Shown here piece by piece: positions 1 through 64,000 of a stretch of 64,000 bases of DNA. How positions within the stretch are numbered: the stretch's first letter is position 1; each line of letters opens with the position of its first letter. Both the position numbers and the translations under genes were made by a program. Under the pieces are notes generated by a model, which made no database searches, was not told the origin of the DNA, and was given only the letters and a program-made list of their open reading frames with translations. Source of the stretch: Thermoanaerobaculia bacterium (GTDB lineage Bacteria; Acidobacteriota; Thermoanaerobaculia; Multivoradales; J023); the NCBI GenBank assembly GCA_028066595.1, contig JALCBJ010000004.1, positions 49,935 through 113,934 on the forward strand. Direction: 5' to 3'.

Positions 1-881
1 GCGTCGTCGACGGCCCGTTCCCATGTCTTGCGATCCGACGTCGCAGCTCTCGGTGGGAACAACAAGCCACGCGATGAGTTGACGAGTCCGCCTTCGAGAC
101 CCGACGGACCGGGGACGAAGCCATGAACCGCACCCACGGCGCTGCCGCCCTGGGTACCGTAGCCGGGGACGAGAAAGAGCGACGTCGGCAAGATCCCACG
201 GACCTCCTCCGCCTCGTCCGGGCGGGTTGCGCCGACCACGACGCCGACGTTCGACCAACCTTCGGCACCCTCGGATTCATCAGCGACCTCGCGGAGCCTG
301 TGAGCCACGCGATGATGCAGAGGCTCGGCCGGAGTCTGCTGTGAGTCCTCCTGCAGCTTCACGACGCGCACATCTTGGAAGTCGCTGCCACCCGGATTGG
401 AGGTCCGCACCAGCACGAAGAGCCCCGCTCCTCTTGCCGCGCGCTGAAGGAACGGCTGCAAGCTGTCGAGTCCGAGATAGGGATTGAGGGTGATGGCATC
501 GGCTGCCACCGGTGACGACTCGTCGAGGTAGGCGCTGGCGTACCCCTCGGCCGTCGAGCCGATGTCGCCGCGCTTGGCGTCCAGCAAGACCAGGAGCTCG
601 AGCTCACGGCACCTGGCCACCACATGTTCCAATACTCGGATCCCGCGCCAGCCGAGGGGCTCGAAAAACCCGATCTGGGGCTTCACCACAGCCACCTTGC
701 CCGCAAGCCGCTCGACGAAAGCCAACAACATGGACTCGATGGCGGAAGCACGGTCGGCCAGAGTGCGCGATTTCGGCGAGAAGAGATCAGGAAGGAGGTG
801 ATCATGGGGATCGAGTCCCGCGCAGAGCGGGTGTCCCAGATCCCGGACACGGCGGATCACTTCGTCGGCGAAGTGCTTCAT
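1..881 (-). CDS. pyrF: Orotidine 5'-phosphate decarboxylase, group 2, partial at left edge
   Basis: This enzyme decarboxylates OMP to UMP, the last step of pyrimidine synthesis, in the cytoplasm. The frame starts at ATG 881 and is still open at base 1, so 293 residues are visible and little of the C-terminus can be missing (group 2 enzymes run about 270-310). Visible motifs are AGLDP at residues 21-25, the catalytic Lys/Asp block [11 protein letters not shown] at about 101-111, and the phosphate-binding [10 protein letters not shown] near the C-terminus. The long spacing and the DAKRGDIGS form are typical of the group 2 (mycobacterial-type) family rather than the E. coli type. The start overlaps the aroC stop by four bases (ATGA), so the two genes are probably translationally coupled. 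Confidence 0.93.
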
Positions 882-1969
882 CTCGGGCCTCCCCGAGTCG
901 CTCGCTGCCGCAACATGTGATCGGCGAGAACGATGGCGACCATCGCCTCGGCCATAGGCACGAAGCGCGGCAACAGACACGGATCGTGGCGCCCTTTGGT
1001 GGAGATTGTCGTCTCCTCACCGGTCCGGGTCACGGTGGGTTGAGCCTGGGGAATGGAGCTCGTGGGCTTGACCGCGCAGCGCAGCACGATCGGCAGCCCG
1101 GTGCTGATGCCCCCGAGAATTCCCCCGTGACGATTGCCGCGGGTGGTGATGCTCCCGTCGTCGAGCACGAACGGATCGTTGTTCTCAGACCCGCGCGCCG
1201 TCGCGACACCGAACCCTGCGCCGTATTCCACCCCCAACACCGCGGGCAAGCTGAAGAGAGCCTTGCCGAAATCGGCCTTCAGCTTGTCGAAGACCGGCTC
1301 GCCCCAACCCGCCGGTACTCCGCTGGCGACGATCTCGGCCACGCCGCCGATAGAGTCACGTTCCGCCCGCACCGCCTCGATACGTTCGATCATCCGCTCC
1401 GCCACCGCCCGATCCGGACACCGGACCGGCGTAGCCTCCACCTGCTCCAAAGTCACGGCGGACGGATCGTCGATCTCCGCTACCAGATCACCCACCTGGC
1501 AGACCCAGCCGAGGACTCGCACGCCCTCCTCAGCCAGGAGCTTCTTCGCCACCGCACCGGCCGCGACACGCACACCGGTCTCTCGGGCACTCGATCGGCC
1601 ACCGCCGCGGTAGTCACGAAAGCCGTACTTGGCATCGAAGGTGAAGTCCGCGTGACCCGGTCGATATTTCTCGGCGATGTCCGAATAGTCGCGGGAACGC
1701 TGATCGACGTTCTCGATCAGGATCGCGATCGAGGTGCCCGTCGTCTTGCCCTCGAATACCCCCGAGAGGATGCGAGGCCGATCGGGCTCCTGTCGTTGTG
1801 TGACGATCTTCGACTGACCCGGACGGCGACGCGCCAGATCTGGCAGCAGATCGTCCTCCGACAGCTCCAGCCCTGGCGGTACGCCGTCGAGGATCACCAC
1901 GTTGGCCGGGCCGTGACTCTCGCCTGCGGTCGTGATCCGCAGCGCCTGACCGAAGGAGTTGCCTGCCAT
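878..1969 (-). CDS. aroC: Chorismate synthase
   Basis: Chorismate synthase converts EPSP to chorismate with reduced FMN, the last step of the shikimate pathway. The 363-residue length is normal for the family. The N-terminus carries the signature GESHG at residues 16-20. The middle shows the conserved block [19 protein letters not shown], and the run [10 protein letters not shown] binds FMN and substrate in known structures. The gene is first in a two-gene minus-strand unit and overlaps pyrF by four bases. Pairing aromatic and pyrimidine synthesis genes in this way is a chromosomal housekeeping context and no regulation is visible. Identification is secure. Confidence 0.97.
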
Positions 1970-2003
1970 GGCGATGTTCTATCAGAGTCCGACTCCTACG
2001 AAG

Positions 2004-2045
2004 TGATCCAATCCGGTGAGCCGTTTCGCCTTGGTCAGGTGAGCG
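2004..2045 (+). repeat. Upstream repeat A, before first propeller gene
   Basis: A stretch of about 40 bases beginning TGATCCAATCCGGTGAGC recurs with roughly three quarters identity at 5103-5143, in front of the second propeller gene. It lies about 110-150 bases before the ATG at 2157. It may be a shared promoter or leader element, or simply flanking DNA copied when the propeller gene duplicated. Confidence 0.5.
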
Positions 2046-2156
2046 CGAACCGCCTGCCGGCTTTGTCGAACTTTCACGTCGGCGTGAAATACCTGTGCCT
2101 CGACATACTCCGTATCGTCCATCGACCCCCAACTCGACCCCAAGCGAACACGAACC

Positions 2157-5048
2157 ATGAAAACAAAACGACGCCCGTTCGGCCGGTCGGCCTTTCCGCT
2201 CTGCTCAGTTCTCTTGCTCTTGTTGTGTCTCACGGCCACGGCGTCGCCGGCTCAGAACTTCGAAGTCTTCGACGTTTTGCAGTTTCCCGCAGCACCACCG
2301 GCCCGCATCGCGATCAGCTCCGACGGCCTCTTCGTCTACGGTGCGACCCGCGACGAGACACAGGTTTGGCAGCGAGATCCTGAGACCGGTGCGGTGGAAT
2401 ACCTGGAATCAGACTACGAACCAGGTGACCTGGGGATCGTCTCTTCGGAAGAGTTCGCACCCCGACCTGATCTCTCGTTCTCACCCGACGAGGAGCACCT
2501 CTACACACTACGGATCGCCGAAGATGCTGCGCTGGTGATCTTCCACCGGGATCGAACCACCGGAAAGCTGGCGGTGGCGCAGCGAATTCTGTTCACCGAA
2601 GACTCCGCGGTACCGCGAGCTCTGACCATCAGCCCAGATGGACGGCACGTCTACGTCGGCGGGCCGAAGATCTACCGGTACCACCGGGACTTCTTCACGG
2701 GCACCTTGAGTCTCCTGGGCGACCAGGATGTGGGACGCACGTCGGGGCTGGCGGTGTCCGCCGACGGCTCCACTGTCCTTCAGGCGGGGGCCACCATTCG
2801 TTCGTTCTTGCGCGACGAACAGACCGGCGCTCTCTCGACGGCACAGGAGATCGACACGTACAACGGAGACCCCATCACGAATGCAGGAGCGGCGCGGTGG
2901 GCAGTGACTGGCTCGGACCGATTCTATGTGCGACTCACGACGCAGGATCCGCAAGGGTTCTCCCAGCAGTACATTGTCGTGGCACGGGTGGAAGACGACG
3001 GATCGATCGTGTTCGAGGGCGGGACCGACCTCGTCGGCGATGGATTCGAAACCGACTGGGCAGTCGACCCGACCACTGGCGACGTGGTGGTGGCCTACAT
3101 CGAAACCAATGACTTTCAGGCGTTCGTGGAGCTGTTCGAGACCGTCCTGGACGGAGCCGAGCTGGAGTCGATCGCTACCGCCGGCCGATTCGACTTCGAG
3201 TCGGATTCCATCCCTCGCGGCGTGGCATTGGCGCCAGGTGGCGGGACCGCCTACGCGGCGAACTTCATGGGGCACCCTTTGGCTGCGCTGCCGCTCGACG
3301 GAATACCGCGAGACTTCGCCGACCCGTTGCCCAGCGACGAGCTCGCCGGCCCTCGAGACCTCTTCCTGTCAGACGATGGACCTCTGTGGGTACTTTCCGA
3401 GAGACAGCTCGTCGCGGTCGAACGTGGTGCCGATGGACTGGCTATCCCGAGCTTGGTGACGAGTCCCTTTCGTCCTGCATGGAATTCCGTGGCGGCCACG
3501 GGTGACGGCGAGTTCGTCTACACCGGGACCTCCTTCCTACCCGGTGCCGTGTTCCAGCGGGGTGAGGATGGGTACGAGCTGGTGGAAAGACTGGGGGAGA
3601 TCACCCTTGCGTTAAGCCCGGATGAGAAGCTCTTCGTGGGCCACGAGTACGACAAGGGTCTGCGGGTAGCGTTTCTCGACCCGGTGACGGGTCTGCCCGA
3701 TTGGTGGAACGAAGAGGGTCCGGACCTCGGTTTCGTCAAGCCCCCCGTTGTCTCTCCCGACGGCCAACGCGTCTATGTCGCCGCGCAGAGCATTTCAGGG
3801 CCCGGACACGGCTCGGCGTTCCGTCTCGACGAGGAGAGCTTTATGCCCGTCCCCCTGAGTGGCGAGATCCGGATCGGTCGGGAGATCACAGAGAGCGAGG
3901 CCTTCGCCTGGTCCAGCGACGGAGAACATCTCTATGCCACCGAGCGGACCGCTCCCGACGAGCTCTCTCTCGTCGTCCTGGAGTGGACCGGTTCTGGCCA
4001 CGAAAGAGTCGACAACGCCGAGTTGGGACCGGCTCCCCTCGACCGGTCGTCCCGCGTGGAACTGGCGGTCGATCGAGATGGGCGTTTCGTCGCAGCCGTC
4101 GATGACAGCGGCGTGCTTCGGATCTTCTCGCGCGATCCCGCGAGCGGAACACTCGATACACCTCAGGTTTTCCAGCAAGGCACGAACGGTGTGGACTGGC
4201 TGCACCGCAAGGGAATCGCCGTGCCGGTTCTGGAGGCGGGCCACGGCGAGCTCTACGTCGCCAGCCCGGACGGCGGGACGGTCGTCGGGCTGCGGCCGAG
4301 CTGTCAGAGCGAGCCGGACCGTAGCCTGTGCTTGCAACAGGAGCGATTCCGCGTCGAAGTGGACTGGCATCTCGACACCGATGAGACCGGAACGGGCCGC
4401 GCGGTCGAGGGTGGAACCGGCGATTCGGGCCTCTTTTGGTTCTTCGGCGAAGACAACTGGGAACTCCTGGTCAAAGTCCTCGACGGATGCGCCCTCAACG
4501 ACCGGGTGTGGGTCTTCGCAGCCGCCACCACCAACGTCGGCTACACCCTCAGGGTGACAGACACCTGGACGGGGGCACGGTCGATCCACGAGAACCCAAC
4601 CGGTCGTCTGGCTCCGGCCACGGTCGATACCGACGCTCTGGCGGTCTGCGACGCCGGCCAATCCTCGACCAGCTCTGTACGGACCAAATCCGGCCTGCCG
4701 CCCCAGACCGCCAGCGAGGTTCTCGATCTGGTCGGTGGACGCTTCGAGGCCCGTGTGGACTGGCGCGATTTTCAGGGAGAACGTGGAGTTGGCCGCGCCG
4801 CCGATCTACGGTCCAACAACTCAGGCCTCTTCTGGTTCTTCGGTCCGGCGAACTACGAGATCCTGCTCAAAGTCCTCGACGGATGCGGGTTCAACGACCA
4901 GTTCTGGGTCCTGGCAGCCGCGACGACCAACGTCGGCTACACCCTGGAAATCTCCGACACGACCAACGGCTCGTCATGGACCTACGAGAACCCGTTGGGC
5001 GTGGCATCGCCCGCGGTCGTAGACGTCGCCGCCTTCGATTGCCCGTAG
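2157..5048 (+). CDS. Secreted beta-propeller protein with two C-terminal FWFF/KVLD domains
   Basis: This is a 963-residue exported protein. Residues 1-33 form a signal peptide (basic start, a leucine-rich core, cleavage near ASPAQ). Residues about 35-715 hold repeated blades built on patterns such as SPDGRHVYV and SPDGQRVYV, as in lactonase/YVTN-type propellers. Two copies of a domain of about 100 residues follow (about 725-830 and 860-960). Each has the core SGLFWFFG, then KVLDGC, then AAATTNVGYTL, and a pair of cysteines. The same domain closes the gene at 5293-8688 and the Spondin_N protein at 47407-49113. The fold suggests an extracellular binding or adhesion role, but no enzyme residues or substrate can be named. 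The ATG lies in an A-rich context without a strong ribosome site. Confidence 0.85.
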   Translation: MKTKRRPFGRSAFPLCSVLLLLLCLTATASPAQNFEVFDVLQFPAAPPARIAISSDGLFVYGATRDETQVWQRDPETGAVEYLESDYEPGDLGIVSSEEFAPRPDLSFSPDEEHLYTLRIAEDAALVIFHRDRTTGKLAVAQRILFTEDSAVPRALTISPDGRHVYVGGPKIYRYHRDFFTGTLSLLGDQDVGRTSGLAVSADGSTVLQAGATIRSFLRDEQTGALSTAQEIDTYNGDPITNAGAARWAVTGSDRFYVRLTTQDPQGFSQQYIVVARVEDDGSIVFEGGTDLVGDGFETDWAVDPTTGDVVVAYIETNDFQAFVELFETVLDGAELESIATAGRFDFESDSIPRGVALAPGGGTAYAANFMGHPLAALPLDGIPRDFADPLPSDELAGPRDLFLSDDGPLWVLSERQLVAVERGADGLAIPSLVTSPFRPAWNSVAATGDGEFVYTGTSFLPGAVFQRGEDGYELVERLGEITLALSPDEKLFVGHEYDKGLRVAFLDPVTGLPDWWNEEGPDLGFVKPPVVSPDGQRVYVAAQSISGPGHGSAFRLDEESFMPVPLSGEIRIGREITESEAFAWSSDGEHLYATERTAPDELSLVVLEWTGSGHERVDNAELGPAPLDRSSRVELAVDRDGRFVAAVDDSGVLRIFSRDPASGTLDTPQVFQQGTNGVDWLHRKGIAVPVLEAGHGELYVASPDGGTVVGLRPSCQSEPDRSLCLQQERFRVEVDWHLDTDETGTGRAVEGGTGDSGLFWFFGEDNWELLVKVLDGCALNDRVWVFAAATTNVGYTLRVTDTWTGARSIHENPTGRLAPATVDTDALAVCDAGQSSTSSVRTKSGLPPQTASEVLDLVGGRFEARVDWRDFQGERGVGRAADLRSNNSGLFWFFGPANYEILLKVLDGCGFNDQFWVLAAATTNVGYTLEISDTTNGSSWTYENPLGVASPAVVDVAAFDCP

Positions 5049-5102
5049 AGGGAGTCCAAGCGCAGATGTGGCGTGAGGTTTATCGGATTCGACCCTGCAA
5101 CC

Positions 5103-5143
5103 TGATCCAATCTGGTCAGCAGCTACGCCTTACTGGGTGAGAG
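5103..5143 (+). repeat. Upstream repeat B, before second propeller gene
   Basis: This is the diverged counterpart of 2004-2045 and begins TGATCCAATCTGGTCAGC. It sits 150-190 bases before the ATG at 5293. The rest of the 244-base gap between the two propeller genes shows no other clear signal. Confidence 0.5.
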
Positions 5144-5292
5144 CACGCGCTACGCACGCCAGAGTGTCGAGTCACTCGACTCGCCTCGAGATGTCGTGGA
5201 TTCTGAAGATCCTGTTGAGTGGAACGTTCACGGGCCTTTTGTCTCTGCCCAAGTCCCCGGTATCTGCGCCGGATGCGTGGAGGAAACCTGTC

Positions 5293-8200
5293 ATGACAGT
5301 CTCATTCCTGAATCGAATTCTTCCAGGTCTCCTGGTCCTGGTCCTCGGCCTGCTCCTGACCCCGGATCATGCTCCGGCACGGGTCCTCGAGCTCGTCGAC
5401 CAGGAAGAGGACGTGCGGATGAGGAACATCCGCGACCTAGAGGTCAGTCCGGACGGACGGTACGTCTACCTAACCGGCCTGTACAACAGAGTTCGTTTTC
5501 TCCGAGACGAAGCCACGGGAACCCTGACCTTCGTCGCAACCGGCGACCCCGCCCTTTCTTTCGCTCTCAGCCCGGACGGCAGAACAACCTACTCCACACA
5601 CAGTGCCACCTTGCGGGCCCACACCCGCAATGTGCAGGACGGTACCCTGTCTCTGGTCGAGGAATGGTCGGGGCCACTGACTCTGGGCCCCTACGAGGAC
5701 GGTGCTCGTGCGGTTTGGCTCAGTCCCGATGGCCGGCATGCTTATGTAGCGATCGCCGGCGGCATCTCCGTTTTCCAACGCGATCCTCACAGCGGATTTC
5801 TCACTTGGGTTCAGACCCTCTTCGACGGAGTGGGCGACGTCGAGGAGCTCGAGCCTACAGATCTGACCTTCAGTGCGGATGGACAAGAGGTCTATGTCAC
5901 GTCAGCTAGCCACGTCGACTTCGACGGAATCGTGGTCTTCACCCGCGACATATTCGAGGGTTCACTGACATGGAAACAGTACATTTCGAACGAGACTTTC
6001 GCGGCGCTCAAGAACGCCAGACGGCTGCAGGCAAGCTCAGACGGAAGGAACGTGTACCTTCTCGGCGTGGATGGCGTGGTGTCTCTGGAGCGCGATTCCT
6101 CGAGCGGAACTCTGACCTTCATGGAGGTCGATGGGGGCCCAGCCCCCAAGACTCTGGTTCTCGGACCGAAAGATCGCTTTGTCTACGTTTTCCGTAACCA
6201 CTTCATAGAGATCTACTCTCGGCGTTCCGGAACCGGGGCTCTCGATCTGAAGGAAACCGTCGAGTTGCCAATGAACCAGCTGACGAGCGTCGTGTCGGCC
6301 AAGTTCTCGCCGGACGGTCGCCACCTGTACCTCGCCACCTCGTACTCCAGCCCAAGGAGTGGCGGTATCGCTGTATTGGCCCGTGATTCTGGCTCCGGTG
6401 GCCTGTCCCTCATAGAGTCGATGCTTGGCGATGTCGTGGGAGACGCCGACGGAATCCACACGCCGGAAGCAGCCATCGTTTCACCGGATGGCCTACACCT
6501 CTACATCGGTTCCGAGGAGCTCGAGCTCGAGCTTGCGGCTTTCTCCCGGTCCAACGCGACAGGCCTGCTGAGCTATACGGGGTCCTATTCCGGTTGGAAC
6601 AGTGAAGGACTCGCCACCGCGGAGGATCTGGCGATGAGTCCCGACAGCCGGCACCTCTACATGTTCTCCAGGCGTCCTACCGGAAGAACGTTGGCCGTGC
6701 TCGCACGCGAAGAGTCCACCGGCGCGCTCACGTTGGTCGAGTCTCACGAGTCCGACAGCGGGCTATCGCTGAGGAGCTCCGTCGTTGTCAGCCCGGATGG
6801 TCGCAACCTCTACATCCCAGGCAGAGCCAACGGCACAGATGCTCTGGTGATCTTCGACAGAGATACGGTTAGCGGCAGGATCGAATACCGGGGAGCGATC
6901 GACGGGATTCCGGCACTCGACGGCGTCAAGACTGTTGGAATCGACAAAGACGGGAAGAACATCTATGCGGAAGCGCGGACCGTGGATCGCGGTCAGCTGG
7001 CGGTATTTCGACGCGACACTGTCACCGGCGATCTCAGCTTCCTAGAGGCCCACGATGTGACGCCCGCATTCCATTCTGAAATCGATATCAGTCCCGACGG
7101 GCGAAACCTGTATCTAGGCGGTGAGAATCTATCGATCTTCGCCCGCGGACCTCTGGATGGGCGACTCGCGTTCCTCGAGGAACACGAAGGTTCTCCAACC
7201 CTGAGCCATGTCGGCCTGCATGTGAGCCCGAACGGAGCATACGTCTACTCATTCAATGACGACGACGTATCCGTGTACGGTCGTGATCGTTCGACCGGGG
7301 GACTGACATTGCTCGAATCCGAAGGAATACCTGCCGGTGCATCGGCTGTGAGCCCGGCGGGCGACTTCGCATACTTTAGTAGGTCGTCACGCCATCGGGA
7401 TGCCATTCACATCTACCGCATCGAGGAAGGTCCTTGCCGAGCGAACTGGGATGGTCTCTGCCTCGCTGACGACCGCTTCCAGGTCGGGCTCGAATGGCGC
7501 GACTTCGAAGGCAACACCGGAACCGCGCACCCTGTTCATGGCGGCTCCGACGATTCCGGGATCCTCTGGTTCTTTGGGCCCAACAACTGGGAGATGCAGA
7601 TCAAAGTACTCGACGCCTGCAACCTGAACGATCGTTTCTGGGTCTTCGCTGCAGCCACGACGAACGTGGAGTACACGCTCAGCGTGACCGATGTCGTGGC
7701 CGGCCTCACCAAGAGCTACTACAACCCCCTAGGAAACGCCGCTGGTGCCATCACCGACACCGACGCCTTCGCATCCTGTTCCGGCTCGAACTCGACGACC
7801 GCTTCCGCGTCCCGGTCGGTCGATCTATCGACGTCCAGTGGCACACCCGCGGTTCGCCGTGCGTACAAAGACAACGCCAAGTTGTATTTCGAGACGTTTG
7901 ACTATCCGGGGCAAGTCGTCGGGCTCGGAGACAAGTGTCTCGATGTCGAAGGTGGCGATCCTACCGACGGTGCTCCGATCATCCTGAACGACTGCCACGG
8001 CGGCGAGAACCAACGTTGGGAATGGGTACTCGATGATCCCTGCCCTGTCCCATACGGAGTCAGAGACTTCGAGCTGAGGGTCTTTGGGCACAAGTGCCTT
8101 CAACCAGGCGACGACGTAGGTTCCGGGACTCGTCAGCTCGAAATCGGATCCTGTACCGGTAGTGACGACCTCTGGTACGAAATAGGGTATTACCCCAACG

Positions 8201-8688
8201 AATTCTCTCTCCGCCACATTGAAACCGGTCTCTGTGCCGATGTCTTGGGAGCCAACACCGACAATCGGACGCCCGTCGTCCTGTACGAATGCCACGAAGG
8301 CGACAATCAACGCTGGACTTTCGACGAGTTTCGCTGCAAGCCGAGTCCGACGAGGGCGTGTAAGAACCGCGGTCGTTTTCTTGTCGAGGTCGAATGGCGC
8401 GACTTCGAAGGCAATTCTGGCGGCGGACGGGTCGTACCCCAGGCGTCCAACGATTCCGGCTTGTTCTGGTTCTTCGGGCCCGACAACTGGGAAATGCTGG
8501 TGAAGGTACTCGACGGCTGTGGACTCAATGAACATTTCTGGGTGTTCGCAGCCGCGACCACCAATGTGGAGTACACGTTGCGGGTCACCGACACTCAAAC
8601 GCGCGAGGTGCGTGAATACTTCAACCCCCTAGATAACGCCGCTCCAGCGATCACCGATACCGCAGCGTTCGAATGCACGGCACCGTAG
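5293..8688 (+). CDS. Secreted beta-propeller protein with ricin-type lectin and two FWFF/KVLD domains
   Basis: This is a 1131-residue exported paralogue of the preceding gene. I place the start at ATG 5293 because a strong GGAGGAAA site lies just before it and the next residues form a clean signal peptide. The longer open frame from 5137 has neither. After the signal come propeller blades with SPDGRYVYL-like motifs, then a first FWFF/KVLD domain. Next is a ricin-B-like lectin segment with the QxW signatures NQRWEW and NQRWTF preceded by CLDVEGG and CADVLGA, and then a second FWFF/KVLD domain at the C-terminus. The lectin part suggests carbohydrate binding outside the cell. The order propeller-FWFF-lectin-FWFF shows that the FWFF domain is a mobile module. 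Confidence 0.86.
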   Translation: MTVSFLNRILPGLLVLVLGLLLTPDHAPARVLELVDQEEDVRMRNIRDLEVSPDGRYVYLTGLYNRVRFLRDEATGTLTFVATGDPALSFALSPDGRTTYSTHSATLRAHTRNVQDGTLSLVEEWSGPLTLGPYEDGARAVWLSPDGRHAYVAIAGGISVFQRDPHSGFLTWVQTLFDGVGDVEELEPTDLTFSADGQEVYVTSASHVDFDGIVVFTRDIFEGSLTWKQYISNETFAALKNARRLQASSDGRNVYLLGVDGVVSLERDSSSGTLTFMEVDGGPAPKTLVLGPKDRFVYVFRNHFIEIYSRRSGTGALDLKETVELPMNQLTSVVSAKFSPDGRHLYLATSYSSPRSGGIAVLARDSGSGGLSLIESMLGDVVGDADGIHTPEAAIVSPDGLHLYIGSEELELELAAFSRSNATGLLSYTGSYSGWNSEGLATAEDLAMSPDSRHLYMFSRRPTGRTLAVLAREESTGALTLVESHESDSGLSLRSSVVVSPDGRNLYIPGRANGTDALVIFDRDTVSGRIEYRGAIDGIPALDGVKTVGIDKDGKNIYAEARTVDRGQLAVFRRDTVTGDLSFLEAHDVTPAFHSEIDISPDGRNLYLGGENLSIFARGPLDGRLAFLEEHEGSPTLSHVGLHVSPNGAYVYSFNDDDVSVYGRDRSTGGLTLLESEGIPAGASAVSPAGDFAYFSRSSRHRDAIHIYRIEEGPCRANWDGLCLADDRFQVGLEWRDFEGNTGTAHPVHGGSDDSGILWFFGPNNWEMQIKVLDACNLNDRFWVFAAATTNVEYTLSVTDVVAGLTKSYYNPLGNAAGAITDTDAFASCSGSNSTTASASRSVDLSTSSGTPAVRRAYKDNAKLYFETFDYPGQVVGLGDKCLDVEGGDPTDGAPIILNDCHGGENQRWEWVLDDPCPVPYGVRDFELRVFGHKCLQPGDDVGSGTRQLEIGSCTGSDDLWYEIGYYPNEFSLRHIETGLCADVLGANTDNRTPVVLYECHEGDNQRWTFDEFRCKPSPTRACKNRGRFLVEVEWRDFEGNSGGGRVVPQASNDSGLFWFFGPDNWEMLVKVLDGCGLNEHFWVFAAATTNVEYTLRVTDTQTREVREYFNPLDNAAPAITDTAAFECTAP

Positions 8689-8710
8689 TTGATCCCTGTC
8701 GATGAATAGA

Positions 8711-8738
8711 GTCTTCGGCGCCACCGTACGCCGAAGAC
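8711..8738. terminator. 10-bp hairpin after second propeller gene
   Basis: GTCTTCGGCG and CGCCGAAGAC form a perfect 10-bp stem with an 8-base loop. It follows the stop of the upstream gene by 22 bases but has no T-tract. It ends one base before ATG 8740, so it could equally mask initiation of the next gene. Confidence 0.5.
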
Positions 8739-8807
8739 CATGAGACGGGACTCCTTCGCGCGTCCCTCGGCCTCGCGGCCGCGTCCCTCCTTCTGATCTG
8801 CCTCGGC

Positions 8808-9575
8808 GTGGGCTTCAAGATCCACGGCGAGCAGCGGGTCGATGGGATACAGACCAAATTCCTCCGCGAGGTGGCACCGATCCCGGACCTCGAAGGCGTC
8901 GACCCTGCGGAGCGTGCCGAGCATTCCGAGGAGGCGATGCACAACCTGACAGAGAGCCTGCGCGCGACGCGCGATGCTGGAGATGAGGCGCTCGCCGCGC
9001 TCGAGGCCGGCGAACGAGATCGTGCCTTGTCGCTTCTCCGCGAGGTTTCCGCGGCTCGCGACGAGCTGCTCAGTGGGACCGACCTGCTGTCGCAGATCGT
9101 CGCGGTGGGCCTGGGCAAGAACGTCTTGGAAGTGAGCCAGGCCTTTCTCGACACGGGCGTGATCGACGACGAAGAACGGTTCGCCCTGTCGGAAGCCTTG
9201 CGGGAGGATCAGTTGGAGGGCTGGAGCCAGGCACTCGCTCACGAGGCAGCAGTGGCAATGCGCTGGACGGAGGACGTCGAGATGAGCGGTGTGGAGTGGC
9301 TCATCTCGCAGCTTCAGGAGCCATACATGACAGCCTCGCTTCTCGGTATCTACCTGGGAATGCACCAAGCCGTCCGCGATGGCATACCCGACGTTTCCGA
9401 GCACATTCGCGATGCATACGAAGAGGTGGGCCCCACGCCGTGGATGTACCCGGTAGCAGACTTCATGATCCCAAACCTGGTGTCCGTAGCGGAGAAACGT
9501 CGCGACTATCGACGCAACCTCGACGAGATGCGCACCCGACTGGAAGAGCTGACGGAAGCTTCCGACACGATCTGA
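8808..9575 (+). CDS. Hypothetical membrane-anchored protein, N-terminus probably frameshifted
   Basis: The open frame gives 255 residues from GTG 8808, and I do not recognise the family. The protein is acidic and mostly helical. Upstream of 8808 the same frame stays open back to 8706 and encodes a clear membrane anchor (ASLGLAAASLLLICLGVGF), but contains no ATG, GTG or TTG. The only nearby ATG, at 8740, is one base out of frame and stops after 18 codons. The simplest reading is that the native protein starts at 8740 with a single transmembrane helix, and that one base is missing between about 8745 and 8780 through mutation or assembly error. A start at 8808 would lose the anchor. Confidence 0.55.
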   Translation: MGFKIHGEQRVDGIQTKFLREVAPIPDLEGVDPAERAEHSEEAMHNLTESLRATRDAGDEALAALEAGERDRALSLLREVSAARDELLSGTDLLSQIVAVGLGKNVLEVSQAFLDTGVIDDEERFALSEALREDQLEGWSQALAHEAAVAMRWTEDVEMSGVEWLISQLQEPYMTASLLGIYLGMHQAVRDGIPDVSEHIRDAYEEVGPTPWMYPVADFMIPNLVSVAEKRRDYRRNLDEMRTRLEELTEASDTI

Positions 9576-9601
9576 GCTAACCTCGCCTCAGGAATCTCTC
9601 C

Positions 9602-10426
9602 ATGAGGCAACGCTTCTACACCTCACCTGTCGATCACGAGACCCTGGACGACTGGGCCGATCTCGCGACTCGGCTACGACGTGCCGGTGAGTCGGCATGC
9701 GCGGCCGGAGCGCGGATCGAAACGCCGGACGAGCCCGTCTTCGGCTACGGCACCGACATCGAGGAAACGCTCCTCGGCCTCGAAGACTTCAGGATCGAGC
9801 CTCGGACGGTGCGCATCGAGCTTTGGTGCGCCATCGTTCGCTATGGTGCCATCTGCATCACAGCAGGGGATGGCATCGTACGGAAGGAACGTCGAGCTTT
9901 GGAGAAAGGCCTACAGAAGGTCTTGCGCGGTGAAACAGTGATCCACGAGAGTGACGGACCGTTCGACCGCGATGAACGGCGCATCTACGGATATCGGCTC
10001 GATCCCAACGATGATCGCGACCGGTCTACGCTGTCGAGCCTGACGATGAGCTTCGATCCGCCGCTCTACCTCGCCGAACGTTGGCTACTCCAAGGCGACG
10101 ACGAGTCGATCGACGAAGGTTGGTACACGGTTGGCCCCGGCGCACCGGGTCCTTACGTTCAGTTCCTCGCCGAGCACGACGAGGCGGAAGAGCGGGTGTG
10201 GCAACGAGCCGCGTTGGGTGAAGGCCTGTTCGTGATCTACGACGACGATCCGTGCCTCGGAGAGCTCCTACGGAGTTTCTCTCGTACCGACGATCTACGA
10301 CGTTTGTCCCGACGTCACGAACATCGCGTCGCCATCGGTCGTTGCCGCCGAGATGACCGCCTCGTCGTGGTCTACGATTCCCAGGCTCTGCCGAGCGAAG
10401 ATGCCGAATGGGTCTTCGTAATCTGA
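9602..10426 (+). CDS. Hypothetical protein, 274 residues
   Basis: The ATG at 9602 follows AGGA by eight bases, 26 bases after the preceding stop, so the two genes may be co-transcribed. The protein is soluble, rich in Asp, Glu and Arg, and has no signal peptide, transmembrane segment or recognisable catalytic motif. The middle contains an aromatic block around DPPLYLAERWLLQ and the C-terminus ends in a short beta-rich stretch (LVVVYDSQALP). I do not recognise the family. Codon use looks like that of its neighbours, so I treat it as a real gene of unknown function. Confidence 0.65.
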   Translation: MRQRFYTSPVDHETLDDWADLATRLRRAGESACAAGARIETPDEPVFGYGTDIEETLLGLEDFRIEPRTVRIELWCAIVRYGAICITAGDGIVRKERRALEKGLQKVLRGETVIHESDGPFDRDERRIYGYRLDPNDDRDRSTLSSLTMSFDPPLYLAERWLLQGDDESIDEGWYTVGPGAPGPYVQFLAEHDEAEERVWQRAALGEGLFVIYDDDPCLGELLRSFSRTDDLRRLSRRHEHRVAIGRCRRDDRLVVVYDSQALPSEDAEWVFVI

Positions 10427-10444
10427 GCCAAGATCGCTACGAAG

Positions 10445-10992
10445 TCATGAGGCCTCGGAGAACAGGAACCGTAGCCCGTTGGTGAATGCGCGGCCGAAGA
10501 TCGTGCGATGGGTCTCGTCTTCCAGGACTTCGGAACGGATCGTCAAGTTGACGAGCTGCCCAGGTCGCGACTGCGCAGACGGTAGAAGTCGTCGTAGTCC
10601 ACATCGTAGGCGACTCCGACGACCAGGATCTCGGGGATCAACCCGTCCTTGATCAACCGCTGCACGATGTAGCTCACGCCGCCGAAATTGGTTTCGGCGT
10701 CCGTGACGTAAAGGACAGGATAGCGAGCGTCATTCCCCCCATAGCCACGCGGAAGCTTCACCTTGTACTTCTGACCGTTGATCGCGGATTCGAGCACCCG
10801 GGTCTGTGTGCCCTGAAGTATGACCTCGCCGAGACTCGGTGCTTCGGATTCCAGGCCCGCCAACGGTGCTCGAGCTTCTTCGAGCTCCGCACGCAATCGT
10901 TCGTTTTCGGCGAGAGCTTCTTCGTGGGCCCGTTGCGGCGTGCAGGCCGCGAGACCGAGAATGGCGGCAAGGAGTGTCAGAAAGCGAATCAT
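10445..10992 (-). pseudogene. Lipoprotein esterase (alpha/beta hydrolase) with internal deletion
   Basis: The reading from ATG 10992 gives a lipoprotein signal (LLAAILGLAAC) and a coiled linker. It then gives the N-terminal half of a COG2819-type esterase (YPVLYVTDAETNFGG, then ILVVGVAYDVDYDDFYRLRSRDL). It stops at 10543 after 149 residues. In another frame, directly downstream, 10445-10550 encodes the usual C-terminus of the same family, LEDETHRTIFGRAFTNGLRF, ending at TGA 10445. The middle, which should hold the nucleophile elbow GHSxGG, is absent, about 110-130 residues judging by the family. Both ends retained and the centre lost points to a deletion across about 10550-10560. The product would be catalytically dead. 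Confidence 0.8.
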
Positions 10993-11183
10993 GAGCAGAA
11001 TCTAGCGGAATACAGCTCGACCCGCTCTACGACGGCCTGGCCTTCGCGACCCGCTGACTGTCACCTCCAACTCAGCAACGATCGTTCGCACGGTCTTTGT
11101 CGGCGCAGGAAACGAAGAAACGTTCAGCTGGATCGTATGATTGCCTTGAGCTCACTCTGTGAACGTACGAATGGGAGCATCCG

Positions 11184-12515
11184 ATGATCGAGGGCCTGCT
11201 TATCGGGGCAGCGGCGACGGCCGTAGCGGCCGCAGCCCAGATGTTCACTAAGGGGAAGTGGAAGGCTGTCGCCTCGGATCTCGGCCTCGAGCTCTCGAGC
11301 TCGTTTTTCTCCGGCCAACGGATCCAAGGAAGACTGCGAGATTTCGGTGTCGAGATCAGGCAAACGAGCGACGAGAGCGGCACCGGGCGGATCGTCATCG
11401 AGGTGGATGGTGTCGATCCGGGCTTCACCCTCGGCCGCGACAACGCCCTGATCCGCATGATGAAGACCGACATCCAAACCGGGGACCAACTCTTCGACCA
11501 GCGCACCCGCATCGAAGGAAACGAAGCGTGTGCGCTAGCTCTGCTCGGTCACGAAGCTCGGCGGCTGACGGACATCGTGGTCAGCAAATCCAAAGGCAAG
11601 CTTGCAGAGCGCAAGCTCCAGGCATCGGTCGCCGAGGTTCGCAAGGCACCGGCGGTCCTGGCAAGGATGCTGGACTTGGCGCACCTGCTCCGGCGACCTC
11701 TGCCGGACGAGATCCCGGGCCTCCTGGCTGAGCGAGCCCAGAACGATCTATCGAACGGAGTGCGGCTCCATGCTTTCCGGCTGCTGGCTTCGTCGTTCCA
11801 TCGCAGCAGCGAGGTGCGCTCCACGGCGACCGAGCTGCTCACCTCACCGAATACAGAGCTCCGGCTGGAGGCCTGTCGCGCCCTGCTACGCGGCGAGGAA
11901 AGTGAGCGTACCCTTGCCGCGCAGGAGCTGGCACAACTGGCACTACACCGTCACCTCGACTCGGCCACTCGCCGCGTCGCCCTCGAATCACTGTCCCCCG
12001 AAGAATTTCGAGAGATCGCGGTGCCCACCATGGCGCAACTCCTCGAGAAAGTAGAAGACCATCCTGCGGAGATCCGACGAGTGGCTCTCGATGGCTTGAT
12101 TCGCGCACGAGCGACGGCCGAGCTGCTGGCCGTCGAGCCGAGCGACGATCCCGCGGAAGCAGAAAGACTCGCCCGCGGGCTCGGGCATCTCGGAGACTCC
12201 GCGGTGCAACCACGCCTGCTCCTGCTCCTGAATCATCCAGAGGACAGCGTCCGCACGGCTGCGGCTCAAGCGCTCGGTGCTGTCGGTGATCCGGGCGCTG
12301 TAGGGGCTCTCCGAAAGATCGCGAGCGCCAGCTCCCTCTTCAAGTCGGCGTTGGCCCGAGCGGCCGAAACCGCCATCCAAGAGATCAAGAGCCGGGCCGG
12401 AGGTACGCAGGCAGGAGAAATCTCCATCGCAACCACGGCGGAAGTAGACGGCGCATTGAGCCATGCGGACGAGGTTTCGAGGTCCGAAGGCGGGGAGGTT
12501 TCGCTGACCTCATGA
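11184..12515 (+). CDS. HEAT-repeat protein, paralogue 1 of 3
   Basis: This 443-residue protein begins with a hydrophobic N-terminal helix (about residues 3-19). A conserved domain of about 140 residues follows, containing GFTLGRDNALIRM and DIQTGDQLFD. A series of HEAT-like helical repeats covers about residues 150-395. The tail reads RAGGTQAGEISI and ends GGEVSLTS, a pattern shared with both paralogues downstream. GGGAG lies six bases before ATG 11184. The gene overlaps the Hsp70-like gene by four bases (ATGA), so the two are almost certainly co-translated. HEAT arrays usually mediate protein contacts, and a scaffold or client-adaptor role for the Hsp70-like partner is inference. Confidence 0.8.
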   Translation: MIEGLLIGAAATAVAAAAQMFTKGKWKAVASDLGLELSSSFFSGQRIQGRLRDFGVEIRQTSDESGTGRIVIEVDGVDPGFTLGRDNALIRMMKTDIQTGDQLFDQRTRIEGNEACALALLGHEARRLTDIVVSKSKGKLAERKLQASVAEVRKAPAVLARMLDLAHLLRRPLPDEIPGLLAERAQNDLSNGVRLHAFRLLASSFHRSSEVRSTATELLTSPNTELRLEACRALLRGEESERTLAAQELAQLALHRHLDSATRRVALESLSPEEFREIAVPTMAQLLEKVEDHPAEIRRVALDGLIRARATAELLAVEPSDDPAEAERLARGLGHLGDSAVQPRLLLLLNHPEDSVRTAAAQALGAVGDPGAVGALRKIASASSLFKSALARAAETAIQEIKSRAGGTQAGEISIATTAEVDGALSHADEVSRSEGGEVSLTS

Positions 12516-14188
12516 CGTGGGCCATCGACCTCGGAAACAGCCATACCCGAATCGCCCGCTGGAACGAGCAACGCGAGCTACCCGAGCTGGTGGAGCTTCC
12601 CGGCATCTGTCGACAGCCGGGCGGCAACGAGCCCTTGGCAGCGCCCCGGCTGGTTCCCACGGCCACGGAGGTGCTCGAGTCGGACGACTGGCGCACTCGC
12701 GTCGGACGTTGGCCCTTCGTGCGCGACCTCGCCTTTCTGGGTCAGCGCGCAATCATCGGCCGACCGGCGATCGAACGCAATCTGACTCTAGAACAACCCG
12801 ACTTCGTGCCCAACTTCAAGAGCTGGTTGGGCCGCAGATCACGCGAGGTCTTGGCTCGGACCGCCAGCCGTACATGGACCGCAAGAGAGGTCGCAGAGGC
12901 CTTTCTCTGGGAGCTCCTCGCCACTGTTGACCGACAAATGGGAGAGCGAATCCGTGATCTGGTGATTACCACGCCGGTCCACGCGTTCGAGTCTTATCGC
13001 GCGGAGCTGCAGACGATCGCCAAGCGCCTAGGGGTTCGACGCTTGCGCTTTGCCGACGAGCCCGTGGCGGCGGCCCTCGGCTACGGCCTGTCTGTCGGAG
13101 GCGAACGGCGCGTGCTGGTGATCGACTTCGGCGCGGGCACCCTGGATCTTGCCCTCGTCGCGCTCGATCCCAGAGGTGTAGAAATGGGTCAGTGTCGTGT
13201 GCTCGCCAAGGACGGTCAGGAGCTTGGCGGCAACGACGTGGACGCCTGGTTCCTCGAAGAGCTGGTGAAACCGTTTGATGTAGACCCAAGCCATGTTCGA
13301 GGCCTGCGTGAATCGGCCTTCTGGCGACGCGAGATGCTGGCCGAGGCGCGGCGGGTCAAAGAAGCGCTGTTCTTCGACGAATGGACTTTCTTCCTCTTTC
13401 ACCATCCTGATGGCACCGGCAGACCCCGGCCCGGTCGAGACCGAAGTGACCCTACCGAGATTCACCGCCAACGGCTGCTCGAGGTGCTAGAGCGCCACAG
13501 GGTGGCAGAGCGGGTCGAAGAAGCCATCCTCCGCGTGTTGGTCGAGGAACCCGAAGGCGTGGGCTTCGACGGAGTCGACGAGGTGTTGCTGGTGGGCGGC
13601 TCGACGCTTCTTCCCGGCGTCTATTCGCGCGCCGAAGAGCTGTTCGGCCGATCGCGGGTACGAGCATGGGAGCCCTTCGAAGCAGTGGCACTCGGCGCCT
13701 GTGTACTGTCGGCTCAGCGCTTTGCGCAGAGCGACGTGATCTTTCACGACTACGCCTTCGTCACCCACGACACGAAGACCCACGAGCCTCAGACCACGGT
13801 GATCGTGCCTGCAGGGACCCGGGTGCCGACTTCCGAACGATTCTGGACCGGAAGAGTGGTACCTACCTGTGCTCTCGGTGATCTCGAGAAGCTGTTCAAG
13901 CTGGTGATCTGTGAGGTCGCCCGCCCGCGGGAGGGAACCCGCTTCGTGCGTGATCGCCAGGGCGGCCTGTACCGCGGCGACGAGAGCGGGTCGCTGGTCG
14001 TGGTGCCGCTCAACGAATCCGATCCGCTTCTCGGTCGTCTCGATCCACCCCACGAGCCGAGCGACCGCAAGCCGCGCCTGGAGCTGTCGTTCTCTGTCGA
14101 CACTGACCGCTGGCTACGGGCGACTGTGGATGATTTGAAAACAGGAAAGCGTCTACTCGAATCACGCCAGGTCGTGCGGCTCGTTTGA
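12512..14188 (+). CDS. Hsp70-like (DnaK-family) ATPase
   Basis: This 558-residue protein has the actin/Hsp70 nucleotide-binding fold. Phosphate-1 motif AIDLGNSHTRIARW is at residues 4-17, phosphate-2 VIDFGAGTLDLAL at about 204-216, and the adenosine motif VLLVGGSTLLPGV at about 357-369. The C-terminal 150 residues resemble a short, divergent substrate-binding beta domain, and the helical lid of true DnaK is missing (DnaK is about 640 residues). There is no DnaJ or GrpE gene nearby. It starts inside the stop of HEAT paralogue 1 and is followed by two more HEAT paralogues, so it is likely a specialised chaperone or switch dedicated to that family. The physiological role is unknown. Confidence 0.88.
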   Translation: MTWAIDLGNSHTRIARWNEQRELPELVELPGICRQPGGNEPLAAPRLVPTATEVLESDDWRTRVGRWPFVRDLAFLGQRAIIGRPAIERNLTLEQPDFVPNFKSWLGRRSREVLARTASRTWTAREVAEAFLWELLATVDRQMGERIRDLVITTPVHAFESYRAELQTIAKRLGVRRLRFADEPVAAALGYGLSVGGERRVLVIDFGAGTLDLALVALDPRGVEMGQCRVLAKDGQELGGNDVDAWFLEELVKPFDVDPSHVRGLRESAFWRREMLAEARRVKEALFFDEWTFFLFHHPDGTGRPRPGRDRSDPTEIHRQRLLEVLERHRVAERVEEAILRVLVEEPEGVGFDGVDEVLLVGGSTLLPGVYSRAEELFGRSRVRAWEPFEAVALGACVLSAQRFAQSDVIFHDYAFVTHDTKTHEPQTTVIVPAGTRVPTSERFWTGRVVPTCALGDLEKLFKLVICEVARPREGTRFVRDRQGGLYRGDESGSLVVVPLNESDPLLGRLDPPHEPSDRKPRLELSFSVDTDRWLRATVDDLKTGKRLLESRQVVRLV

Positions 14189-14309
14189 TGGGCGCGAATT
14201 CAGACCCGAATGCATGACGCCAGACTTATCCGATCAACTGTACGCCCTGTTCTCGACAGGGGACACGAGCCTCTGCGAATGGGAGAAACGAAGTGCTCGA
14301 GGTGACCCT

Positions 14310-15605
14310 TTGCAGCTTGTGATGTGGGTGACGGCCGTCGGTGCCTGTGTCGCGATGGCCGCCGAAGCACGGATCCAGTACGCTCGCTCCGTCTGGAGTC
14401 GCATCAGTGGCCGCCTCGGCTTGTCGCTCGATACGCCGAAACTCTTGCCTCCGAGGCTTCGCGGGCAATGTCGAGACTTCGAAGTCGTAGTGTTTCAGTC
14501 GAAGTCCGGCGTCTCGATCGAGATTCGCGAGGTCGGCCGATGGTTCACGCTCGGACGCGACAGCGCGAAGGCACGCTCGGTCAAGCCCGACATCGAGACC
14601 GGGGATCTGGAATTCGATGAGTTCGTTAGGGTCGAAGGCGATCGTGGCTTCGCACTCGGACTGCTCGACCACGAGACACGTCGTGCGGCCAAGAGAGTCG
14701 TCGCCAAATACGGCGGCAGCGTTGCGAACGGCTCCATCTTGGCTTCGGCTCACCACATTCGAGCCGTACCCAAGATCATCGACCCGATGCTCGACCTCGC
14801 CGAGCGCCTCCGGCAACCCATCCAATTGGACCTTGCGGCATGTCTAGCGATGAACGCACTCGACGATCCCTCGCCCGGATTCCGTCTCCAAGCGTTCCGG
14901 CAACTGGTGGGGAGTTTTCCCGAAGCCGAGCAAGTTCAGCCAACCGCCAGGCACCTGCTCCGCGAAGCCCATGATGAGCTCCGGCTGGAGGCTGCCCGGT
15001 GGCTGATCCAGAAGAGTGACCCCGAAAACCGGAAGCTCGCCGCGGAGGCTCTCGCCGAATTGGCGGTTCAGTCCGACCTAGAGACCTGGATACGCCGCTT
15101 GGCACTCGACCACCTGGTTCTTTCCGACATGTCGGAGATCGCCAAGCGCGTCAGTTGGAGCCTACTCGAACGTCGCGACCTGCCGCGTGAACTTTCTATG
15201 TCCGTGAAGGCGGCACTCGAAGAAACCGGAGCGCTCAGAAACACCATAGGCCTAGACTCTTCTGCCTCGGCATTGGCCCGTATCAACTATCCGGAGGCAC
15301 AGTCTCGACTGTTGGCGGCATTGGCTGATTCTGATCATGATGGTGATCGTCTCCGGTTGGCGGAAGCGCTCGGTGAGGTAGGCGACGTGCGAGCGATTCC
15401 AGCACTGCGCGAAGCCGCCCTAAGGCTCGACCCTCCCGAACTGGGGTCGAAGATGGAAGATGCGATCGAAAAAATCAAGCGACGCGCGGGCGGGTCGCAG
15501 GCGGGTGAGGTCTCGCTCCATGCACCGGCACCGCTGGAGGGAGCCGTGAGCTCCGCCGACGACTCGCCCGGCGGTGAGATCTCTTTGACCCGAGATTCGG
15601 AATAA
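14310..15605 (+). CDS. HEAT-repeat protein, paralogue 2 of 3
   Basis: This is a paralogue of 11184-12515 with the same order: hydrophobic N-terminal helix, WFTLGRDSAKARSVKPDIETGD domain, HEAT-like repeats, and the tail QAGEVSL..EGAVSSADD..GGEISL. I choose TTG 14310 (431 residues). The block GAGGTGACCC then TTG is conserved at the same place before paralogue 3, although a GTG nine bases further on (14319) is also conserved and would match the length of paralogue 1. An ATG at 14214 is in frame but its 32 extra residues have no counterpart. The gene follows the Hsp70-like gene by about 120 bases, in the same direction. Confidence 0.75.
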   Translation: MQLVMWVTAVGACVAMAAEARIQYARSVWSRISGRLGLSLDTPKLLPPRLRGQCRDFEVVVFQSKSGVSIEIREVGRWFTLGRDSAKARSVKPDIETGDLEFDEFVRVEGDRGFALGLLDHETRRAAKRVVAKYGGSVANGSILASAHHIRAVPKIIDPMLDLAERLRQPIQLDLAACLAMNALDDPSPGFRLQAFRQLVGSFPEAEQVQPTARHLLREAHDELRLEAARWLIQKSDPENRKLAAEALAELAVQSDLETWIRRLALDHLVLSDMSEIAKRVSWSLLERRDLPRELSMSVKAALEETGALRNTIGLDSSASALARINYPEAQSRLLAALADSDHDGDRLRLAEALGEVGDVRAIPALREAALRLDPPELGSKMEDAIEKIKRRAGGSQAGEVSLHAPAPLEGAVSSADDSPGGEISLTRDSE

Positions 15606-15616
15606 TGTCCGGTTAC

Positions 15617-15735
15617 AGAATGCAGGTCGCGTATCTACCGCCAACTGGCGCCCCGCAGGATCAATAGCAGTGCTTACTCGACCAGATGGGGCTAGGAGCC
15701 ACCGGGGTAGCGATACCCCTACCGCGCTGGTCGTG
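15617..15735 (+). pseudogene. Decayed STN-domain fragment
   Basis: Read in one frame with an internal TAG, this gap encodes MQVAYLPPTGAPQDQ, stop, QCLLDQMGLGAT. The intact TonB receptor at 19157 reads MQVAHLPPAGTAADRLRNPL, then GQYGLEAR, at the same positions of its N-terminal STN domain. Nucleotide identity is about 70% over the best 48 bases (15620 against 19346), with many differences at third codon positions. No start, signal peptide or downstream receptor sequence accompanies it, so it is a scrap of a once-coding STN domain lying between two HEAT paralogues. A 6-bp hairpin with a GCGA loop (15704-15719) falls within it. Confidence 0.6.
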
Positions 15736-15785
15736 GCGGATTCAGGCCCCGACGAACGCAAGGGCGAGGTGCTCGAGGTGACCCG

Positions 15786-17095
15786 TTGCTACTCGTGAGC
15801 TGGACGACCCTGATCGGGGTATGTGTCGTCATGGCTCTGGAAGCGCATATCCAATACGCACGCTCCACCTGGAGCAAGATCGGCAAAGGAATCGGCCTGT
15901 CGCTCGATTCGCCGAGACTCTTGCCCCCGAAGCTTCGCGGGTCACGCCGAGATCTCGAAGTCGTGGTGTCCGGGGCGAATCCTGGAGTTTCGATCGAGGT
16001 TCGCGACGTCGACCCGTGGTTCACGCTCGGGCGCGACAGCGCGATGGCACGCTCGATCAAACCCGATATCGAGACCGGGGATCCGGATTTCGACGAGCTC
16101 ATTCGGGTCGAGGGTGATCGCGACTTCGCTCTTGGACTGCTGGACTATGAAACACGCCAGGCGGTCGAGAGAGTCGTCCTCGACTATGAGGGCACCGTCG
16201 CGGACGGCTCGGTCTCGGCCACAGCCCCGCACATTGAGCGGTCCCGTACATCCTCGAACCGATACTCGACCTCGCCGAACGGCTCCGACGGGCCGTCGCC
16301 CTGGAACTTCCAGTCCGCCTGGCGAGAAGTGCGCTCACGGACCGTTCGCCCGGGTTCTGTCTACAGGCCTTCCGCCAGCTGGCCAGGGAGTTCTACGGCA
16401 CCCCGGAAGTTCAGCCGACCGCCAGGCAACTCCTGCTCGAGGCGCATGACGAGCTACGCCTAGAGGCGGCGCGGTGCCTGATCCGGAGAGACGATGCGGA
16501 GGACCGCCAGGTGGCGGCGGAGTCTCTCGCCGAGTTGGCGGCTCAGCCCGACCGAGAGAGCTGGATACGCCGCTTTGCTCTCGACGACGTGGCTCGCTCG
16601 GAGCTGCCGGAGCTCGCAATCCGGGTCAGCAAGAGACTTCTTGCGCGGAGCGATGAGCTACCAGAGATGCGCCGCTCGGCCATCGTGGCCCTTGCCTACG
16701 CGGGTGCGCTCGAAGAACTCCTTGCGGTGGAGCCGGGCGAGACGCTGGAAGCGGAAGCATTGGCCTGGGCATTGGGCCGATGCGGCGATCCGCTGGCGCA
16801 ACCCAGGCTGCTGGATCTAATGACCGTCGCAGACGATGAGGTGCGCCTCGCCGCGGCCAAGGCGCTCGGCGCCTTTGGCGACATACGCGCGGTGCCGGCG
16901 CTACGCGAGGCAGCGGGTTCCCAAGGGCTCCTCAAGTCGCGGCTCGCGCGGGCGGCGGAAGATGCCATTGCCAAGATCCAGCAACGTGCGGGCGGATCAC
17001 AGGCAGGCGAGATCTCGATCGCCGTACCCGAGCCCCTGGAGGGAGCCGTGAGCTCCGCCGACGACTCCGCAGGTGGCGAGGTGTCACTGACCTGA
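15786..17095 (+). pseudogene. HEAT-repeat protein, paralogue 3, broken by one-base deletion
   Basis: From TTG 15786 (or GTG 15795) the frame matches paralogue 2 closely up to SATAPHI near 16235, then becomes nonsense and stops at 16463. Moving one base restores the homology from 16238 (AVPYILEPILDLAERL onwards) through all HEAT repeats to the tail QAGEISI..EGAVSSADD..GGEVSLT and the stop at 17093-17095. Compared with paralogue 2, a single C is missing between 15 bases of otherwise matching sequence at 16235/16236. The downstream frame keeps good codon use, so the event is recent, an assembly error, or compensated. A distal restart at ATG 16511 would give only the last 194 residues. Confidence 0.82.
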
Positions 17096-17438
17096 GATTC
17101 GCGGTAGCGGTCGGCTGCAGAGCTGCGTCGTAGCAATACCGTCGCACGATCGCCGGAACATGTGAGCCCAGATTCGATCTTGGCGCGGGTGGCGCGACGG
17201 ATCGTGGAAACGGTTTTGCCTAGGCCATGCCTGGCGAGAGTCACAACTCCTGGTGCCGCTCGATGGCGGATCAGGATCCCTCGTCTTCATCAGGACGTGG
17301 CGACATCAATCGTTCGATCCCGACCAGCCGGCCAATGCGTCGAACGGCGAAGGATTTCGGTCGCTGAGACGACAGTCACGTCAGCGGAGGGGTTTGCCCT
17401 CCGGCTCTCGAGTCGCAACACCCGTTCAAGGAGCCCCC
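17096..17438 (+). other. 343-base intergenic leader with hairpin and element shared with 23.3 kb
   Basis: No gene is seen here. Bases 17313-17391 align with 23268-23353, best at GACAGTCA followed by GCGGAGGG. A perfect 7-bp hairpin, CGGAGGG, GTTTG, CCCTCCG, occupies 17385-17403 and ends 35 bases before the ATG at 17439. It lies in the probable 5' leader of that gene and has no T-tract. Confidence 0.5.
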
Positions 17439-18956
17439 ATGTCTGACCTCACTAGTCGCCCATCCTCGACCGATCGATGCGTTCGGCGATCTGCTCCCAG
17501 CATCCTCGTCGTCCAGATATCGTTCCTTTTCGCGTTCGCTGCACAAGGTCTCCTGGCGGATGACATCCGCGAGATTCCTCTCGGCAACAGCTCGGCCCAC
17601 GAGCTCATAGACCAGTTCGGACAACCGCTGACGGCGCTCGCCGGCGGTGGTTTCGGTGTGATCTGGGTGAGTGGCCTCCCCGAGTCCTATCTCCACATAC
17701 AATGGCTCGATCCCGCGGGCGAGATTCTCTTCGAGAGCGGTGGGCGAGTCATCGCTGGGCCGGGCGTCAGGTTTGCTTCCATGGCTGCGCACCCGAGCGG
17801 TGGCGCGTTCGTGGCCTTTGGCGAGCCTGCCGACCAAGGCTTCCAACTCCTGGTTCAGTTTTTCGACGCAACGGGTGCGCCACAGTGGCCGGGCACAGGG
17901 GTTCCCGTCTCGAACCTGGCTGAGGATCAGAGCCCTCCGGCTCTGGTAGCTGATCTCGACGGCGGTGTGTTCGCTTGTTTCTCGGCGGCTGGTGTCAGGT
18001 GCCAGCGTCTGAATGCCGCAGGCGAACAGCAATGGTCGCCTGCGGCAAACTTGGCAGGCGCCTCCGAAGAGTTCACCAGCGAACCTCAAGGGGTGTTGGA
18101 CGACGAAGGCCGTCTGATGATCTTCTGGATAAACCTGCGCAACGCGTTCGACGAAACACTGGAGTTCGTTCGAATCGAGGGGCAACGGTTCGACGACGAT
18201 GGCCAGATTGTGTGGGACTCGGATGGCTTGCTGGTACACCAAACAAGCCTCGCCGAAACCGACCGGTTCGGACCAACCATGTTCGAGGTCGCGAGCGACT
18301 GCACCGGTGGCGCCGTCGTGGCATTCAACGATTGGATCGACCAATCCGAACCCAACTTCGACGTGGCAGCACAACGGGTGTCGCCTGTCGGCGAACTCCT
18401 TTGGGGGGACGGCGCGGCGGTGGTTGCGAGCCCCTCTCACTTTCAGCACGAAACAACGATCTCGGCACCGGGAGGAGGTGCTTTTGTAGTAACCACGGAG
18501 GACGTCAATGAGTCGGAGTCGCGACTTTGGCTGTACCGCCTCGACGGCAGTGGCCAGCATCTCTTCACACCGCCCCTCGAGCTCTCCGATCCAAGCTCGC
18601 CCGGTCTCCACTACTCGACTCACGGCTCGTTCGACGAAGGTCTCTTACGGCTGGCGTGGACGAAGGAAGTCGTACCGTTTTCGTTGGAGATGAATGTGGA
18701 ACTGGCTACGCTGACTCTCGACGGAGAGCGTCGAGAGGAGACAGTGACTTCAGCGGTCGGTGCGCAGTTCTGTCACGGCTTGGCCTACTCACCGGACACT
18801 GGCGAGACGTTGGTTCTCTGGGAGGACTATCGTAGCGGCGACTGGGATGATCCCGACGTTTATTCCGCGATGGTGTCGGGAGACGGTTCGATCTTCCAGA
18901 ACGGCTTCGAATCGGGTTCGCTCGATGCCTGGTCAGCCACGGTTGGTGATCGATAG
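17439..18956 (+). CDS. Secreted repeat protein with GFESG..W C-terminal tail
   Basis: This is a 505-residue exported protein. I choose ATG 17439 because AAGGAG lies six bases before it and a signal peptide follows (hydrophobic run ILVVQISFLFAFA, cleavage near LADD). The longer frame from 17253 has no such signals. The body consists of repeated beta-rich units with patterns such as QWLDPAGEILFESGG, QFFDATGAPQWPG and RVSPVGELLWGDG, like a propeller or related all-beta repeat. It ends with IFQNGFESGSLDAWSATVGD. Tails of the form F.NGFESG....W recur in secreted proteins of related phyla and may be a sorting or cell-surface signal. No catalytic site is visible. A decayed partial copy lies at 23268-23495. 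Confidence 0.8.
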   Translation: MSDLTSRPSSTDRCVRRSAPSILVVQISFLFAFAAQGLLADDIREIPLGNSSAHELIDQFGQPLTALAGGGFGVIWVSGLPESYLHIQWLDPAGEILFESGGRVIAGPGVRFASMAAHPSGGAFVAFGEPADQGFQLLVQFFDATGAPQWPGTGVPVSNLAEDQSPPALVADLDGGVFACFSAAGVRCQRLNAAGEQQWSPAANLAGASEEFTSEPQGVLDDEGRLMIFWINLRNAFDETLEFVRIEGQRFDDDGQIVWDSDGLLVHQTSLAETDRFGPTMFEVASDCTGGAVVAFNDWIDQSEPNFDVAAQRVSPVGELLWGDGAAVVASPSHFQHETTISAPGGGAFVVTTEDVNESESRLWLYRLDGSGQHLFTPPLELSDPSSPGLHYSTHGSFDEGLLRLAWTKEVVPFSLEMNVELATLTLDGERREETVTSAVGAQFCHGLAYSPDTGETLVLWEDYRSGDWDDPDVYSAMVSGDGSIFQNGFESGSLDAWSATVGDR

Positions 18957-19156
18957 CAACAGCCTACTCGAGCCTGGAGGAGCCCCGTCCATCTCGACGG
19001 GGCGGTCCGTGCTTTCCGAGTCCGTGGGGGGTCGTTTCGATCCCATCGCAAGGAAACGGCTGCGAGAACGCAGCCCTCGCGATTCGTACCTTCGATCGCT
19101 GAATATGGAATCGAGGCTCGATTCCACACGGGTCGACGATCCTGGATAATCGGCCC

Positions 19157-21688
19157 ATGCGAACCGAGCCACGACGTTCAGTCGTCCGCGGCGGTCGAGC
19201 AGCGATTCTCCTGTCGGTGGCCGCTTGCCTGATCGGGCCAACATTCGCCAGGTCTGAGGCCGGCATGACGCTGGAAGCGGCCCTCGAGGAGCTGCGCGCA
19301 CAAGGCATCGAAACGCTCTACACCAGCCGATTGATCCGAGGAGAGATGCAGGTCGCGCATCTACCACCGGCTGGCACTGCGGCGGATCGACTACGGAATC
19401 CACTGGGCCAATATGGCCTAGAGGCCCGCGCAACGGAGGACGGCCGCTGGGTGGTGGTACCCCAACGCACCGCTACGCTGGAGGGCACCGTGATCTCCCG
19501 TCCCGGTGGAGATCCAATCTCGGGAAGCCGGCTGGAAATCGTCGGCAGCGACACGAACGTTCATACCGATGCCGCCGGGCGATTCCGTTGGCTCCGTGTG
19601 CCCGCCGGGCTCCAGACGATCCAGGTGACCCGTCCTGGCTACGTGGATCGCGAGATCGAGGTGTTGGTTACGCCCGGCATCCGCCGGCTCGAGGTGGCCA
19701 TGGTCGTCGACTCACGAGCCAGTGACGAGATCTTCGTATCGACGACGCCACAGGTGCCGCCACTCGGTGTGTGGCATATGAGGGCGGCCCGACAGGAGAG
19801 CACGTCCCTCGTGGAACAGGATCTGCTCACGGGTATCTCTCGACTTCCCGGAGTTCGATCCGAGCGGGAAGCGGCCTTCGGCATCCGAGGCGGCGAGTCG
19901 AACCGCGTGACGCTGGTCGTCGATGGCCTGGAGATCGTGGAGCCATATCACTTCCGAGATCTCGGGAGCCTCAGCGGAACGGTGACCCCGAGCGCAGTGG
20001 CCGAAGTTCGACTGTATCGCGGAGCACCACCACTGGAGTTTGGCGACCGAGCGGGCGGTGTCATCGAAATGGTGACGGAGTCCGCTGCCAGTCGTTTCTC
20101 TGGTCGGTTGACCGTGGGCAGCGAAGCAGCACACGCAGCCCTCGATGGCTCGCTACTGGGAGATCGTTGGCGATGGCTTGTCGCCTATAGGGAGGACGAG
20201 CCCGACTTGCCCACGGAGATCGGGGAGGTCGATTCCCTCCCGTTCTACTGGGACGGAGTGATCAAGATCTCCGCAGTCCTGAGTCCGCGCCACGATGCCT
20301 CGCTCCGAGTTTTGAAGGTCTACGACGAGTTCTCCTTCCTGGACCAGCTAACGTTCCCGCACCTCGTCGCATCGGGGCAGACACTCGTAGCCAACCAGGA
20401 CAGTCATCACGCCGGGCTTCGGTACGTGGCATCTCTTGGCCGACGCCACGTAGTCGAAGCCCTCCTGTCCGACATCGAGGTCGACCGTACCCGGCGAGGA
20501 TACGAAGCCGATGCCGAGATTCCGATGCCTCGGGACGCACCGCCGCATCGCGACCTTTATCTCATCGAGGATCTACGTCATACCGAGCGGCAAGGGCAGC
20601 GGGTGCAGGTAATCAGTAGCCTTTCGGAGCACCTGGATATCAGATGGGGTCTCGATTCGAGCCGTGAGAGTACGGCACACGACTACACCGACGACGTCGG
20701 CTTTCTATCGGACCCACAAGATTCGTCCTCCCGCCAGACCCGCTACACCCAGCTCTTGCGGCAGCAGCGGAAGAGCGCGTTCGCTCTGGCGAAATGGCGA
20801 CCGCGCGCCGATCTAACGTTCGAGGCTGGTCTGCGGTGGGACGACGAGGATCTGGATGGCCATTCGACATCGGCACCACGAGTTGCGGTCAGCCATCGCC
20901 TCGGAGACGGCGTGCTGCGAGCTGCGTGGGCTCGCGTACGGACATCCTCACGTACCCACGAGCTGCTGCTCGCCGACGGCGAAGATACCCTTCCGGGCTC
21001 CGAGCTCATCGACTATTCCGCCGTCGGCTATGAACTGGATCGTTCCCGCCACCGGCTGTCGATCGAGATCTACGATCAGCAGATCGACGATCCAAGGCTG
21101 AGGTTCGACAACCTCTACAAGCCCATAAGCCGATTCCCAGAAATCGAAATCGACCGGCGAAAGGTACAGGCGGAATCGGCACGCAATCAGGGTGTGGAGG
21201 TGCGTTGGCAGTTCTCGGCTCGGCGCTGGCAGGCCGCGACGACCTACGAGCTGAGCCGATCCGAGGATCGCCTCGAGGGTCGGTGGGTGCCGAAACGCAG
21301 CGACCACCGACATCGGCTGCACGTCGATCTAGCGTTTCAGCTGCCCCTCGATCTGCAGGCCAACGTGCTCTGGTGGGGCCATTCAGGCAATCCCACGACG
21401 CCCTTCTACATCGATCGCATCGGCTCCGGATTCGGATCAGCTGTCGGTGAGGTGAACTCTGCTCGGCAACCGCCAGAACATCGGCTGGACTTACGCCTGC
21501 GGCGTCCGTGGCAATGCCGTGGAATCCGTTGGACGGCGGAGATCGGAGTCGACAACCTCTACGATCGCAAGCCGATTCGAGGGTATGACCTCCTCGCACT
21601 TCAGGATCCTCAAGCTCTGCCTACCGAGTTGCCGGTAGAGCTCGGTCTCGGCCGTCGCTTCCGCTGGGGCCTCGAGCTCCGCTGGTAG
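19157..21688 (+). CDS. TonB-dependent receptor with N-terminal STN domain
   Basis: This 843-residue outer-membrane receptor has, in order: a signal peptide (to about residue 35), an STN (secretin/TonB short N-terminal) domain at about 36-110, a carboxypeptidase-regulatory-like beta domain at about 112-180, a plug starting near the VEQDLLTGISRLPGV motif, and a beta-barrel ending in the terminal aromatic FRWGLELRW. STN domains are found on receptors that signal to a FecR-type regulator, and such a gene lies immediately downstream on the opposite strand with an ECF sigma gene. The substrate cannot be told from sequence. Because the sigma gene carries a stop codon, the signalling arm may be dead. 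Confidence 0.87.
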   Translation: MRTEPRRSVVRGGRAAILLSVAACLIGPTFARSEAGMTLEAALEELRAQGIETLYTSRLIRGEMQVAHLPPAGTAADRLRNPLGQYGLEARATEDGRWVVVPQRTATLEGTVISRPGGDPISGSRLEIVGSDTNVHTDAAGRFRWLRVPAGLQTIQVTRPGYVDREIEVLVTPGIRRLEVAMVVDSRASDEIFVSTTPQVPPLGVWHMRAARQESTSLVEQDLLTGISRLPGVRSEREAAFGIRGGESNRVTLVVDGLEIVEPYHFRDLGSLSGTVTPSAVAEVRLYRGAPPLEFGDRAGGVIEMVTESAASRFSGRLTVGSEAAHAALDGSLLGDRWRWLVAYREDEPDLPTEIGEVDSLPFYWDGVIKISAVLSPRHDASLRVLKVYDEFSFLDQLTFPHLVASGQTLVANQDSHHAGLRYVASLGRRHVVEALLSDIEVDRTRRGYEADAEIPMPRDAPPHRDLYLIEDLRHTERQGQRVQVISSLSEHLDIRWGLDSSRESTAHDYTDDVGFLSDPQDSSSRQTRYTQLLRQQRKSAFALAKWRPRADLTFEAGLRWDDEDLDGHSTSAPRVAVSHRLGDGVLRAAWARVRTSSRTHELLLADGEDTLPGSELIDYSAVGYELDRSRHRLSIEIYDQQIDDPRLRFDNLYKPISRFPEIEIDRRKVQAESARNQGVEVRWQFSARRWQAATTYELSRSEDRLEGRWVPKRSDHRHRLHVDLAFQLPLDLQANVLWWGHSGNPTTPFYIDRIGSGFGSAVGEVNSARQPPEHRLDLRLRRPWQCRGIRWTAEIGVDNLYDRKPIRGYDLLALQDPQALPTELPVELGLGRRFRWGLELRW

Positions 21689-21692
21689 GGCA

Positions 21693-22646
21693 TCATTCGG
21701 GCCCGTCAAAGACCCGGAGGTGTTCGCCACTCCTGCGCGCTTCCAGCCCAGCGCCATCCAGGACCTGCTGTAGCGCTTCGAGCGGTTCCAAGCCCTCGAT
21801 CGAGCCATAGATCCGCACCGGCTGACCTCCTTCGTCCGTCACGAGCTGAGGATCGAATTCGATGTGTCGACCGGTTTCTCCAGCGACCCAATCGAGGAGC
21901 TCCTCCAGAGTCGCTCCGTCGGAAGCAAACGCTGGCGCCGCGTGGCGCGTCCAGTCCCACGAGGCTCCGAACGGAGGGCTCTCGGCCACCGTGATCTCGG
22001 CGGCCGGTGAGACGACCAAGCGTTGTCCACGCTCGATGTCCATAGATCCGCTCGACAAGGATGCCCTGACCCGGCCTTCGCGGACACGGACCTCGGACGA
22101 ACCGTCTTCGTGCACACGCACCTCATACCGCGTACCGAGGTGCTCGGTCTCCAGGTTGGAGGCATGGACGATCAGCGGAGCTTCGGAAGCCACGACGTAG
22201 ACAGCACCCTGGAGCAGATCGATACGTCGGTCCGAGGGCAGGTCGATCTCGGTGGCAGCATCGATTCGGATCTCGTGCCCCACGCTGAGTCGGAGAGTGA
22301 TCCATTCCGCGGGTTCGGATCCAGTGGCGACGCGGGCGTTCTCGGCCAGCTTCGTGCCCACTTCGAAATGCGACCCGCCCCCGGCTGCGACCACCGTGGG
22401 CACCGTCTGCGAAGGCGAGAACAGGCGCCAAAGAACCAGGGTACCCAGCGCGAGTAACGCCGCAGCGGCAAGCAACGCAAGACGCCGCTTGCGACGCCGC
22501 GACCGGACCTTCGTATTCCAAGCGGCCAGCGCCGGAGCCGCCAGTTCTTCGAGGGCGAAGTCCGGTAGTGCGGTTGTCGGCCCTGCCTGGCGAATGAGGT
22601 CAGCGACCGGATCGTTCGCTTCATCGTGTTCGTGGGTATTCGGCAC
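21693..22646 (-). CDS. FecR-like transmembrane sigma regulator
   Basis: This is a 317-residue inner-membrane protein. I use GTG 22646, preceded by GGAGGTAGC, just after the sigma-gene stop at 22657. The cytoplasmic part (about residues 1-55) precedes one transmembrane helix (LALLAAAALLALGTLVLW). Then comes a FecR domain (DLLQGAVYVVASEAPLIVHA, LGTRYEVRVHEDGSSEVRV) and a C-terminal STN-like segment (LEELLDWVAGETGRHI, then DGAGLEARRSGE). In known systems such proteins pass receptor occupancy to an ECF sigma factor. It converges tail to tail with the TonB receptor, four bases apart. Confidence 0.85.
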   Translation of the reverse strand: MPNTHEHDEANDPVADLIRQAGPTTALPDFALEELAAPALAAWNTKVRSRRRKRRLALLAAAALLALGTLVLWRLFSPSQTVPTVVAAGGGSHFEVGTKLAENARVATGSEPAEWITLRLSVGHEIRIDAATEIDLPSDRRIDLLQGAVYVVASEAPLIVHASNLETEHLGTRYEVRVHEDGSSEVRVREGRVRASLSSGSMDIERGQRLVVSPAAEITVAESPPFGASWDWTRHAAPAFASDGATLEELLDWVAGETGRHIEFDPQLVTDEGGQPVRIYGSIEGLEPLEALQQVLDGAGLEARRSGEHLRVFDGPE

Positions 22647-22656
22647 CGCTACCTCC

Positions 22657-23235
22657 TCAGGGAAGTCTTTCCGGGTCGTAGACACGCCGGAACGCCTCAC
22701 GAGCTCGCGTCAGCAACGATTCAGCTGCCTTGGGGCTGACCTCGAGGCGCTCGGCGATCGCTTTCACCGGCAAGTCGTCCAGGTACTTCCATTGCAAGAT
22801 CTGCCGATAGCGCGACGACAACGTCTCCAAAGTGCCGTGCACGGTGGCGCGCAGCTCGCGGCTTTCCAGCTCAGATGACAGGGATTCGTCAGACTCCACC
22901 CGGTCTAGATCGACCGGACCGTCGGCCGCCCACCGGTCGCGGACCCGGCGATGGCGATGGTAGCTGGCAACCTGAAAGCGGCAGATGCTGATCAGCCAGG
23001 CACCCAGCGCTCCGTCGCCACGAAACCTGTCGATCGTCTCCACCGCTGCGACCAGGGTGCTTTGCACCAAGTCGGACGCGGTTTCCGGCTAGCCAGCGAG
23101 GTGGGTGTGGGCGTACCGCACCAAAGCTGGAGTGTAGCGCGCCACGAAGTCGTCGAAGGCGGCTCGGTCACCGGCGACCATGCGCTTGACCAGTCGCTGC
23201 TCCTGGAGACGTTCGAATGGCAGATCTGGGTCCAT
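22657..23235 (-). pseudogene. ECF sigma factor (FecI-like) interrupted by amber codon
   Basis: Read from ATG 23235, the frame codes a 192-residue ECF sigma factor except for TAG at 23089-23091, codon 49. Before it comes region 2.1 (RMVAGDRAAFDDFVARYTPA). After it, in the same frame, follow region 2 (PETASDLVQSTLVAAVETID) and region 4 (LETLSSRYRQILQWKYLDDL, IAERLEVSPKAAESLL). Relatives have Glu or Gln at this site, so one base change explains the stop. Reinitiation at TTG 23070 would give 137 residues lacking part of region 2. The gene precedes the FecR-like gene by 10 bases. Amber suppression is possible but unsupported; loss of function or sequencing error are likelier. Confidence 0.85.
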
Positions 23236-23267
23236 CGTGTTCTTTGTCGCGCGACGGCTCCGGATCC

Positions 23268-23495
23268 TTCGATCGCGACGATCCGGCCGATGAATTCAAC
23301 ACCGCAGCGAAGGGATTTCTCCCACTGAAACGACAGTCAGGTCAAGCGGAGGGTAGCCAGCATCTCGAGACCATGGGGGAAGCCACTACGGCTGCCGGAA
23401 ACGGTTTCACCGATGCATCTGAGGAAGCGACCGCCGAACCCCTGGGATTGCCGGACGACGAAGGGAGCCTGACGGTCTTCTGGATGAACCTAGAG
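23268..23495 (+). pseudogene. Decayed partial copy of the 17.3-18.1 kb secreted-protein locus
   Basis: Two blocks match the locus at 17.3-18.1 kb. Bases 23268-23353 match its leader (17313-17391). Bases 23397-23490 match its coding region (18045-18140), where ASEEATAEPLGLPDDEGSLT corresponds to ASEEFTSEPQGVLDDEGRLM, followed by FWMNL against FWINL. The roughly 650 bases between the blocks in the intact locus are reduced to about 45 here. No start, signal peptide or C-terminus is present. The gap from 23236 to 23538 holds nothing else that I can see. Confidence 0.65.
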
Positions 23496-23538
23496 TGCCC
23501 GCCCATCGCGGACGGGGTGGTCCGTATACTCTGGTTCC

Positions 23539-25998
23539 GTGGCACCCCGCTTCGATCCAGTCGCTCGTACCCTCGATCTCGCTGTAGCAGACCTACTCGA
23601 CGCTCAGCTGCTGAGATCCCTGGGCTTCGCCAACCGCGGAGGCTACGAGCGCATGTGGCTGGGTCAAGCGATCCACAGCCGCTATCAGGAGCAAGCGATG
23701 GAGGACGATCCCACCTACCGCTCCGAGGTGGTCGTACGCCACGACTTCGACTTTCGCGGTTGGCGGGTATCGATCCACGGGCGGGTGGACGGTCTACGAC
23801 GCGTGCTCGGCGATTCCTCCGGTGGCGAGTCCGAGGAAGCGCTCCTGGTGGAGGAAATCAAATCGATACGTCGGGGCGCGGAGCTGTCGCCGGCACAGCG
23901 CGACCTCTATACCCGCCAAGCTCAGCTCTACGTCTGGATGTTGCGAGCCTCGCGTCCCGAAGAGGCCGACGTGCGCGCCGCCTTGGTGCTGATCGAAATA
24001 GGTGGTGATCAAGTTCGTCGCATCGAGGTAGAGACTTCTCTGCGGGTAGTCGAGGCAGCGGTCAAGCGGCGTCTCAACGGCCTCCTCCGCGCCCACAAAG
24101 CTTCCGCCGAGGCTCGAGAGTTACGCCGTAGCGCGGCGACCACGTTGGACTTCCCGTACGAGCAACTCCGCCCCGGCCAGGAACGCATCACCGAAGCGAC
24201 GGCCCGCGCCCTCGATCAGCACGAGCATCTGCTGGTAGAAGCTCCCACAGGCCTCGGCAAGACCGTGGCGGCCATATATCCGGCAGTCAAGGATGCTCTC
24301 CGTCACGATCGTCGCGTTTTCGTCCTCACCGCCAAGACCTTGCAGCAAGACATGGCGATGGCGGTCGTGTCGCTACTCAACGATGGCGCCTTTCGGTCCC
24401 TGCGCCTGCGGGCCAAGTCGAAGATGTGCGCCAACGACCAGGTCCTTTGCCACGAGGAGTACTGTCCCTACGCCAAGGACTACTACTTCAAGCTACAACG
24501 CAGCCGCGTGGTGGGGTCGCTCCTGGAGCACCACCCCAACCTATTCCCGGACGACGTCTTCTCTCAGGCCCGTCAGGCCGAGGTCTGCCCCTTCGAGGTG
24601 TCGCTGGAGCTGGGTCACAAGGCCCAAGTGATGGTGTGCGATTACAACTATGCATTCGATCCGTACGTGGCGTTGAACCAGTTCGGCCAGGAAGAAGACC
24701 TATCGGAAGTCGTCCTCGTGATCGACGAGATCCACAACCTCGTCGACCGCGGACGGCGCTACTACAGTCCCCACCTTTCGTCGCAGCGAGCCCGGCGAGC
24801 CGCCGAGATCGTCGCCTTGGGCGGCGCGCCCATTCATCACGAGCTCGCGGGACTCTGCCTGGAGCTCGAACGGCTCATCCTGGAGAACGTCGAGGACTTT
24901 CAGCCCCCCGGAGGTGAGGTCTCGTGGGCCCAGGAGCAGGCGTTCCCCGAAGACGAGCTGTGGCGTTTTCGGTCCAAGCTGGATCGCGCCTTCGTCGACT
25001 ACCTCGAGTTTCGCCGCGAGACCAGGAGTCTCACCGCCGACGACCTGTTCGTCGATCTCTACTTCGACGTCCTCAAGTTCCTGAACGCACTCGTGGTTTC
25101 GGACCACGCCTTCAGCCACTACCTGGAGCGCGAGGACGACGACTATCGGTTCAAGGTTCTGTGCAAGGATCCGAGTCGGTTTCTCGGTCAGGTGATCAAC
25201 CGATGTCACTCGGTCGTCGGACTGTCGGCAACCCTCTCGCCCTTCGAGTTCTACCGCGATCTGCTGGGATTCGACCCCGAGCGAACGTCGGATCTCCGGG
25301 TCGACAATCCGTTTCCCGCGGAGAACCGCGAGATCGTCATCGACTCGTCCGTGGCCACCGCCTACAAAGAGCGCCCCCGGAACTACCCTCGCATCGCCGA
25401 GCGGCTGGCGGAATTCGCCGACGCCGTGCCCGGGAATACCTTGGCGCTGTTTCCGAGCTATCGGTTCTTGGCGGAGATCTCGTCTCAGCTTCGCACCGCC
25501 AAGAAGCGCGTGCTGGTACAGAACCCAGGGTCGGGCGACGACGAACGGGAAGAGATCCTCGACACCCTACGTTCGGCCATCTTCGGCGATGTGCTGCTGC
25601 TGGCGGTGGCCGGTGGAGTCTTCGCCGAGGGCGTCGACTATCCGGGCGACGTGCTCAAGGCGGTAGCGGTGGTCGGGCCATGTCTCCCAGCCCTGACCCT
25701 CGAGCAACAGCTCCTCCAGCAGTACTATGACGAACGCTTCGACCGCGGTTTCGAGTACGCCTTCGTCGTCCCGGGCATGACTCGGGTGGTACAGGCTGCT
25801 GGCAGGCTGATCCGCTCGCCGGAAGATCGCGGAGTCATCGCGCTGTTCGACAAGCGCTTTCTCTGGTCAACCTACCGCAAACACCTACCCACCGAGTGGC
25901 TATCAGAAAACGGCAGCGCCCGTGGCCTGGAAGGCCATCCCGTAGACGCAGCCAAGCGCTTCTTCTCCCAGACGTACGCCGAGTCCCACGCCCTCTGA
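23539..25998 (+). CDS. Fused PD-(D/E)XK nuclease and XPD/DinG-type iron-sulphur helicase
   Basis: This is an 819-residue protein. The N-terminal 200 residues look like a PD-(D/E)XK nuclease of the Cas4/RecB type (QAIHSRYQEQ, GRVDG, then LLVEEIKS carrying the E-x-K pair). A superfamily 2 Rad3/XPD helicase follows. Walker A APTGLGKT is at 235-242, the DEIH box at 396-399, four cysteines at 297, 304, 309 and 350 suit the XPD 4Fe-4S site, and GVFAEGVDYPGD with the late QAAGRLIRS form motifs V and VI. The likely role is 5'-3' unwinding coupled to DNA cleavage in repair. The start is GTG 23539 with a weak ribosome site. The stop overlaps the next start by one base (TGATG). Confidence 0.88.
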   Translation: MAPRFDPVARTLDLAVADLLDAQLLRSLGFANRGGYERMWLGQAIHSRYQEQAMEDDPTYRSEVVVRHDFDFRGWRVSIHGRVDGLRRVLGDSSGGESEEALLVEEIKSIRRGAELSPAQRDLYTRQAQLYVWMLRASRPEEADVRAALVLIEIGGDQVRRIEVETSLRVVEAAVKRRLNGLLRAHKASAEARELRRSAATTLDFPYEQLRPGQERITEATARALDQHEHLLVEAPTGLGKTVAAIYPAVKDALRHDRRVFVLTAKTLQQDMAMAVVSLLNDGAFRSLRLRAKSKMCANDQVLCHEEYCPYAKDYYFKLQRSRVVGSLLEHHPNLFPDDVFSQARQAEVCPFEVSLELGHKAQVMVCDYNYAFDPYVALNQFGQEEDLSEVVLVIDEIHNLVDRGRRYYSPHLSSQRARRAAEIVALGGAPIHHELAGLCLELERLILENVEDFQPPGGEVSWAQEQAFPEDELWRFRSKLDRAFVDYLEFRRETRSLTADDLFVDLYFDVLKFLNALVVSDHAFSHYLEREDDDYRFKVLCKDPSRFLGQVINRCHSVVGLSATLSPFEFYRDLLGFDPERTSDLRVDNPFPAENREIVIDSSVATAYKERPRNYPRIAERLAEFADAVPGNTLALFPSYRFLAEISSQLRTAKKRVLVQNPGSGDDEREEILDTLRSAIFGDVLLLAVAGGVFAEGVDYPGDVLKAVAVVGPCLPALTLEQQLLQQYYDERFDRGFEYAFVVPGMTRVVQAAGRLIRSPEDRGVIALFDKRFLWSTYRKHLPTEWLSENGSARGLEGHPVDAAKRFFSQTYAESHAL

Positions 25999-27284
25999 TG
26001 TTCGATCGACCCGCTCGCCCAACGGTTTCTCTCGCCTTCGCAGTAACGCTGTCGATCCTGGTCGCGACCGTGTCGGCCGAAGCCCGGTCCGCCCCGACAG
26101 CCCCGACCCGCGATCAACGGGCTCTCAAGGTGCTGGCGGAAGCTCGAGATCTCGTCGCTGCCGGGCGATCGAACGAGTCGATCCCGTTCTACGGTCATGC
26201 CCTCGATATGGCAGAAGCAGAGACAAACGAGCCTTCGGTAGCGCTGGCGAACCTGCTCGCCGAGTACGGCGACGTCCTGCGTCGCTCGGGCCACGCGAAC
26301 CGTGCGCGCAGCTCGCTGCAACGCAGTCTCGAGATGCTCGAAAGCCTGCTGGAACCTGGTGATTCCCAGCTCGCTCAGCCGCTCTTGGCCCTCGGAAGAC
26401 TCGATGCAGGCGAAGGCAAGTGTCTCGAAGCGGAGGAACGGCTTACCCGCGGCCTCGAACTCTTGGGCGATGGCCCGCGCGAGGCCGTGTCGGCACGTGT
26501 CGCGCTCGGAAGCTGCTCCGAGATGAGCGGTGGGACGGCGGGCCTAGACACCGCATTCGGGCACTATCGCACCGCGGTCTTGGCCGCCCGCGAGGCCTCG
26601 TTGGAGACCGCCGAGGTGGCCACCGCATTGCACCGCGGCGCATCCATCCTCCTCACGCGGAACGAAGCGGGGCGTGCCGTCGTCTACTTCGAGCAGGCAC
26701 TGAGCCTGCGCCGAAGCCTGCTGGGTGAATCTCATTGGCACACCGCCGAGACCGCGCACCGGCTGGCGCTCGCGCTGGACCGCCAGGGCCGCACCGACGA
26801 TGCGCGAAGTAGGGCCGACGAGGCGGTCGGGGCTTTGGGACGAGCTTGCGCGCCTTCCAACCAGTCGCCCTCCGAGATCCGTCAGCTCTGTAGCGACCTG
26901 GCAGCGCTACGGCGCAGGTTGAGCGAGAGCACGTCGCGGCAGGCCCCGCCTCCCGAGGCGCGGGCGACGGCTCCGGCTCCGGCCGAGCCCCAGACCCGCT
27001 TTCGCGCCCAGACCGAGGCAGCGCCCTCGGGCCAGGTCTGGCGCGTCCAGGTTTCTTCGCGACAAAGTCCCGCTGCAGCCGAGAGATTTGCCGAGCAGGT
27101 CCGGAACCGATTCGATTCTCTCCTGCGCGGTCACCAGCTGACGATCGAACGAGCTGACCTGCCGAGCGGGGTGTGGCATCGCGTGCTGTTCGGCGCGTTC
27201 CGAGAGCGCAGCGGCGCGGTCGCGCTGTGTGAGTCGCTCAAACGGAACGGCATGGATGAGTGTCTCCCGTCGCCCTCGGAATAG
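25998..27284 (+). CDS. Exported TPR protein with C-terminal SPOR domain
   Basis: This is a 428-residue protein starting at ATG 25998, inside the helicase stop. Residues 1-28 form a signal peptide or anchor (VSLAFAVTLSILVATVSAEA). Tetratricopeptide-like helices cover about 40-290 (SIPFYGHALDMAEAE, AVVYFEQALSLRRSLLGESH). A Pro/Ala-rich linker precedes a SPOR-type domain at about 345-428 (VWRVQVSSRQSPAAAERFAE, VWHRVLFGAFRERSGAVALC). SPOR domains bind denuded peptidoglycan, so the protein probably acts in the periplasm at the septum or wall. Coupling to the helicase gene looks positional rather than functional. Confidence 0.8.
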   Translation: MFDRPARPTVSLAFAVTLSILVATVSAEARSAPTAPTRDQRALKVLAEARDLVAAGRSNESIPFYGHALDMAEAETNEPSVALANLLAEYGDVLRRSGHANRARSSLQRSLEMLESLLEPGDSQLAQPLLALGRLDAGEGKCLEAEERLTRGLELLGDGPREAVSARVALGSCSEMSGGTAGLDTAFGHYRTAVLAAREASLETAEVATALHRGASILLTRNEAGRAVVYFEQALSLRRSLLGESHWHTAETAHRLALALDRQGRTDDARSRADEAVGALGRACAPSNQSPSEIRQLCSDLAALRRRLSESTSRQAPPPEARATAPAPAEPQTRFRAQTEAAPSGQVWRVQVSSRQSPAAAERFAEQVRNRFDSLLRGHQLTIERADLPSGVWHRVLFGAFRERSGAVALCESLKRNGMDECLPSPSE

Positions 27285-29075
27285 GTGGAGCCGGTGAGCG
27301 AGCTCATCCTCCACCATCTGCTCCGCCACGCCGAGAGGATCCCCGATCGGGTTGCATATACCGCACCGCGCGACGGCCGACGCATCTCGGTCACGTGGGC
27401 CGAGCACGTCGCGGCCATCCGGCAAACCGCTCGAGCCTTCGTTGCCCTGGGGCTTCAGCCCGGCGAGACCGTCGGCATCTTGGGCGTCACGCGGCCGGAG
27501 TGGACCATGGGCTGCCTGGCCGCACAACTGGCCGGGGGCCTACCGTCGGGCATCTACCAAACCTGTTCGGCGGAGCAGATCGCCTACATCGCGGCCCATG
27601 CTCGCAATCGCTTGATGGTGATCGAGAACGAGGAGCAGTGGCGGAAAGTGGACGCTGTCCGCGATCGGCTTACAGAGCTACGTCGGGTGATCATCATGAA
27701 GTCGTCGGAGACGCCGGACGACGAGCTGGCTCTGTCCTGGAACGACTTCCTCGAGCTCGGCGGCGACGAGAACAACCCAAGGGAAAGCGAGGTGCAGAGT
27801 CGATTGGACGCCCTCGATCCCGAGGATCTCGGGACACTCATCTACACCTCAGGCACCACGGGTCACCCCAAGGCCGTGATGTTGACCCATGCCAATCTCG
27901 CCGAGACCGGACGTATCTGCGTGGAATTGTTGAAGTTCACCTACGACGACTCCCTGGTCTCCTACTTGCCCCTCGCCCACGTGGCCGAGCAGAACGTCAG
28001 TATCCATTTGCCGGCCCGCGTTGGACTGACGGTGCACTACGCCGAGGCGCCGGAGCTGCTCCTTCAGACACTCCAGGAAGTGGAACCGACGTTCTTCTTC
28101 GGTGTGCCGCGCGTGTGGGAACGCTTCCATGCCGCGCTCACCGGACGACTCGCCACGGCCCCGGGTCGTCAACGGGCACTCGTCGACTGGGCGATGGGCG
28201 CAGTCCGTGATCTACACGTCGAAATCGACGCGGGCCGACGACCGAGACTCGGCTTGCGTCTCAGACACACCATTGCCGACCGCCTGCTGGCCAAGATCCG
28301 TAAGAAGATCGGCTTCGGCCGCATCCGCCTGGCTACCTCGGGTGCCGCACCTATCGCGCGGGACGTGCTCGATTTCTTCGCAGGCTTGGGAACACCGATC
28401 TACGAGGTCTGGGGGCTCTCGGAGACGACCGGACCCGCCACCTGGAACAGTCCGGGACGAGCTAAACAGGGAACGGTCGGCCCCGCGATCCCCGACGTCG
28501 AAGTGGAGCTCGCGGAAGACGGCGAGCTCCTGGTCCGCGGACCCAACGTCTTCGCCGGCTACTACCGGGACGAAGCCGGCACGTCTGAAGTATTGCGCGA
28601 CGACGGTTTCTTCCACACCGGTGACCTGGGCTCGATCGACGAGGATGGTTTCGTCACCATCACCGGCCGCAAGAAAGAGATCTTGATCACCTCCGGTGGC
28701 AAGAACATCGCCCCGGCACCGATCGAACGTCGGTTGAAGCGTATCGAGCTGGTGGGTGATGCCATGGTCGTGGGCGATGACCGGCGCTTTCTGGGCGCCC
28801 TGCTCAGCCTCGAGGAGGAGGCCGCCGCCCGCTTCGCAAATCGGCATGGCCTAGAACCCGCCGACCTGCACCACGACCCGACGGTGCTGGCGAAGCTTGA
28901 GAAGGAGATCGACAGCGTCAATCAGCAGCTGGCGCGCGTCGAGTCGATCCGCGCGTTTCGTGTCTTGCCGCGGCGACTCAGTCAGCAGGAAGGTGAGCTC
29001 ACGCCGACTCTGAAGGTGAAGCGCGGAGTGGTGATGGAGCGGTTCCGCGACCTCGTCGAGGAGATGTACTCATAG
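27285..29075 (+). CDS. Long-chain acyl-CoA synthetase (AMP-forming)
   Basis: This 596-residue member of the adenylate-forming family activates fatty acids to acyl-AMP and then acyl-CoA. Motifs in order: the P-loop TLIYTSGTTGHPKAVMLTH at about 184-202, the adenine motif YEVWGLSETTG at about 373-383, the hinge HTGDLGSIDEDGFVTITGRK at about 442-461, and the A10 lysine region TSGGKNIAPAPIE. Length and motif forms fit the FAA1/FadD15-like clade. GTG 27285 directly follows the TPR stop. A second GTG at 27294, three bases after GGTGGAG, is an equally plausible start and changes only three residues. No dedicated fatty-acid operon surrounds it. Confidence 0.92.
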   Translation: MEPVSELILHHLLRHAERIPDRVAYTAPRDGRRISVTWAEHVAAIRQTARAFVALGLQPGETVGILGVTRPEWTMGCLAAQLAGGLPSGIYQTCSAEQIAYIAAHARNRLMVIENEEQWRKVDAVRDRLTELRRVIIMKSSETPDDELALSWNDFLELGGDENNPRESEVQSRLDALDPEDLGTLIYTSGTTGHPKAVMLTHANLAETGRICVELLKFTYDDSLVSYLPLAHVAEQNVSIHLPARVGLTVHYAEAPELLLQTLQEVEPTFFFGVPRVWERFHAALTGRLATAPGRQRALVDWAMGAVRDLHVEIDAGRRPRLGLRLRHTIADRLLAKIRKKIGFGRIRLATSGAAPIARDVLDFFAGLGTPIYEVWGLSETTGPATWNSPGRAKQGTVGPAIPDVEVELAEDGELLVRGPNVFAGYYRDEAGTSEVLRDDGFFHTGDLGSIDEDGFVTITGRKKEILITSGGKNIAPAPIERRLKRIELVGDAMVVGDDRRFLGALLSLEEEAAARFANRHGLEPADLHHDPTVLAKLEKEIDSVNQQLARVESIRAFRVLPRRLSQQEGELTPTLKVKRGVVMERFRDLVEEMYS

Positions 29076-29087
29076 CAAGGACCGGGC

Positions 29088-29534
29088 TCAGGTCAGGCCC
29101 AGCGAATAGCGGAGCTTGGGTTTCGCCTCGGCGCCCATCGCCTCGTAGAACCCCGCGGCGCGCTCGTTCCAGGGTGGAGTCTGCCATTCCATCCAGCCAC
29201 AGCCGACATCCCTACCGTGCTGTGCAGCCACTGACAGCAGTTCTCGGCCCCACCCCCGGCCCCGGATCTGCGGACGCAGATAAAGGCAGTCGAGGTGGAG
29301 ATATTCCATCGCTCGCCAAGCCGAGTATTCGCGGCTCACGGCTGCGAAACCCTCGAGGCGGCCGGCAAGCTCCACGACCCACACCTGAAGGCGACCGTCT
29401 TCCAGAACCACCGGAAGTCGATGTTCCTGTCCGTCGAGAGTGAATGGCGCTCGCTCGTAGGTGGCGTGCTCCCGGCACAGGCGCACGAGATCTCGCAATT
29501 CGTCGGGATCGGCCCGCAGGTCCCGGACGCTCAT
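29088..29534 (-). CDS. GNAT-family N-acetyltransferase
   Basis: This is a 148-residue GNAT protein. ATG 29534 is chosen because it overlaps the stop of the upstream gene (ATGA) and begins directly with the domain (MSVRDLRADPDELRDLVRLC). The acetyl-CoA pyrophosphate loop is LRPQIRGRGWGRELL, matching the Q/RxxGxG/A signature. The C-terminal part WNERAAGFYEAMGAE is the typical motif B. The acceptor substrate cannot be predicted. It is last in the operon rhodanese, unknown protein, GNAT. Confidence 0.88.
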   Translation of the reverse strand: MSVRDLRADPDELRDLVRLCREHATYERAPFTLDGQEHRLPVVLEDGRLQVWVVELAGRLEGFAAVSREYSAWRAMEYLHLDCLYLRPQIRGRGWGRELLSVAAQHGRDVGCGWMEWQTPPWNERAAGFYEAMGAEAKPKLRYSLGLT

Positions 29535-30013
29535 ACCGTGCCCTCCAGCCGTTCGGCAAGGTAGCCCTCGAGGTCCGGGGATCGCGGCAGCAGGACATGG
29601 CGGCACCAGGCGTCTCGTTCAAAGGACAAGACGGCCATCTCCCAAACACAAGCGCACACACCGCGCGGATCGCCGTAGCGCAGGTCTCCGTCGTGGGGAC
29701 GCTGCGCGCCGAACAGGTGATGGTGAAGCAGGTCCTCCTCCCACCAATCGATCAACAGATAGTCGCCCGTTTCGCCGACATGTAGGGTTGCGAAGGCCGC
29801 TCGTTCCCGCTGCGACGAAGGTACTGGTGTCGGTAGAGTGGCATGCAATAAATCCAGAGCGTGATCGACCAGCGCCTGGGGCGCGGCTCGGTCTCCGCAG
29901 GTCATGACGTAGAACTTGACGCGCCAGCCGTCGTCGGTGGTCAGCAACTCGCGCAACGAAACGGACCGACGCCCGGTGTCCAGATTCGGCGCGTTCCTAC
30001 CCACTCGGGACAC
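29531..30013 (-). CDS. Hypothetical protein in rhodanese-GNAT operon
   Basis: This is a 160-residue soluble protein. GTG 30013 is chosen because it lies two bases after the rhodanese stop; the longer frame to 30178 would run through the rhodanese gene. Conserved-looking stretches are WRVKFYVMTCGDRAAPQAL, then YLLIDWWEEDLLHHHLFGAQ and CACVWEMAVLSFERDAWCRH, with several Trp, His and Cys residues that could bind metal or cofactor. I do not recognise the family. Co-translation with a rhodanese and a GNAT, divergent from a MocR regulator, suggests a small metabolic or detoxification module. Confidence 0.75.
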   Translation of the reverse strand: MSRVGRNAPNLDTGRRSVSLRELLTTDDGWRVKFYVMTCGDRAAPQALVDHALDLLHATLPTPVPSSQRERAAFATLHVGETGDYLLIDWWEEDLLHHHLFGAQRPHDGDLRYGDPRGVCACVWEMAVLSFERDAWCRHVLLPRSPDLEGYLAERLEGTV

Positions 30014-30015
30014 GG

Positions 30016-30471
30016 TCAGCTCCCTGCGAGCGGCGCATCGTTGCCCTCGTGCCCTTCCACCGGGTGTCCCTCGCGACGCCAGTACTCCAGCCCTCCGATC
30101 ATCTCTCGTACACGAAATCCGAGGGCCGAGAGCTTGGCCGCCGCCTTGGTAGCGGCGTTGCACCCCGGTCCCCAGCAATAGGTGACGATGAGCTGACCGC
30201 GATCGAAGTCTCGGGTCGTCGACTGTCGAATCCGGCCATGGGGCATGTGGATCGCTCCCGGAACGCGGCAGGCTTCGAAGGCCTCCACTTGCCGGGCATC
30301 GAGCACCACGAAGTCGGCCACGCCGTGAGATTGGTCGTGATGGACATCGCTCGGATCGGTCTCGAACGCCAGCCGGTGGTGGAAGAACGACGCGGCGCGA
30401 TCCGGGGTCTGGTCGGGTGATGCCGTGACGAGTTGCTTGGAACGAACGCGGGGTGAGGCGGTTTGAGCCAT
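30016..30471 (-). CDS. Rhodanese-domain protein
   Basis: This is a 151-residue single rhodanese domain. After a variable N-terminus come DFVVLDARQVEAFEACRVPG (the usual D-x-R and H/G substrate-entry features), the active-site loop VTYCWGPGCNAATKAA, and the closing helix LGFRVREMIGGLEYWRREGH. The loop keeps the catalytic Cys but replaces the common CxxGxR with CWGPGCNAA, a form I know from a subgroup of small rhodaneses. The sulphur donor is therefore uncertain. It leads a three-gene operon and is divergent from the MocR gene, 142 bases apart. Confidence 0.88.
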   Translation of the reverse strand: MAQTASPRVRSKQLVTASPDQTPDRAASFFHHRLAFETDPSDVHHDQSHGVADFVVLDARQVEAFEACRVPGAIHMPHGRIRQSTTRDFDRGQLIVTYCWGPGCNAATKAAAKLSALGFRVREMIGGLEYWRREGHPVEGHEGNDAPLAGS

Positions 30472-30561
30472 GGTGTCTCCTGCACGAATCGTCCGAGGTG
30501 TTCCGACGTCCCCTTGCGTCGGGGCCCGTTCAGGCTAGACTGAGATTGGCTATCGTGAAAT

Positions 30562-30587
30562 ATCCAGTTTGGATCCGTTTCACCAAA
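30562..30587. promoter_or_regulatory. Possible regulator site between rhodanese operon and mocR
   Basis: The 142-base divergent gap contains ATCCA GTT TGGAT (30562-30574) overlapping a second inverted pair TTTGG...CCAAA (30568-30587). AT content is higher here than in the surrounding sequence. MocR-type regulators often control the divergent gene from such a gap, but this site is only a candidate. Confidence 0.35.
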
Positions 30588-30613
30588 CCATTAACGAGGT
30601 TCCCTGACCGAGG

Positions 30614-32074
30614 ATGTCGCACGTCAATCTTCCGGTTCATCTAGAACGCGGCTTGAGTGGCGCTTCGCTGACCCGCCAGCTGGTAGATGAGCTACGGCGC
30701 CGGATTCTGCGCGACGAGCTGAAAGCCGGGCTCCGCCTACCGTCCACCCGACGTTTCGCGCTGGAGCTGGAGGTCAGCCGGACGGTGGTCAGCGAGGCTT
30801 ACTCGATCCTCGTGGCCGACGGATTCCTGGAAGGACGAGTAGGTTCGGGGACGTTCGTTTGCCGGGCGCCGAAGCACCGTCCGACGCCTCGCCGCCACGC
30901 GCAGTCGAGTCGCTGGCTGCGCAACCATCCGGAACCTGACATCGATCCTCCGATCGGCACCGCACCGGAGACGTTTCGCGTCTGCGAACCCGACGGCACC
31001 ACGTTTCCCGACGCTGCATGGCGCACCTGCGCTCGTGCAGCCATCAGGGAGAGTCTGCCTCTCGGCTACGGGGACGCCGCCGGCGACCCGGATCTCCGCC
31101 GATCCATTGCCACATTGCTCTTGCAAGAGCGGGGATTCTCCTGTTCGCCGGAGGACGTCATCGTTACCACCGGCACCACGCAGTCTCTAGACCTGGTCGC
31201 GCGCGCCGTACTCCGGGCGGGAGACCCCGTAGCGTTCGAGGATCCGGGATATCGGCTCGGCCGTCAGATCCTCGCCGAATCCGGGGCGGAGCTCCGGCCT
31301 GTGGCGGTCGACACCGAGGGACTCAGAGTCTCCGAGCTGTCCCGTGGATCGGCGCCCCTGGCGGTCTACGTGACCCCTTCGCACCAGTTTCCGACCGGTG
31401 TACCCCTATCGTACCGGCGGCGCGTCGAGCTACTGGACTGGGCGCGACAACACGATGCACTCCTGTTGGAAGACGACTACGACAGTGAATTCCGCCTGGA
31501 CGGACCGGCATTGCCGACTCTGGCATCACAGGACGCCAGCGGTCGCGTGGTCTACTTGGGGACGTTTTCCAAGTCGCTGGCTCCCTCTCTCCGCCTGGGC
31601 TTTCTGGTTGCGCCGGAGGCGCTGCGCACCCAACTGCTGCGACTCAAACTGCGGCGCGATCATCACACCAGCTGGCCCCTGCAGCGTACGGTTGCGCGCT
31701 TCATTCGCTGCGGGGCGTTTGGTCGGCACCTGCGGCGAATGCGCCGAATGTACCGAAGCCGCCGCGATCGGCTGGTTCACGAGCTCACACCGCTTCCGAG
31801 GGGCGCGGCGTGGATCGGCTTGGCCGCGGGTCTGCACGCGACCTTGCGGTTGCCAGACGACTTGCCGGCCCGGCTTGTGGCGGCCGACTGCTCCGCGCAC
31901 GGGATCAGGATCCGAACCCTCGCCGACGACTCGGTGTCCGCGAGCCCGTCGAATGGGCTCGTGCTGGGATATGGGTCGGCTGACGAAGCAGATCTCGCAC
32001 GCGGAGGGGCAACCCTTCGCCGATCTCTGGCGCGGGTCGCGGCCGGAAAGGTCAGCCTTGCTTCAGAACCTTGA
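30614..32074 (+). CDS. MocR/PdxR-type transcription regulator (GntR HTH fused to aminotransferase fold)
   Basis: This is a 486-residue protein. Residues about 15-80 are a GntR winged helix (LVDELRRRILRDELKAGLRL, FALELEVSRTVVSEAYSIL). Residues about 115-475 are a class I aminotransferase fold with ITTG-type PLP contacts (VIVTTGTTQSLDLVARAVLR), the Asp/Tyr stretch LLEDDYDSEFR, and the Schiff-base lysine in LGTFSKSLAPSLRLGF. The family senses PLP or amino-acid/polyamine ligands and usually regulates adjacent genes, here the divergent rhodanese operon. Its 3' end overlaps the convergent gene 32052-32426 by 23 bases. Confidence 0.92.
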   Translation: MSHVNLPVHLERGLSGASLTRQLVDELRRRILRDELKAGLRLPSTRRFALELEVSRTVVSEAYSILVADGFLEGRVGSGTFVCRAPKHRPTPRRHAQSSRWLRNHPEPDIDPPIGTAPETFRVCEPDGTTFPDAAWRTCARAAIRESLPLGYGDAAGDPDLRRSIATLLLQERGFSCSPEDVIVTTGTTQSLDLVARAVLRAGDPVAFEDPGYRLGRQILAESGAELRPVAVDTEGLRVSELSRGSAPLAVYVTPSHQFPTGVPLSYRRRVELLDWARQHDALLLEDDYDSEFRLDGPALPTLASQDASGRVVYLGTFSKSLAPSLRLGFLVAPEALRTQLLRLKLRRDHHTSWPLQRTVARFIRCGAFGRHLRRMRRMYRSRRDRLVHELTPLPRGAAWIGLAAGLHATLRLPDDLPARLVAADCSAHGIRIRTLADDSVSASPSNGLVLGYGSADEADLARGGATLRRSLARVAAGKVSLASEP

Positions 32075-32426
32075 CCCGTACCACTTCCTGGGTCGCCGGG
32101 CGTACCGTGACCCTGAGCCGCTGGCCGACTTTGAGATCTTCGATGCCGAGCCTCTTCCGGCCGTCGAATTCCTTCTTCTTCTGTGCCACGAACCGAGTGT
32201 CTTCGGAATACGAAAGCAGCCGCTCCGGCTGCCCCTCGCCGTCACGAATGTAAACGGAGCCGTTCTCGGCAATCCGCGTCACGGTGCACTTCATCACTTC
32301 CGTGACTGCGAGCGGATCTGCGCCGAACGTGCCGACCGCAGGTGAAGGGCCAGAAGATCCCGAAGCGTAGGCCAAGCCGGTGCCGAGCATCGCGAACAGC
32401 AGGGTCAAGAGAAGCGTCTTTCGCAT
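32052..32426 (-). CDS. Small exported protein, probable OB-like fold
   Basis: This is a 124-residue protein with a signal peptide (KTLLLTLLFAMLGTGLAYA) and a beta-rich body (VMKCTVTRIAENGSVYIRDG, then LKVGQRLRVTVRPATQEVVR). The 'KVGQRLRV' phrasing resembles small periplasmic OB- or SH3-like proteins, but I cannot name a family. AAGGAGAACC lies just before the ATG. Its 3' end overlaps the convergent MocR gene by 23 bases, so the two transcripts are antisense at their ends. Confidence 0.72.
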   Translation of the reverse strand: MRKTLLLTLLFAMLGTGLAYASGSSGPSPAVGTFGADPLAVTEVMKCTVTRIAENGSVYIRDGEGQPERLLSYSEDTRFVAQKKKEFDGRKRLGIEDLKVGQRLRVTVRPATQEVVRVKVLKQG

Positions 32427-32514
32427 GGTGGTTCTCCTTGGGTGATTGGGCGCAGCGCCATGTTCGACGTCATGGCCTCAGGGCCGATTACGGGAGATCT
32501 CCGTAGAGAGTTCA

Positions 32515-33969
32515 ATGAAGGGCAGATCTCGGGACCAATGGACGTCAGCCAGCCACCGCGTTCGGCGGGCGCTTCCGCTGGTCGGTACCGGGCTACTCAG
32601 CTGTCTCGGATATTGGATCCTGTCGTTCGGCATTCGAGCTGACGGTGAAGCCCGCGACGTCTGGACCTTCCTCGGTGTGCTCAGCGGTCTCTTCGGGCTC
32701 TACTTCGCCACGGTGGTATGGATCCACCGATCGCAGATTCCCCCGCGAGCCACCACAATCCTCGCCTGGGCCATCGCCTTCCGCATCCTCTTGTTGCCGG
32801 CGGGCCTCACTCCGGAGTCGTGGACCGCGGACCTCCACGATGACGTGACGTCAGCGAGTGTGGGCTACCGCCCGTTCCTTCTCTACGACAACGACGTTTG
32901 GCGCTACCTCTGGGATGGGCACGTGTCGGCCCACGGTTTCGATCCGTTTGCCGACACACCGCGGGAGCTGGAGCTACTCTCAGACGAGGGCGATCCTGCG
33001 GCCGAGATGTTGTTCGAAGAGGAGCTCTGGCAAGACATCTTCGACCGCACGTCGTTCCACGCCTATCGCTCCGTCTATCCACCGGCCGCACAGCTGCTCT
33101 TTCGCGGTTTGCACTGGGTCGCGCCCGGCAGCGTTCTGGCGCTGAAGCTCATCCTCGTCGCCTTCGACCTCGGTACCTGCTTCCTGGTGGTGGCGTTGCT
33201 GCGCCGCTTCCAACGGCCGACTTCCGCAGTGCTCCTCTACGCCTGGAATCCTCTCGCCATCAAGGAGATCGCCGGGTCGGGCCACCTCGACGCCATGATG
33301 ATCTTCTTCCTCGTGCTCGCCGTCTACTGGCTGGTCCATCGCCGAACGAGGCTAAGCTTGGTGGCCTTCGGCTTGAGCGTCTTGTCGAAGCTGACACCTA
33401 TCTTGGTGGTCGGGCTCTTCCTGCGGCGCAGCTCGTGGCGGCACTGGCCTTGGTTCGGCACTACCCTGCTCGCTGGGTTCTTGCCCTACGTCTATTCATG
33501 GGCCGAGATTCTCCGCGGTATCGCAGCGTTCTCCAGAGAATGGATGTTCAACCCGGGGCTTTGGGCGCTTTGGAAGTGGACTGCCGAGGCGCTGAACCTG
33601 CCGGGTCGTCCGATCGCTTCGGCAGTCTCCGGTGCCCTCACGTTGGCAGTGATCGCGTGGACACTCCGCCGGGACTCGGGTCAGCACGAGGCGCTCGTCC
33701 GCGGCATCTTTCTGATTCTCGGCGCCTACCTCGTTCTCAGCGCCACCGTGATGCCCTGGTATCTGCTCTGGGCCCTGCCGTTCGTCGCCATCCGGCCCGG
33801 GTTCTCGTGGCTCGTCCTCACCTGGCTCAGCCTCCTCTCCTACCTGATCTACATAGACCAGGTGGAGCATCCGGTCTGGCTTTGGATCGAGTTCTCCGTG
33901 TATTTCGCGGTGTTGGGATGGGAAGTTCTCCGCGCTCCATCGCATCCAAAACAAGCCTCTTCGCCTTGA
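32515..33969 (+). CDS. Polytopic GT-C-like glycosyltransferase
   Basis: This is a 484-residue membrane protein with about ten hydrophobic helices. The motif DNDVWRYLWDGHVSAHGFDP near residue 128 and KEIAGSGHLDAMMIFFLVLA near 255 are typical of GT87/mannosyltransferase-like enzymes that use polyprenyl-phosphate sugars on the outer face of the inner membrane. ATG 32515 is chosen because the earlier frame (32446) starts on TTG and adds unstructured residues. The role is probably glycan or lipid glycosylation; donor and acceptor are unknown. Confidence 0.8.
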   Translation: MKGRSRDQWTSASHRVRRALPLVGTGLLSCLGYWILSFGIRADGEARDVWTFLGVLSGLFGLYFATVVWIHRSQIPPRATTILAWAIAFRILLLPAGLTPESWTADLHDDVTSASVGYRPFLLYDNDVWRYLWDGHVSAHGFDPFADTPRELELLSDEGDPAAEMLFEEELWQDIFDRTSFHAYRSVYPPAAQLLFRGLHWVAPGSVLALKLILVAFDLGTCFLVVALLRRFQRPTSAVLLYAWNPLAIKEIAGSGHLDAMMIFFLVLAVYWLVHRRTRLSLVAFGLSVLSKLTPILVVGLFLRRSSWRHWPWFGTTLLAGFLPYVYSWAEILRGIAAFSREWMFNPGLWALWKWTAEALNLPGRPIASAVSGALTLAVIAWTLRRDSGQHEALVRGIFLILGAYLVLSATVMPWYLLWALPFVAIRPGFSWLVLTWLSLLSYLIYIDQVEHPVWLWIEFSVYFAVLGWEVLRAPSHPKQASSP

Positions 33970-34036
33970 CCTCCGTACTTTCGGACGATGCGTGCCGAGC
34001 GGCTCGGCAGAAACTCAATCTGCGAAGGAACGAGGG

Positions 34037-34570
34037 ATGAAGCTCGAACACTGGTTGTTAGCGGCAGGGACGGCACTAGCTCTAGGTGGCGCGGCCGTGG
34101 CGGTGGACGGCCCCGCCAGCTCACTCGAAACCGCCACCTTCTCGATGTACTGCTACTGGACCGGCGAAGCGACTCTCGGCAAGGTCGAGGGCATCGTCGC
34201 CAGCCGCATCGGCCACTGGCAAGGTCGCGAGATCGTGCAAGTGGACTACGACGCGTCCAAGACGGATCTGGAAGAGCTGGTGGCGGCGCTGAAACGTCAG
34301 CGCTCGTTCTACTCCGTGGTGACATCGGACGCCGAATCCCACGTTACCCTCGCCCATCGAGTGGGTGACGACGAGGTCACTCTTGTTGACGGCAAGCCAC
34401 GTTTCATCGAGAGCAAGCACTCGCTGCGCGTCACGAAACCGCAGATCTACGCTCTCGACCTCACCGAGCAGCAGGCCATCAAGCTCAACAGCTGGGCCTA
34501 CTTCGGTGGCTCGATGCCCGACGTCTTGACCGAAGAGCAACGGGTGCAGCTCGGAAGCGGCAAACCATGA
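34037..34570 (+). CDS. Exported MsrA-like protein
   Basis: This is a 177-residue protein starting at ATG 34037 (GAGGG just upstream). Residues 1-22 are a signal peptide. The body contains MYCYWTGEATLGKVEGIVAS, which lines up with the GCFWxxE...L.GV active-site region of peptide methionine sulfoxide reductase A, and IVQVDYDASKTDLEELVAAL, matching the usual V.V.FDP..i....L stretch. The catalytic Cys position is kept, but the rest is short and divergent, and the C-terminus (LNSWAYFGGSMPDVLT) is unlike MsrA. Whether it reduces methionine sulfoxide or only shares the fold is open. The stop overlaps the next start (ATGA). Confidence 0.65.
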   Translation: MKLEHWLLAAGTALALGGAAVAVDGPASSLETATFSMYCYWTGEATLGKVEGIVASRIGHWQGREIVQVDYDASKTDLEELVAALKRQRSFYSVVTSDAESHVTLAHRVGDDEVTLVDGKPRFIESKHSLRVTKPQIYALDLTEQQAIKLNSWAYFGGSMPDVLTEEQRVQLGSGKP

Positions 34571-35391
34571 GTCGCCCGATTCTGTTCATCTTCGTGGCTC
34601 TCGCGCTACTGCTTTACACCGACTTGCGCTGGTCAAAGGTCCGCGCTACGAGCGCCGACCCGGCCGAGCTCGGGTCGTCCGTCCACTACGACGATTGGAC
34701 CCGTACCCTGGAGCGCTTCGTCGACCACGAGGGTTTGGTCGACTATGAAGGCCTCCGCGAAGATCGGGCGGCTCTCGACCGCTTCGTCGATCGGGTCCAC
34801 CGTGTCAGTCCACGCAGCCACCCGCAGCTCTTCGACTCACAAGAGGAAGCCCTCGCCTTCTACATCAACGCGTACAACGCGCTCGTCTTCGCCGAGGTGC
34901 TCGATCTGTCGCCGGATGTCGACACGGTGTGGGGGCGCAGTGGCACGGGACTCAAGTTCTTCGTCCGCAACAAGGTGGTCGTCGGAGGCGAGAAGCTGAG
35001 TCTGAAGAAGCTCGAGGATGACTGGATCCGAGCCGAGTTCGGCGATCCGCGCATTCACGCGGCCCTCAACTGTGCCTCGGTGGGCTGCCCGCGGCTACCG
35101 CGGGAGCCGTTCTTGCCCGAGACCCTCGATGCCCAGCTCGACGCCGCCATGCGCGAGTTCGTGGCCAATCCGCGAAACGCCAATGTTTCCAGTGACGGAT
35201 CGAAGGTCTCGCTGTCGAAGATCTTCGATTGGTTCCGGGGCGACTTTCTCGATTTCGAACGCGCCCAGGGTCGCCCCGACTCGACTCTGGTCGACTACAT
35301 CAACCGCTACCGCGTCGAGTCAGAGCAGATCCCGACAGGAGCCGACGTTTCGTTTCCGGCCTACGACAAGCGCCTCAATCGGCAGGAGTGA
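34567..35391 (+). CDS. DUF547-like envelope protein
   Basis: This 274-residue protein has an N-terminal membrane anchor or signal (PILFIFVALALLLYTDL). The rest matches the DUF547 pattern: VDYEGLREDRAALDRF, then ALAFYINAYNALVFAEVLDL, and RIHAALNCASVGCPRLPREP, with the conserved Asn, Tyr, His and paired Cys. The biochemical role of the family is not established. It is translationally coupled to the MsrA-like gene, suggesting a shared envelope or redox function. Confidence 0.87.
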   Translation: MSRPILFIFVALALLLYTDLRWSKVRATSADPAELGSSVHYDDWTRTLERFVDHEGLVDYEGLREDRAALDRFVDRVHRVSPRSHPQLFDSQEEALAFYINAYNALVFAEVLDLSPDVDTVWGRSGTGLKFFVRNKVVVGGEKLSLKKLEDDWIRAEFGDPRIHAALNCASVGCPRLPREPFLPETLDAQLDAAMREFVANPRNANVSSDGSKVSLSKIFDWFRGDFLDFERAQGRPDSTLVDYINRYRVESEQIPTGADVSFPAYDKRLNRQE

Positions 35392-35400
35392 AGGCCGAGC

Positions 35401-35829
35401 TCACCGATCCGCGAGGCGATAGACGAACTTGTGGCCCGACCACACTTCATCGACAGCGCAGACCTTCACGTCGACGAGGCCCGTGGCGAGCCCTGCTGCA
35501 CGAATCTGGCCACCGTCGAGATCAGTCTCCACCCCCAGTTTCTTCGCCGCCTGCTTGGGCCAAGAGATCCACAAGGTGGCGTCTTTGGCGAGGGCTGATT
35601 TGGCGGCAGGAAGACTACGGTCCAGTGTCTCCCGGTCCGCAGCGAAGAGATGGATGAACTGCGCGCCTTCGCGTAGGCGGTCGGAATCCGACACGGTTTC
35701 GATCTGCGTGCCCTCCGGCAAGGGCTCGACGAGCTCGGCGTAGTTCGCCGGCCCGTTGATCAAGTACACGGTCGATCCGGGCTTGATTCCCAGCTTGCGC
35801 GCCAACGGTGTCTTGGAGTACCCGGCCAT
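35401..35829 (-). CDS. DUF3052-like protein
   Basis: This is a 142-residue soluble protein beginning MAGYSKTPLARKLGIKPGST, with a central stretch FIHLFAADRETLDRSLPAAK and the late ATLWISWPKQAAKK. The layout and the LWISWPK motif are characteristic of small proteins annotated as DUF3052, whose function is unknown. It converges with the DUF547-like gene, nine bases apart, and is single-gene. Residues near DEVWSGHKFVYRL close the domain. Confidence 0.8.
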   Translation of the reverse strand: MAGYSKTPLARKLGIKPGSTVYLINGPANYAELVEPLPEGTQIETVSDSDRLREGAQFIHLFAADRETLDRSLPAAKSALAKDATLWISWPKQAAKKLGVETDLDGGQIRAAGLATGLVDVKVCAVDEVWSGHKFVYRLADR

Positions 35830-36042
35830 CTGACCTCGCGTTTTCGACGTTTCCCGACAGAAGGTAGCGAGGGTATCAGCGCCGTCGTCAGAGGGTGTCG
35901 AGCTTCGCCCTGGATCTCGGACGTCCAGCCGACCGCGTCACCGCATCGAGCTGCGAAACGTTGCCGATCAGGCGAAGGTCGAGTGCGGCGGACTACGATA
36001 CAGTCAGGCGGTTTCAGATCATGCCTGCAATGGATCGCTGAC

Positions 36043-39000
36043 GTGAAGCTACTTCGCCAAAGCCGGCTCTTCTACCAGGGAGGCCACTCCGACAAGGTCT
36101 ATGAAGTGGACTTGGCGGAGCTCGACGACGACCGTTGTGTGGTCAACTTTCGCTACGGTCGTCGAGGTACCACCCTACGCGAGGGTACGAAGACGACGGC
36201 GCCAGTTTCGAGGGACAAGGCGGAACAGGTCTTCGACCGCTTGGTGGAGGCGAAGCGCAAGAAAGGATACCGGAGCGAAGGCGAACCGGCGCCCGAGGCC
36301 GAGCAGCAGGAGCCAGCAGACGCGGGGGCAAACTCGGACGCCATCCCCGTATTGCTGAAACGCCTCGAATCTACCCAGCCGGCCGGAGATCGGAAGAAGA
36401 AACGCTGGCGACGAAAGGCCGCCGAACCGCCGCTAGAACGTACGGTGTGGCGGCTCGGTGAGCGCCGGGCGAGAGCTGCCGTGGCGCCTTTGGCACGCTT
36501 GGCACGCGACGTTCTCGCCGCGGGCCAGGACGATGCATCCACCAACCTCCGCTACTGCCTGGCCTGGGCTCTAGGACGCATCGGTGATCCCGCGGCCGCG
36601 GACGTGGTGGATCAGCTGTCGCGAGACGAGGAGGAGGCGGTACGCCGCATCGCCTCCGAAGCCATGCGCGCCCTGCTACCCACCGAGGCGCGCTCGAAGT
36701 ACGTGGACAGCGTCGTCGACCACCTGCCGAGCGAGCTGGCTGCGGCCGTGCGCTCGGGCGACACCGACGGTACCTGGCACGCGCTCGAAGAAGTCGTCTC
36801 CGCCGCCGGGAGAGATCCAGCGCCGCTCGTGGTGATCGAGCAGCTCTACCTGGTCGACTCCTACCCCGCCGCACGCTCCGCAGTGCTCCGTTGGAGTCGC
36901 GTCGCACCCTTCACACCGCCGTTCTTCCGGCGGCTTCGCCATCTCTACAAGGCCGCGGAGTTTCGCCGCGATCCGGAGCTCTTCGGCTTGCTCGCCCATC
37001 GGATCGAGACCGAGGACTACGGTGTGTACAACCACGGATACTCCAACTCGACCTACTTCGATGGTCGTTGGATCCAGGTCTCCGAGGAGCTGGCGAAGGA
37101 TCGCCCACGGCGTGCCTTCTCGAGCCGCACCAAGGACTACCTGCGGTTGCGGTCGGCCCGCACCCTACGCCGGCTCGGAGAGTTGGGAGATCCGGACTTC
37201 GTCGACATGGCGGTGGGTGTGCTGCTGGAGTTTCGCGACGAGCACGCTCAGCGGGTGCGGGAGTCGGAACGCTACTACTGGAGTCAGCGAAGTACGATCC
37301 GGGTCGTCTACCCGGCCTGGTCGGCTTACCTGGCGTTCAATCTCGTGCTCCACCGCCACAGCCCACGCTTCGAGCTGCGACCACCCGGGCGCTACTGGTC
37401 GCTACGCGAAGGACAGACAGTCGACGCCACAGTTCCGGCGATACGCGAGGAGGCGTTTCCGTCCCTCTGGGATCGACGTCCCGAAGCCCTCGTCCACCTG
37501 CTGCTCCACAGCTGCTGCGCGCCCGTGCACGACTTCGCGGCCCGAGCCTTGAGATCCCACGAAGACGCGCTAGGTCGGCTCGAGCTCGGTCAGCTCCTCG
37601 GCCTCCTTCAGGCGCCCTACGAGCCGACCCAACGGCTCGGCCTCGACGAAGCCCGTCGGCGTCACCAGCCCGACGAACCGGATCTCGACCTGGTCCGCGC
37701 ACTTTTCGACTGTGGCCTCGCCGAGGCGCGCGGCGTCGCCGCTGAATGGATCGCCGCCCGCCCACAGAGCTACCTCGTCGAGCTCGACTTCATCATCCAC
37801 CTGCTATTCCATCCCCACGCCGATGTGCGCGCGGCGGGACGCTCCTCGGTCCTCGACAACACGTTGCCACCCCAGGTATCGCGGCAAGCACTCTTCGGGC
37901 GGCTGGTGGCCGAGCTGTTGGCACTGAAACCGGACGAGGCCGAGCCCTCCGAGCCTGTTGTGGATCGTTCGGAGGATGTCGCGCGGGAGGTCGTGGCCTT
38001 CGTTGCGCAGGCCTTTCACGAGTTGCTGCACGTGGTCGGTCTCGACGTCGTACGCGAGCTCCTCGCCCATTCCGTGACGGAAGTCCAGGAGCTAGGTGCC
38101 CGGGCTCTCGTGGATCACGAGATTCCCGCAGAAGAGCTCCCGGCCGAGCTATTCGAGACTTTGCTGGATTCGCCCGCAGAGCCCATTCGTGCATTGGCGG
38201 TACAACTCATCGGCCGGTTGCCCGAGGAGCGGATCACCGAGCGCGAGGAGTTGATCCTGTCGTTCTGTGTTGCCGAATCGGCGGCGGTCCGGCAGGCGGC
38301 GCGTCCGATTCTCGCGCGCCTGGCACCCGCCCATCCTAGCTTTGCGTCGGCTGTCGCAGCTGCGTTGGCAGTACGGTTGATGCGTAAGGAGCGCCACGAT
38401 GGGCTCTATGCCGACCTCGTGGCCATGGTGTCGGAAGACCTGCGACCGGCCATGGACTCTCTCAGCGCCGAGCTGACGTACCGGCTACTTCGCTCCGGCT
38501 CCTCCGGAGCCCACCGTCTCGGCGCACGCTTGCTGGCGCACTCGGTTTCCCTCAGCGACCTGTCGGTCCGCAAGATGGCTCTCTTGGCCCGACATGAGAT
38601 GAAAGACGTACGCGACGCAGTCTGGCAGCGTCTCGGCGCCGACCTGGAGCGCACGCGCAGCCACCTCGCGGACGCCCTCTTGGCCCTCGACGGTCCTTGG
38701 CCCGACAGCAGGGAGCAGGGTTTTGTCTTCTTTCGCGAGCACTTCGATGCCGAGGATTGGACGCCGCAGCTCCTCGTTTCGCTGTGCGACAGCGTGCGCG
38801 ACGACGTGCGGCAGTTCGGTCGCGATCTGATCCAACGCTTCTTCGTGGCGGACAACGGGCCCGAGTACCTACTGAAACTGAGCCAACACCCTGCCGCCGA
38901 CGTCCAGCTGTTCGCCACCCACTACCTCGAGCGCTTCGCCGCGGGTCGTCCGGATCGCATCGCCGAGCTGACCACTTACTTCACGACGGTTCTTTCCGCC

Positions 39001-39264
39001 GTTTACCGCGGACGTGTGGCCAAGGACCGTATCTTTGGTTTTCTGCGCGAGCAGGCCGTCGATCGCGACACAGCGGAGATCGTGCTACCGCTCCTCGAAC
39101 GGATCTCGCTGACGGTCGCGCTGGGCGATCGCTCGACCGTCGTCGAGATACTGAACGAGATTCGCCGCACCCATCTCGATCTGCCCAGCCTGCTGCGTCC
39201 TCGGCCCGCCGAGCTCCGGCCACCGCGCCGACAGACCAACGCCGCGGCCCCGGGTGCCGCGTGA
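36043..39264 (+). CDS. WGR-domain HEAT/ARM-repeat protein of the retron operon
   Basis: This is a 1073-residue protein. I place the start at GTG 36043 because the WGR domain begins at once (KLLRQSRLFYQGGHSDKVYE, then CVVNFRYGRRGTTL). An in-frame GTG at 35983 would add 20 residues without homology. WGR covers about residues 1-75; the same module binds DNA ends in PARP proteins. From about 95 to 1050 there are long arrays of HEAT/ARM-like helices (RYCLAWALGRIGDPAAADVV, EAVRRIASEAMRAL, RDDVRQFGRDLIQRF). The tail is basic. Its TGA shares one base with the ATG of the SWIM gene, so the two are co-translated. In retrons I recall as type XIII this is the 'ARM' partner. An effector or scaffold role is inference. 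Confidence 0.85.
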   Translation: MKLLRQSRLFYQGGHSDKVYEVDLAELDDDRCVVNFRYGRRGTTLREGTKTTAPVSRDKAEQVFDRLVEAKRKKGYRSEGEPAPEAEQQEPADAGANSDAIPVLLKRLESTQPAGDRKKKRWRRKAAEPPLERTVWRLGERRARAAVAPLARLARDVLAAGQDDASTNLRYCLAWALGRIGDPAAADVVDQLSRDEEEAVRRIASEAMRALLPTEARSKYVDSVVDHLPSELAAAVRSGDTDGTWHALEEVVSAAGRDPAPLVVIEQLYLVDSYPAARSAVLRWSRVAPFTPPFFRRLRHLYKAAEFRRDPELFGLLAHRIETEDYGVYNHGYSNSTYFDGRWIQVSEELAKDRPRRAFSSRTKDYLRLRSARTLRRLGELGDPDFVDMAVGVLLEFRDEHAQRVRESERYYWSQRSTIRVVYPAWSAYLAFNLVLHRHSPRFELRPPGRYWSLREGQTVDATVPAIREEAFPSLWDRRPEALVHLLLHSCCAPVHDFAARALRSHEDALGRLELGQLLGLLQAPYEPTQRLGLDEARRRHQPDEPDLDLVRALFDCGLAEARGVAAEWIAARPQSYLVELDFIIHLLFHPHADVRAAGRSSVLDNTLPPQVSRQALFGRLVAELLALKPDEAEPSEPVVDRSEDVAREVVAFVAQAFHELLHVVGLDVVRELLAHSVTEVQELGARALVDHEIPAEELPAELFETLLDSPAEPIRALAVQLIGRLPEERITEREELILSFCVAESAAVRQAARPILARLAPAHPSFASAVAAALAVRLMRKERHDGLYADLVAMVSEDLRPAMDSLSAELTYRLLRSGSSGAHRLGARLLAHSVSLSDLSVRKMALLARHEMKDVRDAVWQRLGADLERTRSHLADALLALDGPWPDSREQGFVFFREHFDAEDWTPQLLVSLCDSVRDDVRQFGRDLIQRFFVADNGPEYLLKLSQHPAADVQLFATHYLERFAAGRPDRIAELTTYFTTVLSAVYRGRVAKDRIFGFLREQAVDRDTAEIVLPLLERISLTVALGDRSTVVEILNEIRRTHLDLPSLLRPRPAELRPPRRQTNAAAPGAA

Positions 39265-40904
39265 TGCGCTTCGAGTACCGATACCACGGCTCGTCGGCGG
39301 TCGCCGCGACGCCCGGCGCCACATCGATGTCGTTCGTCCCCGACGCGTACCGCGAGCCTACGTATTTCGACGGCAAGCTGAACCTCAAGGTTCCGTTCCG
39401 CGAAGCGATCTCGGCACTTCATGCGGTGGTCGTCTCCGACCACCGCTTCCAAGCCCGCGACACGACAGCCTACAAGGAGTGGGCGGCGCAGCGGGAGTTG
39501 GAGGAGCTCGGCGAGCTGGCGGCCGGACAGGCAGAGGCCGCGGAACGCTACTCCGAGCTGGCCGCGGAGTTACGCACCCTTCGGGGACAGCGAAACGCGA
39601 TCATGGGTCCGTTCTACAAGGCTCAGCGCGAGTACTTCCAGTACCTCTATCGCAAGAACCGTGACTTCTGGTGGGTGCTCGACCCGGTGATCACCGTGCA
39701 TCCCGATCAGGTCTTTTTCGAGTGCTTCAGCCGCGACGAGTCGAGCTACGGTCGCCTCGGATGTGGCTATGAAGTCTTCGACCATCTCGGCGATCACGCC
39801 TGCGGTACCACCAACGTCGACTACTCGATGGCGCTCTACCAAGAGTTCCAGAAGATCCGCGGGTACAAGGAAACACGGCTGCAGGTCGACCCGAGCGGAT
39901 TCGAGGTGGAGACCACCGGCGATGAGGCCTATAAAGAGGTCAAGATCGACCTGCCGGAGAGCTGGGTTCGGGGCTTCCTCCAGGTGAGCTCCGCCATGAC
40001 CCTGCCCATGCGACGCCTCGAGTTGCACCCCATGGACGTGCACAACCTCTGCTTCCTGCTGCGCCGCAAGAAGGAGCGCAACGGCCCGAGATCGCTCCGC
40101 TTCCTGCTGACGGACGGCGAACCGGTACGTGTGCTCGTGGAACCCTGGAATCACGAGCTGATCTGTCCGCGCTCCATATACCAGGGGCAAGACGACGAGA
40201 TCCGCCTGTGGGGTCGGCGAAGACTCCATATCCTGGAACGCTTGATCCCGGTCGCGCGACGTTTCGTCGTCCACCTCCTCGGTACAGGCATGCCCTCCTT
40301 CTTCGTCGCGGATTTGGGGGACATGAGCTTCACACTCGGACTGTCGGGATGGACGCGGAACGATTGGTCGCGCGTCGGCAACTTCGACCTGATGGCCGCG
40401 CGTACGGAAGTGGACAGCGTCACCCAGCGGCGTGTCTTTGACGCCTTGCGCGAGACCTGGGTCGAAGACACGGACGATCTGGCCCTTCGCCTGCGACTCG
40501 ATCGAAGCGTTGTTCTCGGTGCACTCCAGGCCTATGCCCAGGCCGGCCGCGCCATCTACGATCTGGAACACCAGGCCTATCGCGTGCGGGAGCTGACCCG
40601 CGAGCCACTGCCAGTGGAGTCCCTGCGCTTTGCCAACGAGCGGGAAGCCGAGGCCTCGAAGTTGGTCGCGACCGTCGAGCCGCGGGTCGTCGAGGAAGCA
40701 CACGGCCGGCGCACGCTGGAAGCTGTGGTCGCAGACGGCCATCGCCAGCATCAGGTGCGAGTCCAGATCGATGCCGATGAGCGTCTGGTAGACGCCACCT
40801 GCGAATGCTCCTTCTTTTTCCGCAACAAGCTCTTCCAGGGCCCCTGCTGCCATATCTTGGCGCTGCGCATGGCCGACGCGCGCCGGCAGGGGTCCAGGAC
40901 ATGA
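39264..40904 (+). CDS. SWIM zinc-finger protein (WHSWIM-like) of the retron operon
   Basis: This is a 546-residue protein from ATG 39264; an upstream in-frame extension to 38697 runs through the previous gene and is rejected. The N-terminal part is helical and charged and the middle is mixed. A helical segment at about 392-437 (TQRRVFDALRETWVEDTDDL, LRLDRSVVLGALQAY) could be a winged helix. The C-terminus is a SWIM zinc finger with Cys513, Cys515, Cys528 and His530 in CECSFFF...GPCCHILALR. SWIM domains bind nucleic acid or protein. The a1 arm of the retron RNA begins 24 bases after its stop. Position and domains match the 'WHSWIM' component of type XIII retrons as I remember it; the mechanism is unknown. 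Confidence 0.85.
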   Translation: MRFEYRYHGSSAVAATPGATSMSFVPDAYREPTYFDGKLNLKVPFREAISALHAVVVSDHRFQARDTTAYKEWAAQRELEELGELAAGQAEAAERYSELAAELRTLRGQRNAIMGPFYKAQREYFQYLYRKNRDFWWVLDPVITVHPDQVFFECFSRDESSYGRLGCGYEVFDHLGDHACGTTNVDYSMALYQEFQKIRGYKETRLQVDPSGFEVETTGDEAYKEVKIDLPESWVRGFLQVSSAMTLPMRRLELHPMDVHNLCFLLRRKKERNGPRSLRFLLTDGEPVRVLVEPWNHELICPRSIYQGQDDEIRLWGRRRLHILERLIPVARRFVVHLLGTGMPSFFVADLGDMSFTLGLSGWTRNDWSRVGNFDLMAARTEVDSVTQRRVFDALRETWVEDTDDLALRLRLDRSVVLGALQAYAQAGRAIYDLEHQAYRVRELTREPLPVESLRFANEREAEASKLVATVEPRVVEEAHGRRTLEAVVADGHRQHQVRVQIDADERLVDATCECSFFFRNKLFQGPCCHILALRMADARRQGSRT

Positions 40905-40928
40905 CTCGACTCTGGAACAGGTTTCGGC

Positions 40929-41169
40929 CGATGCGGCGGGGCGCCGCGCCTCCAGGCGCCTTCCCTTGCAACCCGGTCGGCGGATCGCCGTCCATGCACG
41001 CTGCCCCTCCCTGCCTCACTGGTGTGCTCTCGACTATGCGGGGGCAGACCACCGGTGCGCATTGCGGTTTCAATGCCGTACATTCAATGGCGCACCGGTG
41101 GTCGCCCCCGCGGGGAGTTGAGCACCCCAGTCCCAAGAGGTCTTCGAAGGGTGGCGCCCCGCCGCATCG
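40929..41169 (+). ncRNA. Retron msr-msd non-coding RNA
   Basis: This RNA is the template and primer for the retron reverse transcriptase. The ends are a perfect 17-base inverted pair: a1 CGATGCGGCGGGGCGCC at 40929-40945 and a2 at 41153-41169. Three more pairs form beyond it if one C (40928) is bulged. The msr part follows a1 with small hairpins: GCGCC, TCCA, GGCGC at 40946-40959 and CGGCG, GAT, CGCCG at about 40979-40991. The msd part is the long hairpin at 41038-41111. This order (a1, msr hairpins, msd hairpin, a2, then RT) is the canonical retron arrangement. The exact branching G and the cDNA ends cannot be fixed from sequence. No open frame of note occupies this strand. Confidence 0.9.
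41038..41111 (+). ncRNA. msd hairpin (template for msDNA)
   Basis: Paired segments are GCGGGGGC (41038-41045) with GCCCCCGC (41104-41111), then ACCACCGGTGCGC (41048-41060) with its exact complement (41090-41102), then ATTG (41061-41064) with CAAT (41085-41088). They are interrupted by an AG/C internal loop and one bulged G. The loop spans 41065-41084. The inner GCATTG and CAATGC (41059-41064, 41071-41076) offer an alternative small hairpin. Confidence 0.88.
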
Positions 41170-41202
41170 CCGTATCTCTCCGCCGGATTCGGACGGCACG
41201 TC

Positions 41203-42795
41203 ATGAGCGACGACACCGCCACCGGCGTCCTGGATCTCGACGAACCGCCGAAAGATCGCAAGGAGCTCTGGGAGCGCATCCGAACCACCTCGCGGGACGA
41301 GGTGATCGCCGTCGAGATGATGCGCCTCGGCTTCTGGGACGAGCCGAAGAAGCCCAGTGCACCCACCAGACTCATCCGCCGCATGGGGGAGCTGCAGCGG
41401 GAGATGCGCGAGCTGGCCGATGTGGCGGCCGGTGTCGCCGACCACGAAGCAGCACTCCGGCGCATCCGCGAGAAACGGATGGCCGAAGCACGGCGGAAAC
41501 GAGTCGAGACGAGGGAGCGTCAGGAGCGCGAGCGCCGGGAGCGTGCCGAGGCCTGGAGGCAGCGCAGGCAGCGCGAGATCCTCTATCTCGGAGCCGGTGT
41601 CTCCGCCGGGCTCAGCCAGGCCGGTGACGATGAACGACGACGCGGAAACGACGCACGTCTCCGCGAGCACGGTCTTCCGATCCTGCACTCCGCAGGCGAC
41701 GTCGCTGCAGCGATGGAGATCGACCTCGGCGAGTTGCGATTTCTTTCGTTCCATCGAAGAGTCTCCGAGACCTCCCACTATCGTCGCTTCGAGATTCCCA
41801 AGAAGACCGGTGGGCGGCGCCTCATTTCGGCGCCCATGCCACGGCTGAAAGATGCTCAGCGCTGGTTGCTCGTCGAGGTCCTAGGCAAGGTAGAAGTGCA
41901 CCGGGCGGCTCACGGCTTCCTGCCGGGACGCTCCATCGTCACCAACGCCGAACCCCATGTAGGCCGGGACGTGGTGATCAATTTAGACCTGAAGGATTTC
42001 TTCCCCTCCATCACGTACCGGCGGGTGAAAGGAGTCTTTCGCGCCCTCGGTTACTGCGAGGAGGTGTCGACGATCTTCGGTTTGCTCGCTACCGAGCCCG
42101 ATGTCGATACCTTGGAGCTCGATGGCCGCGTTCTCCACGTCCACCGCGGCGAACGACATCTGCCCCAGGGCTCGCCAGCCAGCCCTGCGATCACCAACGT
42201 CCTCTGCCGCCGATTCGACCACCATCTCTCGGGTACCGCCTCGGTCCACGGCTTCGCCTACAGTCGCTATGCCGACGACCTGACCTTCTCCGGCTCGGGC
42301 GAGGCTGCCGCCAAGGTCGGCAACCTGCTACGGGACGTCCGGCGGGTGATCGACTTCCACGACCTCCGGATTCACGAAGGCAAGACCCGAGTCATGCGCA
42401 AGGGCCGACGTCAAGAAGTAACCGGCCTGACTGTGAATCGCGCGATCGGCGTCGATCGCAAGAGCCTGCGCAGGCTGCGCGCGGTTCTCTTTCAGATCGA
42501 GAAGGACGGTCCCGAGGGCAAGATCTGGAACGGTGTCGGCGGAGAGAGCGGAGGCGACGTGTTCTCGTCGCTCCTCGGATATGCCAACTTCGTACGCATG
42601 GTGGACCGTGCAAAGGGCGGCGTTCTGGTGGAACGGATCCAGTCGCTGCGCCGAAAGTACGATCATCAGATGCCGGTGACACCTCGCTATCCGAAGAAGA
42701 CACCGAGCTGGAAGCTGTCCCCAGACGGCGAGGGAACGGTAGTAGACACCAAGAAAGAAGAACGACGGCCGTGGTGGATGTTCTGGAAACGCTGA
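41203..42795 (+). CDS. Retron reverse transcriptase, Mx162-like
   Basis: This is a 530-residue retron RT. It carries the diagnostic region-X motif NAEPH at 248-252 (consensus NAxxH), the catalytic YADD at 356-359 and the region-Y VTG at 406-408. INLDLKDFFPSI and LPQGSPASPAITN form RT motifs 3 and 4. About 170 residues precede the RT fold: a charged coiled-coil (RRIREKRMAEARRKRVETRE) leading into LYLGAGVSAGL and a helical domain. The same layout, including an LGAGV block, is known to me from Myxococcus Mx162 RT. It primes on the 2'-OH of an msr guanosine and copies msd. The gene starts 34 bases after a2. It is the last plus-strand gene of the unit and faces a convergent gene. Confidence 0.96.
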   Translation: MSDDTATGVLDLDEPPKDRKELWERIRTTSRDEVIAVEMMRLGFWDEPKKPSAPTRLIRRMGELQREMRELADVAAGVADHEAALRRIREKRMAEARRKRVETRERQERERRERAEAWRQRRQREILYLGAGVSAGLSQAGDDERRRGNDARLREHGLPILHSAGDVAAAMEIDLGELRFLSFHRRVSETSHYRRFEIPKKTGGRRLISAPMPRLKDAQRWLLVEVLGKVEVHRAAHGFLPGRSIVTNAEPHVGRDVVINLDLKDFFPSITYRRVKGVFRALGYCEEVSTIFGLLATEPDVDTLELDGRVLHVHRGERHLPQGSPASPAITNVLCRRFDHHLSGTASVHGFAYSRYADDLTFSGSGEAAAKVGNLLRDVRRVIDFHDLRIHEGKTRVMRKGRRQEVTGLTVNRAIGVDRKSLRRLRAVLFQIEKDGPEGKIWNGVGGESGGDVFSSLLGYANFVRMVDRAKGGVLVERIQSLRRKYDHQMPVTPRYPKKTPSWKLSPDGEGTVVDTKKEERRPWWMFWKR

Positions 42796-42838
42796 AGCGA
42801 ATCGAGCTTCGAGCCCGAAACCCGATGCACGCAGAACC

Positions 42839-43276
42839 TCAGCTCGGAGCAGTCGTCGACAGAGACAACAGACGCTCCAGGCCGTGGACCAGGGCACCGG
42901 CGAAGCAACAGTAGATGCTCATTCGCACGATCGGCCGCTCGACCTCGCCTGCTGCCGTCTCGACGTAGAAACCGAAGAGGAAACCTGCAAACGCAGCGAA
43001 CAGCAGGCCGGAACCAAGCCACTGGATCGCTCGGCCCGCGAGCCCGCTCGATCGGCCCAGGTGCAAACCGAGCACGAAGTGCAGCAGTGCGCAGAACAGC
43101 AGGTAGATATGAGCGGAGCGAAACAGCGCCCGAGGTCCATCAGCCATGCCGACGAGATGATCCAGCTGGTGGTGCATGAACTGACCCGTCGCGGCGAAGG
43201 CCAGGAGACCCGCAATTCCTACGAAGAGGTGCGCGACTTGTAGCAGGTATCGTGGTTCCGTCGTCGACTCGCTCAT
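42839..43276 (-). CDS. Four-helix membrane protein
   Basis: This is a 145-residue integral membrane protein with about four hydrophobic helices (LFVGIAGLLAFAATGQF, AHIYLLFCALLHFVLGL, GSGLLFAAFAGFLFGFYV, MSIYCCFAGALVHGLERLL). Histidines at the helix ends (HHQLDH, AHIY, LHF) are reminiscent of haem- or metal-binding membrane proteins, but I do not recognise a family. Its ATG overlaps the stop of the DinB remnant (ATGA), so it is the last gene of the SRPBCC-ArsR operon. Confidence 0.7.
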   Translation of the reverse strand: MSESTTEPRYLLQVAHLFVGIAGLLAFAATGQFMHHQLDHLVGMADGPRALFRSAHIYLLFCALLHFVLGLHLGRSSGLAGRAIQWLGSGLLFAAFAGFLFGFYVETAAGEVERPIVRMSIYCCFAGALVHGLERLLSLSTTAPS

Positions 43277-43486
43277 CGTTGGAGGACTCGGAGATCAGCC
43301 TCCCAGGGGCCGACGGCTTCGCTGTATCGCTTCGCCATCACCCGTGTGATCTGAGCCAGATGGTCGAGATCGTGTGCTATGAAGCGTTCAGCCATCCGTA
43401 AGACCCCCGAGCAGGGCGCGCAGCACCACAGGGGTCCTTTCGAGAACGGCGAGACTCTTGCCGAGATCGAACTGCATGCGCGCCAT
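43273..43486 (-). pseudogene. DinB-family gene with internal deletion
   Basis: From ATG 43486 (TAATG overlap with the ArsR stop) the frame reads MARMQFDLGKSLAVLERTPV, the usual DinB-family N-terminus, and stops after 32 residues at 43388. In a different frame 43273-43395 reads ERFIAHDLDHLAQITRVMAK and then AVGPWEADLRVLQ, the usual C-terminus with its HDLDH metal-binding histidines. Intact relatives are about 170 residues, so roughly 95-100 residues between the two pieces have been deleted at about 43388-43396 with loss of frame. The missing part holds the first metal-binding histidine. The 3' end still overlaps the next gene by ATGA, so the original operon spacing survives. Confidence 0.85.
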
Positions 43487-43830
43487 TATCCCTCGACGAA
43501 TCCGCGCAGTCGCTCGATCGCCGTGTCCCACTGCGCCGAGATCATCTCCAGGTAGCGCTGCGCCTCGTCGAGCCGGGGTGGCTCGATCTGCCAAAGGCGC
43601 TCACGCCCGCGGCGGCGACTCCGCACGAGCCCGGCACCTTCGAGTCGCAGCAGGTGTTTGGTGACGGCCTGCCGGGAGATCGACAGGCCGCTGGTCAGCC
43701 GGCTGGCCGACATGGGACCGCCTTCGCACAGCTGATCGACGAGACGCAATCGGTTCTCATCGCCAAGGGCAGCGAACAGGCGCGCCGGATTTTCCGGCGC
43801 TTGCGGAGCTGCTTCAGTCGCGCGCAACAT
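43486..43830 (-). CDS. ArsR-family transcription regulator
   Basis: This is a 114-residue winged-helix protein. ATG 43830 is chosen (MLRATEAAPQAPENPARLFA); the longer frame lies inside the SRPBCC gene. The HTH reads LGDENRLRLVDQLCEGGPMS and SRLTSGLSISRQAVTKHLLR, and the wing GAGLVRSRRRGRERLWQIEP. No cysteine or histidine metal site is seen, which fits the subgroup that is paired with SRPBCC proteins rather than metal sensors. It overlaps the SRPBCC gene by 17 bases. It probably represses its own operon at the palindromes of 44301-44358. Confidence 0.92.
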   Translation of the reverse strand: MLRATEAAPQAPENPARLFAALGDENRLRLVDQLCEGGPMSASRLTSGLSISRQAVTKHLLRLEGAGLVRSRRRGRERLWQIEPPRLDEAQRYLEMISAQWDTAIERLRGFVEG

Positions 43831-44299
43831 AGATCTCGATGTTGTGGATCTGATGAGTCCAGCCTTCGTCGTTGGCGCTGAACGCCTTGGCTCGACGTTC
43901 GACGGGAATCTGATCAAAGCCAGACTCTGTGATCGTGAGTAGCACGCCGTCCGCCTGCTCCTCCAGCTCGAACGTGACGAGCGTGGTCAGTTCGTTCTCG
44001 GGGTCCGCGTCCTCATCGACGCTATAGGGAATCCAACGGAAAGAGAGCCGTCGCTTGGGCAGGATCTCCTCCACCCAGACGTCGAACTCGACTCCCGCGT
44101 ACTCGTTGTGCTCCCCGGCGAGCTCCGAATCGTCGTCGGTCGGCACGATGGTGCAGCGCAACTTCTCGCCCGCCACGAACGGTCCATCGGCCCGCAGGCA
44201 AAACCACTCTCCAAACTGGGAGGAGTCGGCAATTGCTTGCCACACCCGGTCTAGCGGGGCCCGCAGCAGTGTCTTCTTCTCGATACGGTCTGTCGTCAT
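43814..44299 (-). CDS. SRPBCC (AHSA1-like) domain protein
   Basis: This is a 161-residue START/Bet v1-like domain with a hydrophobic ligand cavity. It opens KTLLRAPLDRVWQAIADSSQ and FGEWFC, then EILPKRRLSFRWIPYS, and ends in the long C-terminal helix WTHQIHNIEIYVARD. ATG 44299 is preceded by AGGAGG six bases away; an in-frame TTG two codons upstream is less likely. SRPBCC-ArsR gene pairs are common and usually autoregulated; the ligand is unknown. This gene is first in a four-gene minus-strand operon and its ribosome site lies inside an operator palindrome. Confidence 0.9.
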   Translation of the reverse strand: MTTDRIEKKTLLRAPLDRVWQAIADSSQFGEWFCLRADGPFVAGEKLRCTIVPTDDDSELAGEHNEYAGVEFDVWVEEILPKRRLSFRWIPYSVDEDADPENELTTLVTFELEEQADGVLLTITESGFDQIPVERRAKAFSANDEGWTHQIHNIEIYVARD

Positions 44300-44300
44300 A

Positions 44301-44318
44301 TGCAACCTCCTGGTTGCA
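44301..44318. promoter_or_regulatory. Operator palindrome 1 overlapping the ribosome site
   Basis: TGCAACC TCCT GGTTGCA is a perfect 7-bp inverted repeat with a 4-base centre, two bases upstream of the SRPBCC ATG. On the minus strand its centre is the AGGAGG ribosome site. The core GCAACC-N4-GGTTGC recurs at 44343-44358, which points to a regulator dimer site, most likely for the ArsR protein. Confidence 0.78.
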
Positions 44319-44342
44319 GTTTAGATCGAGAATTCCCGAAAC

Positions 44343-44358
44343 GCAACCCAAAGGTTGC
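44343..44358. promoter_or_regulatory. Operator palindrome 2
   Basis: GCAACC CAAA GGTTGC has the same half-sites and spacing as 44301-44318. The two centres are 41 bases apart, close to four helical turns, so both dimers would sit on one face of the DNA. The pair lies between the divergent SRPBCC and response-regulator genes. Confidence 0.78.
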
Positions 44359-44446
44359 TCATCGTCGAAGATCCCCAAGATTCCTTGCGTCAGATTCTCT
44401 ACCGGCCTGTGAACTCTGCGTGACCTTTGCCCCGTACCTTGCGTGT

Positions 44447-45199
44447 ATGGAAACGAAGCGGGTACTCATCGTCGAAGACGAACGTGAACTGGCCGAGCTG
44501 GTGCGGCTCCACCTCGAAGATCTGGGCTGCGACGTGTCGCTGGCTCACGACGGAGCAGAGGGGCTGGATCTCGCATTGTCCGGCACCTTCGATCTGGTGG
44601 TGCTGGACCTGATGCTGCCGAGACTCGACGGCCTCGAGATCTGCCGCAGGTTGCGCCAGGCTCCGTCCTACACGCCGATCCTCATGCTCACGGCCAAGTC
44701 GACCGAGCTCGATCGTGTTCTGGGTCTCGAAGTCGGTGCAGACGACTACTTGACCAAACCTTTCAGCATCCGTGAGCTGACGGCACGTGTGAAGGCGATC
44801 TTCCGCCGCGTGGAAGCCCTGGGAGTCGCCCGCGAAGAAGACGGCAGATCTCTCATCGAAGTCGGCGGGTTCTGCATCGACAAATCACGGCGCACCGCCA
44901 CCCTCACGGGCCGAGAGCTCCAGCTCACCGCCAAGGAGTTCGATCTCCTCGCTCACTTTGCCCGCCACCCGGGACGGGTGTATCGACGCGCCGAGCTCCT
45001 GGATCGGGTATGGGGCTATGGCCACGACGGCTATGAGCACACGGTCAACTCCCACATCAATCGACTGCGCGCGAAGATCGAAGACGATCCTTCGGAACCT
45101 CGCTACGTGCTCACGGTGTGGGGCGTGGGCTACAAATTCTTCGACGGACGGAGCTTCGCGTCGGGTGGCAACGGAGCGCAGGCGCAGGGTCTCCGATGA
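44447..45199 (+). CDS. OmpR-family response regulator
   Basis: This is a 250-residue protein from ATG 44447 (METKRVLIVEDERE). The receiver domain has the acidic pair at the start, phospho-acceptor Asp54 in VVLDLMLPRLDG, the conserved Thr in ILMLTAKS, and the Lys in YLTKPFS. The C-terminal winged helix ends HTVNSHINRLRAKIEDDPSE and YVLTVWGVGYKF, the OmpR/PhoB signature. It overlaps the kinase gene by four bases. Upstream lies the divergent SRPBCC operon with two operators. The extra 49 in-frame residues back to 44300 run through those operators and are rejected. Confidence 0.95.
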   Translation: METKRVLIVEDERELAELVRLHLEDLGCDVSLAHDGAEGLDLALSGTFDLVVLDLMLPRLDGLEICRRLRQAPSYTPILMLTAKSTELDRVLGLEVGADDYLTKPFSIRELTARVKAIFRRVEALGVAREEDGRSLIEVGGFCIDKSRRTATLTGRELQLTAKEFDLLAHFARHPGRVYRRAELLDRVWGYGHDGYEHTVNSHINRLRAKIEDDPSEPRYVLTVWGVGYKFFDGRSFASGGNGAQAQGLR

Positions 45200-46713
45200 A
45201 ACGGCTGCCCCTCCACATTCGCCTGGCACTCGTGCTACTCCTCCTGCTCTTGGCGGTCGGCGCGGTCAATGTAGCCTCGACCCTCGTCACGACGCGCTGG
45301 CACTTGGAAGAAGCCAACCAACGGGCCAACCTGGACCTCGCCTCGACCATCGCCTCGATGAAGGAGAGCCGCCTCCTCGGCCCGAGTGGTGACATCGAGA
45401 GCTCTGGTTTGGAGGAGATATTCCACTGGATGATGGTGGTCAACCCGGCTGTCCAGTTCTACCTCCTCGACCTGCAAGGGAACGTCCTGGCCTACGATCC
45501 GACACCGGGCCCCGCCCAGCTGTCGCACGTATCGTTGTCACCCATCCACGATCTGCTGACAGAGCCGGACCATCTGCCCATCCTCGGCGACGATCCGCGA
45601 GCTCCGGATCAGCCGAAGATCTTCTCCGTGGCTCCGATTCCCTTGAACGGCGATCCCGCGGGTTATCTCTACGTGATCCTCGACGATCCGGCTGCTGCGT
45701 CTCCCGGCGGGCGCCTCGAGAGCAGCTACGTCTTGCGCCTCAGCCTGTGGACGGGCCTCGGTGCCGTGGCTTTGGCTATCGTCTTCGGGCTATTGCTCTT
45801 CGGTCGCTTGACCCGACCTCTGCGTCAACTGACGCGTCGGATGCAAGCGCTACAGCTCTGGAGCCGAAACCCAGAACCCGGCCCAGACCGCAGCCCAGAC
45901 GTCGAGATCACCGACTCACCCACGGGCGATGAGGTCACCGTATTGACCCGCACGTTCGACGAGATGATCGGACAGATCGGACGCCAGGTGCAGCAGATCG
46001 AGCGGATGGCGGCACTTCGCAACGAGCTCGTGGCCAACGTCTCTCACGACCTTCGCACACCGATCGCCATGCTCCAGGGGTACCTGGAGACACTGGCGAT
46101 CAAGGACCTGACGCCGTCGCAACGAACCGAATATCTGCGCATCGCACTCGGCCAGAGCCAACGGCTCGGCAAGTTGGTCGGCGATCTATTCGAGCTGACG
46201 AAGCTGGAATCCGACGACGCGGAGGCGACGATGGAGCCCTTCGTCCTGCCGGAGCTGGTGCAGGACAACGTCCACCATTTCCAGTTGCAGGCCGAGGAAC
46301 GAGGGGTGGTCCTCGAGGCCACCTTCGACCGAGACCTACCGACGGCGCGAGGAGACATCGGTCTCGTAGAACGGGCACTGCAGAATCTGATCGGCAACGC
46401 CTTACGCTTCACCCCGAGTGGAGGCAGGGTCTCCGTCGGTCTGCGGGCCGACGAAGCCGGCCGGCTCGAGGTACGCGTTGCCGACACGGGTTGCGGTATC
46501 TCAAAGAGCGATCTGCCGCACGTTTTCGACCGTTCCTATCGCTGCCGATTCACCTCGGGCGACAGCGGCACCGCAACGACCTCCGACGACAAGGGCTCGG
46601 GCTTGGGTCTGGCCATCACGCAGCGCATCGCACGTCTCCACGGAGGAGATATCGAGGCGATGAGTCAGCTCGGCAAGGGGACTGAGTTCGCCTTCACTGT
46701 GCCGGCGGCTTAG
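45196..46713 (+). CDS. Membrane sensor histidine kinase
   Basis: This 505-residue kinase is co-translated with the OmpR-type regulator (ATGA). It has an N-terminal membrane helix (IRLALVLLLLLLAVGAVNVA), a periplasmic sensor domain at about 30-195, a second helix (LGAVALAIVFGLLLFG) and a HAMP linker. The HisKA domain has phospho-acceptor His284 in NVSHDLRTPIAM, and the HATPase_c domain has N-box NLIGNALRFTPSG, G1 DTGCGIS and G2 GSGLGLAI. The stimulus is unknown. The sensor domain contains no recognisable metal or small-ligand motif. Confidence 0.95.
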   Translation: MKRLPLHIRLALVLLLLLLAVGAVNVASTLVTTRWHLEEANQRANLDLASTIASMKESRLLGPSGDIESSGLEEIFHWMMVVNPAVQFYLLDLQGNVLAYDPTPGPAQLSHVSLSPIHDLLTEPDHLPILGDDPRAPDQPKIFSVAPIPLNGDPAGYLYVILDDPAAASPGGRLESSYVLRLSLWTGLGAVALAIVFGLLLFGRLTRPLRQLTRRMQALQLWSRNPEPGPDRSPDVEITDSPTGDEVTVLTRTFDEMIGQIGRQVQQIERMAALRNELVANVSHDLRTPIAMLQGYLETLAIKDLTPSQRTEYLRIALGQSQRLGKLVGDLFELTKLESDDAEATMEPFVLPELVQDNVHHFQLQAEERGVVLEATFDRDLPTARGDIGLVERALQNLIGNALRFTPSGGRVSVGLRADEAGRLEVRVADTGCGISKSDLPHVFDRSYRCRFTSGDSGTATTSDDKGSGLGLAITQRIARLHGGDIEAMSQLGKGTEFAFTVPAA

Positions 46714-46755
46714 GCTGTCAGCGCGGTCGCGGAACGGAGGGACCAGGTGCAGGTC

Positions 46756-46817
46756 AGACGATACCTGCGCCGTAAGGCGGGCCGGCGGGACGCCGGCGGT
46801 CCCAGCAGGTATCGTCT
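46756..46817. repeat. 13-bp inverted repeat around REP-like core
   Basis: AGACGATACCTGC (46756-46768) and its exact complement (46805-46817) flank a GC-rich core in which GCCGGC occurs twice. The whole can fold into one hairpin. The left arm is absent from the second copy at 47114. Confidence 0.7.
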
Positions 46818-46905
46818 TCAGGTCAGTACCTACAACCGCGAACCGCCGCTGCCGGTCTGGAACTGGAGCTGCTACTTCCGAGAGTGGCGTCCAGAACCCG
46901 GTGGA
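46769..46905 (+). repeat. Direct repeat, copy 1
   Basis: The first 71 bases (46769-46839) are identical to 47114-47184, 345 bases further on. The remainder matches with small differences. The core reads GCGGTCCCAGCAGG, a phrase that looks like a dispersed chromosomal repeat. Confidence 0.8.
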
Positions 46906-47113
46906 ACCGAAGGTAGTTTCCAGCCGTTGGAGACGGCACCTGCTGGGACCGCAGGCATCTTGCCTGCTGCCTTGGCAACGCTTCCAGCCCTGCAGTGTGG
47001 CGTGTTGGGTGGTGGCTTTTGTCTTACTCGTCCTGTTCACCCCAGCCGACCCGGAGCGAGACGATGGATTCGAGACCTGAACCGGCGTCAGGACTCACGT
47101 CACGGGTGACCAA

Positions 47114-47253
47114 GCCGTAAGGCGGGCCGGCGGGACGCCGGCGGTCCCAGCAGGTATCGTCTTCAGGTCAGTACCTACAACCGCAAGCCTCCGCTGCCGG
47201 TCCCTGGAACTGGAGCTGCCGCTTCCGAGAGAGTGGCGTTCAAGACCCGATGG
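47114..47253 (+). repeat. Direct repeat, copy 2
   Basis: This copy is identical to 46769-46839 over 71 bases and then diverges slightly. It lies closer to the 3' end of the minus-strand Spondin_N gene. There is no transposase or RAYT gene in the window. Confidence 0.8.
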
Positions 47254-47343
47254 AGCGTGGCCATCGTCCGAGACAAATCAGCGTCGACATTCACACGTCG
47301 AGCTCCGGCGGCGCTTGTACGCGATGAGATGGCCGAATACAAA

Positions 47344-47369
47344 GAGCCCTCCTCGATCGAGGAGGGCTC
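47344..47369 (-). terminator. Rho-independent terminator of the Spondin_N gene
   Basis: GAGCCCTCCTC and GAGGAGGGCTC form an 11-bp stem around GATC. On the minus strand it is followed by TTTGTATT, 38 bases after the stop at 47407. Confidence 0.85.
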
Positions 47370-47406
47370 GGCGGTCGAGACCTGTCGCCGGCGGGTGCCG
47401 GTCAGA

Positions 47407-49113
47407 TCAGGGGCACGTTGCGAATGCGTCGGAGTCCAAGATCGGCGGAAAAGCGGTTCCACCGTCGCTGGCGAAAGTACGGCTCTCACCGCTTTCAAGG
47501 TCCTCCACGAGGATTTCGACGGGCACATCCGTCAACCCGCTGGAAAAGACCCAGAAACGGTCGTTGAAGGTGCAGGCGTCGAGTACCTTGAGCACCAGCT
47601 CCACGTTCTCATCGCCGAAGAACGTGAAGGTCGCACTCTCGTCGGTCAATGCCTTGCCGAGCGCACGATCAGACTCGCCGTCGACTTCGAAGGTCGCGCT
47701 GACCCGGAACCGACCGTTCTGGAGATAGACCGAGGGCTGGCCGCTGGTCGTCACCCGCACCCGTGCGACTCGATAGCCTCGGGTCTGGAAATCGCCCGCC
47801 GAGAACATATCGTCGTCCAAGATTCCGCCGGAACCCGGCGGGAGGAATCCCGGATGCGCACGGACGAGACCGTCTTCCTCGACGCCGGTGTCGGGAGCAC
47901 TCTGTCCGAAGAATGCCGTATTGACCGGAGATTCGTCGTTGACCTCGGTACCAGTGTCGTAGACCCGGTCTCCCACGACGAGATATTCGCCTTCGAGGAA
48001 CCGTCCCTGGCCGTCGAAGACCGGAATCGCGGTCGGATTACTGTTGCCCACGAAGGCATCGTTGGACGGGATCACCATCGACGTGAAGCTGACGTAGCGA
48101 GAGTCACCCCGTACGGTGAAGGTAGCCGTGGCGGTCTCACCCGGAGCGATCGGACCGTTGGGCCCGGGAATCGTGCCGTCGACCGTGCCATTCCCACTAG
48201 CGGCGAAATCCTCGGAGAGGGGTCCGGTGTTGCCGTCTTCCGCCAGCCTCTCGAGGGCCGCCGATGCGGCGTCCCCGGTGTTGAAGACATCGAAGCCACC
48301 GTCGTGGAAACCGACCCAGACCGGGGTCAAGAACGTGCCGGCGGCGGGCGCAAGGTTCTCGATGGACACCCTGACGTCGGTTGCCGCCGTGACGGTGATG
48401 CGGGCCACTCGATAGCCCTGGGCGGTGAAGTCGCCGGCAACGAACTGGGGATCGGCCAGAATGCCGCCGGAAAGTGGCCCCAGGAAGCCGGGATGCGTCG
48501 AGACGACGCCTCCCTCCACGACGCCGGTGTCCGGCGCGGCCTGACCGAAGAACGCAGTGTTGGTGGGTACTTCGTCGTTGACCTCTGTACCGGCGTCGCG
48601 CACCTGACCGCCGTAGACCACCGAGCTGCCGCCCACGAACGTACCGAAGACGTCGAAGATCGGAATGGCTCTCGGATTTCCGTTGGCCACGAACGCATCG
48701 TTCGACGGAATCACCATCGAGGCATAGCTGAGATAGGTGGCCTCGCCTGTTGCGCTTGGGTCCAGGTCGAATGTCACGGTGGCCGACTGTCCGGGCGCGA
48801 TCGGCCCGTTGGGACCGAAGGCGACGGCGTCGGCGAATCCAAGCGCCGTAAACGCGTCAGAAAGCGGAGCGGCGTTGCCGTCCTCGGCGATCCGCTCCAG
48901 CTCGGGCGACGATGGTGAACCGAGGTCGTAGAGGTCAAAGCTGCCGTCGTGGACGCCGAGCCACGTCGGAGTGAGAAAGCTACCGTTCTCGGGCGCCAGG
49001 TTCTCGATGGTCACGGTGACCTCGAGCGCCGAGCCGGGTAAGGCCATCAGGGCGAGCAGCAGCGCGGCGACCGCCAAGATGCCGTTGAGTCGAGTATTGT
49101 GAGATGGAAGCAC
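47407..49113 (-). CDS. Secreted protein with two Spondin_N domains and an FWFF/KVLD-like domain
   Basis: This is a 568-residue exported protein. GTG 49113 follows GGAGAA by six bases, and a signal peptide follows (ILAVAALLLALMALPGSALE). Two Spondin_N-like domains of about 200 residues each start VTIENLAPENGSFLTPTWLG and VSIENLAPAAGTFLTPVWVG and share MVIPSNDAFV, TEVNDE and HPGFL. Residues about 460-568 are a divergent copy of the FWFF/KVLD domain (FTFFGDENVELVLKVLDACT, then FNDRFWVF). Spondin_N domains bind cell-surface or matrix partners in eukaryotes; here an adhesive role is inference. A strong terminator follows. Confidence 0.87.
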   Translation of the reverse strand: MLPSHNTRLNGILAVAALLLALMALPGSALEVTVTIENLAPENGSFLTPTWLGVHDGSFDLYDLGSPSSPELERIAEDGNAAPLSDAFTALGFADAVAFGPNGPIAPGQSATVTFDLDPSATGEATYLSYASMVIPSNDAFVANGNPRAIPIFDVFGTFVGGSSVVYGGQVRDAGTEVNDEVPTNTAFFGQAAPDTGVVEGGVVSTHPGFLGPLSGGILADPQFVAGDFTAQGYRVARITVTAATDVRVSIENLAPAAGTFLTPVWVGFHDGGFDVFNTGDAASAALERLAEDGNTGPLSEDFAASGNGTVDGTIPGPNGPIAPGETATATFTVRGDSRYVSFTSMVIPSNDAFVGNSNPTAIPVFDGQGRFLEGEYLVVGDRVYDTGTEVNDESPVNTAFFGQSAPDTGVEEDGLVRAHPGFLPPGSGGILDDDMFSAGDFQTRGYRVARVRVTTSGQPSVYLQNGRFRVSATFEVDGESDRALGKALTDESATFTFFGDENVELVLKVLDACTFNDRFWVFSSGLTDVPVEILVEDLESGESRTFASDGGTAFPPILDSDAFATCP

Positions 49114-49218
49114 GAGCTGTTCTCCACGGTAGTTCTGGTTGTGGGGAGACCACTGGCTCGCGGCCTCCCGAACCTAGCGTGAAGAACTGGTCTCTCTTCG
49201 CCGTCACGAACGCTTCAC

Positions 49219-49242
49219 AAAGTGATCCGGGAAGATCACAAG
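49219..49242. promoter_or_regulatory. Inverted repeat upstream of the Spondin_N gene
   Basis: GTGATC CGGGAA GATCAC (49222-49239) is a perfect 6-bp inverted repeat about 110 bases before GTG 49113, just after the stop of the lipoprotein gene. It could be an operator. No promoter boxes can be assigned. Confidence 0.3.
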
Positions 49243-49246
49243 AATC

Positions 49247-50380
49247 TCACGGCCAATCGATCTCAGATTTGATTTCCTCCAGGATTCGCTCCATGGCTGC
49301 TTCTGAGATCTCGTGTTCTCGGTGACTGAGGTCACGCATTACCTCGAACTCTCCTTCGCCCAACTGCTCGAGACGTCGAGCGACGAACTCCTCATACTCC
49401 TGAGATCGGATTCCGGAAAAGCAGCATGGATCGAAGTGATTCAATATCTGGAGCTGCTTTCTGCCACGGCCGTATCCTCCCATCAGATAGAGCTCGAGAT
49501 AGTTCGCGACGGTATAGATCTCCGGAACCGTCTGCTCCCAATCGCCCCAATCCCACGGAGCGTCAGTACGAATATGGATCGGATACGAACCTGCGACAGG
49601 GAAGCTCCTGGCGATTCTGGGATCGATAGCCGCTGCTAGAGTCGTTGTCCAGCCTCCACCGGAGCGACCTGTCATCGCGATGCTGGCGTCAGGAAGAAGC
49701 TCACGAAGATAGTTCACCACTACGATGACCGGTTCGATGAAGAACTTGAAAGGATGGCCGTCCTCGAGATCTAGCAGAGCCATCTCATCATGACGCGTCA
49801 GTTTGAGCCGACCGAAACGCGGCGAGACGAACACTGGCTTCGGATTCGGACCCCGAAGCGGCATACTGATCACTGCCACATGACACCCTACGCTGAGGAA
49901 CTGGCCGACGTGCCGCTTCATTCTTTGTGACGGGTCGTGGTCGCCGTGGTAGATCACTGCACAATCGTCTGCTTCTGTCGGCGTGAGGACGGCTACGATC
50001 GACTCCAGACCGAGGTCCATGGAGATCACCAGGGTCTGGACGTTCGCCAAACTGGCGACATCTTGAAAGAAGCTTTCCATCCTGGGATCGGCTTTCTCAG
50101 TTGGAAGTGCCTCGGGAAGCTCCAGCTTTCCCCATATGGTTGCAAGCAAGGCACGGCGAGCGATCCGAACCTGATCAGGCCGCCGGATCGAGATGAGTGC
50201 ATCTACGTCGGTCTCCCCAGGTCGTTCCGATGTCTCAAGGTAACCGCCGGAACTCTCCACAGCCGCGAGCCACGCATCCACCTCGTCGTCCCACTTCTTC
50301 GCTTCGTCACTGCGTTCCCGAGGGATCTCGCAGCCACCAATGCAGAGCAAGACGAGAAGGCCTCCCATCAGTTTTCTCAC
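49247..50380 (-). CDS. Lipoprotein alpha/beta-hydrolase
   Basis: This is a 377-residue protein. GTG 50380 is chosen: AGGAGG lies eight bases upstream and the product begins directly with a lipoprotein signal (KLMGGLLVLLCIGGC). The frame extending to 50407 starts on TTG. The hydrolase core shows CAVIYHGDHDPSQR, a nucleophile elbow GRSGGGW (G-x-S-x-G form), and late residues HFDPCCFSG and LSHREHEIS that may supply the acid and histidine. The substrate is unknown. The fold resembles secreted esterases or peptidases of the DUF/prolyl-oligopeptidase-like group. Confidence 0.75.
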   Translation of the reverse strand: MRKLMGGLLVLLCIGGCEIPRERSDEAKKWDDEVDAWLAAVESSGGYLETSERPGETDVDALISIRRPDQVRIARRALLATIWGKLELPEALPTEKADPRMESFFQDVASLANVQTLVISMDLGLESIVAVLTPTEADDCAVIYHGDHDPSQRMKRHVGQFLSVGCHVAVISMPLRGPNPKPVFVSPRFGRLKLTRHDEMALLDLEDGHPFKFFIEPVIVVVNYLRELLPDASIAMTGRSGGGWTTTLAAAIDPRIARSFPVAGSYPIHIRTDAPWDWGDWEQTVPEIYTVANYLELYLMGGYGRGRKQLQILNHFDPCCFSGIRSQEYEEFVARRLEQLGEGEFEVMRDLSHREHEISEAAMERILEEIKSEIDWP

Positions 50381-50417
50381 ATCACCGTCCTCCTCGCCGT
50401 TCGACAACGCGGAAACG

Positions 50418-50439
50418 AGGGCCGGCTTTCGCCGGCCCT
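50418..50439 (-). terminator. Hairpin terminator after the Oar-like receptor gene
   Basis: AGGGCCGGC and GCCGGCCCT form a 9-bp stem with a TTTC loop. It is followed by CGTTTCC on the minus strand and TTTTCC on the plus strand, so it could act in both directions. It lies 22 bases after the receptor stop. Confidence 0.75.
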
Positions 50440-50460
50440 TTTCCGTTCGCTGGTTCCGGA

Positions 50461-53400
50461 TCAGAAACTGAAACGCAGACCGAACTGGATACGGTACGCC
50501 GAAGGCAGGCGTGCGATCGTCGGATCGGGCACGATGGTGTCGGGCGTACCGGCGTACGACGGGTTGGGTGTCAACACGTACTGAGATCCGTCGCCGGAGA
50601 TCGCTACGTTGGCGGGGGCGACGTTCGACGGCGCCGTGTAGCTCTCGACGCGCCCCCAGTCGTCGTTCAGCAGGTTGCCGAGATTCTCGATGTCGAGGAT
50701 GAAATCGAGGCTCGTGTCACCTCCGGTCCGGATCTCTTGCTGGAACCGCAAGCTGACGATGCTGACCCAGCCCGTCTCGCAGCTGTTGCGCTGCGCTACG
50801 GAACCACGCTGACCACTCAGACAGCTGTCGTTCGAGATGAAGGTATCGAGGTCGGCGAGGAAACCCGGATCGCCTGTGATGATGGGATCGGTCGGCCCGG
50901 TGGGAACGTAGAAGAGCTGCGGCCCGGGATTGTCACCTTCGCTGCCGAAGTCGGCAAGAAAGGTACCGCCGAAGGTCGGCGCACCGTTGCTGCCGAAGAC
51001 GTAGGAGAAATGGCGGCCGGAGCGTCCCGAGTACGTCAAGCCCACCATGGTGGTGTTCTCGCCGAAGATCTGATCCTGCCAGGTCACCGTGGCGGTGATC
51101 CTGTCTTCCACCTCGAAACGGGAGGTTGCCACGCTGGCGTTGTTGAGGTCGGTCTGCGGATCGAACGCATAGGTTTCGAAACCGACGAAGCGGTTGTAGG
51201 AACGCGCCTCTTCGACGTCCTGGTTGGTATAGCCGAGGTTCAGATCCCAGCGACCGTCTCCGAGATAGAAGGACTTGTCGAGCGACAGGGTCAATACCGT
51301 GCTCTCGCCTTCGCCCGTGTTGGTGACGATGTAGTCACCGCCGGCCGGCGTGTCGTAGATCGGGCGGCCGTCGGGCGCCGTGCCCACCACCTGACGACGA
51401 CCCTCGTAGATGTCGTAGCCGTCCTTGACGTCGGAGAAGATCAAATCGGCGGTCAGCAACCAGTCGTCGCCGAACACCCAGTTGGCGCCGAGGCTGTACT
51501 TCCAGGTGCTCAAGATCTCGAAATCGGGATCGATGGCGTCGACGTCGCCCTCCGGATTGATACCGATGAAGGGCTGGAAGTTGCGGAACGCAGCCGTGAT
51601 GTCCGGTAGCTCACCGACCGCATTGGCGATGGCATCGGACACCGGCGGACCGAAGGACGGCGCCAAGAACTGGGCAAAGGTACGGGTGATGCCGTTGCCA
51701 GAGTAGCTGTTGGACAGCATGATCAACGGGGTTCCACCACCGAACAGGCCCGCACCACCACGGATCGTCAGGTTCTCCTTCGCCTGCCAGCTGAAGCCGA
51801 AGCGCGGCAACAAGAGATCCTTGCCGTCGAGATTCTCTTGGTTTGAAAAGCCATTGCGATCTGTAAAGAACTCGTTGAACGGAATCGCGTCGGAATTCTC
51901 GTACCAGTCATAGCGCAGGCCGAACTTCAGCGTCAGGTTGTCGGTGGGCGTCCACTCGTCCTGAATGTAAGCGCTATTGGCCGCCAGGTCGAAGTTGGCC
52001 TCCGCGTCTTGGTCGATTCCGGTATTGGAGTTGCCGTACAGCACGAAGCCGGGCTGGCGGTTGCGCAGGTCGTCGAGCGAGAAAAAGATGTAGTTGCCGT
52101 TGGAGAAAGGCAGGAAAAGGTTGCGAACCGTGTACTCCTCCTGCTCCAGACCGCCGGTGATGATGTGTTGGCCAACCTGATAGTCGCCGCGCAGCCGGAT
52201 CACTTGCGACTCGTTGTCGAGCTCGTTGGTGTGACGGAAGCGATCGCCGCCGGCTGCGATCCGCGTCGGGCCGAAGGGCTCGAACGCAATCGAGAAGTCG
52301 GGCGTCGAGGGATCTACGCTGGTCTGCCGGTTCTCGACGTCCTTGATGCCGAACTTGAATTCGGAGGTGAAGCTGTCGGACCAGGTCGAGAAGAGCTGAG
52401 CCGAAGTCGACGTCAGCTTCTCGTTGATGTTGTAGCGGTTCGATTGCAAGACGGCGACTTCCGGGAAGTCGTCGAACAGCACGTCGCCGTCGGCGATCTG
52501 ATAGGCAGCCTCGAGGCGATGACTGTCGTTCAGATTCCAGGACAGCTTGGCCAAGACCTTTTCGTCCTCGTCGTCGTCGGTGGCTGCGAAACCGCCCGGA
52601 TCGAACCCATAGACATTCCGGAAGATGTCGATCGCCTCGTTGACTTCGGCTTGCGTGACGCCCGCGATCTTGTCGATGGTCTGCGAGTTCGATGGCGTCG
52701 TCGTCTGGAAGAGCTCGTAGTTCAGAAAGAAGAATGCCTTGTCCTGCTTCAAGGCTCCGCCGAGGGTCAGACCGTAGGTCTCCTCCTCGAAATCGCCGAT
52801 GCCGAGATCGACGCCGTCGGACTCGCCGCCCGTCAGACCGTCATCCGTCGTGACGCCGAAGATGCTGCCGCCGAAATTGTTGCTTCCCGACTTCGTGACG
52901 ATATTGATGTTGCCGCCCACGAAGTTGCCGTACGTCACGTCGTAGGGTGCGAGGTTGACGCTGATCGCCTGGACGGCGTCGATGGAAATCGGCGAACGCT
53001 GGGTAGCAGAAGCATTCTTCGACAGACCGAAGTTGTCGTTCTGAGCCACGCCGTCGATCGTCACGCTGTTGAAGCGGAAGTTCTGCCCGGCCATGGACAC
53101 TGCCGGACCACGGGCGACGCTATTGTCGACCACGATCTGAGGCTCCGTGGCGATGGTGCTCACGAAGTCACGGGCCACCGACGGTACGGCAGCGATGGTG
53201 TCGCCACCGAAGTCACGTCCGACGCCCAGCACCAGCTCACTGCCCACATCGCTGGCCGTCACGGTGATCTCTTCGAAGCTCGCAGGACGAACGGTCAACT
53301 GGATGGCGATGGTCTCGCCCAGCTCGAGGAAAATACCGTCGACGGTGTCGGCAGCGAACTCGCCCCCTTCGGGGACCGACACCTGGTACGGCCCACCCAC

Positions 53401-53637
53401 CGCCAGGCCACGCGCCGTGATGACGCCGATCTCGTTGGAGACCAAGGCCTGAATCCGACCTGTGGGCACGTGGATCACTGTGATCGCGACGCCGCCGACC
53501 GCATTGCCGTCGGTATCGACAACATCGACGCGCAGCGATGACGTGGTGTTCTGCGCCCAGGCGCCGCTCACCGCGAGGCAGGCGGCCAAAAAGACCAATA
53601 AGACGGATCGAATCCAGGGTTTCAGATGGGTACGCAT
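50461..53637 (-). CDS. Oar-like TonB-dependent receptor with carboxypeptidase-regulatory domain
   Basis: This is a 1058-residue outer-membrane protein. ATG 53637 is preceded by GAGAGGGG and followed by a signal peptide (SVLLVFLAACLAVSGAWAQ). Residues about 30-115 are a carboxypeptidase-regulatory-like domain (LRVDVVDTDGNAVGGVAITV). A plug follows (VDNSVARGPAVSMAGQNFRF, IDGVAQNDNFG, NINIVTKSGSNNFGGSIFG) and then a long beta-barrel ending in the terminal aromatic YRIQFGLRFSF. The layout matches Oar/SusC-related receptors common in Acidobacteria and myxobacteria, some of which act in protein export rather than uptake. A 7-bp hairpin lies in its leader. Confidence 0.9.
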   Translation of the reverse strand: MRTHLKPWIRSVLLVFLAACLAVSGAWAQNTTSSLRVDVVDTDGNAVGGVAITVIHVPTGRIQALVSNEIGVITARGLAVGGPYQVSVPEGGEFAADTVDGIFLELGETIAIQLTVRPASFEEITVTASDVGSELVLGVGRDFGGDTIAAVPSVARDFVSTIATEPQIVVDNSVARGPAVSMAGQNFRFNSVTIDGVAQNDNFGLSKNASATQRSPISIDAVQAISVNLAPYDVTYGNFVGGNINIVTKSGSNNFGGSIFGVTTDDGLTGGESDGVDLGIGDFEEETYGLTLGGALKQDKAFFFLNYELFQTTTPSNSQTIDKIAGVTQAEVNEAIDIFRNVYGFDPGGFAATDDDEDEKVLAKLSWNLNDSHRLEAAYQIADGDVLFDDFPEVAVLQSNRYNINEKLTSTSAQLFSTWSDSFTSEFKFGIKDVENRQTSVDPSTPDFSIAFEPFGPTRIAAGGDRFRHTNELDNESQVIRLRGDYQVGQHIITGGLEQEEYTVRNLFLPFSNGNYIFFSLDDLRNRQPGFVLYGNSNTGIDQDAEANFDLAANSAYIQDEWTPTDNLTLKFGLRYDWYENSDAIPFNEFFTDRNGFSNQENLDGKDLLLPRFGFSWQAKENLTIRGGAGLFGGGTPLIMLSNSYSGNGITRTFAQFLAPSFGPPVSDAIANAVGELPDITAAFRNFQPFIGINPEGDVDAIDPDFEILSTWKYSLGANWVFGDDWLLTADLIFSDVKDGYDIYEGRRQVVGTAPDGRPIYDTPAGGDYIVTNTGEGESTVLTLSLDKSFYLGDGRWDLNLGYTNQDVEEARSYNRFVGFETYAFDPQTDLNNASVATSRFEVEDRITATVTWQDQIFGENTTMVGLTYSGRSGRHFSYVFGSNGAPTFGGTFLADFGSEGDNPGPQLFYVPTGPTDPIITGDPGFLADLDTFISNDSCLSGQRGSVAQRNSCETGWVSIVSLRFQQEIRTGGDTSLDFILDIENLGNLLNDDWGRVESYTAPSNVAPANVAISGDGSQYVLTPNPSYAGTPDTIVPDPTIARLPSAYRIQFGLRFSF

Positions 53638-53663
53638 AGGAGCCCCTCTCGTTTCGGGTTCGG

Positions 53664-53683
53664 GACCTGTTGACTCACAGGTC
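53664..53683 (-). promoter_or_regulatory. Leader hairpin before the Oar-like receptor gene
   Basis: GACCTGT, six-base loop, ACAGGTC is a perfect 7-bp stem 27 bases before ATG 53637. It could affect translation or mRNA stability. Confidence 0.4.
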
Positions 53684-53793
53684 GGATATCTGCGGAGACT
53701 AAGGCCGGACCGCGGCCTGGGTTGGGATAGGCCGGAAGGGGATACTCTCCACGGCATTTCAATACAGCTTCTCGGAAGCTTGATCATGGCCAA

Positions 53794-53807
53794 GTATACG
53801 CGTATAC
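53794..53807. promoter_or_regulatory. 14-bp palindrome GTATACGCGTATAC
   Basis: This is a perfect, uninterrupted palindrome in a non-coding divergent region, flanked on each side by CATGGCC in the same orientation. It could be a repressor operator; the regulator is unknown. Confidence 0.45.
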
Positions 53808-53882
53808 GCTGCATGGCCGGCCGGGTTCAGAATGAGCGACTCATGGCTCGGCCTCTCGGTACCTGGCAGTCCGGACAAAGCA

Positions 53883-53911
53883 TTGACGCCTCGCCGACAG
53901 CGCCGTACACT
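53883..53911 (+). promoter_or_regulatory. Sigma-70 promoter of the kdsB-pyrG-kdsA-kdsD operon
   Basis: TTGACG (53883-53888), a 17-base spacer and TACACT (53906-53911) match the consensus well. Transcription would start near 53918, giving a leader of about 95 bases before ATG 54013. Confidence 0.7.
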
Positions 53912-54012
53912 GAGGTCCCGGTGGCCGTCTTGGTCAGGTCGCTAGGCCGTGACCTTCCCCTCTCACCGGGTTTCCCTCTCGGGCTTTCCCACAGCAGCCA
54001 GGAGAATCCAGC

Positions 54013-57404
<3,392 letters not shown>

Positions 57405-57408
<4 letters not shown>

Positions 57409-58391
57409 GCGAGAGACGATCTCCCAGGGACGTAGCCCGCTCGGTGATCGAGATCGAGTCGGCGGCGATTCGAGGTTTGCTCGATCAGATCGACGACGGC
57501 TTCGATCACGCAGTAAAGGCCATCGCGTCGATCCGCGGCCGCGTGGTCTGTACCGGCATGGGCAAGAGTGGTCTCGTGTTGAAGAAAGTCGCGGCGACGC
57601 TGGCTTCCACCGGTACTCCATCGTTCTTCCTCCATCCCGCAGAGGCGATCCACGGCGATCTCGGAATGATCACCGCCGACGACGTAGTGCTGGCAGCATC
57701 GTATTCGGGCACCACCGAGGAGCTGATCCGGCTGGTGGAAATCGTTCGCCGGTTAAGCGTGCCTTTGATCGTGATGACGGGCAACGCGGAAAGCCCCCTC
57801 GCCCGTCACGCCGACATCCATCTGCGAACGGAGATCGACAAGGAAGCATGCCCACTCAACCTGGCCCCTACCGCGTCGACCTCGGTGACCCTGGCTCTGG
57901 GTGACGCGCTGGCCATGGCGCTCCTCGAGGCCAAGGGATTCACCACCGAAGACTTCGCCAAGCTGCATCCTGGCGGGAGGTTGGGAAAGCGCCTGCTGGA
58001 AGTCAGGGAGCTGATGCACCAGGGTGACTCGCTCCCCTGGGTGGACCGGCGCTCCGACCTGCGTTCCGCGATCGTCGAGATCTCCGGTAAAGGCCTGGGC
58101 ATCACCGCCGTGGTAGAGACCGAGGGAGATCGCGCGGGTCGGCTCCTGGGCTGCGTGTCGGATGGCGATCTGCGCCGTTTACTGGCTCGGGACGAGGAGA
58201 GCTTGCTGGACCTACCGGTGGAGTCCTATATGACTCAGGATCCGCACACCTTGCCGGCCGCCGCTTTGGCGCCGACAGCGCTGCAGCAGATGGAGGAGAA
58301 TCGCATCACCGCGATCTTCGTGGTCGACGATCAGCATCGACTGTTGGGTGCCGTGCACATCCACGACCTGTGGAGGCTGGAACTCTTCTGA
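57405..58391 (+). CDS. kdsD: Arabinose-5-phosphate isomerase
   Basis: This 328-residue enzyme interconverts ribulose 5-phosphate and arabinose 5-phosphate, the KdsA substrate. The SIS domain shows VVCTGMGKSGLVLKKVAATL, then TPSFFLHPAEAIHGDLGMIT and ASYSGTTEEL; His in EAIHGDLG and the later Glu are the expected catalytic residues. Two CBS domains follow (about 205-328), as in the KdsD/GutQ family, with matching length. ATG 57405 overlaps the kdsA stop. It completes the KDO branch in one operon; kdsC (the phosphatase) is not in the window. Confidence 0.96.
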
Positions 58392-58447
58392 GTAGCTGCG
58401 ACGCATTCCGCTGGCGAGCGCGACAGGGAAGGGAAACTACACAGCCG

Positions 58448-58478
58448 AAAAAAACCATGGGACCCGCGTGCGGGTCCC
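58448..58478 (-). terminator. Rho-independent terminator of the IPTL-CTERM-like gene
   Basis: GGGACCCGC and GCGGGTCCC (58459-58478) form an 8-9 bp stem. On the minus strand a run of seven T (58448-58454) follows after ATGG. It lies 30 bases after the stop at 58509 and may also stop the convergent kdsD transcript. Confidence 0.88.
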
Positions 58479-58508
58479 GTTGCGACTTCGATGGCGGCAG
58501 GCGGCCGT

Positions 58509-59147
58509 CTATCGGCGGAGCAGGAACATTCCCGTCAAACCGAGCATCAGCGCGAGCGCAAGCATGCCGATCTCGCTCATCGTCGGGATGTCCTCGAGGC
58601 TGCCGGTCCCACCGCCCAGGTTGACGGCTGCCGTGTTCCTGAGGAACGTCTGAACATATCCGTACACCGAGTAGGTCGGAGTCTGCGCGGTCGTGGTCGT
58701 GCCCGTGAATACGATGGCCGGACTGATGCCTCCGGTAAAGTGGCTGTTGATTCTCACGTCATAGTTGCCCGCAGCCCCATAGGTGTGGGAGAAGGCCATC
58801 CGGTAGGCCCGGACCGGACCGGGAGCACCTGGAGGGGTCGACACCTGATCGAAGGGAATGCCGTTTCCCGTTGGCCAGTAGGGCGCGATCGACGAGCCGT
58901 CGCCCCACGAGATCGCGGGAGCGATCTGGCCGAAGCCGGAGTCCACACCGACGAACGCTGTGCCGAAGGTGACACCTGTGGTGTAAAAGATCGATCCGGT
59001 GACATCGACCTGCAACAGACCGGGGTCCACATTGTCGACCGTCAACGAGGCGCCAGCTATCCACTGTGCGGAAACTGGGCCTGCAAAGATCATCGCCAAT
59101 CCCAAGACACAAAGGATATGGGGGGATCTCTTAAGCGAGACTTGCAT
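58509..59147 (-). CDS. Exported protein with IPTL-CTERM-like sorting tail
   Basis: This is a 212-residue protein. ATG 59147 follows GAAAGGAC and starts a signal peptide (LCVLGLAMIFAGPVSAQ). The body is beta-rich with few charges (FSHTYGAAGNYDVRINSHF resembles a PKD-like strand). The C-terminus is IPTMSEIGMLALALMLGL, a short hydrophobic helix and then RR. That is the IPTL-CTERM layout: a proline motif, one transmembrane helix and a basic end, recognised by an exosortase- or archaeosortase-like enzyme in other bacteria. No such sortase gene is in the window. Confidence 0.85.
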   Translation of the reverse strand: MQVSLKRSPHILCVLGLAMIFAGPVSAQWIAGASLTVDNVDPGLLQVDVTGSIFYTTGVTFGTAFVGVDSGFGQIAPAISWGDGSSIAPYWPTGNGIPFDQVSTPPGAPGPVRAYRMAFSHTYGAAGNYDVRINSHFTGGISPAIVFTGTTTTAQTPTYSVYGYVQTFLRNTAAVNLGGGTGSLEDIPTMSEIGMLALALMLGLTGMFLLRR

Positions 59148-59279
59148 GGGGCGTCCTTTCTCTACTTGCTGACCAAGGTCGAAGCTACTGCTCCTCACCG
59201 ATCAAGCCGCCATATGAAGACGTGAGTTTCCGAGACTCTAGACCAGCCCGCGGCTCAGGTCAATCCCGTGAACAACAAA

Positions 59280-62042
59280 TCAGGACGCCGGGTTCGACCG
59301 TCCGATCCGACTCTTCACAGCGCTACTCCGAGGGTCGTCAGGTGCATAGCGAAGGAAGGCATTGAAATGCGTCGCGGCGCGCTCCGGATCCGCAAGCGGG
59401 CCCTCGTAGAGCTCACCCAATTGAAAGTGGGCCTCCGCCAGGCTAGGCACCTGATTCAGTACCTCCGTGAAGGTCTCTGCGGCCCGCTCCGCCTCCCCGG
59501 ACCGGGCCAACAAGACCCCAAGGTTGAAGCGGGCCTGCCAGTAGTCCGGGTCGAGCGCGATGGCCCGGGCATAGGCGTCGCGCGACTCCTCTCTTCGCCC
59601 TAGCTCCTCCAAGGCAACCGCCAGGTTGTTCCAGGCCTGGACCAATTCCGGATTGATCTCGAGTGCCCGCTTTCCGTGGATCTCCACTTTCTGCCACTGC
59701 TCTTTCTGCACGGCGATGGCGGCCAGGTTGTTGTGCACGTCGGCCATCCCGGGCGCATCAGTGACGAGCTGCGTCAGGATCTCTTCTGCCTCGTCGGTGC
59801 GACCCGAATGAAAGAGCGCGATCGCTTGATTGTTGCGCGCCCGCGGATGATTCGGTTGCACCTCCAAGACCTTCGCATACTCCTGCTGGGCTTCCTCTAC
59901 TCGTCCCGACTCGGCCAACAGGGCCCCGAGTGCAACGTGGAGATCGGGCCGGAACCTCCGGGTCAAGCGGATCGCCTCCCGTAGATGGGGCTCTGCCTCC
60001 TGCCTCAGACCGCGCCGCGCCAAGAGAAGGCCGAGAGGGGAATGGAGCTCAGCTGCGTCGACTCGCCGTTCCAGTCCTTGGCGATAGCTGTCCACGGCCT
60101 CGTCGAGACGCTTCTGCCCTTCGAGGATCTGCCCGAGCAACACCCAACCCTCGGTGAGGAACGGATCCCGCCCCAGGGCTCGGCCGACCCTGGCCTCCGC
60201 TTCCTCGAGGTTCCCAGCCGGCATTTCGATCAGGCGGGCACGGGTGAGGTTCAGCCTCGGATGCTCGGGGAACGTCTGCAAGGCCGACTCCAAGACAGTC
60301 ACTACGTCCTGGCTACGTCCCAAACGGGAAAGGATGGCTGACATCTGCACCAGGGCGTCCGGATTGTTCGGATCCTTGTCGACGGCCAGTTGAACGAGCT
60401 CGAGCGCCTTGTCGAGCCGCCCGAGATTCGCTTCGAGGCGAGCCAAGAGCAAATACAGCCGATCGTAGTCGGGATCGATGCTCAGGGCTCGATCCAACAC
60501 TTCGAGGGCAGCCTCCGACTCGCCCTTGCCCTCCAACGCTGTAGCCAGATCCACCAACGCCGCCAGATTCTTCGGATCACGCCTCAACACCCGGCTCAAC
60601 TGCTCTTCGGCCTGGTCGAAAAGCTGATCACGGAGCAACATCCGTGCGCGTTCCAGTCCGACGTGGAGATCGATCACCTCCTTGGGATCCAGCCGCTCGT
60701 CGCTGCCTCGGCCTGCCGTACTCCCGGTCGCCAGATAGCCGAGGCTCCGCAGCTTCTCTACCGACTCGGAGTCGAGCTCTAGACTCGTCTCACGATCGCC
60801 GCCGCCAGCAGCCTCCAGGCGCTCCCTCAGATCGCGGGCTAGATCGTGAGCGACTCCCGGCTGGCCTTCGTGCACATTGCTGAGCTCCCTCGGGTCCCCC
60901 GATAGATCGTAGAGCTCCGGTGTCGGCGCATCTATGAACTTCCAACCACCGCGGCGGAACGCTCTCAATTTGGACCAACCGTAGGTATAGAACGGCAGGT
61001 AGGTTTCCGAGTAGTACGCGTGCTGCGAGCTCGCTGCGTCCGCCGCTCCCTCGATGACCGGCACCAAGTCCCGACCCTCCATTCCATCTGCCGACAGTCC
61101 CAAGATCGACAGCATCGTGGGCATCCAATCGACCTGACCCACGTTCTGCTGCACCCGGCGCGCCGAATCCATGCCCGGCACTCGAAGAATCCAAGGTATG
61201 CGGAGAGTCGAGTCGTAGGCAAGAATCGCGTGCGTTTGCTCACCATGCTCGCCCAGGCTTTCGCCGTGGTCGCCGATCACGGTCACGATCGGCTCGTCGT
61301 CACCCACCCCCCGAAGTCGGGGATGACGGAGCAACGTGCCGATCTGACTGTCGAGATATGCGATCTCACCGTCGTACAGGCGTTCCCGGTAGTCATCACG
61401 GAAAGGGGCCGGAGGTGAATAGGGTGCATGAGGGTCGTAGAAATGGACCCACAGGAAATACTTCTCGTTCTCTTCGAGAGTGTCCAGCCACGAAAAGACC
61501 GACTCGATCGTCGCTTCGGCCGGCCGGTCGGGTACTTGACGGGGGCTGCGGTTGCGTCCGGCTGAAAGGTCGTCGTCGTACACCTCGAAGCCCTGGTCCA
61601 GACCGTAGCGGCTTTCCAGGACCGCAGCGGAAACGAAAGCACCAGTCCTATATCCGTGGTCTCGAAGCCGCTCTGCCAGCGTCGTCATCTCGTCAGGCAC
61701 GTATTGGATGCCGTTGTTGCGGACGCCGTGCTCGAATGGATAGGTTCCCGTCAGGATCGTGGTGTGCGCGACGAGTGTGATGGGTGCCACGGCGATCGCG
61801 TTCTCGAAGACCACGGCGCGATCGGCCAGACGTTGGAGCACCGGCGTGGCGACGTTCTCCGCCCCGTAGGGCTCGAATCGATCCGCCCGAGATGTGTCGA
61901 CTGTGATCAGCACGACTGGCCTCTTGCCGCGTTCGACGGACCACTCGCCGACCGGGCCGGCCGGAGAGCTGCGCCGCATCAGCACGAATGCGACCAACGC
62001 GACGGATATGAGCAGGAGGACAGCGGCAACGACTCGGCGCAT
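59280..62042 (-). CDS. Membrane-anchored sulfatase-like protein fused to TPR repeats
   Basis: This 920-residue protein has an N-terminal anchor (VVAAVLLLISVALVAFVLM). An alkaline-phosphatase-superfamily sulfatase domain covers about 40-345: VLITVDTSRADRF, TLVAHTTILTGTYPFEHGVR, HFYDPHAPYSPP and VIGDHGESLGEHGEQTH bind metal in relatives. At the position of the sulfatase C/S-x-P-x-R motif it reads T-L-V-A-H-T, so no formylglycine can form; a threonine could act as in phosphoethanolamine transferases. Residues about 470-915 are roughly twelve TPR repeats. The active domain probably faces the periplasm. The substrate is unknown. Confidence 0.87.
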   Translation of the reverse strand: MRRVVAAVLLLISVALVAFVLMRRSSPAGPVGEWSVERGKRPVVLITVDTSRADRFEPYGAENVATPVLQRLADRAVVFENAIAVAPITLVAHTTILTGTYPFEHGVRNNGIQYVPDEMTTLAERLRDHGYRTGAFVSAAVLESRYGLDQGFEVYDDDLSAGRNRSPRQVPDRPAEATIESVFSWLDTLEENEKYFLWVHFYDPHAPYSPPAPFRDDYRERLYDGEIAYLDSQIGTLLRHPRLRGVGDDEPIVTVIGDHGESLGEHGEQTHAILAYDSTLRIPWILRVPGMDSARRVQQNVGQVDWMPTMLSILGLSADGMEGRDLVPVIEGAADAASSQHAYYSETYLPFYTYGWSKLRAFRRGGWKFIDAPTPELYDLSGDPRELSNVHEGQPGVAHDLARDLRERLEAAGGGDRETSLELDSESVEKLRSLGYLATGSTAGRGSDERLDPKEVIDLHVGLERARMLLRDQLFDQAEEQLSRVLRRDPKNLAALVDLATALEGKGESEAALEVLDRALSIDPDYDRLYLLLARLEANLGRLDKALELVQLAVDKDPNNPDALVQMSAILSRLGRSQDVVTVLESALQTFPEHPRLNLTRARLIEMPAGNLEEAEARVGRALGRDPFLTEGWVLLGQILEGQKRLDEAVDSYRQGLERRVDAAELHSPLGLLLARRGLRQEAEPHLREAIRLTRRFRPDLHVALGALLAESGRVEEAQQEYAKVLEVQPNHPRARNNQAIALFHSGRTDEAEEILTQLVTDAPGMADVHNNLAAIAVQKEQWQKVEIHGKRALEINPELVQAWNNLAVALEELGRREESRDAYARAIALDPDYWQARFNLGVLLARSGEAERAAETFTEVLNQVPSLAEAHFQLGELYEGPLADPERAATHFNAFLRYAPDDPRSSAVKSRIGRSNPAS

Positions 62043-62141
62043 TTGGCAACTCGTTTCAGGTCGTGAGAATCTCGGTAGCCCGATCAGTCGGCGCTGTGTC
62101 TACCACAACACCGCCGCGTGTCAGTGCAGGAGGAAAGTAGG

Positions 62142-62798
62142 ATGAATTCCAACCGGAAGAGGTTCGGACATCGAGTCGGACGAGGGTTGATCTTCGTTTC
62201 ACTCGTGGTCGCAGGCTACTTGATCTTCGCCCGTTTCGATCCGCGGCGGGCCGCCGAGCCCGCTGCGGAGCCAGGCAAGGTCGAGCAAACGTCGGTCGAC
62301 GATCGGAGATCCGGCGCGACGGAAGGGGGCTCGAAGGAGAGCTACGAAGTCGCGGTAGCGGAACGAATGCAGGCGACGATCGACCGGATGTGGTGGAACC
62401 GGGAGAAGCATTACGTGAGGGTGGGTCTCGAACCACATCAACGCGAAAAGATGAACGAGCGCGTGACGGAATATCTACTCGAGCAGCGGCAGAGTACCCA
62501 CAGGAGCGATGCATTCGACGAGTTTCGAACCGCGCTGATTCAACGCCAGTACGACACGGCACGCCAACGGGCCGAAGCGCTGGGCCATGCCTATTCGGTA
62601 CCGGTGGAGGCGCAGGCACGGATGATGGTCGACGTGCTCGAAATACTGACCCCGGAACAACACCGCCGCCTGGTGGACAACAAAGCGGGGCTGCTCTCCG
62701 GACCGTGGCTGCTGAATCGCAGCCTGCGAGCCGAGGCCAAGCAGGGACCAGCCGAATCTCCGACATCAGCTGCCGCTGCCGAGACGCTCCAACCGTAG
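62142..62798 (+). CDS. Hypothetical membrane-anchored periplasmic protein
   Basis: This is a 218-residue protein. ATG 62142 follows AGGAGGAAAGTAGG, a strong ribosome site. Residues about 12-30 are a membrane anchor (LIFVSLVVAGYLIFARF). A helical charged domain follows with VGLEPHQREKMNERVTEYLL, and then VDVLEILTPEQHRRLVDNKA. The paired L.P.Q/TPEQ motifs resemble Spy/CpxP-like (LTxxQ) periplasmic proteins, but this assignment is tentative. The gene is divergent from the sulfatase-TPR gene and its last 33 bases overlap the convergent TPR gene. Confidence 0.7.
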   Translation: MNSNRKRFGHRVGRGLIFVSLVVAGYLIFARFDPRRAAEPAAEPGKVEQTSVDDRRSGATEGGSKESYEVAVAERMQATIDRMWWNREKHYVRVGLEPHQREKMNERVTEYLLEQRQSTHRSDAFDEFRTALIQRQYDTARQRAEALGHAYSVPVEAQARMMVDVLEILTPEQHRRLVDNKAGLLSGPWLLNRSLRAEAKQGPAESPTSAAAAETLQP

Positions 62799-64000
62799 TC
62801 GCAGCACTCGGGGTGCTTCCGCGACCAACAGCGCAGCTCTCAACGTAGCCTTCGCCTTCTCTGTCTCGCCGAGTTCGACTTGGATCTCCGACAGCTCGAG
62901 AGCCAGACTCTCGGAGCTCGGCAACAGCTCGAATGCCCGACGATAGAGGGCTTCCGCCGAATCGAGGTCTCCCCGGGAACGTCGCAGCCGGGCGAGCTCT
63001 TGCAGTGCGCCGATAGAGTCCGGGTGAAGTTCCAGGGCTCGGAGAAAGGAGGCCTCGGCTCGTTCGATCTCCGCGGGTTGGAACAGACGACCGAGCAGTA
63101 CAAGCCCCTGGGGATCCTGGGGAAACTGTTCGACCAGCCGTCCGGCTGCACGCAGTGCTTCCCCCCGCCGGCCCAAGGCAGACAGAGCCCGTACCTCCCC
63201 GTACCTGGGAGCCACACGCCGAGGATCGGCAGTTTGGCTGCGCCGAAACAAATCGAGTGCCGCATGGTGCCTACCCGACGCCATGGCTCGTCGCGCCCGT
63301 CGAAGTAGGCCCAGGCAGCTGACATCCAGTTCTTCGACTTCGCGGATCCACGGATCGGGCATCTTCAACGGTTCGGGCTCCGCCGTCGGCTCTCCCTGTG
63401 CCAGCTCGACGGCCGCACGATCCGTTCGACCCGATCTTTCGAGCCAAACACCCATCTCGTAGCGAAGGTGCGACGCGCTGGGCTGTAGCTCCAAAGCGCG
63501 CTCGAACAGGTGGATCGCAGAGTCGAGCTCGCCGTGCCGAGCCCGCGTTCGCGCCAACGCCACCGTCGCGCGGACGTTGGCTGTCGCGGGCTTGGCAACG
63601 CGCGCCGTCGACAGCTCCTCGAGTCTGAGGAGCGCGGGGGTCTCTCGACCGAGCGCCGTTTCCACTTCGGCAAGGCGGGTAGCAGCAGCAACCGACCCAG
63701 CATCGACGGCCACGGCCAGGTCGGCTACAGCCTCCTCGAGCCGATGGTCCTGGGCTCGAAGCACACCCCGAAGATAGGACCATTTGGGTGTCCCGGGTGC
63801 AAGGTCGAGCGCATTGTCATACGAGATCTCCGCCCCTTCCGACAAGCGGTAGGCCTGGTACCACATTCCGAGACGTCCGTACGCCTCGGCCGAAGATCCG
63901 CGAGACCCGGCCAACTCGACGGCATTCCGGGCCACCTCGTATTGCCGCTGTACCGGCTCGTCCGCCGATTCCAGATCCGCAGGCTGGGGTACGGGTCGCA
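62766..64000 (-). CDS. TPR protein, partial at right edge
   Basis: The frame ends at 62766 and stays open to base 64000. The visible 411 residues begin before an internal GTG at 63935 (PVPQPADLESADEPVQRQYE), so the true start lies outside the window. The visible part is almost wholly tetratricopeptide repeats (AYGRLGMWYQAYRLSEGAEI, SAIHLFERALELQPSASHLR, AEASFLRALELHPDSIGALQ), with a linker at about residues 180-215. Such proteins act as scaffolds; no enzyme domain is seen. Its 3' end overlaps the convergent gene by 33 bases. Confidence 0.83.
   Translation of the reverse strand, partial: RPVPQPADLESADEPVQRQYEVARNAVELAGSRGSSAEAYGRLGMWYQAYRLSEGAEISYDNALDLAPGTPKWSYLRGVLRAQDHRLEEAVADLAVAVDAGSVAAATRLAEVETALGRETPALLRLEELSTARVAKPATANVRATVALARTRARHGELDSAIHLFERALELQPSASHLRYEMGVWLERSGRTDRAAVELAQGEPTAEPEPLKMPDPWIREVEELDVSCLGLLRRARRAMASGRHHAALDLFRRSQTADPRRVAPRYGEVRALSALGRRGEALRAAGRLVEQFPQDPQGLVLLGRLFQPAEIERAEASFLRALELHPDSIGALQELARLRRSRGDLDSAEALYRRAFELLPSSESLALELSEIQVELGETEKAKATLRAALLVAEAPRVLRLRLERLGSGS

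Follow-up and report, generated by a model that had tools for sequence, protein, structure and literature searches.

The locus described here lies in a 64,000-nucleotide stretch of DNA from a Thermoanaerobaculia bacterium, which was analysed as a whole and is called the window. Three protein genes of this locus are located on the forward strand. The first (35983 to 39264) encodes a WGR and HEAT-repeat protein of 1093 aa, a type XIII accessory/effector gene; the second (39264 to 40904) encodes a SWIM protein of 546 aa; and the third (41203 to 42795) encodes a type XIII reverse transcriptase (RT) of 530 aa. The stop codon at 40904 and the RT start codon ATG at 41203 are separated by 298 unannotated nucleotides, as an earlier sequence-only reading had stated. 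The putative msr-msd RNA gene, from a1 to a2, occupies positions 40929 to 41169 of this gap on the same strand.

Retrons are bacterial genome elements linked to phage defence, whose RNA is copied into single-stranded DNA. The type XIII retron is a class defined by bioinformatics. Using PADLOC, the first protein matched WGR_XIII (E 0, 1079 bits), the second matched SWIM_XIII (E 1.2e-226, 751 bits), and the RT matched RT_XIII (588 bits, E 2.8e-177; second-best model, 304 bits). HEAT-ARM_XIII was also matched at the locus (128 bits), and all three proteins covered the PADLOC type XIII models almost end to end. Pfam identified WGR and HEAT_2 in the first product, SWIM in the second, and RVT_1 in the RT. 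The sequence-only reading had recognized the order a1, msr, msd, a2 ahead of a retron RT and left the type unnamed; the RT_XIII match and the covariation described below support this order, and we assign the locus to type XIII.

The a1 arm (40929 to 40945, +; CGATGCGGCGGGGCGCC) and positions 41153 to 41169 (GGCGCCCCGCCGCATCG) are exact reverse complements, consistent with the perfect 17-base inverted pair reported previously. When mismatches are allowed, the inverted pair grows to 24 nt (40929 to 40952 with 41146 to 41169, 88%). A window-specific hairpin or duplication at 40946 to 40962 interrupts a1. The helix then resumes with CCCUU (40963 to 40967) paired to AAGGG (41147 to 41151) and reaches the candidate branching guanosine at 40968, and the a2 arm comprises AAGGG plus 41153 to 41169 (41147 to 41169, +). 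On the a1 side, GGCGCC is repeated (40940 to 40945 and 40955 to 40960), which gives a2 two pairing registers and also an extra hairpin that was absent from the aligned homologues.

Inside this helix, all on the forward strand, are a conserved msr hairpin (40975 to 40993; 40975 to 40982 with 40986 to 40993), a basal msd stem (41018 to 41131), and an apical msd hairpin (41038 to 41111) whose pairing is kept while its sequence varies. The basal stem is formed by ACUGG (41018 to 41022) with CCAGU (41127 to 41131), and by CUC (41027 to 41029) with GAG (41120 to 41122). Both the small hairpins and the long hairpin had been noticed before. The smaller msr hairpins were seen in our fold, and 41041 to 41060 and 41090 to 41109 were 90% complementary. 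The earlier placement of msd at 41038 to 41111 was correct for the apical hairpin but too short in extent, as a conserved basal stem lies below it and the predicted cDNA covers about 41005 to 41146. The minimum free energy of 40926 to 41172 was −160 kcal/mol. Because the region is GC-rich, this value alone is not decisive; the z-score, which corrects for composition, was −11.1, and none of 200 dinucleotide shuffles was as stable. Searches for sigma-70 promoters and terminators gave no useful match, and the terminator scan of the RNA gap was empty.

Homologous RNAs were collected from other genomes. A single genome scan identified 61 RT loci, and type XIII neighbours were present at about 35 of these. 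The upstream regions were searched for a long-range stem (span of about 200 to 270 nt) enclosing a hairpin of 45 to 95 nt, and this plan was present in most type XIII loci. An HMM built from 25 RNAs retrieved the RNA in all main lineages. Altogether, homologous RNA was found at approximately 35 type XIII loci from at least six phyla, including Acidobacteriota, Myxococcota, Cyanobacteria, Bacteroidota, Planctomycetota, and Pseudomonadota. At the cyanobacterial loci, the RNA directly follows the SWIM gene and is located about 2 kb ahead of the RT. The aligned RNAs share (C)CUUGCAA, the msr hairpin, the ACUGG/CCAGU basal stem, a UUGAGUUGAGC segment, and CGAAGG before a2. Model R1 matched 40929 to 41169 with 176 bits (E 3.8e-47), the window sequence being part of the R1 seed alignment; at other type XIII loci, the homologous RNA was detected independently. 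The diverged-RT loci L034/L065, L035, L036, and L070 showed no convincing RNA of the window's type XIII family; L034 (JAJVIN01, Thermoanaerobaculia) and L065 (genome G089, of the window's class) gave identical results and identical distances. A search of Rfam at gathering and permissive thresholds with the window and two homologous loci gave no match to a retron family. PADLOC has msr-msd covariance models of its own (PMC9252829).

An absence of covariation in the a1/a2 and msd stems among homologues had been named in advance as evidence against the RNA, and we examined the aligned RNAs for it; covariation was found. The RNAs were aligned using MAFFT without structural information, and the consensus structure was taken from the alignment. 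RNAalifold detected at least one compensatory change in 35 of the 41 core pairs. Standard pairs made up 89.0% of cells in the 41-pair core, as against 65.3% in shuffles, which preserve column make-up but not relatedness, and 33 to 43% in slid registers, a control that leans in favour of pairing because the structure was derived from the alignment. Cells changed on both sides numbered 384, compared with 122 in shuffles. In the msr hairpin (helix 1), 99.7% of cells were paired, with change on both sides in four of eight pairs. In the basal msd stem (helix 2), 95% of cells were paired and eight of ten pairs showed compensatory change, as did all 23 pairs of the apical msd hairpin (helices 3 to 5). 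Up to five pair types occur per pair in the apical stem, a variety that, judged from the alignment, would be difficult to explain otherwise.

The a1/a2 helix was tested apart from the core, because the a1/a2 sequences, which are unrelated between lineages, do not align. Among 26 representatives, the mean pairing energy of a1 with its own a2 was −32.9 kcal/mol, versus −15.9 kcal/mol with the a2 of others. The own a2 was the best partner in 20 of the 26, and the observed mean was reached in 0 of 20,000 permutations. In 22 of 36 RNAs, CCUU/AAGG forms the four innermost pairs, and the compensated variants CUUU/AAAG, UCUU/AAGA, and ACUU/AAGU also occur. As read from these comparisons, the a1/a2, msr, and msd helices have been maintained through compensatory change across type XIII loci.

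The candidate branching guanosine, G40968 (+), is located in a UUGC context (40966 to 40969) directly 3′ of the a1/a2 helix. It is invariant in 36 aligned RNAs, and the context is UAGC in Nannocystis. In retrons, the guanosine used for priming immediately follows the a1/a2 helix and has a UAGC-like context (PMC6868368). Position and invariance suggest that G40968 is the branching guanosine.

The ends of the cDNA were deduced from natural insertions. The genome of Myxococcales UBA2376 carries a 140-nt copy, 100% identical to nt 80 to 219 of its own retron RNA, on another contig (L128:301-440), where it sits inside an unrelated gene. Nucleotide 219 is the G that immediately precedes AAGG, the expected cDNA start, and the right end of the copy lies within 0 to 2 nt of this position. 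CG at the right junction is common to the target, so the copied end falls at nt 217 to 219, with a 2-nt ambiguity. In the related genome G488, the same gene has no insert; the flanks are contiguous, the net difference is 138 nt, and the reading frame is kept. This contiguous empty site speaks against an assembly chimera as the source of the copy. A full-length DNA copy with the ends expected of msDNA is present in a relative. Mapped from this copy, the reverse-transcribed region of the window is predicted to span 41005 to 41146 on the reverse strand; at the 3′ end the alignment is offset by one position, and the actual base is G41146. The window cDNA would therefore be about 140 nt long, with its 5′ end opposite 41146 and its 3′ end near 41005.

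Partial copies were found in N. poenicansa (nt 89 to 209), N. pusilla (nt 87 to 209), and N. bainbridge (nt 108 to 175), and N. exedens carries a number of them, several starting at nt 71 to 85. The loci with msd cDNA copies are L128, L129, L131, and L089 to L093. In most of the partial copies, the cDNA 5′ end is missing, and the left ends of those in Nannocystis are consistent with the predicted cDNA 3′ end. Their boundaries were read from direct alignments and not from the covariance model (CM); their constant right edge at CM position 205 was attributed to model topology and disregarded. These natural insertions reveal msDNA ends without experiment, and they show that the cDNA of a type XIII retron can enter the chromosome. 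The window's own genome contains a 40-nt match to 41054 to 41093 (90%, E 4e-8) at L095:1501-1540 (G000:C202:30911-30950), flanked by genes named by eye as malate synthase-like and isocitrate lyase-like. This match is possibly an old fragment of a cDNA copy; a search of six other genomes of the family did not find the 40-nt msd piece.

Several loci contain tandem msr-msd arrays, situated between the SWIM and RT genes. Four copies are present at L066:3115-4142 (−), and two each at L067:136-711, L068:857-1446, and L018:5045-5572. Between the copies of an array, the msr core is 76 to 98% identical and the apical msd is 45 to 79% identical. The a1/a2 arms of the copies differ, yet are self-complementary within each copy. 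The msd arms of the tandem RNAs are divergent, and one RT may make several msDNAs.

The solved structure nearest to the window RT was the Ec86 retron RT (E 3e-39). The retron motifs NAxxH (TNAEPH, region X), YADD, and VTG (region Y) are present in the translation, and the Drt2 model score was far below the Drt2 cut-off. An N-terminal extension of about 150 aa carries a conserved EMxRLGFW motif common to the RT homologues; its interpretation as a PIP-box was dropped, as the spacing is incompatible with QxxLxxFF. The C-terminal tail of the window RT is RRPWWMFWKR. In most type XIII RTs, a low-complexity linker leads into a basic, tryptophan-rich tail (KKWWKLF/W; the corresponding region of the window is 42748 to 42795), whereas the C-terminus is hydrophobic in the RTs of L011, L022, L027, and L032. 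The tail is perhaps a membrane or partner anchor. N. exedens encodes a second type XIII-like RT (L082:1276-2577 (−), RT_XIII E 1.8e-159), and the sequence upstream of it resembles, by eye, the ends of SWIM and WGR genes. No RNA of the window's type XIII family was found near this RT.

The two partner proteins differ in conservation. Identity to the window SWIM protein is mostly 52 to 62% across phyla, the lowest value being 40%, and identity to the window WGR-HEAT protein is 25 to 40%. The AlphaFold model of the SWIM protein (pLDDT 79.6, pTM 0.75) matched PCNA in Foldseek (E 2e-10). In VIA, it matched archaeal PCNA chain 2izo_B with Z 20.0 (rmsd 2.6 Å, 232 of 244 residues, model residues 34 to 363) and human PCNA with Z 19.4. 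Residues 34 to 365 are predicted to form a complete two-domain PCNA-like sliding-clamp fold, followed by a helical, winged-helix-like stretch and a SWIM zinc finger (residues 498 to 534). Pfam gave no PCNA sequence match in this protein, so the PCNA likeness is a claim about the fold of a predicted model. Among the papers searched, none described a PCNA-like fold in the type XIII SWIM protein, and none relevant to type XIII itself, to arrays of ncRNAs, or to sliding clamps in retrons was found. In the AlphaFold model of the WGR-HEAT protein (pLDDT 86), a helical solenoid follows a small beta domain at the N-terminus. No catalytic domain was identifiable in either protein. In cyanobacteria, proteins classified by eye as NYN-like and RNase III-like are encoded between the RNA and the RT (L002:5189-6963, L009:5237-6963, and L005:5511-6916). 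The RNase III-like protein could process the a1/a2 duplex, or both proteins may be unrelated neighbours.

A structure located between two co-directional genes might be an untranslated leader, attenuator, or terminator that controls the RT gene and is not a template, and in some cyanobacterial relatives a T run after a2 would make a terminator. The cyanobacterial RNA is, however, separated from the RT by other genes, some loci hold two to four RNA copies, msd copies with cDNA-like ends occur elsewhere in genomes, and the window gap yielded no terminator, all of which makes a regulatory element very improbable. We consider it just as improbable that the RNA serves a DRT-like RT as template for concatemeric or protein-primed DNA instead of branched msDNA. 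Some defence RTs (DRT2 and DRT9) do use an adjacent structured RNA for this kind of synthesis, but the window RT is of the retron type both by profile and by its nearest solved structures, the a1/a2 ends adjoin the invariant G of UUGC/UAGC, and the insertion in UBA2376 comprises one unit whose ends are fixed. A genuine retron that is now inactive in the window strain is unlikely. The interruption of a1 at 40946 to 40962 would fit such a loss, and the one msd copy found elsewhere in the genome is short and 90% identical, so recent copying is unsupported; against this, all three reading frames are open and complete, YADD and the other retron motifs are intact, and so is the a1/a2 and msd pairing. 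We put the probability that 40929 to 41169 is the msr-msd ncRNA of a complete type XIII retron at about 0.94. The unannotated gap thereby becomes a defined RNA gene with a predicted branch point and predicted cDNA ends, and the type XIII RNA now has a model, supported by covariation, that detects it across phyla.

For the type XIII retron at this locus, we propose that a1 and a2 pair and that the 2′-OH of G40968 would prime the RT, copying proceeding from G41146 back to about 41005. The cDNA of about 140 nt would fold as a single long hairpin and remain linked to the msr RNA. More speculatively, the RT, the msDNA, and the two partner proteins would form one complex that holds the partners inactive, with the predicted clamp-fold SWIM protein and the WGR protein as its DNA-engaging parts. 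Interference by a phage with the msDNA or with replication would release the partners, which would act on DNA, and growth would stop. This partner-protein mechanism, including a phage-defence role, is suggested by predicted models and by analogy, and abortive infection is invoked because of the analogy with other retron systems. Toxicity may reside in the WGR-HEAT protein as the effector, with the PCNA-like SWIM protein partnering the msDNA as a sensor or antitoxin; the two roles may also be exchanged. The conserved SWIM and variable WGR-HEAT proteins are as expected if SWIM contacts the conserved RNA/RT core, with WGR-HEAT forming the variable arm, but neither protein has an identifiable catalytic domain, and we regard such a division of roles as possible, somewhat short of probable. 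Equally tentative is our proposal that type XIII retrons are clamp retrons, in which a SWIM-fused PCNA-like clamp is the most conserved partner, msDNA-RT controls the loading of the clamp and WGR-HEAT on DNA, and the RNA arrays of some lineages supply one RT with several different msDNAs. If the predicted PCNA-like fold of SWIM holds, type XIII retrons would link msDNA to a replication-clamp protein, and this link would offer a testable idea for phage sensing or killing by type XIII retrons.

Retron-Eco1 (Ec86), whose RT is the nearest solved one, has the a1-msr-msd-a2 plan in common with the window locus and differs in its partner genes. The Ec86 RT is without the long N-terminal extension, its residue 8 aligning to residue 149 of the window RT, and Ec86 msDNA is shorter than that predicted for the window. 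Mxa1 (Mx162) and other myxobacterial retrons have, like the window locus, a long msDNA and an extended RT N-terminus (PMC6868368). Their priming context is CAGC, whereas the candidate context in the window is UUGC; the systems are likened by description.

N. exedens DSM 71 (L024) has a type XIII RT plus an RNA of the window family. A backward count of 144 nt from the predicted start of its cDNA ends at nt 77, next to the left end (78 to 81) of the best partial genomic copy. The title of a 2002 paper, as given in the reference list of PMC6868368, announces a partial, likely retrotransposed msDNA copy in N. exedens. RT-Nex2 also has an extended N-terminus (PMC6868368). From the position reached by this count, the L024 retron is probably Retron-Nex2 (msDNA-Ne144).

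The type XIII retron is a kind already known, and the window locus adds a further member. It has the same three proteins in one operon and an RT of the same clade as the type XIII retron of PADLOC. The RNA is located between SWIM and RT, as in most of the homologues found, and the window locus differs by the additional hairpin or duplication beside a1.
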